This document shows, in pieces, positions 1 through 39,140 of a DNA stretch of 39,140 nucleotides. How positions within the stretch are numbered: the first letter of the stretch is position 1; every line of letters starts with the position of its first letter. Where the stretch lies: assembly GCA_026391715.1 (NCBI GenBank), contig JAPLDO010000017.1, forward strand, positions 1 to 39,140. Direction: 5' to 3'. The notes under the pieces were generated by a model. That model saw only the letters and a program-made list of their open reading frames with translations. It made no database searches and was not told the origin of the DNA. This DNA comes from Bacteroidota bacterium (GTDB taxonomy: Bacteria > Bacteroidota > Bacteroidia > Bacteroidales > FEN-979). The translations under genes and the position numbers were made by a program.

Positions 1-327
1 TTCGCTCATTTCGCCAATTTTTCCAAAGACCGAACCCTGGTGGCAATATTGCATGACGAGGTATGGCGAGCCTTCAAAATCATCGAAATGGGTGGGTTTT
101 AACAATCCCGGGTGGTTCAGGTTGAAAACCAGCGCGTACTCCTTGCTGAAAAGCTCCAGCCCTTTGTCGTCCATTCCCTGGCCGGGGGCAAAGATTTTCA
201 CGGCCACTTCAAGGTTGCCCGATTTGGTGTCTTCGGCCAGCCAAACCTGGCTGTAGCCGCCAACGCCCAACAGCTTTTTCAGGAGGTATCTGTTGGCGAA
301 TTTGTGGTTGGGTTGAAGGGGGGGCAT
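1..327 (-). CDS. Hanks-type Ser/Thr protein kinase, N-terminal fragment
   Basis: This is the first 109 codons of a eukaryotic-like Ser/Thr kinase; the rest lies beyond the left edge. The N-lobe is clear: a glycine-rich loop LLGVGGYSQVWLA at about residues 19-31, the beta-3 lysine in VAVKIF, and the hinge strand LVMQYC. It resembles the N-lobe of the kinase-FGE gene upstream (shared VWxA, KIF and LVM patterns, and similar insertions around the C-helix), so the two are probably paralogues. The start is an ATG with no clear ribosome binding site, as is usual in Bacteroidota. A 520-base gap full of repeats separates it from the upstream gene. Its C-terminal domains cannot be seen; given the paralogy, a transmembrane helix and FGE domain are plausible but inferred. 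Confidence 0.85.
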   Translation of the reverse strand, partial: MPPLQPNHKFANRYLLKKLLGVGGYSQVWLAEDTKSGNLEVAVKIFAPGQGMDDKGLELFSKEYALVFNLNHPGLLKPTHFDDFEGSPYLVMQYCHQGSVFGKIGEMSE

Positions 328-343
328 GTTTTTTATTTTATGG

Positions 344-361
344 TTGAATCAACTCCGAAAA
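344..361. repeat. Sequence resembling the terminal inverted repeat of the window-end MITE
   Basis: TTGAATCAACTCCGAAAA matches 16 of 18 positions of the left terminal repeat of the elements at 38395 and 38930 (consensus TTGAGTCCACTCCGAAAA). No matching right end is seen nearby. It lies just upstream of the partial kinase gene. It may be a solo terminus or chance. Confidence 0.3.
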
Positions 362-375
362 ACTGAAAATGATGT

Positions 376-679
376 TGAACCGCAGAGGCGCGGAGGCGCA
401 GAGAATACTCCCAGTTAAAAGGGAGGACATTAAGAAAGATAGTTGTGAAATTCTTCATTGGTTTCTCACCCCACCCCCAACCCCTCCCCAAAAAGGGAGG
501 GGAGTGGTGTTCTATGTAGGTTAAACCGTTGATTGACATACTATAAGTTGTTTAGAACCGCCTCCCCCTTCCCTTCGTGGGGAAGGGGGCCGGGGGGAAG
601 GGGTGAGGAGTTATAAAGTAGGAGTAGGGTAAACAGATTCAACAACATCCATCTCTGCGCCTCTGCGCCTCCGCGGTAA
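376..679. repeat. Composite inverted repeat carrying two nested G/C-rich palindromes
   Basis: Most of the gene-free stretch 328-847 is one structure. Outer arms of about 26 bases at 378-403 (ACCGCAGAGGCGCGGAGG...) and 652-677 (its near reverse complement) flank two inner hairpins: one at about 465-509 (CCCCTCCCC, A-rich loop, GGGAGGGG) and one in the opposite sense at about 566-610 (CCTTCCC, loop, GGGAAGGGGG). No convincing coding sequence was found inside. Elements with arms of this kind are known intergenic repeats in many bacterial genomes. Bases 680-847 hold no recognised feature. Confidence 0.7.
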
Positions 680-847
680 TAATATCTTTCGTATCGTCCT
701 CATGGTTATTTCTTAATCCTTTCAATCTTTTTATGCGAAATTGTCAATATTCGTTTTTCTTCATCGGCCGTTCGTCCCTCACTCCCTCTTTATGCAAAAC
801 TCATCTCTTCTTTGCTCAAAGGAATAGCCTCGACAACTTCCATTGAA

Positions 848-2794
848 CTACGGGACGAAGGCGAGGCGGAAGCCGAGAGAGATGTCGCGGTTGTCGGGGG
901 CGTTGTTGATGCGGTATTCCGGCCGGCAGAAAGAGGAAAAGAGGATCCCCGACCCGCCGCGCCCCACGTGCCTGTAACCAGATGATGGGCCTTTCGGATT
1001 GGAAGTCGGACTGCCCTGATAATCATCATACCAGTCGCTGCACCACTCCCAAACATTCCCGCTCATGTCATAAAGCCCAAGTTCATTCGGTTGCTTCTGC
1101 CCCACCGGGTGTGTTTTTGAACCAGAATTTTCACTATACCATGCCACATCTCCAACACTGTTGCTTCCGGAATAGGTATATCCATTGCTTTTATCTCCTC
1201 CTTTAGCGGCGTATTCCCATTCAGCCTCTGTTGGCAAACGGTAACTCTTTCCGGTTTTTTGGTTCAGCTTTTGTATGAACTCCTGAACATCGTTCCATGA
1301 TACGTTCTCAACCGGGCAATCATCGCATCCGGAATAGTTACTGGGATTATAGCCCATAACAGCACGCCATTGAATCTGTGTGACTTCATATTTCCCAATG
1401 TAGAAGTCACCAATGGTTACCGAATGCACCGGCCTTTCGGCATATTCACCGTCACTTGTGCCCATGTTGAAAGTGCCGCCTTGAACAAACACCATAATTT
1501 TAGCTTGTGAAGCGGCTGTGCTGTCAGCTACCCGGATACTGTCTGCAAGGCGTTTTATCTCCATTTCGTATGCACTTGGATTTCTTGGCCAAAGAATGGC
1601 AGCCAAAACACCAATAACAACCACCATCGCAACAATGATCCAAGGCGTGGGGTTATTCTTTTTGGCAGCAGGAATTTCAGGTTTACTCTGAGATTCCGGT
1701 TGAAGTTGGCTTTGTGGTATAGGTTGCGTTTCTCGTCCCTTTATCTTTATCGCTTCCTCCAAAGCGGCGTCGAAGCGATCGCGGCTAATGTTCCCATAGC
1801 GTTTGTTGAGGTCGTAAAAGAGTTGGTCTCGATGTTGGGCAGTGGGCTGGCTTTTGTGGCGTTTTACAAAGTCCGCAATTTCGCCGGCGGCAATTGCTTT
1901 TTGAAGGTTTTCGGCGCTGGATGGAGCTGGTGGCGGCTCGTCGCCGGTTCCATGTTTTGCAATGGTATCCCAAAATCCGCGGTCAAGGAATTTACGTGCA
2001 ACCTCTTCCAATTGACGAGCAGTGGGACGGTTTTGCGGGTACCGTTCCATACAGGAGTGCATGATCTCCTGAAGCCGGCGGGAGTAGGTTTCTGACAGAT
2101 CGGGCATCGGCATGCCAATCACCGCGGCATTGCCTCCCATTCCGCTCCACGGCAGAGCGCCTGTACACAACTCAAACAACATCACCCCAAGAGAAAAGAT
2201 ATCGGACGCGGGGCTGAGCTTGCGCGATTCGCTCATCTCCGGCGGACTGTACGCAAAAGTGCCGCCCTTTGTGTTAGAGGCGCGTATCAGCGAGCTTCGC
2301 ATTTTCAGCGAGATGCCAAAGTCGGCAAGCAGGTAGTTGCCGCTGTAATCAATAAGAATATTTTCCGGCTTAATGTCGAGGTGAAGCGCCGGCTTCTCCT
2401 GTGTATGCAGGTAGTTGAGAGCTCCGCACACCTGGTAGAGTATCCGTGCAATTTCCCGTTCGGGAAGTTCATTCTCCTGCTGCAACTTTTGGTAAAGCGA
2501 GCCGCCCGGCATATATGGCATCACAAGGCAGGGCGATTCATCGGCAACAAAATAATCGGTCATTTTAACGAGACGGTTGTCGTCGAAGAGGCTGGTAAGC
2601 TCAAACTCATCGCGGAACATGCTGATGAGCGAATCATCCAGTCCTTTGTCGGGCATGAATATTTTGATAGCCACGGGCATACCGCCGGCTTTTTCATCAT
2701 CGGCTTTCCATACAACCGAAAAACCGCCCGATCCGATGCGACGCTCAAGGCGGTATCGGTTATTGAGAATGGTATTGGTTTCTAATCTTAGCAT
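848..2794 (-). CDS. Receptor-like Ser/Thr kinase with C-terminal FGE-sulfatase (C-type-lectin-like fold) domain
   Basis: This 648-residue protein has three parts. A kinase domain lies at about 14-270: glycine loop GSGGFSVVW, Lys44 in AIK, a catalytic loop with HLD in place of HRD (Asp140), DFG at 158-160, and a PPE motif. A proline/glutamine-rich linker is followed by one transmembrane helix at about 384-402. An FGE-sulfatase domain fills 435-648 (GGTFNMG, VTQIQW, RLPTEAEWEYAA, GNVWEW, RGGS, GFRL). The kinase should be cytoplasmic and the FGE domain periplasmic, so it probably senses a ligand rather than making formylglycine. I chose the ATG at 2794; an earlier TTG at 2821 would add nine residues of no visible merit. 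The last 37 codons are about 66 percent G+C and look like a DGR variable region (separate entry). Neighbours are a PP2C phosphatase upstream and a kinase paralogue downstream. Confidence 0.9.
   Translation of the reverse strand: MLRLETNTILNNRYRLERRIGSGGFSVVWKADDEKAGGMPVAIKIFMPDKGLDDSLISMFRDEFELTSLFDDNRLVKMTDYFVADESPCLVMPYMPGGSLYQKLQQENELPEREIARILYQVCGALNYLHTQEKPALHLDIKPENILIDYSGNYLLADFGISLKMRSSLIRASNTKGGTFAYSPPEMSESRKLSPASDIFSLGVMLFELCTGALPWSGMGGNAAVIGMPMPDLSETYSRRLQEIMHSCMERYPQNRPTARQLEEVARKFLDRGFWDTIAKHGTGDEPPPAPSSAENLQKAIAAGEIADFVKRHKSQPTAQHRDQLFYDLNKRYGNISRDRFDAALEEAIKIKGRETQPIPQSQLQPESQSKPEIPAAKKNNPTPWIIVAMVVVIGVLAAILWPRNPSAYEMEIKRLADSIRVADSTAASQAKIMVFVQGGTFNMGTSDGEYAERPVHSVTIGDFYIGKYEVTQIQWRAVMGYNPSNYSGCDDCPVENVSWNDVQEFIQKLNQKTGKSYRLPTEAEWEYAAKGGDKSNGYTYSGSNSVGDVAWYSENSGSKTHPVGQKQPNELGLYDMSGNVWEWCSDWYDDYQGSPTSNPKGPSSGYRHVGRGGSGILFSSFCRPEYRINNAPDNRDISLGFRLAFVP
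851..961 (-). other. Candidate DGR variable region in the FGE domain
   Basis: These 37 codons run from RGGS to the stop. I count 73 G or C in 111 bases (66 percent), well above the rest of the gene by eye. They follow the usual DGR target pattern: RGGS, six variable residues (ILFSSF), CRPEYR, INNA, PDNR, DISL, GFRL. In DGR templates the variable slots are mostly AAY codons, mutated only at adenines. Here the slots read ATC, CTC, TTT, TCC, TCT, TTC, then ATC AAC AAC GCC, then GAC ATC TCT CTC. All end in C or T, as adenine substitution in AAC, AAT or ATC codons would give. The 3' end is G/C-rich, as expected for an initiation-of-homing site. One misfit is GGG where many targets have the TGG of GGSW. 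No template repeat or reverse transcriptase is present here. Confidence 0.55.
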
Positions 2795-2830
2795 AATGAG
2801 GTTATTATCTAAATATATCAATTAATCAGC

Positions 2831-2872
2831 GCCCCTTCCCCCCGACCCCATTCCCCAAAAAGGGAAGGGGGA
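2831..2872. repeat. G/C-rich intergenic palindrome
   Basis: A pyrimidine-rich run (CCCCTTCCCCCC...) folds onto GGGAAGGGGG across an A-rich loop. It belongs to the same loose family as the hairpins at about 465-509, 566-610 and 4467-4540, and those inside the MITE-like elements. It sits between the PP2C gene and the kinase-FGE gene, so it may act on readthrough or transcript stability (inference). Confidence 0.6.
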
Positions 2873-2877
2873 GGCTC

Positions 2878-2926
2878 AACCTTGAACCTTGAACCTTGAA
2901 CCTTGAACTTTGAACTTTGAACCTTA
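2878..2926. repeat. Seven tandem heptanucleotides ending in the PP2C stop codon
   Basis: On the plus strand the unit AACCTTG occurs four times, then AACTTTG twice, then AACCTTA, with no gap. The last three bases are the complement of the PP2C stop codon TAA. The unit is not a multiple of three, but copy-number change would fall outside the reading frame. Confidence 0.9.
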
Positions 2927-4423
2927 CTTTGGATTAATATCCGGCAAAAACCTGAAAAGCTCCTTCACCGCTTCGTTCAGGTCAGAAATACCCGTTCCGT
3001 CATAACCTTGAAGCGCGTTTTTTGCTTTATACAGCGTTTTGATATCATCGCTGGTAAGTGTGGCAGCTTTAGCTTTATTTATGCATTTACCGAGTTCATT
3101 TTTAAATGCCTTTGAGAAGTTGTCCTCCTTTGGCGGTTTATAACCATTTTTTACTTTAATAAGGGCGTCAAGTGTTGGCTTATATTTCTCAGTCGTATTT
3201 TCGGCTTTCGCTTTTACCACCGATGGTTTGCTTAATGAATTGCCGGTATTTGCCTGTTTTTTCTCAGCTTTCGCATCTTTCTCATCAGCTTCCGGTGTTT
3301 TCTCACGGGCGTCGGAATTATTGGGTTTTGCATTGTTTTCCTTCGGAATGGGTTTGACTTTTTGAATGACCGAATCTCCCTTTTTGGTTGAATTTGCCTT
3401 GTCGCCCTTGAAAAGACCAATAATCGTTGGCCGGTTTTGCCAGGCAATAAGTCCAAGCAAAATGACAATGACTGCGAGAAGCAGGATTTTACCGCGCATG
3501 GCGTTTTTTTTTTGCCGGGGAACTGGGGCGTTCACTGCATCATTTGAGGCGGCTGCCTGTTTGCCATGTGTTGCCGCCGGTCTCGGTTCCGGAGGAAGTG
3601 GGCTGTCAACATTGGTAACATGGGCAAGCAGTACTGTGATGTTATCGTTGCCTCCGGCTTTGTTGGCTTCGTCAATAAGCGCTCTGGCAGCGTCGGCAGC
3701 GGTGGGGTTGCCGCTCATAACCAACTCGATATTACTGTCGGTTACCATTCCATTCAGTCCATCGGAACAAATAAGTATTGCGTCGTCACTCTGAATGTTA
3801 TACGTTGTATAGCCGGGATTTGGCGGTCTTTTGGCTTCGCCAAGACTCTGTGTTATGATGTTGCTTTGCGGATGATAGAAAGCCTGCTCAGCAGTTATTT
3901 TGCCGGCGTCAACCAGTTCCTGAACATAAGAATGGTCATGAGAAAGCTGTATCAGCCCCGACTTATTGTGCAGATAAAGCCGGCTGTCGCCAACCCAGGT
4001 AATGAACGCTTTGTTTTTGATAACCCATGCAACCACAAGCGTAGTTCCCATGCCTTCGGTTTCGGGAAACTGTTTCTCGTGATCAATAAGGTCTTTTTGC
4101 GCGGCTTTAACCGATTCGATAAGAATGGATTTTACTGCGGCTTCCTTATCGGGCATTGCCTGTGCAATTTGCTGCTGAATAAAGGTTTTAACGGATTCAA
4201 CTGCAATTTTGGACGCGACTTCTCCGGCATTTGTTCCGCCCATGCCATCGGCTACAATCAGCAGCGATCCTTTTTCAGAAAGCCCTTTGACTTCCCTTGA
4301 ATCGAAAAAAACCCATTCGCCGCTTTCCAGGTCGGGGATGTAGCTATGATAATCTTCGTTGTGGTCGCGCTCCATTCCTCTGTCGGTGAGCGCAATTATC
4401 TGTAAATCGGTTTTTGTTGCCAT
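2924..4423 (-). CDS. PP2C-family Ser/Thr phosphatase with membrane anchor
   Basis: A PPM/PP2C metal-dependent phosphatase of 499 residues, expected to reverse the phosphorylation made by the neighbouring kinases. The catalytic domain spans about 8-268 with its motifs in order: DRG at 14-16, NED near 22-24, ADGMGG at 58-63, GTT at 126-128, GDSR at 145-148, SDGL at 220-223 and GGNDNIT at 257-263. All metal-binding aspartates appear to be present. A proline-rich linker leads to one transmembrane helix at about 312-329, followed by a Lys/Glu-rich, low-complexity tail and a helical C-terminal segment of unknown role, probably periplasmic. The start is an ATG. The gap to the upstream gene is 122 bases and holds a palindromic repeat; the gap downstream holds the heptanucleotide repeat. 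Confidence 0.93.
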   Translation of the reverse strand: MATKTDLQIIALTDRGMERDHNEDYHSYIPDLESGEWVFFDSREVKGLSEKGSLLIVADGMGGTNAGEVASKIAVESVKTFIQQQIAQAMPDKEAAVKSILIESVKAAQKDLIDHEKQFPETEGMGTTLVVAWVIKNKAFITWVGDSRLYLHNKSGLIQLSHDHSYVQELVDAGKITAEQAFYHPQSNIITQSLGEAKRPPNPGYTTYNIQSDDAILICSDGLNGMVTDSNIELVMSGNPTAADAARALIDEANKAGGNDNITVLLAHVTNVDSPLPPEPRPAATHGKQAAASNDAVNAPVPRQKKNAMRGKILLLAVIVILLGLIAWQNRPTIIGLFKGDKANSTKKGDSVIQKVKPIPKENNAKPNNSDAREKTPEADEKDAKAEKKQANTGNSLSKPSVVKAKAENTTEKYKPTLDALIKVKNGYKPPKEDNFSKAFKNELGKCINKAKAATLTSDDIKTLYKAKNALQGYDGTGISDLNEAVKELFRFLPDINPK

Positions 4424-4466
4424 ATATGGAATTTTTTAAGGATACACTTTGATAAATTATTAATTG

Positions 4467-4540
4467 CCTCCCCCTCTCCTTTAGGAGGGGTGGCGGCGGG
4501 GGGTGAGGTGTATTTTCTTCCCCCCATCCCTTGCGGCGAA
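4467..4540. repeat. G/C-rich intergenic palindrome
   Basis: CCTCCCCCTCTCCT pairs imperfectly with AGGAGGGG, followed by a G-run (GGCGGGGGGTGAGG) and a second C-run. It occupies the gap between the secreted protein gene and the PP2C gene and belongs to the same family as the other intergenic palindromes of this region. Confidence 0.55.
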
Positions 4541-4545
4541 GAATT

Positions 4546-5427
4546 TTATTTTTTTCCTGACTTTTTCTTTTTGGTATTTTTACTATTCTGGTCTTCAGGA
4601 GGTTTTTGATTAATAGGCGTAAGCGGCATTTTGGGTTCAGGTGTATTTATTGCAGGTTTTTCGGGGATGGAGGCAACGCGATAGTTAAGAAGTTTTTTAA
4701 CAACAACTCCGCTAAGTTGCCATTCAACTTTGCCTGCGCTGTATAACGGCAGAATATAGAATCCTCCCGCTACCCTGGTCGGATTACTCGGGCTTTTGAT
4801 TTTACCGGGCAATTCTTTATCAGCATATTCAGGTTTATCTTTATAAATGGAGAGCTTTATCCGGGAGCTATCATTAAGGTTGAGATCGCTATCGTTATTG
4901 CCCAGCGCGAGCCAGCCCGCATCTGATTTTGCCAGATACTGGATTTTCAACCCCTTTGCCGTAGTATTTAAGCTATAAGCATAAATTCCTGATATTTTCA
5001 TCAAAGAATCATTCGCCGGCATTTTCATCAGAGTATCAGGTTTAACCTGGATGAATTTATTGCTGTAAACCGCCCTTGCGGATGCATCGGAGAGTGTTGG
5101 TTTAAGAGTGTCAATGGTTAGATATTCCTGGTAATTTGGGTCGCCTGCCCAGGGGGTAAGTAATTTATTGTCGCACCAAAGCTTTCCATCGGCAAGTACA
5201 GCTACGGCGTAAATTCTGCCAAAGTATTTGTTTTCGCCCCTGCCAAAAACGAGGGCAGGGTTGTTGCCCGATTGCAGCACATAATCCTGCCTGATAATAT
5301 AAACGACACTGTCGAGACAATTCTGAACAATCTCCTGGTTGCCGCTTAGGAACCTGAAATCCTGTTGCGCCTTTATCGTAAGGCTGCTTATCAGGATAAA
5401 AAATAAAATAAAAGATTTAAGTTTCAT
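4546..5427 (-). CDS. Exported protein of unknown function in the kinase/phosphatase cluster
   Basis: I do not recognise a family. The 293-residue product starts with a signal peptide (MKLKSFILFFILISSLTIKA, with likely cleavage after KAQ), so it is exported. The middle is a mixed, strand-rich sequence. The C-terminal 45 residues are rich in Pro and Asn and end in a Lys-rich tail (KKKKSGKK). The start is the ATG at 5427, which puts the signal peptide at the N-terminus; the TTG nine bases upstream is less likely. It begins 12 bases after the stop of the FHA-protease gene, so co-expression and a role alongside the outer protease domain are likely (inference). It could be a ligand, substrate or regulator of the periplasmic domains made by its neighbours. 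Confidence 0.8.
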   Translation of the reverse strand: MKLKSFILFFILISSLTIKAQQDFRFLSGNQEIVQNCLDSVVYIIRQDYVLQSGNNPALVFGRGENKYFGRIYAVAVLADGKLWCDNKLLTPWAGDPNYQEYLTIDTLKPTLSDASARAVYSNKFIQVKPDTLMKMPANDSLMKISGIYAYSLNTTAKGLKIQYLAKSDAGWLALGNNDSDLNLNDSSRIKLSIYKDKPEYADKELPGKIKSPSNPTRVAGGFYILPLYSAGKVEWQLSGVVVKKLLNYRVASIPEKPAINTPEPKMPLTPINQKPPEDQNSKNTKKKKSGKK

Positions 5428-5439
5428 GTTTTCCAATTT

Positions 5440-6939
5440 TTATTGCTGAATAGCTGAGAGAGGAACTATCATACCTGTATTCTCGCCTGCGCCCGCTGAA
5501 ACAATACCAATGGCATAGTATTTTGCTTCGGCTTCATTGAATACGAATACAGGTCCGCCGGAATTGCCATGTTCAAAATTCCTGTCGGTAACCAGAATAT
5601 ATCCGTTTTGTAATTGTGTTGAAGAAACGATGCAACTGCCATATATCGGAGAAATATTGGTAGGCGAGCTTGCGCCCAGCCCGAGGGGATATCCAAGAAT
5701 ATGCAGTTTCTGTTGTTGCTTAAGAATGGCAGAAATATCGGAATATGCTGAGATGCCTCCCTGTTTGCCTGCATTGGTAAAAGCCCAGTCGTCGGCGCTC
5801 AAATGAGCTACCCTAAACAAAACAGGCGAGCCGTCTTCATCTGTTTCTGTCTTTATTTCATCTGCAAACCGGTTGCATTTAAAATTTGAAGTGGTGAATG
5901 AAATTGTAGAGCCATTGGGAGAATAAGCGGTAATGAAAGCTGTTACGCTGCCTCCGTTTGAAGCTACGCTATTGAGCAAAAGTCCGGTTTCATCTTCAGA
6001 ATTGATGAAGAACCAAGGTTCAACCACATGGCGGGCTGTTATAAATCTACCATCGTTCAGCAGGAATCCGGTGCCACTCCATTTGTAATCTATCTCTTTC
6101 TTTTTGCCGTTATATTCAGCCACCAATTTGTCAACAAACATGAAATATACATCTGGAAAAAGGCTGTTCATGTTCATTGATGAAGGAACAGAATTCCCGG
6201 TTGTTCCGCCTGCAGGACCGCTGCTGGCGCTCTTGGCGAGTTGCGCCATTTGCGATTCGAGCCGGCGGCGCGCATCATCGCTTTTTTTAACCTGGCGCTG
6301 AAGTGAGTCAACATCTCCTTTGAAATTTTTGGCAGTTTCAAACAATTCCTTGTTTTTTGCCACCAGATCTTTAATCTGGGTTTGACCCTGATACAGGAAA
6401 TATCCGGCAATCAACATCCCCAGAAGAAAAACAGCAGATAGCGCCATGATAGCCTTTTTATATGGTTTAAGCGCCTGCTGCCTGAAAAGGCTGAGCCTGC
6501 GCGAAAGTCCGATAGATTTAACGCCAGGATTGGCTGGAACAAGAAATCCGATTTTTGGTCCTTCCATCGAAAGTTGAATTTCATCGCCATTCTGTAGAAA
6601 CCATTGGTTTTTAATCGGGCGACCGTTGATTAGCGTTGGATTTGAAGCCGACAACTGCTTTAGAACCCAGTTATTGCCTTCGCGTGCAATGGCTGCATGA
6701 CGCCGGCTTACCGTCGGAAACATATCGCCAAACTGAACCTGGCATTTTGGGTCGCGCCCCAGTTCAATATAGTCAATGATTATTTCCTGTATTTGTCCTG
6801 CCCTGTAACGGTCGGATGTTACCTTGTGTTCCAGAATAAAATAGGTTCTGCCACCGCCGCCAAAAATGGACTTTACGCCGGCGCCTATTGATTTTGAGAA
6901 TTGGTTGTTCTCCTTATGCTCAGTTTCTCTCGTTGCCAT
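5440..6939 (-). CDS. FHA domain, transmembrane helix and trypsin-like serine protease fusion
   Basis: The 499-residue protein joins a phosphothreonine-reading domain to a protease. An FHA domain covers about 32-135 (LGR at 60-62, SRRHA at 78-82, NGRPI near 105). One transmembrane helix lies at about 162-183, followed by a heptad-like coiled coil (185-235) and a Gly/Ser linker. The protease domain from about 260 has a likely catalytic triad: His304 in TARHVV, Asp384 in ADDW (Asp383 also possible) and Ser460 in GNSGGP. The expected topology puts FHA in the cytoplasm and the protease in the periplasm, so phosphorylation inside could control proteolysis outside. It starts 46 bases after the kinase-FHA gene. 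Single-protein fusions of this kind are uncommon in my experience; the functional link is inferred. Confidence 0.88.
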   Translation of the reverse strand: MATRETEHKENNQFSKSIGAGVKSIFGGGGRTYFILEHKVTSDRYRAGQIQEIIIDYIELGRDPKCQVQFGDMFPTVSRRHAAIAREGNNWVLKQLSASNPTLINGRPIKNQWFLQNGDEIQLSMEGPKIGFLVPANPGVKSIGLSRRLSLFRQQALKPYKKAIMALSAVFLLGMLIAGYFLYQGQTQIKDLVAKNKELFETAKNFKGDVDSLQRQVKKSDDARRRLESQMAQLAKSASSGPAGGTTGNSVPSSMNMNSLFPDVYFMFVDKLVAEYNGKKKEIDYKWSGTGFLLNDGRFITARHVVEPWFFINSEDETGLLLNSVASNGGSVTAFITAYSPNGSTISFTTSNFKCNRFADEIKTETDEDGSPVLFRVAHLSADDWAFTNAGKQGGISAYSDISAILKQQQKLHILGYPLGLGASSPTNISPIYGSCIVSSTQLQNGYILVTDRNFEHGNSGGPVFVFNEAEAKYYAIGIVSAGAGENTGMIVPLSAIQQ

Positions 6940-6985
6940 AATTATCTTTTTATGAATGATGAATTTTGGTTATCTCTTTTTAGCG

Positions 6986-8347
6986 CTAATAGTCAGCGTT
7001 TAAATTGTTCCGACGGCGGGAATCGTTTTTAACAACTTTCAAGGTAACATCGCCGATGGTGATAATATCATCGGGACAAAGCATTCTTCGTTCTCCCGTA
7101 TTTAATTTTTCAGCATTTATGAAAGTGCCGTTAAGCGATGGTTTCCATTGGCGCATAGCGTTGTTCCACTGCCCATCAAGAATATAATAGCCGGGTGAAT
7201 TGCCCGATGTTTTTTCAATAGTTGAATGTTGCCGCGATATATAGGTGGTAGTCTCCTCTTTAATTTCGACAATATTCCGGGCGTCAGGGTCGGCGCGTCC
7301 AATCTTAATCACACCTTCTTCGTCATTGCATAAGTCGCTCAGGTGGTAAGGTCTTCCATATTCTTCGCCCTGCATAATCAGTAAACTCAGCGTATGTGTG
7401 TAGAAGTTAAATGATATATTTCTGTTTTCAACAGGCTTTCCGAGTAATGATAAAATCTCATTGGTACTTTGAAAACGGTTTTTGTAACTGGGCTGCAACG
7501 ATTTGTTGAATATTGTATCCCATTCTGACGGCAACCTGCAGTTGTATTTTTTAATATCAATAATCCTGCCCTCTTTAACATTGCGGTTGTAATTTGCCAG
7601 GTCAGCGTCGGTTTCGAGCGAACCAAATGGAAAGTGTCCGCTGAAAACCTCATAAAACATGGTGCCAAATGCAAAAATGTCAATGGTGGGCAGAACAGTC
7701 ACGTGCATATCTGTCGGATTGAGCTGTTCGGGCGGCATATAGGCAATAGTTCCGAAAATTTCAGTAGGCTTGTTGAATATATTCCGCCTGGTCATGCGCA
7801 TGCTCTTATGACCTGAAATGCCAAAGTCGGTAAGTCTGGCTCTCTGATCGGTTGTAAGAAGGACATTGTCGGGCTTAAGATCGCGATGAACTTTCCCGTT
7901 GCTGTGAAGGTCGTTTAGCCCCATCAATACTTCATGAGCCCAGCGCCTGACTGTTTCGTAAGGTGTGTTCTTACCAATAACTGCCCTGATATCGCCGCCG
8001 GCGCAAAAATCCATTACAATATAGGGGTTGCCGCAGGTTTTGCCAAAGTCCCAGGAATGGACAAGATATTCGCTTGCAATTTTTCCGGTATCATATTCCA
8101 TTCTGAAGCGCTGTAGTATCCCTTTGCGTTCCTCTTCGTAAGGAATCTTGAACAGGTTGAGCAATTTAAGCGCTTTTATCTGACCATTACGCTGGTCGGC
8201 GACCTTAAAAACGCTGCCGAATGCGCCTTCGCCAAGCCGTTTTTCTATGCGGTATTGGTCAATAGTATCGCCTTTTTCCGGGTTGCATGCAAAAGGTATT
8301 TCATAGAAATCCTTCCCTGAAGACCCATCGGGAGAATTTGTTTCCAT
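6986..8347 (-). CDS. Ser/Thr protein kinase with C-terminal FHA domain
   Basis: A 453-residue soluble kinase. The kinase domain spans about 33-303: glycine loop LGEGAFGSVF, Lys61 in ALKLL, HRDLKPDN with Asp156, DFG at 174-176 and MPPEQ. Unlike the kinase-FGE protein it is a classic RD kinase. An FHA domain occupies about 340-442 (IGR at 349-351, SRQH at 371-374, NGTFIN from 406), so it can read phosphothreonine on itself or partners. No transmembrane helix or signal peptide is seen. The gene lies 11 bases after the zinc-ribbon/FHA gene and is almost surely cotranscribed with it. It is the best candidate for the main cytoplasmic kinase of the cluster. Confidence 0.93.
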   Translation of the reverse strand: METNSPDGSSGKDFYEIPFACNPEKGDTIDQYRIEKRLGEGAFGSVFKVADQRNGQIKALKLLNLFKIPYEEERKGILQRFRMEYDTGKIASEYLVHSWDFGKTCGNPYIVMDFCAGGDIRAVIGKNTPYETVRRWAHEVLMGLNDLHSNGKVHRDLKPDNVLLTTDQRARLTDFGISGHKSMRMTRRNIFNKPTEIFGTIAYMPPEQLNPTDMHVTVLPTIDIFAFGTMFYEVFSGHFPFGSLETDADLANYNRNVKEGRIIDIKKYNCRLPSEWDTIFNKSLQPSYKNRFQSTNEILSLLGKPVENRNISFNFYTHTLSLLIMQGEEYGRPYHLSDLCNDEEGVIKIGRADPDARNIVEIKEETTTYISRQHSTIEKTSGNSPGYYILDGQWNNAMRQWKPSLNGTFINAEKLNTGERRMLCPDDIITIGDVTLKVVKNDSRRRNNLNADY

Positions 8348-8358
8348 AAAAAATGAAT

Positions 8359-9048
8359 TTACGCATCAAATTCAAATCGTGAATCTCCCAAAAGAATAAT
8401 GTCTCCTTTTTTTATTTCCACCGGTGAGCCAGGTCTGATAAATGTTGTTTGTAAATTACTCTTATCCGTAATAAACCATTTCCCCTCTTTGTTGAAAATA
8501 ACCGCCTGTTGATTGCTTGTAATGGTGGAATTGTTTGGAATTGTATTGTCCCGGTTGAGGATTACCTTCTCACCGCTATAATCCAATGTTTGTTTTACCT
8601 GGTTTTCAGTTGTCAGTTGTTTCAATGAAAACTTCTGTGAATTTCTTTTTGACCAGGGCGTTTCAGTTTCCATCCTTCCGGGAGGCGTTGTTTTCAGAGG
8701 ATCGCCGCCCGTCTTTCTGTTTCCTCTGTTTTCATCTTCACTATCATTGTTCTTCAGAGGTTTTTTACAACTGATGCACTTTATCGCGCCAGCGGAATTC
8801 GGGTAACCGCAAAACGGGCATGAAAAGGCGGCGCCGGCTGGCGCGCCCGATTTTACAGATTCATTCGGCGCATCAATATAAGGACCCGAAGGGCGGGCGC
8901 CTTTGATGGTTTCATTCAAATTTCCTGATGAAGCGTCAGGCGCTCCATGATTGGTTTCCTGAACCACAGAGCCTTTTTGAGGGGCATTGCACTTTTCACA
9001 GCGCATTGACGTCGAGGGATTGTCCCATCCACAGTTGTTACATCTCAT
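8359..9048 (-). CDS. Double zinc-ribbon protein with C-terminal FHA-like domain
   Basis: A 229-residue cytoplasmic protein, first gene of the minus-strand cluster. Two short zinc ribbons are visible as CxxC pairs: Cys3/Cys6 with Cys17/Cys20, and Cys77/Cys80 with Cys91/Cys94. Between and after them is disordered, Gly/Pro/Ser-rich sequence with possible phosphorylation sites. The last 75 residues (VILNRDNTIPNNSTI...GDIILLGDSRFEF) have the strand pattern of an FHA domain, including a gap-strand near ITDKSN and a GD-I-LLG close, though the arginine and SRxH signature are weak. It may be an adaptor or kinase substrate that recruits the FHA proteins encoded just downstream. Confidence 0.82.
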   Translation of the reverse strand: MRCNNCGWDNPSTSMRCEKCNAPQKGSVVQETNHGAPDASSGNLNETIKGARPSGPYIDAPNESVKSGAPAGAAFSCPFCGYPNSAGAIKCISCKKPLKNNDSEDENRGNRKTGGDPLKTTPPGRMETETPWSKRNSQKFSLKQLTTENQVKQTLDYSGEKVILNRDNTIPNNSTITSNQQAVIFNKEGKWFITDKSNLQTTFIRPGSPVEIKKGDIILLGDSRFEFDA

Positions 9049-9171
9049 AAAAAAAAGTTTTAGAAGTGGAAATATTTACGGAGGTATGCAAGCATTTCAT
9101 ATAATAAAATCTAATGAATCCTTTGCATGTGGTTAGCTTTGAGATTGAAAAAAAAGTTTGAAATCAAGTCG

Positions 9172-9179
9172 CAAATGTA
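9172..9179 (-). promoter_or_regulatory. Putative -7 box for the kinase/FHA cluster
   Basis: TACATTTG on the minus strand matches the Bacteroidota -7 consensus TAnnTTTG, 123 bases upstream of the zinc-ribbon/FHA gene. No -33 TTG lies at the ideal spacing. The gene-free stretch 9049-9383 otherwise holds only this and the promoter of the THX gene. Confidence 0.4.
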
Positions 9180-9345
9180 CCTTTTTGATTGGGCAAACAT
9201 AGACATAAATATTCAGGTAGCGATAAAAATTCGGAACTGGGTTGAAAACTTCCAACTTGACCAAAAGAGATATGCAGTTTCCCTTTTTTATCTCATACAC
9301 CGTCAAGGTACAACGGTGGTGAGAGAGTTATTATAAAAAATTTTA

Positions 9346-9353
9346 TACCTTTG
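9346..9353 (+). promoter_or_regulatory. Putative -7 box for the THX gene
   Basis: TACCTTTG fits TAnnTTTG and ends 30 bases before the THX start codon. The -33 element is not obvious. Confidence 0.5.
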
Positions 9354-9383
9354 CCCTTTATGAAAATTTAAAATCATCGTTAT

Positions 9384-9674
9384 ATGGGAAAAGGAGATAA
9401 AAAAACGAAACGTGGCAAAATTGTCATAGGTTCATCAGGAGTAAGACGGGCGCGGAAAAAGAGAAACACTACTCCGGCAGTGGCGTCGAAGGTTGAACCT
9501 GATAAGAAAACCGAAGCCGAAGATTTGGAACTAGCTGCTGAAAAAGCCGCCGCCAGAAAATCTTCCAAAAAAGCTGAAGTAACAGCAACCGCTGAGGATA
9601 AATCAAAAGCGCCAAAAGCCAAAAAGAAACCGGCAGCCGACGAGCTGCCTCATGAAGAGCCAAAACAAGAGTAA
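9384..9674 (+). CDS. 30S ribosomal protein THX with a long Lys/Ala-rich tail
   Basis: The first 26 residues (MGKGDKKTKRGKIVIGSSGV, then RRARKK) match the small, very basic ribosomal protein THX, known from Thermus and common in Bacteroidota, where it sits at the head of the 30S subunit. Family members are often only 25-50 residues, while this one has 96. The extra 70 residues are Lys, Ala and Glu-rich and low in complexity (AAEKAAARKSSKK, AKKKPAADE), probably disordered or helical. The start ATG is followed at once by the diagnostic motif. It precedes rsmG, a 16S rRNA methyltransferase, but a strong hairpin separates them. Confidence 0.8.
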   Translation: MGKGDKKTKRGKIVIGSSGVRRARKKRNTTPAVASKVEPDKKTEAEDLELAAEKAAARKSSKKAEVTATAEDKSKAPKAKKKPAADELPHEEPKQE

Positions 9675-9699
9675 TCTCAGTATTATTATTATGCCATTG

Positions 9700-9732
9700 A
9701 TGTCCGGACAGGGTTGTCTGTCTGGACATTTT
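9700..9732 (+). terminator. Hairpin terminator between THX and rsmG
   Basis: A 12-base stem, ATGTCCGGACAG with CTGTCTGGACAT (one G-U pair), with loop GGTTGT and a short T-run. The T-run ends one base before the rsmG start codon, so rsmG must be read through, have a promoter within the hairpin region, or be controlled by it. Confidence 0.7.
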
Positions 9733-9733
9733 C

Positions 9734-10363
9734 ATGATGAACATCCCGCAAAAGTTCTTCCCGCAGTTAAATGAACAGCAACTTTCAAAATATTCCCACA
9801 TGGAAGTTGTCTATCGTGAATGGAATGAACGCATCAATGTAATTTCCCGAAAAGATATTGACCAGTTTGTGATTCACCATTTGCTACATTCGCTCGCGAT
9901 TGCAAAGGCGATCTCATTTGCCCCCGGAACCGCCATTATGGACGCCGGCGCAGGCGGAGGCTTTCCCGGAATTCCTCTTGCTATTATGTTCCCGCAAACC
10001 CAATTTGTGCTGGTTGATTCCATTGGCAAGAAAATCAAAGTTATTGAAGCTGTAAAATCGGAATTAGCGCTGGAAAATGTAACTGCCAGAAATGTCAGAT
10101 TTGAAACCATTCACCAAACCTTCGACTTCATCACAGGCCGGGCGGTAGTCAATTTACCGCTGTTCTGTTCAATGGTGAAAAAAAATGTAAAAAAACATGG
10201 GACGAATTCCCTTGCAAACGGAATTTTTTACCTTACCGGCGGTGAAACCGACCATACATTATCGCTGATAAATGCAAAGTCAAAAACCTGGAACCTCGCT
10301 GATTTTTTCCCCGATCCCTATTTCACTACAAAGAAGCTGATTCATCTTTCTGATTTTCAGTAA
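9734..10363 (+). CDS. rsmG: 16S rRNA (guanine-527-N7)-methyltransferase RsmG
   Basis: RsmG (GidB) methylates N7 of G527 in 16S rRNA using S-adenosylmethionine. The 209-residue length is typical. The SAM-binding motif DAGAGGGFPGIPLA is at residues 70-83, followed by the acidic end of beta-2 (LVDSIGKK) and VTARNVRFE; the second-domain motif FDFITGRAVVNL is present. The N-terminal helix pattern (YREWNERINVISRKD) is characteristic. Either of two adjacent ATG codons (9734, 9737) can be the start. A terminator-like hairpin ends just before it. A moderate terminator follows. Confidence 0.95.
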   Translation: MMNIPQKFFPQLNEQQLSKYSHMEVVYREWNERINVISRKDIDQFVIHHLLHSLAIAKAISFAPGTAIMDAGAGGGFPGIPLAIMFPQTQFVLVDSIGKKIKVIEAVKSELALENVTARNVRFETIHQTFDFITGRAVVNLPLFCSMVKKNVKKHGTNSLANGIFYLTGGETDHTLSLINAKSKTWNLADFFPDPYFTTKKLIHLSDFQ

Positions 10364-10407
10364 AATATTGACGCTTAATATCAGCTTGTTAACCAACAAT
10401 CCCGTTT

Positions 10408-10445
10408 ACCGGTGAAAAAATCCTTGTTTATCTCACCAGTTTTTT
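10408..10445 (+). terminator. Possible terminator after rsmG
   Basis: ACCGGTGA pairs with TCACCAGT (seven of eight pairs) across a 17-base loop and is followed by six Ts. The remaining bases to 10501 show nothing more. Confidence 0.5.
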
Positions 10446-10501
10446 ATTATTTAGCCTGCTCATTTTCAATTACATTCTAACCCGTTAAAATCTGGAATAT
10501 T

Positions 10502-12577
10502 ATGGCCGAACCTAAGAAATTCATTCCTTTTGTCTCCTCCGAAACCAACATGAAGGAATTTTCAATCCGGGCGTTGATCATTGGACTTTTCTTTGCCGTG
10601 ATTCTTGGCGCCGCCAATGCCTATCTCGGACTTAAGGCAGGTATGACAATCGCTGCAACTTACCCCGCCGCCGTTCTCGGAATGGCTATTCTGCGGTTAA
10701 TGAAAGGAACAATCCTTGAAGAAAACTTTACCCGTACTGTAGGTTCCATTGGCGAATCGGTAGCCGCAGGCGCGATTTTTACATTACCGGCATTTTTCGT
10801 TTCCGGTATCTGGACCGAATTTTTTACTGCCGGACACTATATCACCTCCTCGCTCATTCTCATCGCCGGCGGCGTGCTGGGTATTATGTTTGTGGCTTTA
10901 CTTCGCAGAGTAATGGTTGAAGACGCTGAATTACCCTTCCCCGAATCAGTTGCAGCCGCTGAAATTCACAAGGCAGGCCAAGGCGGATCGGGCGGCTCAA
11001 AATTCCTTTTCTGGTCAATGGCGCTTGGCGCTTTGATAAAAATTCTTGGCGAACTAAAATTATTCCAGTATCTATGGGAACATTTTGTCACCTTTGGCAA
11101 ACAGGTAATCAGCGGCACGGTGTTCACAGGTCAGGGCGGTATGTTACTCAGCTCTCCCGGCGTTAGCCCCGCATACATGGGCGTTGGCTATATCATCGGA
11201 CCGAAACTCGGCGCCCTGAATTTCAGCGGCGGTATTCTCGCCTGGGGCTTGATGGCTCCCATGATTATGTATTTTCTCATCCCAAGCATAAATTTTCAGG
11301 ATTGGGCGGCATTTCTGATGACCAAAGATCACACTCTGACCCTTGACGCCGCTTTGTCCAAAGTGATAGACCCTTCCTATCAGATTAGCCAGATATGGCG
11401 GTTTATCGTTCGCCCAATCGCCATTGGAGGAATGCTTGTTAGCGCCGGGTTCACGCTTTTCAAAATGAGGAAAAGCCTTTCTACCGGAATTGCGCGGTCA
11501 GTTAAAGATGTGAAAAAAGCTGCGTCAGGCGTTGAACATAATGTGCCAAGAAATGAGAAAGATATCAGCTTCGGTTGGATTCTGGTTGGCATTTGCGCCG
11601 TTGCGGTTCTGACTTTTGGAATTACATACTTTATATTTGCGACAAATCTTCTGATCGCCATTGTTGCCTCAACGGTGATGATTATCCTGGCTTTTTTCTT
11701 TGCTTCTGTTTCAGGTTATCTCGTTGGAATAATGGGTTCGTCAAACAATCCCATCAGCGGTCTAACGCTAACAGCCTTGGTAGTTACCGCCTTGATTCTC
11801 GTTGCGCTCGGCGTGCAGGGCGATTCGGGCGTCGCTACCGTTCTCGGAGTCGCTGCAATCGTTTGTGTGTCGGCGGCAGTTGCCGGTGAAATGCTCCAGG
11901 ATCTGAAAGCCGGTCATATCCTCGGCGGCACTCCCTGGCGGATGCAGATTGGCGATATTCTAGGCGTTATTCTTGCAGGCGCTGTAATGTTCGTGGTTCT
12001 TGCCTTCCTGAATGACGGCGATATAGCGAGCGGCAAAAACCTGGGTTATCAGGGTGGTTTCGGAAGCAAAAACCTCTCGGCTCCTCAGGCAAGCCTGATG
12101 GCGATTTTATCGCGCGGTATTGTCCAGGGGCAAATGGCATGGCCTCTGATTATTGCCGGAATGTTAATGGGAGTTGCATTTATTTTGATGCAGGTGAGAA
12201 GCCCGATGCTCGTCAGCGTTGGGATGTACCTGCCAATTGAAACTACATTCGCCATTTTTATCGGCGGTCTGATAAAAGGAGCCGTTGAAATGTATTCCGA
12301 AAAACGTAAATACAATGAAGCACAGAAAATCAGGGTTGAAAATACAGGGGTTTTACTTGCGTCGGGTATGATCGCCGGCGAGGCGCTCATGGGACTGCTG
12401 ATCGCCATCTTCGCTGTGTTCAACATTTTCCTCTACAACTATTTCAGTTTCTTCCAGGAACCGAAATTCTATATCAGTTTCGTTATCCTTGCCATTATTG
12501 CTTATGTTTTGATCCAGATTCCACTGAAAAATGCAGGAAAACCGAATGATCCCGCCCCTCCGTCATCTGGAATGTAA
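10502..12577 (+). CDS. OPT-family oligopeptide transporter
   Basis: A 691-residue inner-membrane protein with about 14-16 hydrophobic helices. It belongs to the OPT superfamily of proton-coupled peptide or metal-chelate importers: the N-terminal signature (RALIIGLFFAVILGAANAYLGLKAGMTIAATYPAA) is split across helix 1 and the reentrant region, and the internal motif MGSSNNPISGLT is typical of prokaryotic members. The substrate cannot be told from sequence; bacterial OPTs are annotated as oligopeptide transporters mostly by homology. The short C-terminus is Pro-rich. It is a single gene between two hairpin terminators. Confidence 0.92.
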   Translation: MAEPKKFIPFVSSETNMKEFSIRALIIGLFFAVILGAANAYLGLKAGMTIAATYPAAVLGMAILRLMKGTILEENFTRTVGSIGESVAAGAIFTLPAFFVSGIWTEFFTAGHYITSSLILIAGGVLGIMFVALLRRVMVEDAELPFPESVAAAEIHKAGQGGSGGSKFLFWSMALGALIKILGELKLFQYLWEHFVTFGKQVISGTVFTGQGGMLLSSPGVSPAYMGVGYIIGPKLGALNFSGGILAWGLMAPMIMYFLIPSINFQDWAAFLMTKDHTLTLDAALSKVIDPSYQISQIWRFIVRPIAIGGMLVSAGFTLFKMRKSLSTGIARSVKDVKKAASGVEHNVPRNEKDISFGWILVGICAVAVLTFGITYFIFATNLLIAIVASTVMIILAFFFASVSGYLVGIMGSSNNPISGLTLTALVVTALILVALGVQGDSGVATVLGVAAIVCVSAAVAGEMLQDLKAGHILGGTPWRMQIGDILGVILAGAVMFVVLAFLNDGDIASGKNLGYQGGFGSKNLSAPQASLMAILSRGIVQGQMAWPLIIAGMLMGVAFILMQVRSPMLVSVGMYLPIETTFAIFIGGLIKGAVEMYSEKRKYNEAQKIRVENTGVLLASGMIAGEALMGLLIAIFAVFNIFLYNYFSFFQEPKFYISFVILAIIAYVLIQIPLKNAGKPNDPAPPSSGM

Positions 12578-12596
12578 AGAGTTTTAACCACATCAG

Positions 12597-12634
12597 GAAA
12601 GCTGTTTCAACTGTTTTGAGGCAGCTTTCTTTTT
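12597..12634 (+). terminator. Terminator after the OPT gene
   Basis: Perfect 8-base stem GAAAGCTG / CAGCTTTC with a 17-base loop, followed by a T-run. Confidence 0.75.
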
Positions 12635-12660
12635 AAATTGCGAAATTTTAAATTGCGAAA
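12631..12660. repeat. Two tandem 15-base units
   Basis: TTTTAAATTGCGAAA is repeated exactly twice head to tail, partly overlapping the T-run of the preceding terminator and lying upstream of the lipoprotein gene. Confidence 0.85.
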
Positions 12661-12710
12661 AATTAAATTCATGAGACTGGTTATTTACTTCGTTACCCAA
12701 CATAATTGAA

Positions 12711-13784
12711 ATGGCATATCCCAAGAAAAAAAGATTAGAATTTTCATTAAAAACAAAATGCGTGAGAACTAAAAACAAATTCAGGCTTAATTCTTTGACC
12801 ACCTTAGTATTTATCTCAACTTTTTGCTGTAGTTGCAAAAAAGATGACGCGTCCCAACCAGTTACCGTAGTTACTGATTATTCTCAAGCTGCACATTGGC
12901 TATCTATACCTGCCCCAATTATGGCAGTAGATGTTTTTTATCTTTATCCGACTTGTTGGCAGAAGGTTAATTCAACTGATCCAAATATATGTAACATCGA
13001 CAACCCTTCCATGTTGGCAGGTGCACTCCCTGAATTTGAACGTCAGGCAACGGCGTTTGAAACTTTTGCAAATGTTTACGCACCCTATTACCGTCAGGCC
13101 GATGCCGGATATACTTTGAAATTGCAGGAAGATCAGCGGGAGCAGGTAATCGGAGGTATCCCAACTTCGGATGCCACGGCTGCTTTTAGCTATTACATTC
13201 AGCGCTACAATCAGGGTCGCCCATTTATTTTAGCAGGGCATTCTCAAGGATCAAATGTTCTAATCCATTTGCTTTCAGGATACCTGAAAGAAAACCCGGA
13301 GGTATATCAGCGAATGATTGCCGCCTACGTTATCGGTTATCCGGTAACTTCAAGCTACCTTGCCAATAATCCTCATCTGAAATTCGCACAGGGACCCGAT
13401 GACACAGGTGTAATCATCTCGTATAACACCCAGGCGCCGAGTGTTATTCCACCAAACAATCCGGTCGTTTCAAATATAATAGGTCTTGTTATGAATCCGA
13501 TTACATGGACGAGAACCGAAACAGAGGCAACAACTGCTGAGGGTTTGGGTTCGCTCATGCCCGATTCGGTCACAATGAAATTTGTGCCGGCGCCTCAATA
13601 TGCTGATGCCAGAGTTGATATTGCCAAAGGTGTACTGATCTGCTCCTCAGCCGATTCAAACGCCCTTTATATGTACACCAAAGGTTTCGGGAAGGGAGTT
13701 TATCATAGCTTTGATTACCCTTTTTACTATTTCAATATCCGGGCAAATGCCCAGAACAGGGTTAACAAATTTCTGCACAAATAG
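12711..13784 (+). CDS. DUF3089-family alpha/beta-hydrolase lipoprotein
   Basis: The 357-residue protein matches the DUF3089 alpha/beta-hydrolases: VDVFYLYPTCW near the start of the mature part, the nucleophile elbow GHSQGS at 176-181 with Ser178, and late conserved blocks (AYVIGYPV, ISYNTQAPS). The N-terminus is a lipoprotein signal: basic residues, a hydrophobic run TTLVFISTF, and a Cys cluster at 39-42 that can be lipidated, so it should sit on a membrane facing the periplasm or outside. The ATG at 12711 gives an unusually long n-region; an in-frame GTG at 12762 would give a more ordinary signal. Esterase or lipase activity is likely, substrate unknown. It is monocistronic. Confidence 0.85.
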   Translation: MAYPKKKRLEFSLKTKCVRTKNKFRLNSLTTLVFISTFCCSCKKDDASQPVTVVTDYSQAAHWLSIPAPIMAVDVFYLYPTCWQKVNSTDPNICNIDNPSMLAGALPEFERQATAFETFANVYAPYYRQADAGYTLKLQEDQREQVIGGIPTSDATAAFSYYIQRYNQGRPFILAGHSQGSNVLIHLLSGYLKENPEVYQRMIAAYVIGYPVTSSYLANNPHLKFAQGPDDTGVIISYNTQAPSVIPPNNPVVSNIIGLVMNPITWTRTETEATTAEGLGSLMPDSVTMKFVPAPQYADARVDIAKGVLICSSADSNALYMYTKGFGKGVYHSFDYPFYYFNIRANAQNRVNKFLHK

Positions 13785-13861
13785 GAGGTTCATATTTATA
13801 ATACCTGGATTGTCGCTCACTATAATAAAAACAGGGAAAAAACCTATTACGTTGGGTAACA

Positions 13862-13934
13862 TGCCGCTAAAACACAACAAAGCATTCGTTTGTGGTTCTC
13901 GCCAGAGGATTTGTTTTTGCTGTGTTTAGCGGCA
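13862..13934. repeat. Nested inverted repeat between DUF3089 and PqqD-like genes
   Basis: TGCCGCTAAAACACA (13862-13876) pairs with TGTGTTTAGCGGCA (13921-13934) with a single bulge. Immediately inside the left arm is a small hairpin ACAAA-GCATTCG-TTTGT, and a second TTTGT near 13911 offers an alternative pairing. No T-run follows. The shape suggests a structured RNA or a mobile cassette-like site rather than a plain terminator. Confidence 0.6.
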
Positions 13935-13976
13935 GCACGGACAAGTTGCCAATAAGTTTGCAAAATAAGCAATTTC

Positions 13977-14375
13977 ATGAATTTTTTTAAAAGAAGAAAA
14001 ATCCTAAAAGACGCCAACTTCCTGGTATTGCATCCTGTGAGGACGCTGAATTATGAGACGCGGGACGACGGAAATATTAACCTGCTCATGCCCCGGTTTA
14101 AAAGCCCTGTTTCATCCCGGATGTTTCAGCCTCCTGCGAAGGAAAAATACATTCCGATCAAACTTGACAAATTCGGAAGCGCTACCTGGTTGTTAATTGA
14201 CGGGGTGAAAAATGTTGCTGCAATATGCGCTTTGCTGAAAGAGAATTATTCGGCAGAGTTTGAAAATACTGATGAAACCGAAGATCGTGTAACAAAATTC
14301 CTGTCGCTGCTTTATCAGCAACGGTACATTACATTCATCGAAATTCAGAACAAATCGGGGCAGCAAGCCGAATAA
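13977..14375 (+). CDS. PqqD-like (RiPP recognition element fold) protein
   Basis: A 132-residue cytoplasmic protein whose C-terminal 80 residues match the PqqD family: LDKFGSATWLLIDG, VAAICALL and a terminal FLSLLYQQRYITFIEI block, a winged-helix-like fold. In peptide-modification pathways PqqD domains bind precursor peptides, but no radical-SAM enzyme or precursor is nearby, so its role here is unknown. Stand-alone members of this size are common in Bacteroidota. The basic N-terminus (MNFFKRRKILKDANFLVL) is also typical of them. It lies 61 bases upstream of pepD. Confidence 0.78.
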   Translation: MNFFKRRKILKDANFLVLHPVRTLNYETRDDGNINLLMPRFKSPVSSRMFQPPAKEKYIPIKLDKFGSATWLLIDGVKNVAAICALLKENYSAEFENTDETEDRVTKFLSLLYQQRYITFIEIQNKSGQQAE

Positions 14376-14436
14376 ATTGCTAATTTTGAAAGTTCAATGA
14401 TAATTTTATATTTAACCTCAACAAAGAAGAAAGATC

Positions 14437-15897
14437 ATGAGTAAAGAGATTTTGCAACTCAGTCCCAGCGCGCTCTGGAAGCATTTCCACAGCCTTACCC
14501 AAATTCCGCGGCCATCAAAACACGAAGATAAAATCCGCGAATTCATATACAATTTCGGCAAAAACCTTGGGCTGGAAACCATCGAAGACGAAGTTGGTAA
14601 TGTAATTATCCGTAAACCTGCAACACCAGGTATGGAAAACCGGAAAGGCGTAATCCTCCAAGGTCATCTTGACATGGTTCCTCAGAAAAACAGCGATAAA
14701 GTTCATGACTTTGAAAATGACCCAATCGAAACTATTGTTGATGGCGATTGGGTGCGCGCCAATGGAACCACTCTCGGAGCCGACAATGGAATGGGAGTCG
14801 CTGCCGCCATGGCAGTTCTTGAATCAAAAGAGATTAAACATGGTCCTGTTGAAGCGTTATTTACCTCTGATGAAGAGACAGGAATGACAGGAGCAATCGG
14901 TCTTAAACCTGGAGTTCTCAAGGGCGACATCCTGATCAATATGGATTCGGAAGATGAAGGAGAGCTTTACATTGGCTGTGCAGGCGGCGTAAACGGGAAT
15001 ACTTCTTTCAAATACGAGGAATCGCCGGTTCCCGCCGGTTATGAAGGTTATAAAATCAATGTGACCGGCTTGAAAGGAGGCCATAGCGGCGTTGATATTC
15101 ACCTTGGACGCGGAAATGCAAACAAGATCATGAACCGCATTCTCTACCACAGCCATTTAAAACACGGTTTAGAAGTTGCAACTATTGACGGCGGATCGCT
15201 GCGAAATGCCATTCCTCGCGAATCGTTTGCCCATGTGGCTATTCCCGCTGCAAAGGCTCAGGGGTTTAAAGAGTGTCTGACGAAAATGTCCGTTGATATT
15301 AAAAACGAGCTTTCTGCTGTTGAGCCAACGTTGAATATCGAAATAACTGTGGCTGAACTTCCCAAATCGCTCATCGCCCCTGCCATTCTGATAAAATTCA
15401 TGAACGCGGTTTACGCTTGTCCAACTGGCGTAATTCGCATGAGCAATGAAATGATAGGATTGGTTGAAACCTCAAACAACCTTGCAATAGTGAAGGCTGA
15501 AAACGGCGAGATCAAACTGATGAACCTGCTGCGTAGTTCTGTTGATTCTGCCAAGGATGACCTCCAACAACAAATCCAGAGCGTTTTCGACCTTGCCGGC
15601 GCTACTTCGGTATTCGATGGCGCATATCCGGGCTGGAAACCCAATCCCGACTCTCCAATCCTGAAAACAATGCAGGAAATCTATAATAAAAAGTTCGGAA
15701 ATATCCCGGAAATAAGGGCGATTCATGCCGGACTTGAGTGCGGTATCCTTGGTGGCGCCTACCCCAACTGGGATATGATCTCCTTCGGTCCGACTATCCG
15801 CTTCCCTCATTCGCCGGACGAAAAGGTGAACATTGCTACAGTGCAGAAATTCTGGGATTTCCTGGTGGAAACTCTGAAAAATATTCCGGTTAAATAA
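14437..15897 (+). CDS. pepD: Aminoacyl-histidine dipeptidase (peptidase D, M20 family)
   Basis: PepD cleaves dipeptides, including Xaa-His such as carnosine, with two zinc ions. The 486-residue length is normal. Metal ligands are visible: His77 and Asp79 in GHLDMV, the bridging Asp116 in GADNG, and the general base/ligand pair Glu146-Glu147 in SDEETG, with Asp169 region MDSEDEG and a late His in GLECGILGG and FPHSPDE. The dimerisation insert begins near GLKGGHSG. The start is an ATG with LSPSALWKHF just after it, which is conserved in the family. A strong bidirectional terminator follows. Confidence 0.95.
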   Translation: MSKEILQLSPSALWKHFHSLTQIPRPSKHEDKIREFIYNFGKNLGLETIEDEVGNVIIRKPATPGMENRKGVILQGHLDMVPQKNSDKVHDFENDPIETIVDGDWVRANGTTLGADNGMGVAAAMAVLESKEIKHGPVEALFTSDEETGMTGAIGLKPGVLKGDILINMDSEDEGELYIGCAGGVNGNTSFKYEESPVPAGYEGYKINVTGLKGGHSGVDIHLGRGNANKIMNRILYHSHLKHGLEVATIDGGSLRNAIPRESFAHVAIPAAKAQGFKECLTKMSVDIKNELSAVEPTLNIEITVAELPKSLIAPAILIKFMNAVYACPTGVIRMSNEMIGLVETSNNLAIVKAENGEIKLMNLLRSSVDSAKDDLQQQIQSVFDLAGATSVFDGAYPGWKPNPDSPILKTMQEIYNKKFGNIPEIRAIHAGLECGILGGAYPNWDMISFGPTIRFPHSPDEKVNIATVQKFWDFLVETLKNIPVK

Positions 15898-15918
15898 CCG
15901 TCATTTTTCTGATAAAGG

Positions 15919-15956
15919 AAAAGGCTGCCCTGATTATTGGACAGCCTTTTCTATTT
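15919..15956. terminator. Bidirectional terminator between pepD and trmH
   Basis: AAAAGGCTG pairs with CAGCCTTTT around a 14-base loop; A-run before and T-rich sequence after. It serves both converging genes. Confidence 0.8.
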
Positions 15957-16628
15957 TTTAGCGCCGCGATCTTTCGTTATTGTGGAAAGAAGCCATGCAA
16001 CCATGATTTTTTCAATTTCTTTGGCGCTGAGACGCCATTGGATATTGGAATCCCTTAGCCTACAAGTCAGAGTATGTATTAATATTGCCGCAGAAACACT
16101 GATGTTGAGACTTTCAGTGAAACCAGACATAGGAATCCGGATATAGTCGTCGGCAATTGCGAGAGCGGCCGGGGTCAGTCCCGCCAGCTCAGTTCCAAAT
16201 ACGAGAGCGGTTTTTTGGTTGAGGGGCAGATTTTCCGGCGTGTAGTCGTCTTTGTGTGGAGTTGTCGCTACAATGCGGTATCCCTTTTCTTTCAGGCTAA
16301 TCAAACAGGCGAGAGTGTTTTCTTTGCTGTCGTTGTATTTACAGAGGTTAAGCCACTTTGATGAACCCAGAGCAACATCCGGGTTTACTTCGTATTTATT
16401 CTGGTTTTCGATGATATGGACATCCTGGATACCGAAACAATCGCAGGACCGCAGAACGGCGCTGGCGTTATGCGGTTGAAAAATATCTTCAAGAACAACG
16501 GTCAGATAACGGGTACGGTTTTGAACAACTTCCAGGAACCTTTTATACCTCTCGGCAGTTATAAAATTTCTGAGGTATTCTATCGGATCCTTGATTTCCG
16601 AAATGTCAGTACCACTAATCAGGTTCAT
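15951..16628 (-). CDS. tRNA/rRNA 2'-O-methyltransferase, TrmH-like (SPOUT family)
   Basis: The 225-residue protein is a SpoU/TrmH-type SAM-dependent 2'-O-ribose methyltransferase with a trefoil knot. Its motifs are NASAVLRSCDCFGI (motif 1 with the conserved Asn and Arg), LVFGTELAGL (motif 2) and IPMSGFTESLNISVSAAI (motif 3). The N-terminal and C-terminal extensions resemble tRNA (guanosine-18-2'-O)-methyltransferase TrmH, which is the best guess. I chose the ATG at 16628; the TTG at 16673 would add 15 residues lying across the promoter. It is divergent from the TPR gene. Confidence 0.88.
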   Translation of the reverse strand: MNLISGTDISEIKDPIEYLRNFITAERYKRFLEVVQNRTRYLTVVLEDIFQPHNASAVLRSCDCFGIQDVHIIENQNKYEVNPDVALGSSKWLNLCKYNDSKENTLACLISLKEKGYRIVATTPHKDDYTPENLPLNQKTALVFGTELAGLTPAALAIADDYIRIPMSGFTESLNISVSAAILIHTLTCRLRDSNIQWRLSAKEIEKIMVAWLLSTITKDRGAKK

Positions 16629-16651
16629 GTTTTTGAGTTTCAGCTTTGATG

Positions 16652-16659
16652 CAAAAGTA
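16652..16659 (-). promoter_or_regulatory. Putative -7 box for the trmH-like gene
   Basis: TACTTTTG on the minus strand fits TAnnTTTG, with 23 bases between it and the ATG at 16628. It supports that ATG over the upstream TTG. Confidence 0.5.
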
Positions 16660-16699
16660 AATAAAATGGGCAATTATGCCTTTAATTCAGGAAAAAATG

Positions 16700-16707
16700 T
16701 AATTTTG
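16700..16707 (+). promoter_or_regulatory. Putative -7 box for the TPR gene
   Basis: TAATTTTG fits TAnnTTTG and lies 21 bases before the ATG at 16729, within the divergent intergenic region. A longer frame open from 16591 would have to be translated through this promoter. Confidence 0.55.
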
Positions 16708-16728
16708 CACCTCCAAATTTCAGAAAAC

Positions 16729-17430
16729 ATGGCAAGTAAGCAGGATAAAAAAATTGACAAAACCGAAGAACGTATCGTTGCAGTTGAAGAGGCTTTCAGC
16801 AAAACTGAGCAATTTATTGAAAAATACCAGAAAATCATTCTGATAGTTTTAGGGGTGATTATAGTTATTGTGCTTGGATTTTTCGGATTCAAGCGTTTTT
16901 ATCTCGCGCCCAAAGAAAAGGACGCTCAAAGCCAGATGTTTATGGCCGAAAAGTATTTTGAACAGGATTCTTTGAAAAAAGCATTGAATGGCGATGGACA
17001 ATATCTTGGTTTTCTTGCGATTATAGATGAATACGGCATGACAAAATCAGCCAATCTCTCACACTATTACGCGGGAATCTGTTATCTTAAACTTGGTCAG
17101 TTTGACAAGGCGCTTGAACAACTTGACAAATTCAGCAGCGGTGATGAATTTGTAGGTCCAATGGCAAAGGGCGCGATGGGAGACGCCAATATGGAGTTGA
17201 ACCAGGTTCAAAAAGCGGCTGATTTATACAAGGAAGCCGCCGAAATGAAAAAGAATGAATTTACTTCTCCTCTGTTTTTAATGCGGTCGGGACTGGCTTA
17301 TGAGGAACTTGGAAATTTTGAGAAAGCTCTCGAAGTCTATAAAAAAATCAAGGCAGATTATCCGCGGTCAATGGAAGGAAGAGAGATTGATAAAAATATA
17401 GCTTATATGGAGGGGAAAATCAAGAAGTGA
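16729..17430 (+). CDS. Membrane-anchored tetratricopeptide-repeat protein
   Basis: A 233-residue protein with a charged, coiled N-terminus (about 1-37), one transmembrane helix (IILIVLGVIIVIVLGFFGF, about 40-58) and TPR-like helical repeats after it: YYAGICYLKLGQFDKALEQL, AADLYKEAAEMKK, and RSGLAYEELGNFEKALEVYK. The layout resembles YfgM-type proteins that assist the Sec translocon or envelope folding, with the TPR part outside the cytoplasm, but in Bacteroidota these proteins are not characterised and the match is structural only. The start at 16729 is set by the promoter and by the charged N-terminus. It ends at a hairpin whose T-run abuts fmt. Confidence 0.82.
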   Translation: MASKQDKKIDKTEERIVAVEEAFSKTEQFIEKYQKIILIVLGVIIVIVLGFFGFKRFYLAPKEKDAQSQMFMAEKYFEQDSLKKALNGDGQYLGFLAIIDEYGMTKSANLSHYYAGICYLKLGQFDKALEQLDKFSSGDEFVGPMAKGAMGDANMELNQVQKAADLYKEAAEMKKNEFTSPLFLMRSGLAYEELGNFEKALEVYKKIKADYPRSMEGREIDKNIAYMEGKIKK

Positions 17431-17492
17431 TTTCGGATTTCAGATTTCAGATTTACGATTTGTGATACCTTTTAAGAACCATATACTTTAAC

Positions 17493-17517
17493 AGCCTGGG
17501 AAACCGGGCTTTTTTTT
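17493..17517 (+). terminator. Terminator touching the fmt start codon
   Basis: AGCCTGG pairs with CCGGGCT (one G-U), with a short loop, followed by eight Ts (17510-17517); the fmt ATG begins at 17518. Confidence 0.75.
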
Positions 17518-18489
17518 ATGATTGAAAATCCACAAATTGTTTTTTTCGGTACGCCGGATTTTGCTGTTGCATCGTTGAAAGCGCTTGTTACTGAGGGTTT
17601 GAATGTTGTGGCAGTTGTGACCGCAGTTGATAAACCTGCTGGTCGCGGATTAAAACCAAAGCCATCGCCGGTAAAAGAATATGCAGAAACGGTGAAGATT
17701 CCAATCCTGCAACCAGCTAATCTTAAGGATTCTGCTTTTCTTGCTGAACTTTCCTCGTTTCATCCAGATCTTCAGATCGTAATTGCTTTCAGGATGTTGC
17801 CAAGGCAGGTATGGGAACTGCCTCCGATGGGAACATTCAACCTGCATGCATCTTTGCTGCCCCAGTATCGCGGCGCGGCGCCTATCAACCGGGCTGTTAT
17901 GAACGGCGAAACAGAAACCGGTATAACCACCTTTTTCCTGAATGAACATATTGATACCGGAAAAATCATTCTTTCCCGAAAGCTTCAGATTGGCGCAGAA
18001 GAAACTGCCGGAATACTTCACGACAGGCTAATGGTTGCCGGCGCCAGGCTTGTTGTTGAAACCGTTGATTTGATTAGAACAGGAAACGTTTCAGAGACTT
18101 CACAGGAAACGCTTTTCACCGATTTGCAAAGACTGAAAACAGCGCCAAAAATATTTAAAGAAGATTGCAGGATTGACTGGAGCCGCGATTGCGTTTCTAT
18201 TTTTAACTTTATCCGCGGACTGAGTCCGCATCCCGGCGCCTTCACTTCGTTTTCCGGGACAGATTCCCTCAACTATGATATAAAAATTCTTAGAGTTGCT
18301 CCGGTATTTTGTTCCCATAATTTTAAACCAGGCACATTTTTCAGATCGGAAAAAACACAATTGATTGTTGCAACCCCGGATGGCTGGCTGCGTATTCTTG
18401 AACTTCAGTTGCAGGGACGCAAAGTGATGAGTACTGGCGATTTCATGAGGGGTTACGGGTATCTTTTTTCTGAAATGCAGACAATTTGA
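17518..18489 (+). CDS. fmt: Methionyl-tRNA formyltransferase
   Basis: Fmt formylates the initiator Met-tRNA with 10-formyl-THF. The 323-residue length is typical. Seen: IVFFGTPDFAV at the N-terminus, the folate-site motif NLHASLLPQYRGAAPINRAVMNG with catalytic Asn/His, then ETGITTFFLNEHIDTGKI with the catalytic Asp region, and the C-terminal OB-type domain from about 207 (KEDCRIDW, IRGLSPHPGAF, GRKVM). The ATG is the only start that keeps the FFGTPDF strand intact. It lies directly behind a terminator T-run with no room for a ribosome binding site. Confidence 0.95.
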   Translation: MIENPQIVFFGTPDFAVASLKALVTEGLNVVAVVTAVDKPAGRGLKPKPSPVKEYAETVKIPILQPANLKDSAFLAELSSFHPDLQIVIAFRMLPRQVWELPPMGTFNLHASLLPQYRGAAPINRAVMNGETETGITTFFLNEHIDTGKIILSRKLQIGAEETAGILHDRLMVAGARLVVETVDLIRTGNVSETSQETLFTDLQRLKTAPKIFKEDCRIDWSRDCVSIFNFIRGLSPHPGAFTSFSGTDSLNYDIKILRVAPVFCSHNFKPGTFFRSEKTQLIVATPDGWLRILELQLQGRKVMSTGDFMRGYGYLFSEMQTI

Positions 18490-18562
18490 GCCTTCTGGCG
18501 CTTGAGATATTAACAAATAATCAATTTTATCAACATTTTCAATGGGTTTAAGGGTATTTTAC

Positions 18563-18592
18563 TTGACTTTTTTTTCAAAACCCTTATATTTG
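18563..18592 (+). promoter_or_regulatory. Promoter of the HU gene
   Basis: A -33 TTG at 18563-18565 and a -7 TATATTTG at 18585-18592 with a 19-base spacer: the best match to the Bacteroidota primary sigma consensus in the window. About 41 bases separate the -7 box from the start codon. Confidence 0.75.
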
Positions 18593-18633
18593 CAGGGATT
18601 ATTAATCATGTATTAATTTAAACCCCTGTAAAA

Positions 18634-18906
18634 ATGAACAAGGCTCAATTAATCGAAGCAGTTTCTGATGATGCAAAGATTACCAAAACAGAAGCTAAAA
18701 GGGCGCTGGAATCTTTCATTGAAAACATTAGCAATGCTCTCAGCAAGGAAGAAAGAGTAGCTTTAGTTGGTTTTGGTTCTTTCTCTGTTTCCAAGAGAGC
18801 AGCCCGCAAAGGTCGCAATCCTCAGAATGGTAAAGAGATCAAGATTGCCGCCAAGAAAGTTGTAAAATTCAAAGCTGGCGCAGAACTTGGTAAAAAAGTT
18901 AAGTAA
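18634..18906 (+). CDS. HU-family DNA-binding protein
   Basis: A 90-residue nucleoid protein of the HU/IHF family. Seen: MNKAQLIEAVSDDAKITKTEAKRALESF (first helices, split here), GFGSFSV, and the DNA-binding arm RKGRNPQNGKEI with the Arg-Asn-Pro tip that intercalates in the minor groove, ending KFKAGAELGKKVK. The sequence is a standard HU and not a specialised IHF. It has a consensus promoter and a strong terminator, and is monocistronic, consistent with high expression. Confidence 0.95.
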   Translation: MNKAQLIEAVSDDAKITKTEAKRALESFIENISNALSKEERVALVGFGSFSVSKRAARKGRNPQNGKEIKIAAKKVVKFKAGAELGKKVK

Positions 18907-18920
18907 AGCTTAGCTGCTTA

Positions 18921-18958
18921 AAAAAAATAGCCGTCTTTAAGTGCGGCTATTTTTTTTT
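18921..18958. terminator. Bidirectional terminator after the HU gene
   Basis: A7-TAGCCG, 10-base loop, CGGCTA-T9: a perfect stem with A and T tails, serving both the HU gene and the converging glycosylase gene. Confidence 0.88.
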
Positions 18959-19412
18959 ATGATTTATCCTTTAACCAAAAACGGTAGGACAACTGAGAAT
19001 CCTCACCTGCATAATTTACGCCAATCCTTGGTCCTTGAAGAATATTTTCAACAGGTATCTCTAATCCACGATCTTCCAGCCATATCCCAAACTGATTTGA
19101 ATCAGCCTTTCGCGTCAGGTCAACCCTCGTAAGCGAGAAATGAATTCCAAGTAGTTTAGCGACCTTGCCGGGACCAATCCCTGTGTTGGCAGATAAAGTA
19201 CTTTTTCCGACCCGCTCCAACATAATTCTAATTCCATCTTCAGGAATAATTCCCATGATAAGTATTGCATGCGGTATATACAGTTCATTGGTGACAATAT
19301 TAAACAACGAGTGAATCCCGTAGCAAAGATAAATATAAGCCGTGCCTCCCACTGCGTACATGATTTCGGTTCTAACAGTTCGCAGGTAAAAAGACCGTGG
19401 GAGTATGGTCAT
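18957..19412 (-). pseudogene. Alkyladenine (3-methyladenine) DNA glycosylase with an internal deletion
   Basis: The product reads like the AAG/MPG DNA repair family: LPRSFYLR at the start, RTEIMYAVGGTAYIYLCYGIHSLFNIVTN, the block GIIPEDGIRIMLERVGK, then IGPGKVAKLLGI. Intact members have about 190-210 residues and about 60 more between LPRSFYLR and RTEIMY. That part holds the first strands and the IVETEAY motif with the catalytic glutamate. Here only 151 residues remain and LPRSFYLR joins almost directly to TVRTEIMY, in frame. Without the glutamate the enzyme should not excise bases. It may still bind DNA, or it is a decaying gene. The frame is otherwise open. Confidence 0.75.
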
Positions 19413-19484
19413 GGCGTACCGGGGGAATTTTCAACAAATTTAAATTTCAGGTCAGGGAAGTCGTCTTGCTATTACAGTTTTTCT

Positions 19485-19937
19485 TTATAGCAGTCTGTCG
19501 TCCCAGAAGTAATCTTCAATCCTGATCAATTGTATTTTTTGCATAAAATCGGGGTGTTCTGTATTAATAACGTAATTATATTCATAAGGAATAATGGCAG
19601 ATGGAACTTTTAACAACAACGTTTCCTGATGATCATACCATTGTGAGCCAATATTCTGGAGGGTTGAATATGCAGCTAATGTTCGCCAGTCCTTCCGCAA
19701 CTCATTTATGCGTATTTGCCTTACAAGGTTCTCGTTGTCGGCAATGTAAATTACCATTATCTTATAAGGAACCGTGGGAACGATAGAGCTTTTATGAACA
19801 ATTAATTCCAGGGTTGATAATGACCTCGAAGATCCCGTATAAATTACCTTCTGCCCCCGTTTATTCCACCTGTTCTCACTTCCGGAGGAGGTCAGATTAT
19901 TTGCATGCGTTTCTTTGGAAATTCTGAATACTTCCAT
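19485..19937 (-). CDS. RES-domain toxin of a ParS/RES toxin-antitoxin pair
   Basis: A 150-residue RES-family protein. RES toxins resemble ADP-ribosyltransferases and degrade NAD+ in cells when unopposed. The N-terminal pattern FRISKETHANN, then SSGSENRWNKRGQKVIYTGSSRSLSTLELIVH, carries the conserved Arg, Glu and Ser/Thr positions of the family (R-x-x in FRI, TLE for the glutamate). Length is typical. It begins three bases after the stop of the antitoxin gene and should be translated from the same mRNA. It appears intact. Confidence 0.85.
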   Translation of the reverse strand: MEVFRISKETHANNLTSSGSENRWNKRGQKVIYTGSSRSLSTLELIVHKSSIVPTVPYKIMVIYIADNENLVRQIRINELRKDWRTLAAYSTLQNIGSQWYDHQETLLLKVPSAIIPYEYNYVINTEHPDFMQKIQLIRIEDYFWDDRLL

Positions 19938-19940
19938 AAA

Positions 19941-20378
19941 TTACACATTATCCCCGTATTCCATGGCAGTTAAACGGTCGTCAACAAATCTAATCCCTGT
20001 TACGGTGTTTAAATAAGAAATGGGATTCACATTGTCAAAAAAGAAGTTAGCCTTATTTAACCACATATTAAATTCTTTCTGAGAACCAAAAACCTGGATT
20101 CCGTGATTAATTAATGACAACAAAAGTAAAATCTGTTCTTTAACGTTTTCTTTGAATTTATTTTTAGGTTGTTTGTACGACCGAAAAGTTCTGACGCTTA
20201 CATTTAACCAATCAGAAATAACGTCATCGTTGAGGTCGGTAAGCTCTTTGATGGTTTTAACATACTCCCAGTTAATATCTTTTGTTTGAAGAAATGTCAA
20301 TATTTCGCTGTCGCTTATTTTTCCGGGAACCTCATTTAAAAACGTTGTTTCCAATGGCGCCGCTTTCATTGTTTTCAT
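19941..20378 (-). CDS. ParS/Xre-MbcA antitoxin (DUF2384 type)
   Basis: The 145-residue partner of the RES toxin. The middle has an Xre-like helical DNA-binding part (VKTIKELTDLNDDVISDWLNVSVRTFRSYKQ), and the C-terminus is a DUF2384-type toxin-binding domain with a typical close: GIQVFGSQKEFNMWLNKAN, then INPISYLNTVTGI and RLTAMEYGDNV (here NVNPISYL). The antitoxin comes first, as is usual for the family, and probably represses its own operon. The ATG at 20378 is preferred; a second ATG nine bases in is possible. Confidence 0.85.
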   Translation of the reverse strand: MKTMKAAPLETTFLNEVPGKISDSEILTFLQTKDINWEYVKTIKELTDLNDDVISDWLNVSVRTFRSYKQPKNKFKENVKEQILLLLSLINHGIQVFGSQKEFNMWLNKANFFFDNVNPISYLNTVTGIRFVDDRLTAMEYGDNV

Positions 20379-20399
20379 GGTTGGATTTTTTTATCATCA

Positions 20400-20407
20400 C
20401 AAAAATA
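20400..20407 (-). promoter_or_regulatory. Putative -7 box for the ParS/RES operon
   Basis: TATTTTTG on the minus strand fits TAnnTTTG, with 21 bases between it and the antitoxin ATG. Confidence 0.45.
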
Positions 20408-20525
20408 GGCAATTATTCCCTTTAAAAAAAGAAAAATATCCTGTTTTTAACTTATCCGATTAAATATTGTGCCTACTTTGAAAAGGATACAATTTGGAAT
20501 TAAGTTCAGTAACCATCTATTTATC

Positions 20526-20555
20526 AATTTCCACGATCTTAAGGTCGTGGAAATT
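20526..20555. repeat. 30-base palindrome
   Basis: AATTTCCACGATCTT joined to AAGGTCGTGGAAATT: near-perfect two-fold symmetry with one mismatched pair position and no loop. It lies between the antitoxin gene and the next plus-strand gene and could be an operator, a REP-like element or a hairpin. No T-run follows. Confidence 0.75.
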
Positions 20556-20604
20556 CAGGTTATGTAATGGCGCTTTTTTTTATTTTTCAAACAATCACTT
20601 TTTA

Positions 20605-20612
20605 TACCTTCG
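20605..20612 (+). promoter_or_regulatory. Weak putative -7 box
   Basis: TACCTTCG resembles TAnnTTTG with one mismatch, 19 bases before the ATG at 20632. Confidence 0.3.
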
Positions 20613-20631
20613 TAGTTCCAATTTTTATTTC

Positions 20632-21531
20632 ATGAAATCATCAATATTACTCCTTTTAATCCTCATCGAGGCAGTATCGGTAAATGCCCAGATTAATCTC
20701 CAAACCTATACCACCGCTACCGATACGTTTTACTGGAAACGGTACGCACATATCCCCAAACCGGAAAAACTGAATCTGAAAAAGTACGCATTATCAGGTC
20801 AGGGGAAGGTGTTGGAAAAATTTATGAATAGCCATTCTGCGGACTATCCCCAATTTACAGGCGATTCAACGGCAATGTTTTCGGTAAAGGAGTGGAAAAA
20901 ATGCCTCTATCCAATTGATATTAATGGCGACGAACTTACAGATATCATTTTCAGCGGGTCGGCAGGCGGCGAATCGGATATTGTGCGAATATATCTGAAT
21001 CGCCGCGACAGCTTCGAACTTGTTTTCGAGGATTATCAGTACATCGCGAAATTTACTTTGAAAAATAAACGATTAACGGCGCTCAAAACAGGCGATGTTG
21101 GCTGCTGCGACGCTTACCTTTATTTCACCCGCGATTACAGCTTGACATGGGAAAACGGCACGCCTGTTTTTATCAAAGGAAAACAAACCGTAAGCTATAA
21201 GTTTACCGAAGAGCCTCGCCTTTATTACACGGAACCGATTCCATTCGTATCGAAAGGCGACACGCTTACTTTGCGCGCCTCGGCAGCCCGGTTAAATGAA
21301 CCTTTTAACCCCCACCTCGAAACCTTCGGCAATATTGTTGCCAAATACCGGATGCAGTGCCGCGGAATACTTATTGCACACAAATCATTTGGTAAAGGAA
21401 ATAACTGGTTCTTTGTAGAGATGACGCCCGATGTTTATCCATCTGCATCCATTCTGTATGAGACAGAAAAGATTCCAACATTTATCCGCGGCTGGATATC
21501 CGAATTATCAGTTTCAACATCGGAAAAATAG
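20632..21531 (+). CDS. Exported protein of unknown function
   Basis: A 299-residue protein with a signal peptide (MKSSILLLLILIEAVSVNAQ, cleavage likely after NAQ). The mature part has a strand-rich sequence including PIDINGDELTDIIFSGSAGGE, which looks like an FG-GAP or calcium-binding type DxNxD loop, and a Cys pair in GDVGCCDAYLYF. No family is recognised with confidence. The ATG at 20632 is chosen because it starts the signal peptide; the frame is open further upstream from 20494 but that part crosses the palindrome and promoter. A bidirectional terminator follows. Confidence 0.75.
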   Translation: MKSSILLLLILIEAVSVNAQINLQTYTTATDTFYWKRYAHIPKPEKLNLKKYALSGQGKVLEKFMNSHSADYPQFTGDSTAMFSVKEWKKCLYPIDINGDELTDIIFSGSAGGESDIVRIYLNRRDSFELVFEDYQYIAKFTLKNKRLTALKTGDVGCCDAYLYFTRDYSLTWENGTPVFIKGKQTVSYKFTEEPRLYYTEPIPFVSKGDTLTLRASAARLNEPFNPHLETFGNIVAKYRMQCRGILIAHKSFGKGNNWFFVEMTPDVYPSASILYETEKIPTFIRGWISELSVSTSEK

Positions 21532-21543
21532 ACGTCCTGAAAC

Positions 21544-21577
21544 AAAAAAAGCCGCCCCATCCGGAGCGGCTCCTTTT
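21544..21577. terminator. Bidirectional terminator
   Basis: A-run, GCCGCCCC / GGAGCGGC stem with one mismatch, then TCC and a T-run. It lies between converging genes. Confidence 0.75.
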
Positions 21578-21594
21578 TTTCTAACCAGTTCAGA

Positions 21595-22344
21595 CTAATG
21601 CTTTACAACCATTTTCCGGGTTTGTACCATTTTTTCATCCACCAGCAATACGCAGAAATAGACGCCATCGGCAAAATTTATGGTATTCACAACAACTTTT
21701 CCTGTTGAACCGCTGAGGCTTTCACTGTAAACCGATTTACCTATGATATCGCGGATAATTACAGAACCTGACTTTCCGGCAGGTAATTCAAAGTTGAAAT
21801 TTGCTTCGGCGGAAGCAGGGTTAGGATAAACATTCGATAACATTGCCTGTCGGGAGCCTGGCTCAGAAATTCCAAGCGGGAAGCTTGTATATTTAATCCG
21901 GACACTGACAGAGTCGGTTGGATTGGCTTTATCAAAAAAGCACCAGCGAACAACACTCTCGCCCGATTTAAAATGTTTGCCGGCAATCACATGCGTGTAA
22001 TGTCCAACGAAATCCGTGATTGTTTGACCAACTGTTATCAACTGAGCATTGGGAGATAAATTTGTTTTGGAGGGATAGCAGGCTCCTGCCCAGCACATAG
22101 TAATTTCTGTTGAATCGAGCATCAGAATTTGTGTTTTTCTGCAAAGAACATTCAAACTCTTTGTTCCAATGTTTTTGACATACATGTAAGTAGTCAATTG
22201 CCCGCTGTCGGGCGAACCAATCTGGATTATTTCCGAGTTAGTCGGAATAATAACTCCCTTGTTGTCTGTGATCTGAAGGCTTTGAGAAAAAGCATATACG
22301 GTGATCGCAGAGAGTAAAATAAAGAAAAGTGTAAATTTTTTCAT
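21595..22344 (-). CDS. Secreted protein with T9SS type A sorting domain
   Basis: A 249-residue exported protein: signal peptide MKKFTLFFILLSAITVYAFS, a beta-sandwich-like middle (about 25-155, with Cys residues in MCWAGACYPS) and a C-terminal sorting domain from about 168 (NVYPNPASAEANFNFEL, IIRDIIGKSVYS, FADGVYFCVLL, RKMVVKH). The YPNP-to-terminal Lys/His pattern directs passage across the outer membrane by the type IX system and usually surface attachment. The substrate of the middle domain is not known. It is divergent from another T9SS cargo gene. Confidence 0.88.
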   Translation of the reverse strand: MKKFTLFFILLSAITVYAFSQSLQITDNKGVIIPTNSEIIQIGSPDSGQLTTYMYVKNIGTKSLNVLCRKTQILMLDSTEITMCWAGACYPSKTNLSPNAQLITVGQTITDFVGHYTHVIAGKHFKSGESVVRWCFFDKANPTDSVSVRIKYTSFPLGISEPGSRQAMLSNVYPNPASAEANFNFELPAGKSGSVIIRDIIGKSVYSESLSGSTGKVVVNTINFADGVYFCVLLVDEKMVQTRKMVVKH

Positions 22345-22372
22345 AAGTCGGATTTTTAGTTGGGTTAAGTTG

Positions 22373-22380
22373 CAAATGTA
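22373..22380 (-). promoter_or_regulatory. Putative -7 box, T9SS cargo gene (minus)
   Basis: TACATTTG on the minus strand fits TAnnTTTG, 28 bases before the ATG at 22344. Confidence 0.5.
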
Positions 22381-22425
22381 CTATAATTTTATAAACCCCA
22401 TTTTCATCTCTATCCCGATTTTTCT

Positions 22426-22433
22426 TACTTTTG
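22426..22433 (+). promoter_or_regulatory. Putative -7 box, Omp28-like gene (plus)
   Basis: TACTTTTG fits TAnnTTTG, 27 bases before the ATG at 22461; its last three bases form a TTG that could be misread as a start. Confidence 0.5.
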
Positions 22434-22460
22434 CGGGGTAAACCAATTAATTTCAACCCC

Positions 22461-24140
22461 ATGAAAAGAATTTTATCAATTGTAGTATTTTTTTGCATCC
22501 TCGCTACTGGATACAGCCAGTCGCAACGGCTTGTTTTGCTTGAGGAATTTACCTCTTCAACCTGTGGTCCATGCGCCGGAGTGAATCCTACATTCCATAC
22601 CTGGCAACTCCAAAATCCCGACAAGTTCACCTCCATCTATTATCATGTAAACTGGCCTGCCACAGGAGACCCGATGAACCTTGCAAACCCGCAGGAAAAT
22701 GGGGCGCGCGTTAACTATTACGGAGTTACTTATGTCCCGGAATCAAACCTCGACGGTAATTACTATAATGGAAGCGCAAGCTCATGGACCATGACAACGG
22801 TGAACAACCGCTATGCAATGCCTTCTCCAGTTTCAGTTCAGGTTAAACACTGGCTTTCTGCCGCGCAGGATTCGGTCTATTCAACCTTGCTGGTGACATG
22901 CACACAGGATTTTACCGGAACGCTGGTTGCCCATAATGTTATTATAGAGAAGTGGATCCATTTCAATTCCGCTCCGGGGTCAAACGGCGAAAAAGATTTC
23001 TATAATGTCATGAAAAAAATGTTGCCCGGTTCAAGCGGAACGCCAATGCCTTCATCAATGGTAACAGGCGATTATGTCCTTCTTGAAGGTTCCTGGAAAT
23101 TCGGGACAGTTTATGATAAAACGCAAATCGCATCCGTTGGGTTCGTCCAGAATAAAAACACCAAGGAGATATTTAATACTGCCAACAGTTCCACCAATGC
23201 GCTGGTGTTGCCGTATAATACCGACCTTCAGGTTTTGAATATTTTAAATGTACCTGCCAAAACCTGTAAGAATAAAGTCAGCCCGATTGTGAAAGTCAGG
23301 AATAATGGAAATAACTTAATCACAAGCATGACAATCAAATACAGCATCAACAATGGAGCTGTGAATACCTTTACCTGGAACGGCTCTCTTGGAAGTATGG
23401 AAAAGGCAAATATCAGTCTGCCCGAATACCCGTTTGATATACTTCCAACCAACGACCTGATAGTTTACACCACGAGTCCCAACAGTGTGAATGATGATTA
23501 TCCAAAGAATGACTCCCTGCATTTTACTTTTCTCAATTCTCCTATCTCAACCAACGAAGTGAAGCTGATCATGCGCACTGATAACGCTCCGCAGGATATT
23601 TCCTGGGATGTTAAAAATTCCCTCGGCGTTGCCGTTGCAAACAGCGCGCCTTATACTCTGAGCAACACTTTATCCACCGAATTTATAACGCTTCCAAAAG
23701 CTGACTGTTACACTTTTACAATTTATGACGCAGGTGGAAATGGTATCTGCTGCACCAACGGCACAGGAGTTTACGAAATATCATCAAACGGAGTCATATT
23801 TAAACAAGGCGGACAATTTGGTTCTTCCGAATCGAGTGAATTCTGGATGGAAGCGCCAGTTGCCGTAATTGAGCAGCCGGGAACCATCTCCCTGAATATT
23901 TACCCGAATCCGATTACCGGAACCGCAAAGGTTTCCTTCTCATTACAGGGAAACAGTGAGGTTTCATTGAATCTTCTCACGGCTTTGGGTCAACCGGTGA
24001 GTTCAAAATCGCTGGGAATTCTTGGCGCCGGATCGCATGAAACTGCGCTCGATGCAACCAATCTTACACCAGGAGTTTACATTCTTCAGATGAAAACAGA
24101 ATCCGGAGTTTATTCTCGTAAAGTATCAATAATCAGGTAA
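22461..24140 (+). CDS. Omp28-related thioredoxin-like protein with T9SS sorting domain
   Basis: A 559-residue exported protein. After the signal peptide (MKRILSIVVFFCILATGYSQ) comes an Omp28-like, thioredoxin-fold domain whose CxxC motif is in EEFTSSTCGPCAGVNP (about residues 27-42). A middle beta-sandwich region follows, with NNGNNLITSMTIKYSINNG like a CARDB domain, then a strand-rich part with the Cys-rich loop GGNGICCTNGTG. The T9SS type A domain is at the end (LNIYPNPITGTAKVSF, LTPGVYILQM, RKVSIIR). It may be a surface redox or adhesion protein; Omp28 family function is poorly known. The start at 22461 is the ATG after the promoter. Confidence 0.88.
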   Translation: MKRILSIVVFFCILATGYSQSQRLVLLEEFTSSTCGPCAGVNPTFHTWQLQNPDKFTSIYYHVNWPATGDPMNLANPQENGARVNYYGVTYVPESNLDGNYYNGSASSWTMTTVNNRYAMPSPVSVQVKHWLSAAQDSVYSTLLVTCTQDFTGTLVAHNVIIEKWIHFNSAPGSNGEKDFYNVMKKMLPGSSGTPMPSSMVTGDYVLLEGSWKFGTVYDKTQIASVGFVQNKNTKEIFNTANSSTNALVLPYNTDLQVLNILNVPAKTCKNKVSPIVKVRNNGNNLITSMTIKYSINNGAVNTFTWNGSLGSMEKANISLPEYPFDILPTNDLIVYTTSPNSVNDDYPKNDSLHFTFLNSPISTNEVKLIMRTDNAPQDISWDVKNSLGVAVANSAPYTLSNTLSTEFITLPKADCYTFTIYDAGGNGICCTNGTGVYEISSNGVIFKQGGQFGSSESSEFWMEAPVAVIEQPGTISLNIYPNPITGTAKVSFSLQGNSEVSLNLLTALGQPVSSKSLGILGAGSHETALDATNLTPGVYILQMKTESGVYSRKVSIIR

Positions 24141-25220
24141 TCAATGATTGGAATGCGGGAGAGTGATTTCTAAAGCTCCAATTCCATATTTTGCCATGGG
24201 GGCGTCGCTGAATGTGAAGCCCTCTTGCTTTTTAAGTAATTCGATCATCGCAGTTCTTAAAACGCCATTGCCTACTCCATGAATAAAAGTGACCTTCAGA
24301 AAATGGCTTGCCATTGCGCTGTCGAGACATTTGAGGAAATAGTTCTTCTGAAATTCAAGAATCTCACTCTTTTCAAAATTTGAGGAATCGTCAACCAGTT
24401 CATGGATATGAAGGTCAACTTCAGCTTCACGCGGTGCAACCTGATGGCGAAAAATCAGTGGCTTTGGGTTAGTCGCTGATTTTTCCCGCTGATCGATATT
24501 CTCATTTCCCGTTGATTGATTTCCGGTTTCTTCCCTGAAATAGTCGGTTAGCGAAAGAACTTTAATCACGATACCTTTATCTTTTATCACCAGATTCTGC
24601 CTGTAATTTCCTTCTTTGAAAAAACGCTTGCCTTCAACTTTGAACTCGGCATTAAATGGCGGAAGAACCTCTTTGGTTTGTTGCTTGTGAAAAAGGAATT
24701 GAATATATCCATCGGTCCAGTGAGTAACCTGCTCGCGGTTGATTGTATTCAGAACAAGCGTAGAATCGGGAAAGATACTACCATAATCAACGCCTTCGTA
24801 ATGATTCAGCGGCGTTTTCCTGAAAATATTGTACAAAACATCGAATGAACTATTGTTAATCAGAAGTACATCGAGTTGACCTGTGATAAGCCATTTCTGA
24901 TCGTGCGGAACAAAGGCAAGGAAAATCTCTTCCGATTTCCGGCTGCTAATCACAAGGTCGGGCAGAGGTGTAAGTCTGTCATCCTGACGATCATCCGGTT
25001 TATCAGCTTCCGGCAGCGAATCCAGATTGTAATGATCTTCGAAAAACCTGCCGGCAGCAGTGGCTGAATCGGTTTTCACAAGTTCGCTTATCATAGTTGG
25101 GATTTCAAAACCGTCTTCGATAAGAACTCCAACAGTTCGGCTGTCAATCAACTTCGATACAACGCCTCCCCCGGAGGTATTCAAAAATTTTACTTTATCT
25201 CCAACTTTTAAATCGCTCAT
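24141..25220 (-). CDS. DUF2027 and Smr-domain protein
   Basis: A 359-residue cytoplasmic protein with the layout common in Bacteroidota: an N-terminal SH3-like DUF2027 part (MSDLKVGDKVKFLNTSGGGV, VLIEDGFEIPTMISELV), a beta-rich middle domain (about 100-230), and a C-terminal Smr domain (EVDLHIHELVDD at about 275-286, and FIHGVGNGVLRTAM). Smr domains are endonucleases that cleave RNA or branched DNA; DxHxx and HGxGxG motifs are intact. Its stop codon touches the stop of the converging Omp28-like gene, with no space between. It starts 40 bases after the glycosyltransferase gene and probably shares its mRNA. Confidence 0.88.
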   Translation of the reverse strand: MSDLKVGDKVKFLNTSGGGVVSKLIDSRTVGVLIEDGFEIPTMISELVKTDSATAAGRFFEDHYNLDSLPEADKPDDRQDDRLTPLPDLVISSRKSEEIFLAFVPHDQKWLITGQLDVLLINNSSFDVLYNIFRKTPLNHYEGVDYGSIFPDSTLVLNTINREQVTHWTDGYIQFLFHKQQTKEVLPPFNAEFKVEGKRFFKEGNYRQNLVIKDKGIVIKVLSLTDYFREETGNQSTGNENIDQREKSATNPKPLIFRHQVAPREAEVDLHIHELVDDSSNFEKSEILEFQKNYFLKCLDSAMASHFLKVTFIHGVGNGVLRTAMIELLKKQEGFTFSDAPMAKYGIGALEITLPHSNH

Positions 25221-25260
25221 AATGTTTGCTGTTTCAGCGGTGAGTTCACTACGAAAATTT

Positions 25261-26433
25261 TCAGCGACTCATTACCTCCCGGTATAAGTCTGTCAATTGA
25301 ATGGCAATAGTTTCTTTATCAAATTTTCCGGCAATGCCGGCGCAAATTTTCTGCCGGTCGAATTTATGGAAATTGTCGAGCGCTCTGTCAAGCGCTCTAA
25401 TCATGGCAGCCTCATCTCCCGGAGGAACCAGCAAACCATTATCGGCGGTAATTACTTCGGTTGAAATTCCAACAGAAGTGGATACAACGGGAACGCCGCT
25501 TGCAAGACTTTCAATTACCACCGTGCCAAAAGTTTCATATAAACTTGAAAGGACCGAAAAATCAGCGTTACGCAAAACATCCGACAGCTCGGTTCCATTT
25601 AAAACGCCTGGGAATTCGACAAGTCCTTCGGGAATTCGGAGAAAACCGGCATAGTCCTTCATGTCAAGCCAATCAGGTCCGTTGCCGATCAGCAGGCAGC
25701 GAAAATCCTGTCGCTTTTCAGAGAGCGCCTTAACTGAACGTAAAAACCCGGAAATATTTTTCGATTTATCATCAAAACATGAAATATGAACAAAGGTCTT
25801 AACCTGATTTGAGATTCTATGTTGCTGCGGATAAAACAACGATGTGTCAACCACATTCGGAATAACCCTGAATACTTTATTCGACAGGTTACATTGCATC
25901 ATGGCGTCGCGCAAGGGTTTGGAAACTGCAACCACAGCCGCAGCTTTGGCGACAACATACCGGGTGATTAATTTCAGATGCAAGCCGTTAAAGGTATTGT
26001 TCTCTGTAAAATACCGCGACCAGTGTTCGGATATTATAACAGGACAATGATGTTCACGCCCGGCTTTCAGAGCTATATAGCCGGCTCGCGTGAGAATATG
26101 CGCATGAATGATATCCGGCGAAAACTCACGAATGCTTCGGATGGCTTGCAGGTTATTCCGGTAGAAACGCCACATATTTATTATCCTGCCCAAAACGGAA
26201 CTACTATTCTCCGGCGGACGGTAATATACGCGCATTACTCTCACATCATTTTCAACCTGAAAATCAACCTCTCTCTTATTCTGACAAAGTGGATCAGGAT
26301 GAACATAAATTACGGCAACATCGCAATATTTTGTCAATGCTTCTGCCTGACGCTGTATGAATAAACCAGACATAGAATCGTAGCGATTAGGATACCATCG
26401 CGGGATGAAAATAACTTTGATTTTTCGGTTCAT
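25261..26433 (-). CDS. Glycosyltransferase family 4 protein
   Basis: A 390-residue GT-B glycosyltransferase. The N-terminal acceptor half has the GT4 start (VIFIPRWYPNRYDSMSGLFIQRQAEAL) and DIIHAHILTRAGYIAL; the C-terminal half has HISCFDDKSKNISG and the E-x7-E pair in YETFGTVVIESLASG that binds the nucleotide sugar. The sugar and acceptor are not predictable, but such enzymes build surface polysaccharide or lipid-linked sugars. Its ATG overlaps the stop codon of the upstream kinase gene as ATGA, so it is translationally coupled to the pnuC operon although no polysaccharide genes are nearby. Confidence 0.93.
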   Translation of the reverse strand: MNRKIKVIFIPRWYPNRYDSMSGLFIQRQAEALTKYCDVAVIYVHPDPLCQNKREVDFQVENDVRVMRVYYRPPENSSSVLGRIINMWRFYRNNLQAIRSIREFSPDIIHAHILTRAGYIALKAGREHHCPVIISEHWSRYFTENNTFNGLHLKLITRYVVAKAAAVVAVSKPLRDAMMQCNLSNKVFRVIPNVVDTSLFYPQQHRISNQVKTFVHISCFDDKSKNISGFLRSVKALSEKRQDFRCLLIGNGPDWLDMKDYAGFLRIPEGLVEFPGVLNGTELSDVLRNADFSVLSSLYETFGTVVIESLASGVPVVSTSVGISTEVITADNGLLVPPGDEAAMIRALDRALDNFHKFDRQKICAGIAGKFDKETIAIQLTDLYREVMSR

Positions 26434-26945
26434 ACGATCAATTCTTCAATCAGATTTACAGCCATATCCAATCTTGCTTTGCCGGTTCCGCTAACCACAG
26501 CGAAAGGGAATTTCCGTTTCGTCAGCTCATTGTAATAGAGATCAAATAAAAACTGCCGTCGGTCGGGATGTTCGCGCAAGGGGTCATATTCCCAGGGTAA
26601 GTCAATATCACAAAGCAAATAAAGATCGTAAACATGGGTTTCTAACTTCTTCAAAATCCACGGATCGCAAAAGCCGTATTTAACTTCACTCCATATTTTC
26701 GTGACGAGAAGTTCAGTGTCGCAAAAAAGGAAACCGGGAGCTGTTTTCATTGCATCTGCTTCATGGTTCAACTGTCCGGCGGCTATTTTCAGTATGTCGT
26801 CATGGCAATATGACCTTCCGAGTCCTGCAAGATATTCACGGGCATATTCGGGAACCCAGACAGTGTGGTAACGCTCTGCCAGTTTTTCGGCAAGCCATGA
26901 TTTTCCGGTTGATTCCGGTCCTGTAATTGCGATTCGACGGATCAT
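26430..26945 (-). CDS. NadR-type nicotinamide riboside kinase (AAA family)
   Basis: A 171-residue P-loop kinase matching the C-terminal kinase domain of NadR: Walker A GPESTGKS at 9-16, then VPEYAREYL, DTELLVTKIWSEVKYG, and DLYLLCDIDLPWEYDPLREHPDRR. It phosphorylates nicotinamide riboside to NMN in NAD salvage. The adenylyltransferase domain of full NadR is absent. I chose the ATG at 26945, seven codons after another ATG at 26966, because it overlaps the pnuC stop as ATGA. The order pnuC then kinase is a known transport-and-trap arrangement. Confidence 0.9.
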   Translation of the reverse strand: MIRRIAITGPESTGKSWLAEKLAERYHTVWVPEYAREYLAGLGRSYCHDDILKIAAGQLNHEADAMKTAPGFLFCDTELLVTKIWSEVKYGFCDPWILKKLETHVYDLYLLCDIDLPWEYDPLREHPDRRQFLFDLYYNELTKRKFPFAVVSGTGKARLDMAVNLIEELIV

Positions 26946-27538
26946 GTTGTGAGTTTGCTTTTCCATTCAAAAAAACCCGAAGAGGCAATCATAGTAAAAA
27001 CCAGGTACTGAATAGCGGTAAAATGCAATCCCTGGGAAATACACAAAACCACCATGATAAGGTCGGCGACGATCCAAAGAAGCCAGTTTTCGATTTTCTT
27101 ACGCGAAAGAAGCCATTGAGCCACCATGTAAACTGCTGTGGTAAACGCGTCCCATGAAGGAACGCAGCTTTCGATATAATTTATCAGCACAAACCTGATG
27201 ATCAGGAATAGCGATGCAATTGCCGCGAGGCATAATACAATTTCGAGGACTGAACTGCGGGAAATCCTGACAGTTGGTTGGTGGTTGGTTTTTCTGGACC
27301 AGTTATACCAGCCATACGCGCTCATCAGGAAAAAGTAGCCATTGATTGCCGCGTTTGCAAAAAGCTTTGTTATCGAGAAGATATAGACATAGATGAGTAC
27401 GTTGACAATGCCAAGCGGAAAGGCAACCATCCGTTCCTTTTTCATAAACCATACAGAAAACAAGCCAAAAATAACAGCGACAAGTTCGGGGATGGTACTA
27501 TGAAACGCGCCAAACGATATGGGAACATTTATATCCAT
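26942..27538 (-). CDS. pnuC: PnuC-family nicotinamide riboside transporter
   Basis: A 198-residue membrane protein with about seven helices. PnuC family features seen: the early helix VAVIFGLFSVWFMKKERMVAFPLGIVN (two blocks), AAINGYFFLMSAYGWYNW with the W-x-x-W ligand pair region, and SWDAFTTAVYMVAQWLL, WLLWIVADLIMV. It carries nicotinamide riboside by facilitated diffusion; uptake is driven by the kinase encoded next. The ATG at 27538 gives a normal N-terminus; a TTG 27 bases upstream is less likely. The -7 box ends only five bases before this ATG, which suggests a nearly leaderless mRNA. Confidence 0.92.
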   Translation of the reverse strand: MDINVPISFGAFHSTIPELVAVIFGLFSVWFMKKERMVAFPLGIVNVLIYVYIFSITKLFANAAINGYFFLMSAYGWYNWSRKTNHQPTVRISRSSVLEIVLCLAAIASLFLIIRFVLINYIESCVPSWDAFTTAVYMVAQWLLSRKKIENWLLWIVADLIMVVLCISQGLHFTAIQYLVFTMIASSGFFEWKSKLTT

Positions 27539-27543
27539 GAGGG

Positions 27544-27551
27544 CAAAAGTA
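27544..27551 (-). promoter_or_regulatory. Putative -7 box for pnuC
   Basis: TACTTTTG on the minus strand fits TAnnTTTG but lies only five bases before the ATG. Confidence 0.4.
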
Positions 27552-27572
27552 GTGTTTATGGCCAAAATCTGC

Positions 27573-27580
27573 TAATTTTG
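27573..27580 (+). promoter_or_regulatory. Putative -7 box for the antiporter gene
   Basis: TAATTTTG fits TAnnTTTG, 26 bases before the ATG at 27607. Confidence 0.5.
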
Positions 27581-27606
27581 CAAAAAATCGAGGACGCCGG
27601 AACATT

Positions 27607-28860
27607 ATGCTCCATTTGTTTCATTCCCAATTACCGTTTATTGTTAATCTTCTTATTCTTCTGCTTGCTGCAAAACTGCTTGGCGAGTTGGCAGAACGTT
27701 TCCGCCAACCATCCATGATAGGCGAAGTTCTGGCAGGCGTAATACTTGGACCATCGCTGCTCAATATCATCCCGGCGGCGGGCGAAATAAAGGTAATTGC
27801 AGAGCTGGGAGTTTTTATGCTGATTGTACTGGCGGGTATGGAAATCGAGGTTGAAGAGATACGAAATTCTATCCGCGGAAAAAATCTGTGGATAGCGTTG
27901 CTGGGATTCATCATTCCTTTATTAAGCGGAATTGGTATCGGATTGTTCTTTAATTTTACCAACACCTTTACCATATTTCTCGGATTGTGCATTGCCATTA
28001 CCGCGCTTCCGGTAAGTGTGCGAATCCTTATGGACCTTGGAAAACTGAAAACCGATGTAGGGCAGAGAATCATTTCAGCGGCTATTTTCAACGACATTGT
28101 GGCACTGCTAATCCTTGGAATCATCCTTGATTTCAATGACTCATCAAAGAACATCAAGGACCTTACCTTTTCAATCCTTTTTACAGCCATGAAGGTTGCT
28201 ATTTTCACCCTGGTTCTGGTCGCTGCTTACCATTTATTCAAGTTGGCAAAGCGCAAAGTCAATATTGTCAACCCCCGGATGAATGCATTTCTCCATTATC
28301 TGCGCGGACAGGAATCGCTTTTTGCCATGGTGATTCTTTTTGTGCTGGTTTTCTCAAGCATGGCTGAATTATTAGGGTTACATTTCGTGGTAGGAGCATT
28401 TTTCGGCGCAATACTTATTCCGCGAAGTATGTTTGCAAATCGCGATTTTGAAAAGGTTCAGCGAAGCATTTCAGGAATTACCATGGGTTTTCTGGCGCCC
28501 ATTTTTTTCGCCACTATGGGAATTTCCTTTAATTTCATTGCGCTCGATAACTTTATACTACTCGGCGTTGTTTTGTTTGCCTCATTTTTCAGTAAAATTT
28601 TCGGAGGATACCTCGGTGGCAGGCTGGCAGGTTTTAACCATGCAAAATCACTTACACTCGGACTTGGACTGAACGCCCGCGGCATTATGGAACTGGTTAT
28701 TGCAAATATTGCGCTTGCTAATGGTTTTATTGATGTTCCCGTTTTTTCAATCCTCGTTCTGATGGCGCTGCTTACAACCATTTTAACTCCGTCGTTGTTG
28801 AAGGAGGGCTTCAGGTTAATCGCCATTCAGGATAAAAAATCCCAGGATACTTATACATAA
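27607..28860 (+). CDS. Cation:proton antiporter (CPA2/Kef-like)
   Basis: A 417-residue membrane protein with about 12-13 helices, the exchanger core of the CPA superfamily. Seen: AERFRQPSMIGEVLAGVILGPSLL (split over helix 1-2), FMLIVLAGMEIE, the helix-5 carboxylate in IFNDIVALL (Asn162-Asp163), GAFFGAILIPRS, and GLGLNARGIMELVIANIAL. No TrkA-N or other regulatory domain follows, so it is shorter than KefB/C. It likely exchanges Na+ or K+ for H+. The Asn-Asp pair, rather than Asp-Asp, suggests electroneutral exchange, by analogy with the CPA1 group. Confidence 0.88.
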   Translation: MLHLFHSQLPFIVNLLILLLAAKLLGELAERFRQPSMIGEVLAGVILGPSLLNIIPAAGEIKVIAELGVFMLIVLAGMEIEVEEIRNSIRGKNLWIALLGFIIPLLSGIGIGLFFNFTNTFTIFLGLCIAITALPVSVRILMDLGKLKTDVGQRIISAAIFNDIVALLILGIILDFNDSSKNIKDLTFSILFTAMKVAIFTLVLVAAYHLFKLAKRKVNIVNPRMNAFLHYLRGQESLFAMVILFVLVFSSMAELLGLHFVVGAFFGAILIPRSMFANRDFEKVQRSISGITMGFLAPIFFATMGISFNFIALDNFILLGVVLFASFFSKIFGGYLGGRLAGFNHAKSLTLGLGLNARGIMELVIANIALANGFIDVPVFSILVLMALLTTILTPSLLKEGFRLIAIQDKKSQDTYT

Positions 28861-28948
28861 TTGTTAACAATCTATTGTCGGTCGGGATTTTCTTGTTAAT
28901 TTTCCGCCTCCGATTCAAGGAAATCGGACATTAATAAACCATTGCAAT

Positions 28949-30364
28949 ATGTTCGGTCTCGATACTTCCTTTACTATTCTGTTATTGATCTGTCTTTTTG
29001 CCGCCTGTGTTTTCGAATTCATCAACGGGTTTCACGATACTGCCAACGCTGTGGCAACCGTTATCTATACACACTCGCTCAAACCAACCACTGCCGTTGT
29101 TTGGTCAGGCTTGTGGAATTTTATCGGCGTCAATGTTGGCGGGATAGCTGTTGCAATGGGCATAGTAAATCTGTTGCCGGTTGAACTGCTTGTTGACCAG
29201 AATCTGATTCACAGCATATCTATGATTCTGGCGCTGATAGTTACCGCCATCATCTGGAACCTGTCAACATGGTATATCGGAATTCCATGCAGCAGTTCCC
29301 ATACTCTGATCGGCTCGATATTCGGAGTCGGATTAGCCTATTATTTTCTTCCAGGCGTAACCACCTACGCGCTGAATTGGAACAAGGTGATGGATGTTGG
29401 TTTGTCGCTATTGATTTCGCCTGTATTCGGCTTTGCTTTTGCCTTACTGCTCATGTATATTCTGAGAAAAACCGTAAAAAATAAAATCATTTTCAAGGAA
29501 CCGCCGGCTAAAAAAGCCCCGCCGCTTTGGATACGGAGTATTCTGATTCTTACCTGTACAAGCGTTAGTTATGCCCACGGAAGCAATGACGGGCAAAAGG
29601 GCGTCGGACTTATTATGTTAATTCTGATAGGTTTTTCACCGGTATATTTTTCTGTTGACCGTTCCAAACATCCTGAAAATCTGCTTTACCAAACCCGTCA
29701 GATTGAATGGAACCTGACTCATATTGATACGAATGTTCTTATTCCAGGCGATAAGGCAGCGCTACGAATTGCCGTTGCCAATCTGGGGTTCATCAAATCA
29801 AAGGTTACAGGCATCACCTCTTTCGATGATCTGAAAAAAGAAGATCATTTCGGAATCAGGAAGGCGATCATCGTGGTTAGTAAAAAGACGGAGGCTGTTC
29901 TCAAAAGCCTCAAATCGGGTAAACAGGCTAACCTTTCACCGATACGAATTTCAATCATTACCGCAAATCTCAAGAAATTTAAAACCAATACCGAATATTC
30001 CCCCCGTTGGGTGATTTTGCTTGTTTCCCTCTCGCTTGGGTTGGGCACTATGATTGGCTGGAAGCGAATTGTTGTTACAATTGGCGAGAAAATCGGAAAA
30101 ACCCATCTCACTTATGCGCAGGGCGCCAGCGCCGAACTCGTTGCCGCCAGCACTATCGGCGTATCAACCATGTTCGGGTTGCCGGTAAGCACCACACACG
30201 TACTCTCGTCGGGAATTGCAGGTACGATGGTTGCCGGAAGCGGTCGTCAAAACCTGCGTATGGGTACTGTAAGAGGCATTCTTATCGCCTGGCTCATCAC
30301 CCTGCCCGTTACCATCATCCTTTCGGGTTTGTTGTTCTTTGTTCTCCGAATGATTTTCAAATAA
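28949..30364 (+). CDS. PiT-family inorganic phosphate transporter
   Basis: A 471-residue phosphate permease coupled to H+ or Na+. The two inverted signature repeats are present: FEFINGFHDTANAVATVIYT near residues 22-41 and SYAHGSNDGQKGVG near 207-220, plus GLPVSTTHVLSSGIAG near the end and the matching IPCSSSHTLIGSIFG in the first half. Between the halves is a hydrophilic domain of about 110 residues (about 235-345), as often seen in Bacteroidota PiT proteins. The DedA gene starts eight bases after its stop, so they form an operon. The 88 bases before it, after the antiporter gene, hold no clear promoter. Confidence 0.92.
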   Translation: MFGLDTSFTILLLICLFAACVFEFINGFHDTANAVATVIYTHSLKPTTAVVWSGLWNFIGVNVGGIAVAMGIVNLLPVELLVDQNLIHSISMILALIVTAIIWNLSTWYIGIPCSSSHTLIGSIFGVGLAYYFLPGVTTYALNWNKVMDVGLSLLISPVFGFAFALLLMYILRKTVKNKIIFKEPPAKKAPPLWIRSILILTCTSVSYAHGSNDGQKGVGLIMLILIGFSPVYFSVDRSKHPENLLYQTRQIEWNLTHIDTNVLIPGDKAALRIAVANLGFIKSKVTGITSFDDLKKEDHFGIRKAIIVVSKKTEAVLKSLKSGKQANLSPIRISIITANLKKFKTNTEYSPRWVILLVSLSLGLGTMIGWKRIVVTIGEKIGKTHLTYAQGASAELVAASTIGVSTMFGLPVSTTHVLSSGIAGTMVAGSGRQNLRMGTVRGILIAWLITLPVTIILSGLLFFVLRMIFK

Positions 30365-30372
30365 AAACAAGT

Positions 30373-31026
30373 ATGATCGAACTTCTTAAAAATTTTCTTG
30401 ACATCATTCTGCATATTGATGTGCATTTACAACAATGGGTAACCGATTACCGCCTCTGGACCTACCTGATCCTCTTCGTTATCGTTTTTATGGAAACCGG
30501 TTTTGTAGTCACGCCGTTTTTGCCCGGCGACTCCATGCTGTTCGCCGCAGGAACTGTGGCTGCCATGGACGGGCAACCGCTAAGTATGGCGATACTTGTT
30601 CCGTTGCTGATTGCCGCAGCCTTTCTCGGCGATACCGCCAATTATTTTTTAGGCAAGTACCTTGGAAAAGCTGTTTATGAAAAAAACTACCGGTTTATCA
30701 AACGTGAATATCTCGATAAAACCCACGCATTTTATGAAAAACATGGAGGAAAAACAATCATCATTGCCAGGTTTATGCCCATCATCAGAACTTTTGCACC
30801 ATTTGTGGCAGGCATCGGCACAATGAGCTATCGCCGGTTTACCTCATTCAACATTATCGGCGGTATCCTGTGGGTTTCCTCATTTTGTATTGCAGGGTAC
30901 TTTTTTGGCAATATTCCGCTCGTTAAGAAAAACTTTACCATCGCCATCTTTGTTATTATCTTTCTTTCCATCCTTCCGATGATTATTGCCTTCATCAAAA
31001 GCAAGATGAATAAAATCCCTTCATAA
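30373..31026 (+). CDS. DedA-family membrane protein
   Basis: A 217-residue inner-membrane protein of the DedA/VTT family, members of which flip lipid carriers or phospholipids. Diagnostic motifs: FVVTPFLPGDSMLFAAGTVAA (in FMETGFVVTPFLPGDS and following), FLGDTANYFLGKYLGK, and FYEKHGGKTIIIARFMPIIRTFAPFVAGIG, split here, with the conserved R and G positions. The start ATG is eight bases after the phosphate transporter stop, so the two are cotranscribed; a functional link to phosphate or undecaprenyl phosphate recycling is plausible but inferred. Confidence 0.92.
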   Translation: MIELLKNFLDIILHIDVHLQQWVTDYRLWTYLILFVIVFMETGFVVTPFLPGDSMLFAAGTVAAMDGQPLSMAILVPLLIAAAFLGDTANYFLGKYLGKAVYEKNYRFIKREYLDKTHAFYEKHGGKTIIIARFMPIIRTFAPFVAGIGTMSYRRFTSFNIIGGILWVSSFCIAGYFFGNIPLVKKNFTIAIFVIIFLSILPMIIAFIKSKMNKIPS

Positions 31027-31072
31027 AATCGTTACATTTTTGAAATTAATCGTCGGTTAATCCGGTTTTATC

Positions 31073-33040
31073 ATGCGTCATCATCTACATCGCTCTCATG
31101 GACAGGCAGTATCGGCTGCCGGGTTGCTAATTACCCTTGGGATTATTTACGGCGACATAGGAACCTCTCCGCTATATGTAATGAAAGCCATTGTTGCCGG
31201 CGCCAATACGTTATCCGAAGGATTTATCATGGGCGGGTTGTCCTGTATTTTCTGGACACTCACACTACAAACCACTGTAAAATACATCATCATCACCCTG
31301 CGAGCCGATAACAAAGGCGAGGGCGGCATTTTTTCCCTTTTCGCACTGATTCGTAAACGCGCCAAGTGGGCTTACTTTTTCGCCATCATCGGAGGCAGCA
31401 CTTTACTTGCCGACGGGGTAATCACGCCTTCCATCACTATTGTTTCCGCTGTTGAAGGTTTGGGAATCATCAACCCCCGGATACCTGTTTTGCCTATTGT
31501 AATTGTCATCATCACAGGACTCTTTCTGGTGCAGAAATTCGGCACAAGAGCGGTCGGAAGATCATTTGGTCCCGTTATGTTCATCTGGTTTTCAATGCTT
31601 GGAATACTTGGAATAACCCAGATTATTCATAATCCAATAATCCTGAAAGCCATTAATCCACACCATGCTTATGATTTTCTGACTAAATACCCAAACGGGT
31701 TTTTACTCATGGGAGCTGTATTTCTTTGCACAACAGGAGCCGAAGCGCTTTATTCCGATCTCGGACATTGCGGATTGAAGAATATCAGGATAACATGGAT
31801 TTTCGTTAAACTCACACTTCTGCTCAATTACTTCGGGCAGGGCGCGTGGATTATTAAAAATTCCGATAGCATAATGAGTTGGACTAATCCGTTCTTTTCC
31901 ATTATGCCGGGATGGTTTCTTGTCATCGGAATTCTAATCTCCACTGCCGCAGCTATTATTGCAAGCCAGGCGCTGATCAGCGGTTCATTTACTTTGATAA
32001 GCGAAGCAATCCAGCTTAATTTCTGGCCCAAAATCAAGATCAATTATCCCACCAACATCAAAGGACAGATGTATATATCGAGCATCAACTGGATTCTTTA
32101 CTTCTCCTGTCTGTTTGTTGTAATTTTCTTCCAGCGATCCTCTAACATGGAGGCTGCTTATGGTCTTTCGATAACCATCACTATGCTTATGACCACCTGT
32201 TTGCTGAGCATCTACCTTTACTATCAGAAAATCCCTGTATATATTATCGCCGTTTTTCTCGCCGTTTACCTCTCTATTGAGAGTTCTTTCCTTATTGCCA
32301 ACATGAACAAATTCACTCATGGCGGCTGGTTTACCATTCTGCTTGGCGGTTTTTTGTTTCTGGTGATGTACGTCTGGTTCAGCGGGAGGCGGATAAAAAA
32401 CAGTTTCATCGAATTTATCCACGTTGACAAATACATTGAGGTAATTAAAGACCTCAGTACAGATGAGACGGTTCCGAAATTCGCCACCAACCTGGTATAT
32501 CTAACAAAGGCTAATAAAAGCGCCGAGGTGGAATCAAAGATAATTTATTCGATTCTTAACAAGCATCCGAAAAGAGCAGATGTTTACTGGCTCCTCCATG
32601 TCGACATTCTTGACGATCCGCATGTTCTTGAATACAAAATAACCCACATTATTCCGGGAACTCTCATCAAGGTTGATTTCAAAATCGGTTTCAAGGTTCA
32701 GCCTCGCGTGAACCTGTTTTTCCGACAGGTACTCGATGAACTAAACCAGAACAATGAAATAGATATGCTGAGCCATTATGCCTCGTTACGAAAACATAAT
32801 GTAAGCGCCGATTTCAGGTTTGTGGTTATTGACCGTATTCAGAATTACGATTTTGATTTCCCTCCGCGCGAACAATTCATTATGGATCTTTACGGAATTT
32901 TCAAACGGTTCGGCATCAGCGAAGTAAGGGCTTTGGGACTCGATACCAGCAACGTGATTGTTGAAACAGTGCCTTTATATATTGATAAGGAAATACCGGT
33001 AATTCTCACCCGGAATGACCTGACCAGGCACATGGGATAG
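31073..33040 (+). CDS. kup: Kup-type potassium uptake protein
   Basis: A 655-residue K+:H+ symporter of the KUP/HAK family. Seen: LGIIYGDIGTSPLYVMKAI near the N-terminus, the Asp/Glu-rich start of helix 2, TLRADNKGEGGIFSLFALI, ADGVITPSITIVSAVEGL, and GSFTLISEAIQL. About 12 helices are followed by a cytoplasmic C-terminal domain of about 200 residues, typical of the family. The ATG start gives a His-rich N-terminal stretch (MRHHLHRSHGQ). It follows the DedA gene by 46 bases and may be in the same operon. It converges on the transketolase gene with nine bases between. Confidence 0.93.
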   Translation: MRHHLHRSHGQAVSAAGLLITLGIIYGDIGTSPLYVMKAIVAGANTLSEGFIMGGLSCIFWTLTLQTTVKYIIITLRADNKGEGGIFSLFALIRKRAKWAYFFAIIGGSTLLADGVITPSITIVSAVEGLGIINPRIPVLPIVIVIITGLFLVQKFGTRAVGRSFGPVMFIWFSMLGILGITQIIHNPIILKAINPHHAYDFLTKYPNGFLLMGAVFLCTTGAEALYSDLGHCGLKNIRITWIFVKLTLLLNYFGQGAWIIKNSDSIMSWTNPFFSIMPGWFLVIGILISTAAAIIASQALISGSFTLISEAIQLNFWPKIKINYPTNIKGQMYISSINWILYFSCLFVVIFFQRSSNMEAAYGLSITITMLMTTCLLSIYLYYQKIPVYIIAVFLAVYLSIESSFLIANMNKFTHGGWFTILLGGFLFLVMYVWFSGRRIKNSFIEFIHVDKYIEVIKDLSTDETVPKFATNLVYLTKANKSAEVESKIIYSILNKHPKRADVYWLLHVDILDDPHVLEYKITHIIPGTLIKVDFKIGFKVQPRVNLFFRQVLDELNQNNEIDMLSHYASLRKHNVSADFRFVVIDRIQNYDFDFPPREQFIMDLYGIFKRFGISEVRALGLDTSNVIVETVPLYIDKEIPVILTRNDLTRHMG

Positions 33041-33049
33041 CTCTGAAAA

Positions 33050-34009
33050 TTACAATCGCTTTCTTGCCAGCGCCTTTTTGGCAGCCTCCACAATGTCGGG
33101 AATATCGAGCTTGTAAATTTTCAGAAGTTCTTCAGGTTTTCCGCTTTGCCCGAAAGCATCGTTAACTGCCACCATTTCAACCGGAACGGGATAAGTTCGG
33201 GCAAGAAACTGAGCAATACTGTCGCCCATGCCGCCATTGCGCGCATGTTCTTCAGCGGTGACAACACATTTCGTTTTCAATACTGAGGAGAGAGCCGTTT
33301 CCTCGTCAAGCGGTTTTATTGTGTGAATATTAATGATTTCGGCGCTAATTCCTTGTTCCTCTAATATTTTGCAAGCCTGGAGAGCGTTCCAGACCAAATG
33401 CCCGGTTGCGAAAATAGAAACGTCGGCGCCTTCGTTAAGAACAACGGCTTTACCGATTACGAAAGGCTTATCAGGCGGGGTAAAGTTCGGCCATTTGGGT
33501 CTGCCAAATCTGAGGTAAACAGGACCCTGATGGCGGGCAATTTTGAGTGTGGCGGCTTTAGTTTGATTGAAATCACAGGGATTTATTACGGTCATGTTCG
33601 GCAGAATCTTCATCAGTCCGATATCCTCAAGAATCTGGTGTGTGGCTCCATCTTCTCCAAGAGTAATTCCGGCATGACTGGCACAAATTTTTACGTTTTT
33701 ATTGGAATATGCCACCGACTGCCTGATTTGATCATAAACTCTGCCGGTACTGAAATTGGCAAACGTGCCGGTGAAGGGAATTTTACCGCCAATGGTTAAT
33801 CCTGCGGCAATACAAATCATATTGGCTTCGGCTATCCCAACCTGAAAAAAACGATCGGGAAAATGGTGCGCAAAAGCATCCATTTTCAAAGAACCGGTTA
33901 GATCGGCGCAAAGCGCGACAACCTGCGGGTTTTGTTTTCCGAGTTCAAGCAACGCTTCGCCAAATCCCGAACGGGTATCTTTGGAACCAAGGTTTTTATA
34001 TTCTGTCAT
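33050..34009 (-). CDS. Transketolase, C-terminal subunit
   Basis: A 319-residue protein equal to the C-terminal half of transketolase: the pyrimidine-binding domain (TRSGFGEALLELG, RFFQVGIAEANMICIAAGLT with the catalytic Glu that activates thiamine diphosphate) and the C-terminal transketolase domain (VSIFATGHLVWNALQACKIL, TAEEHARNGGMGDSIAQ). It must pair with the N-terminal subunit to transfer two-carbon units in the pentose phosphate pathway. That partner is encoded upstream on the same strand, but a VWA gene lies between. It starts eight bases after the VWA stop. Confidence 0.93.
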   Translation of the reverse strand: MTEYKNLGSKDTRSGFGEALLELGKQNPQVVALCADLTGSLKMDAFAHHFPDRFFQVGIAEANMICIAAGLTIGGKIPFTGTFANFSTGRVYDQIRQSVAYSNKNVKICASHAGITLGEDGATHQILEDIGLMKILPNMTVINPCDFNQTKAATLKIARHQGPVYLRFGRPKWPNFTPPDKPFVIGKAVVLNEGADVSIFATGHLVWNALQACKILEEQGISAEIINIHTIKPLDEETALSSVLKTKCVVTAEEHARNGGMGDSIAQFLARTYPVPVEMVAVNDAFGQSGKPEELLKIYKLDIPDIVEAAKKALARKRL

Positions 34010-34017
34010 TTCGCGTT

Positions 34018-35442
34018 TTATAATTTCAGATTGACTGTTTGTCCCGATTCAACTTTCAAAGTCTTCTCAATAGTATATGATGACTGATTTGCGTATTTCG
34101 ATCTGAAAACCACTTTATAATTTCCAGGCTGAAGATATAGAGTTTCCTGCTGCTGTGGGTTATCCCTCAAGTTATACAGCCAAACCAACCCTTCAGGATT
34201 ATCCTGGTACAAACTGCCATAGCCATTGGTCGTTTTCTGGATAACCGCAATACCGGGTAAAGGAATTTCAACCGTGGTTGTATGGCTCTGCCTGATATCA
34301 ACATTTTCCACCTTTATTCTGGGAAGACAAAGCACCTCTGCATCATAAAAACCGGTGATGTATTTCTCAACCTGGTCAAACTGCTGAACGGTGATTGTCT
34401 CAGTTTCTTTATGTTTCCTGATAATACACGGCAGATATTTCAGCGTGCTACTACCGGTTGCCTTGAACATCAGATAACCCTGTGGCGCGTCAATGCCGAT
34501 GGTATTATGTTTTCCGGGAGTTAATTTTACGCTGTCTTTCTTTACCTGTGGAATTGTATGAACCACCACATTATAGGTTAGCAGCGGGTCAATATCAAGA
34601 GTATCGGGAATTCCTTTGGCATTGAATGAGTGGATGAAATTATATTTTACAAGCCCTGAAACGTTATCATAAAATGTCATATTAACATTGGTTTCAGTGG
34701 GTTTTCCGTAAGTATCCAACAGGTTAACCTGCATGGTTGTAGGATTTAATGCGCGGGAGATGATTACGTTAAGCGCCGTTCTGAATTCCTTTTCATTTGA
34801 GGCGTCGAAATAGGTTCCAACACAATCGAACTGACTACGAAAATCCTTGCCGATTCCCACGATGAAAGGTTTAAGCATAATTCCCTTTTTCTGGAGTTCA
34901 TGGGAAACATCGCAAGGATCGCCGCCACATTCTTCAAGCCCGTCGGTGATAAGGATCACGATGTTGCGGCAATTATCACAGGGAGGAAAATCTTTGGCTG
35001 ACTGCGAAAGCGCGTAAGCTATTGGGGTAGTTCCTTTTGGCGTTGTGGTTTTCAGCGTATGTTTGATTCTGTTGATGTTATCGCGCGCAAAAGGAACCTC
35101 CAGCCTGGTATCATTGCAATCCTGCGGTGGAAACTGCTTTTGGTTACCGTACATACGCAATGCAAGTTCGAGGTTCTGCTGGGTTTTCAAACTGTCAAGA
35201 ATATTTGAAAACAACCTGACGGCAATGTTGAATTTGGTATCGCTCTGCCATCGTCCATACATGCTTTGACTGGCGTCGAAAACAAATAATATCCTGGTAA
35301 CGGGTTTGGGTTTTGGTTGTTCCTTTAATCCCTGAGCTGATAATTGAATTGAAAAGAGGAGAAACAGAACCAATAACACACCGAATTTCCTGAAAAGAAA
35401 AATGGCATTGCTATAATAACCTTTTCTATTCCCCCACATCAT
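34018..35442 (-). CDS. Exported von Willebrand factor A domain protein
   Basis: A 474-residue protein with a signal sequence or anchor (about 12-36, VLLVLFLLFSIQLSAQ). The VWA domain spans about 47-235. The metal-ion-dependent adhesion site is intact: D56-A-S58-Q-S60, the Thr in GTTPIAYAL, and Asp in LITDGLEE. Cys pairs in FPPCDNC and GGDPCD may form disulfides. The C-terminal 230 residues are beta-rich, probably carboxypeptidase-regulatory-like or Ig-like repeats, with LYNLRDNPQQQETLYLQPGNYKVVF (in parts) as a PEGA-like strand. It sits in the gap between the two transketolase genes, 12 bases after one and eight before the other, so all three share an operon. A link with central carbon metabolism is not obvious. 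Confidence 0.88.
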   Translation of the reverse strand: MMWGNRKGYYSNAIFLFRKFGVLLVLFLLFSIQLSAQGLKEQPKPKPVTRILFVFDASQSMYGRWQSDTKFNIAVRLFSNILDSLKTQQNLELALRMYGNQKQFPPQDCNDTRLEVPFARDNINRIKHTLKTTTPKGTTPIAYALSQSAKDFPPCDNCRNIVILITDGLEECGGDPCDVSHELQKKGIMLKPFIVGIGKDFRSQFDCVGTYFDASNEKEFRTALNVIISRALNPTTMQVNLLDTYGKPTETNVNMTFYDNVSGLVKYNFIHSFNAKGIPDTLDIDPLLTYNVVVHTIPQVKKDSVKLTPGKHNTIGIDAPQGYLMFKATGSSTLKYLPCIIRKHKETETITVQQFDQVEKYITGFYDAEVLCLPRIKVENVDIRQSHTTTVEIPLPGIAVIQKTTNGYGSLYQDNPEGLVWLYNLRDNPQQQETLYLQPGNYKVVFRSKYANQSSYTIEKTLKVESGQTVNLKL

Positions 35443-35454
35443 AATGTCGCTGAA

Positions 35455-36300
35455 TTAGTAGTCGCCCAAAGTTTCTGTTAACTGCGACAGGGCTACTGCG
35501 GTTTGCTCATCAGAGGGGAAAACGCCATGCCATTCATGGTTATCGAGCATAAAGTCAACGCCATATCCCATTTGGGTGGTCATAAGAATAATAACCGGTT
35601 GTGCTATACCAACGTATTTTTGCGCATTTTTAAGTGTTTCTACCACTTTGGGCATATTGTTTCCATACATGGTTAGCGTTATCCATCCAAAAGCCTCCAT
35701 TTTTGCCTTCAGGTTGCCTAAAGTTAAAACTTTATCAACTGGTCCATCTATCTGCTTTCCGTTATAGTCAACAATAGCAATAAGGTTATCTGTTTTATGG
35801 GCTGCGGCGAACATCAGGGCTTCCCAGTTCTGTCCTTCCTGCAACTCGCCATCGCCTAATAAACAATACACCAGATGGTCGTCGTGATTTAGTTTCTTCG
35901 CCAAAGCGGCGCCGATGGCAACAGACAAACCCTGACCGAGCGATCCGGAGCTCATCCTGATACCGGGTAATCCTTCGGCAGTAGCAGGATGACCCTGCAA
36001 TCGGCTGTGCAGTTTTCTGAAGGTGGAGAGTTCTTTCAAATCGAAATATCCATACCGGGCAAGCACACTATACCATAAAGCTGAAAGATGACCATTGGAG
36101 AGAATAAAGATATCTTCTCCGGCGCCATCGGCTGTAAAATTAAAGGGATCGGGTTTCATGATTTTGAAATAGAGAGCCGTCAGAAAATCGGCGCATCCGA
36201 GCGATCCTCCGGGATGCCCCGACTGCGCGCCGTTAACCATGCGTATTATGTCCCTTCTTACCTGGGTTGCAATATTCTCAAGATCCTCGATTGAAAGCAT
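35455..36300 (-). CDS. Transketolase, N-terminal subunit
   Basis: A 281-residue protein equal to the thiamine-diphosphate-binding half of transketolase. Seen: AQSGHPGGSLGCADFLTALY, LSNGHLSALWYSVLA, the catalytic-site SLGQGLSVAIGAALA, and the cofactor motif GDGELQEGQNWEALMFAA leading to LIAIVDYNGKQIDG, which fits GDG-x(26-30)-N. It forms the active enzyme with the subunit encoded two genes downstream. I chose the ATG at 36300; the TTG at 36327 would add nine residues before the normal LSIEDLENIA start. No good -7 box is seen upstream. Confidence 0.93.
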   Translation of the reverse strand: MLSIEDLENIATQVRRDIIRMVNGAQSGHPGGSLGCADFLTALYFKIMKPDPFNFTADGAGEDIFILSNGHLSALWYSVLARYGYFDLKELSTFRKLHSRLQGHPATAEGLPGIRMSSGSLGQGLSVAIGAALAKKLNHDDHLVYCLLGDGELQEGQNWEALMFAAAHKTDNLIAIVDYNGKQIDGPVDKVLTLGNLKAKMEAFGWITLTMYGNNMPKVVETLKNAQKYVGIAQPVIILMTTQMGYGVDFMLDNHEWHGVFPSDEQTAVALSQLTETLGDY

Positions 36301-36679
36301 ACTGGTAATTTTGAAAATGAATGGCAATCAATAAACAACTAAAAAAAAACAATAAAATTGTAGTTGAGTTCGTTGCCTGCTTTATTCACCATAAGTGAGA
36401 AATACATTTTTATCCTTGGAATTCAATGCGTTCTCAGTATAACTCTGTGAAATAAATTGTTGCGCTTTAATAAATTTGGTCAAAACTGACCTTTGAAAGG
36501 TGAAATAAAAACAAAATATTTCTGGTTGTTTACGTCCCAAAAAGGCGCTGAAATATTTTTCATACCACGAACTAATATTTCCACAATTGGAAAACGAGGC
36601 TGCAATTTATTCGATTTGCTGAAACTCACTATTGAATTTCTGGATTTGGAATTTGATGAGTGGAACAACGAAAAATTCT
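36301..36679. other. Gene-free stretch
   Basis: A/T-rich sequence between the transketolase gene and the tRNA promoter. The only open frames begin at TTG, lack family features, and one of them would run into the tRNA promoter. I see no repeat, hairpin or RNA gene here. Confidence 0.6.
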
Positions 36680-36687
36680 TATCTTTG
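36680..36687 (+). promoter_or_regulatory. Putative -7 box for tRNA-Pro
   Basis: TATCTTTG fits TAnnTTTG, 32 bases before the tRNA 5' end. Confidence 0.5.
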
Positions 36688-36719
36688 CACCCTTATACCG
36701 GAGAATAATCCGGTAAGTC

Positions 36720-36793
36720 CGGGGTGTGGCGCAGTTGGCTAGCGTACTTGCATGGGGTGCAAGGGGTCGGAAGTTCGAGTCTTCTCACCCCGA
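36720..36793 (+). tRNA. tRNA-Pro (anticodon GGG)
   Basis: A full cloverleaf: acceptor CGGGGTG / CACCCCG, D-stem GCGC / GCGT, anticodon stem CTTGC / GCAAG with loop ATGGGGT, so anticodon GGG for codons CCC and CCU, variable loop GGGTC, T-stem GGAAG / CTTCT with loop TTCGAGT, discriminator A. The 3' CCA is not encoded (the DNA reads ACTA). A C at position 1 paired with G72 and the GGGG run are typical of bacterial proline tRNA. A strong terminator follows at once. Confidence 0.95.
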
Positions 36794-36802
36794 CTAAAGA
36801 AA

Positions 36803-36830
36803 AAAGGCTACAGAATTTGTAGCCTTTTTT
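36803..36830 (+). terminator. Terminator after tRNA-Pro
   Basis: AAAGGCTACA pairs perfectly with TGTAGCCTTT around a 5-base loop, followed by more Ts. With its A-run it may also stop the converging GNAT gene. Confidence 0.88.
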
Positions 36831-36892
36831 TATTGCTCCTTTTCAACGTTGTTGTTTTTACAGTGCAATACCATAAGGAAAACCTGGTTCAT

Positions 36893-37633
36893 TCAGGTTT
36901 GGTTTTTCATCCTGTACCAATATTGGTAACTTTCACAAAAACCCATTTTCCGGTACAGATTCAGCGCCGGTTGATTGTTGGTGAGCACTTGAAGATAGGC
37001 GGTTTCGGCGCCTGCATTTTTTCCCCAGAATAAAATGGCGTTTACTAATTCGTTTCCCAATCCACTGTTCCGGTGATTCGGGTCAACAACAATATCAAAA
37101 ATTCCGATATACTTTCCTTCAAGAACGCCAAGACCAACGCCGATTGTTTTTTGTTTACGTCTGATCGAAACGAGGCATTTTGGCGTAAGCGCCTGGTTCA
37201 TTATGCCTGTATAAACCGGTTTACGTTTAGGATCAAACGCATTCATCCGGATAAATTCATCCAGCCAGGCTGGACTCAGATCGAGTTCAATGTGGATTCC
37301 TTCCGGCTCTTTCAAGTCGTTCTTCACTAAGTCAATGGTTTGAAAGGATATGGTAGAAAGTATTAAATACCCTTTTCCCGCCAAACGGTCGTCAATATCA
37401 GGAGGATCGGCAATTGAAGTAATTTTAAAGCAGGGTGGAATTTGTCTGAAGTGATATAATGATTCGCAAAAATCAATCTTTTCATCGGGATTGATGGTTG
37501 AAGGATAAAGCAAATTAACAGAATTAGAACGTTTGGTCACACCGCCTGCAAATCGCAAAATCCAACCGTCGTAATGCATCGTCTGCAACGCAGGCCATGC
37601 GTTGCCGCTGATTTCTTCAAATTGTCTGATCAT
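36893..37633 (-). CDS. GNAT-family N-acetyltransferase
   Basis: A 246-residue protein with the GNAT acetyl-CoA fold in its C-terminal half: YIGIFDIVVDPNHRNSGLGNELVNAIL holds the motif A loop (R-x-x-G-x-G as RNSGLGN), followed by GAETAYLQVLTNNQPALNLYRKMGF. The N-terminal half (IRQFEEISGNAWPALQTMHYDGWILRFAGGVTKRSNSVN in parts) is a well-known second-domain pattern of a two-domain GNAT group with WILRFA-G-TKR-NSV. Substrate unknown. It is a single gene facing the tRNA. Confidence 0.9.
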   Translation of the reverse strand: MIRQFEEISGNAWPALQTMHYDGWILRFAGGVTKRSNSVNLLYPSTINPDEKIDFCESLYHFRQIPPCFKITSIADPPDIDDRLAGKGYLILSTISFQTIDLVKNDLKEPEGIHIELDLSPAWLDEFIRMNAFDPKRKPVYTGIMNQALTPKCLVSIRRKQKTIGVGLGVLEGKYIGIFDIVVDPNHRNSGLGNELVNAILFWGKNAGAETAYLQVLTNNQPALNLYRKMGFCESYQYWYRMKNQT

Positions 37634-37707
37634 AAAAGGTATTGAATAATAATTGAAATAACTGCGCGCAGAAAAAAAGTAAAGAATAAAAATTTCTGAT
37701 GAATTGC

Positions 37708-38099
37708 CTACTCAGTAACTATTTTTTCCAACTCCACTATGAATTCTTTAACCTGACTAATCAGCGGAGTAACTATTGTTTCATCGAAATCATACAAATC
37801 GCATAATCTCCTTTTTGTCTGTAATCGAATAGTTTAGAAAATAACTTACCATGTCTCATGTCAATCTTTCCAGTCTTAATGAAATGAAGTCCCAATTGAA
37901 TTCGTACACCGTCGTGAGTTTGGGTTACAATGCCATATTTCAGCAATAGCGCTATAACTGCGTAAAAGCAAGCATAATACAATCGATTTACTACCGCATT
38001 CCATCGTTTATTTTACGACATGATCAACGCTTCCTCAAAAGACTCATTAGCTCTTTGGAATCGGTAATTTATATAGTCATTATTATCATTAATAATCAT
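37708..38099 (-). pseudogene. HEPN-domain toxin gene, broken by a stop codon and a frameshift
   Basis: Read from the ATG at 38099, the frame gives NYRFQRANESFEEALIMS, then a TAA (at about 38016-38018), then, in the same frame, NKRWNAVVNRLYYACFYAV and on to LFDYRQKGDY. There one base seems lost, and a shifted frame continues DLYDFDETIVTPLISQVK to a TAG at 37708. Joined, this is a standard HEPN protein (PF05168 type) of about 129 residues, the RNase-like or target partner of minimal nucleotidyltransferase pairs. The ATG overlaps the nucleotidyltransferase stop as ATGA, which confirms the original start and operon. A frame beginning at the TTG at 37982 covers only the middle part. Two independent lesions make a working toxin unlikely. 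Confidence 0.82.
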
Positions 38100-38452
38100 A
38101 ACCTGACGCCCTCCATTTTGATTTTTTTATATAAAGGAGAGTAAACAAGACTGTTGTTCCAATAATTCTTAGGGTAAATGAAAGTCGAGATAATTTGACC
38201 GGTTTCCAATTCAATATTGTAGAGTTCCTCCCTGAACATATCCTCTATATCATTGGTAACCTCATTACTTTCAACCAAAATCAGGATATCACAATCAGAA
38301 TTTTTTTTATGATCGCCTCTGGCGCGGGAACCGAATAAGAAAGCCTCTGCATTTGGGTCATTTTCATGAATTGATTTGCTGATCTGCTTAAAGATTGAGC
38401 CTACTCCGAAAAGTCTATGAGAAAGGTTTGCAGTCAATTTAACCACCCCCAA
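38096..38452 (-). CDS. Minimal nucleotidyltransferase (MNT) of a decayed MNT/HEPN pair
   Basis: The core is a small nucleotidyltransferase: AFLFGSRARGDHKKNSDCDILILVE holds the GSRARGD loop and the two catalytic Asp of SDxD, split here by function. Such proteins act as antitoxins that AMPylate HEPN toxins. The true N-terminus should begin shortly before IFKQISKSI, but no ATG is found there. The frame instead runs into the MITE-like element at 38395, which supplies the codons for about LTANLSHRLFGV; the upstream limit at 38452 is a TTG inside the element. So the element seems to have removed or displaced the start codon. Expression is doubtful, as is need for it, because the toxin partner is broken. 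Confidence 0.72.
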   Translation of the reverse strand: MGVVKLTANLSHRLFGVGSIFKQISKSIHENDPNAEAFLFGSRARGDHKKNSDCDILILVESNEVTNDIEDMFREELYNIELETGQIISTFIYPKNYWNNSLVYSPLYKKIKMEGVRL

Positions 38453-38606
38453 CCCCTCCCTTGAAAAGGGAGGGGAGAAGCGCTGCTAAGCACAACAGCA
38501 AGATATACAGTGTCTTGCCTAAGCAGAGGTAACTCCCCTCCCTACGGGTAGGGAGGGGCTGGGGGTGGGTAGATTCACCTTAAACTACTTTTCGGAGTGG
38601 ACTCAA
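38395..38606. mobile_element. MITE-like element, copy 1
   Basis: About 212 bases bounded by 20-base terminal inverted repeats: TTGAGCCTACTCCGAAAAGT on the left and ACTTTTCGGAGTGGACTCAA on the right (18 of 20 matched). Inside are two G/C-rich hairpins in opposite sense: CCCCTCCC...GGGAGGGG at about 38452-38473 and CCCCTCCCTA...TAGGGAGGGG at about 38535-38557, which can also pair with each other. No coding capacity. It is about 97 percent identical to copy 2. GATT occurs at both borders and may be a target duplication, but the boundary is not certain. It intrudes into the nucleotidyltransferase gene. Confidence 0.85.
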
Positions 38607-38929
38607 GATTAGATTTTTCCTCATTTGAATCTTGTTTATTTTAACAAAAATACAATATTCCCGGATAAAGCTGGAAGTGTTTTGCCGATCACCCGTTCGC
38701 TATTTTCTTCTTCCTGAATCTCTCCTGAAGCCAGGATAAAATGCTTTGTGACGTCATCGTGAGAATTGATTTTTTCCGGACGTTATTTTTCATTCCTCCA
38801 TGAAGGAACTGATGATAGTGAAAAGTGTCATCCGGCAAAGATAAATTAAACAACCAAATTTTCAAAAACTCTTAAAAAGCCGGGAAATGTTTTATAATTT
38901 TACCATGCAACTTTTCAGAAGTTTCAACT
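38607..38929. other. Stretch between the two MITE-like copies
   Basis: No intact gene. On the minus strand, from about 38775 to a TAA at 38636, a frame without a start reads protein-like sequence (HDDVTKHFILASGEIQEEEN, ..., LPALSGNIVFLL). It could be the end of a gene lost upstream, but no family is recognised and chance is possible. Confidence 0.35.
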
Positions 38930-39140
38930 TTGTGTCCACTCCGAAAAGTCTATGAGAAAGGTTTGCAATCAATTTACCCACCCCCAACCCCTCCCTTGAA
39001 AAGGGAGGGGAGAAGCGCTGCTAAGCACAATAGCAAGATATACAGTGTCTTGCCTAAGCAGAGGTACTCCCCTCCCTACGGGTAGGGAGGGGCTGGGGGT
39101 GGGTAGATTCACCTTAAACTACTTTTCGGAGTGGACTCAA
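38930..39140. mobile_element. MITE-like element, copy 2
   Basis: About 211 bases, with left terminus TTGTGTCCACTCCGAAAAGT and right terminus ACTTTTCGGAGTGGACTCAA ending exactly at the last base of the window (19 of 20 matched). It carries the same hairpin pair as copy 1 and differs from it by only a few substitutions and a one-base indel (GAGGTACTCC against GAGGTAACTCC). Same orientation as copy 1, 323 bases away. Confidence 0.88.

Follow-up and report, generated by a model that had tools for sequence, protein, structure and literature searches.

The gene at 848..2821 on the minus strand of the window (the whole stretch of DNA analyzed, 39,140 nucleotides of contig JAPLDO010000017.1 from a Bacteroidota bacterium) very probably codes for a receptor kinase in the membrane, with an FGE/lectin-fold domain at its C-terminus that is targeted remotely (in trans) by a diversity generating retroelement (DGR) on another contig of the same genome, C225. 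Established at the level of sequence are a template repeat (TR), a DGR-type reverse transcriptase (RT), an A-biased match between that template and the end of the gene, a cognate element past the stop codon, and the order of kinase, transmembrane (TM) helix and FGE domain. The original prediction had placed a DGR variable region at the 3' end of this kinase-FGE gene, and both the A-biased match to the C225 template and the target-site element shared with it bear this out. All window features given below lie on the minus strand.

Layout and surroundings of the kinase gene

The gene, delimited by its ORF, Pfam matches and translation, encodes 657 aa from a listed TTG start, with an in-frame ATG at residue 10. 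The N-terminal part is a Ser/Thr protein kinase domain (residues 23-271, 2009..2755; PF00069, E 7.2e-48), and VAIK, HLDIKPEN and DFG, motifs with known roles in kinases, can all be read from the translation. A TM helix had been proposed between the kinase and FGE domains, and hydropathy finds one strongly hydrophobic stretch there, at about residues 389-415, within which a helix is predicted at residues 392-410 (1592..1648; Kyte-Doolittle 19-residue mean 2.65). The linker reaches 3.0 in a paralog on contig C147 and 2.40 in a kinase-FGE gene of locus L118, and only 1.09 in that of L084. The layout is thus of the receptor type, with a single predicted TM helix between kinase and FGE sensor; judging from that one hydrophobic segment, the FGE side would face the periplasm and the kinase would lie inside.

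The FGE/C-type-lectin-fold domain occupies residues 441-654 (860..1501; FGE-sulfatase PF03781, E 3.1e-52). A model of it was built from an alignment of 26 DGR-target FGE domains, the window's included (mean pLDDT 84.8), for which the top solved structure by Foldseek is T. denticola TvpA (2y3c; TM 0.86 by query length). A sequence search likewise gives T. denticola variable protein 1, 2y3c, as the closest solved structure (E 5.4e-40). In an alignment to the FGE enzyme 6muj, one of its two cysteines is matched in the window; we take these two to be the catalytic pair of formylglycine-generating enzyme, and since just one is present, the domain is probably not an active enzyme.

The expected adjacent PP2C phosphatase and FHA genes are confirmed by Pfam matches: a PP2C-type phosphatase gene (2924..4423) is followed by genes for an FHA and trypsin-like protein (5440..6939), a kinase and FHA protein (6986..8347) and a zinc ribbon and FHA protein (8359..9048). 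At the other side, the contig ends in the start of a neighboring kinase gene (1..327; Pfam). A stretch of 118 nt at this end recurs identically, and in the right orientation, where contig C147 begins, which makes the two contigs probable neighbors in a kinase array, with some doubt on the adjacency, as similar kinase copies within C147 match up to 97% over the same overlap. C147 carries a second kinase-TM-FGE gene with a variable repeat (VR). The two genes have the same residue at 143 of 178 FGE codons before the VR, versus 2 of the 12 variable slots inside it.

The variable repeat and its template

The genome (5.02 Mb in 256 draft contigs, 99% complete) holds five RT matches above the Pfam cut-off. 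Those on C149 and C225 adjoin short AAC-rich, FGE-like copies and FGE genes. The C225 RT has 8ub7, which we take to be the BPP-1 DGR enzyme, as its best solved relative (E 3.9e-41), with group II RTs far weaker (1.3e-13); no DGR-specific RT model in NCBIfam reaches its cut-off for this protein. A protein with an HRDC domain precedes it, and most of the named RT relatives come from Bacteroidota MAGs, RTs being known to move between lineages. The cis VR of C225 is changed from its TR at 13/27 A and 0/87 non-A positions, and three VRs of C149 from their own TR at 15-18/31 A and 0/83 non-A positions; the fourth (C149d), which contains an indel close to its end, was omitted from these counts. Judged on these features, C149 and C225 are clear DGRs of FGE type, each with an RT and a TR. 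The C225 TR is more than 35 kb from both ends of its contig, and its RT and the window target are on different contigs; therefore, the two are not close.

The remaining RTs were set aside as the machine acting on the window gene: the C92 RT because its neighbors look, by eye, like cas genes, and the C169 RTs because their TR/VR belong to another lectin type (by eye). As separate observations, the C92 RT gene (L034) stands amid genes resembling cas6 and cas1/cas2, and C169 (L039, C169:1-6000) is a DGR-like locus with two RTs whose other-lectin-type TR/VR pair has 20 mismatches, all at A. A kinase with a C-terminal Fib_succ_major-like lectin domain (by eye), the type found at the C169 DGR, is encoded at L035:3110-4987 (+). 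The C149 DGR (L032, C149:190000-209500) has four FGE-type targets, of which the only one scanned singly (L032 13010-14488) is a caspase (Peptidase_C14)-FGE protein. Beside the C225 DGR is an LRR-ROC-COR-TIR gene (L033:1358-4021, minus strand) that resembles NLR-type defence genes.

The VR of the window gene runs from RGGS to the stop (848..961) and is identical to the C225 TR at 91 of 114 nt. Its placement at 851-961, its frame and its high G+C content were as predicted, the last being 65.8%, compared with 50.5% over the gene and 43.4% over the window. Changes fall on 14/27 template A and 9/87 non-A positions (Fisher p 1.6e-5). Compared to the same TR, the FGE genes C8 and C175, taken as controls, are changed at 17/27 and 18/27 A, and at 30/87 and 45/87 non-A positions. 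C149 was rejected as donor, 26 of 83 non-A positions being different from the window. The agreement with C225 is graded along the repeat. All nine non-A differences fall within the first 45 nt (917..961), and the last 69 nt (848..916) are changed at 7/19 A and at no other letter. This division was picked after viewing the alignment and then redone as a run-length test, in which random placement of the nine non-A mismatches yields so long a run free of them with p = 0.0002. Mismatches at template A make up 14/23 (61%) over the whole VR and 7/7 in the last 69 nt; TR/VR pairs usually have at least 75% of their mismatches at A, according to passages of a DGR survey (PMC8144416).

The predicted A-only derivation of the variable slots from AAC, AAT or ATC holds for all 12, which end in C or T, are changed relative to the C225 TR only at template A, and encode a different amino acid in 8 of 12. 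The template motif proposed for DISL, NNNI, was wrong; the real template reads NNNL (AAC AAC AAT CTC). As had been pointed out, GGG in place of the usual Trp codon does not fit A-only change, but it is one of the nine non-A differences of the first 45 nt rather than a lone exception. The idea that a genome search would turn up a copy beside a DGR RT fared similarly: A-rich templates lie beside two RTs and one of them matches, but the window copy is not A-only throughout, as non-A letters are changed too in its first 45 nt. Over the last ten codons (LGFRLAFVP-stop), the DNA matches the C225 TR letter for letter. The C149 TR encodes the same residues but one, yet its DNA differs by 11 nt there; protein selection therefore does not explain the DNA identity to C225.

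This last comparison bears on the reading that the gene simply has an ordinary FGE-like sensory domain with normal divergence, its motif match reflecting fold conservation. Parts of the motif are indeed invariant across the 26 aligned FGE domains (the GG of RGG, the Cys and the G.R of GFR), but the identical synonymous codons common to window and TR would be left unexplained, as would the reverse-complement flank described below, and we find this reading barely credible. Nearly as improbable is gene conversion between FGE paralogs as the source of the shared 3' ends, with no part for a DGR. The 17 FGE-like matches in the genome would offer partners, but conversion would not spare every non-A letter while altering A, and in the 3' part both the window and C225 VRs differ from the TR at A only.

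Two other readings accept a DGR and address the 5' part. One is that the gene is a relic, homed upon in the past and now decaying without being rewritten. The nine non-A differences, including loss of the near-invariant Trp (TGG to GGG), favor it, as does the C147 VR, in which non-A differences are more numerous (15/87, with 18/27 A changed). C147 fits A-only change more poorly than the window does, because 4 of its 12 slots also change at the third base, e.g., AAT to CAA. Decay should, however, scatter non-A changes along the whole repeat, whereas the last 69 nt have none (7/19 A differ, at the p given above), and the element beyond the stop codon remains well preserved; a relic seems to us unlikely. 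The other is a different donor TR, lost from the assembly or genome, with a 3' end resembling that of the C225 TR and a different 5' part. Two residues past the VR cysteine, Pro is found in the window as well as in C147, in place of the Arg encoded by the C225 TR, and the assembly is a draft in 256 contigs. Against this, when a 77-nt query from the C225 TR 3' end was run against the entire assembly, no third TR of this type turned up, and the element that follows the stop codon indicates C225, which leaves a lost donor doubtful. Under the preferred reading, with C225 as donor, the gradient would reflect recurrent rounds of homing that share a 3' anchor and vary in where they end on the 5' side. 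This reading is helped by a report on BPP-1, in passages of which 5' integration into a truncated VR is described as possible at cryptic sites inside it (PMC3240598).

At slot 12, the window, C147 and C225 VRs have the same double change, AAT to TCT. Such agreement exceeds the expectation from free A-mutagenesis and may stem from selection for Ser or from shared history.

An inverted template flank past the repeat

Directly past the stop codon (814..847) lies a target-site element of about 33 nt matching the C225 TR 3' flank in reverse complement. The inverted match scores 44 to the C225 TR and 28 to the C149 TR; for the former the maximum in 1000 shuffles was 30. Its 14-mer core, CTATTCCTTTGAGC, has five exact copies in the genome, namely at the C225 TR, the C225 VR, the window, C147 and one unrelated gene, which resembles a LytTR response regulator. 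The C149 version of the tag (one base free) also has five exact copies, at its TR and four VRs. By this evidence, the window has an IMH-like target site past its VR, in the form of an inverted TR flank. The thought that A-mutagenesis ran on beyond the stop codon was dropped, as the flank aligns inverted and not direct. A strong self-hairpin was dropped too: among six folded flanks, only those of the window and C147 beat most shuffles, and these were matched by 12/200 and 8/200 shuffles, indicating a weak hairpin. Separately, a 518-aa ORF on C8 (L036, about 1-1560) has an FGE end, a VR-like tail and its own tag, ATACCGGTTTTGAGC. A cognate TR for ATACCGGTTTTGAGC was not found in the genome, where two one-mismatch places looked unrelated; from its sequence, the C8 gene would be either an orphan target or one that has lost its TR.

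The generality of the inverted flank was surveyed in loci from an RT-alignment search of one genome and one viral collection (53 and 9 loci). A script detected TR/VR repeats with A bias in 38 of those 53 genome-collection loci, which is an undercount because it missed the real C225 pair. The 58 pairs compared are 55 from the script plus C225, the window and C147 added by hand, the latter two paired with the C225 TR; the surveyed loci include three with near-identical flanks (L064, L075 and L076). The inverted score exceeds the direct one in 48/58 pairs, with medians of 37 and 14. Mismatched loci as control gave a median of 14 and a 95th percentile of 22, a value surpassed by 39/58 true pairs. 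Where script pairs score 26 or more (36 of them), the match is mostly about 30 nt long, and in 29 it starts at the first base past the TR core. The 19 of 58 pairs without a mirror flank consist of 11 from the genome collection, 5 viral ones and 3 with more distant RTs (L039, L068 and L070). No tag was found in ten phage/plasmid loci (L157-L166), none having p under 0.05. BPP-1 (L133) was ambiguous, with p 0.011 for one choice of flank and 0/300 shuffles for another. In that locus (TR 2887-3020, VR 3443-3576), a reverse-complement match is seen between the TR spacer and the VR hairpin region. We did not count this weak positive, given that the stem sequence can vary (PMC3240598) and that, in passages of a study of BPP-1, cDNA is primed from spacer RNA (PMC12875486); these two points also speak against a priming role of the tag as a general rule. 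An HRDC-like accessory ORF occurs in 56/63 scanned loci and is missing from 4/5 plasmid loci. In the DGR literature on inverted repeats, hairpins and target sites, as far as the passages covered extend (most subscription journals and all of bioRxiv fall outside), there is no mention of a TR flank inverted relative to the VR flank.

A set of 42 targets was assembled from 55 ORFs by removing 16 (cut, mis-framed or of another DGR type) and adding 3 from this genome. All 42 have FGE, partly through selection. Among the best 25 of 34 domain families, the partners are caspase (7), protein kinase (4), NACHT (3) and TIR (2), with a weak nSTAND3 match in 5/42 (best E 5.8e-6). The four kinase targets, by single scans, are those of the window, C147, L084 and L118. 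L118, from a Muribaculaceae MAG, has a kinase-TM-FGE gene near its own RT, with 23/24 TR/VR mismatches at A; its HRDC hits are in pieces. The kinase-FGE gene of L084, from a Lentisphaerae MAG, has 17/18 mismatches at A and no strong TM segment. These two TR/VR pairs indicate that in other genomes kinase-FGE genes serve as DGR targets in cis. Matches at a strict cut-off appeared in one of 18 other genomes of the same genus and cover the FGE part only. In that genome (G015), four FGE genes (L149, L151, L153 and L155) have VR-like tails and other N-terminal regions, with no kinase in the match; two of these regions look like PEGA repeats by eye.

Proposed mechanism and relation to known systems

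We propose that the C225 RT, probably with the HRDC accessory protein, would copy the TR into cDNA with errors at A. This cDNA would take the place of the VR's 3' end, with the element at 814-847 as guide. We infer that homing is still happening, and that ligand binding would switch the kinase. Cells or lineages would then differ in the ligand face of the kinase outside the membrane while having one kinase output inside, which would act beside the PP2C phosphatase and the FHA readers. If the sensing face of a membrane kinase is rewritten in this way, it amounts to a receptor repertoire wired to a phosphorylation pathway.

For the DGR clade accompanied by HRDC proteins, the tag may serve in addressing, in pairing or priming of the TR RNA, and in telling donor from recipient by orientation, a reading whose chances of being right or wrong we judge to be balanced. 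With about 33 nt after the VR core being the reverse complement of about 33 nt after the TR core, TR RNA may base-pair to the sense strand downstream of its own VR, and more poorly at the VRs of the second DGR. A 3' end left free at ...TTTGAGC would be positioned at the TR core's end, the point from which copying has to begin. Donor and recipient would be told apart by the tag's orientation, and the tag would account for how one DGR reaches two kinase genes on different contigs and does not cross with the second DGR. The route by which DGR cDNA gets into its target is described as incompletely understood in passages of PMC12875486; a reverse-complement tag that is common to TR and VR and distinct for each FGE-type DGR in one cell makes that question testable. 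The tag also offers a route to remote targets, which could not be detected in a survey limited to neighboring VRs (PMC8144416, in part).

As far as the consulted parts of the published accounts go, the closest known systems are cyanobacterial. There, kinases with a CLec domain, dispersed ones included, are the most common DGR target type and, as in the window, combine an N-terminal Ser/Thr kinase with a VR-bearing lectin-fold C-terminus (PMC7517822). Remote VRs in that work have at least 50% identity; the window VR has 80% to the C225 TR (91/114). The cyanobacterial proteins are mostly predicted to be cytosolic, some with TM segments, whereas the window protein has its predicted TM helix between kinase and FGE. 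The window also differs in probably lying outside the cyanobacteria and in having an HRDC accessory gene beside the RT.

The T. denticola DGR and its TvpA (PMC4891356; 2y3c) share the HRDC accessory, one core TR with remote targets, and the FGE-like fold. Its targets include lipoproteins, and the passages describing them name no kinase; they do report a remote VR whose fit to the resident template is poorer than to one of another type (PMC4891356). The putative antigen sensors of Thiohalocapsa likewise join a DGR-target CLec/FGE domain to STAND, TIR, CHAT or protein kinase domains (PMC10907252). Targets in multicellular bacteria are predicted there on either side of the membrane, and the Thiohalocapsa systems are mainly STAND plus MoxR, compared with a kinase array with PP2C and FHA genes in the window (PMC10907252, in the parts consulted). 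With BPP-1, whose IMH is accompanied by a hairpin/cruciform, the window has in common a short element past the VR that marks the recipient site. In the portions of PMC3240598 consulted, the BPP-1 stem is self-complementary and variable in sequence, while the window element is the reverse complement of a TR flank with a weak self-fold. The window gene thus joins the known kinase-CLec kind of target, with a receptor-type layout, and the mirror tag is a variant feature.
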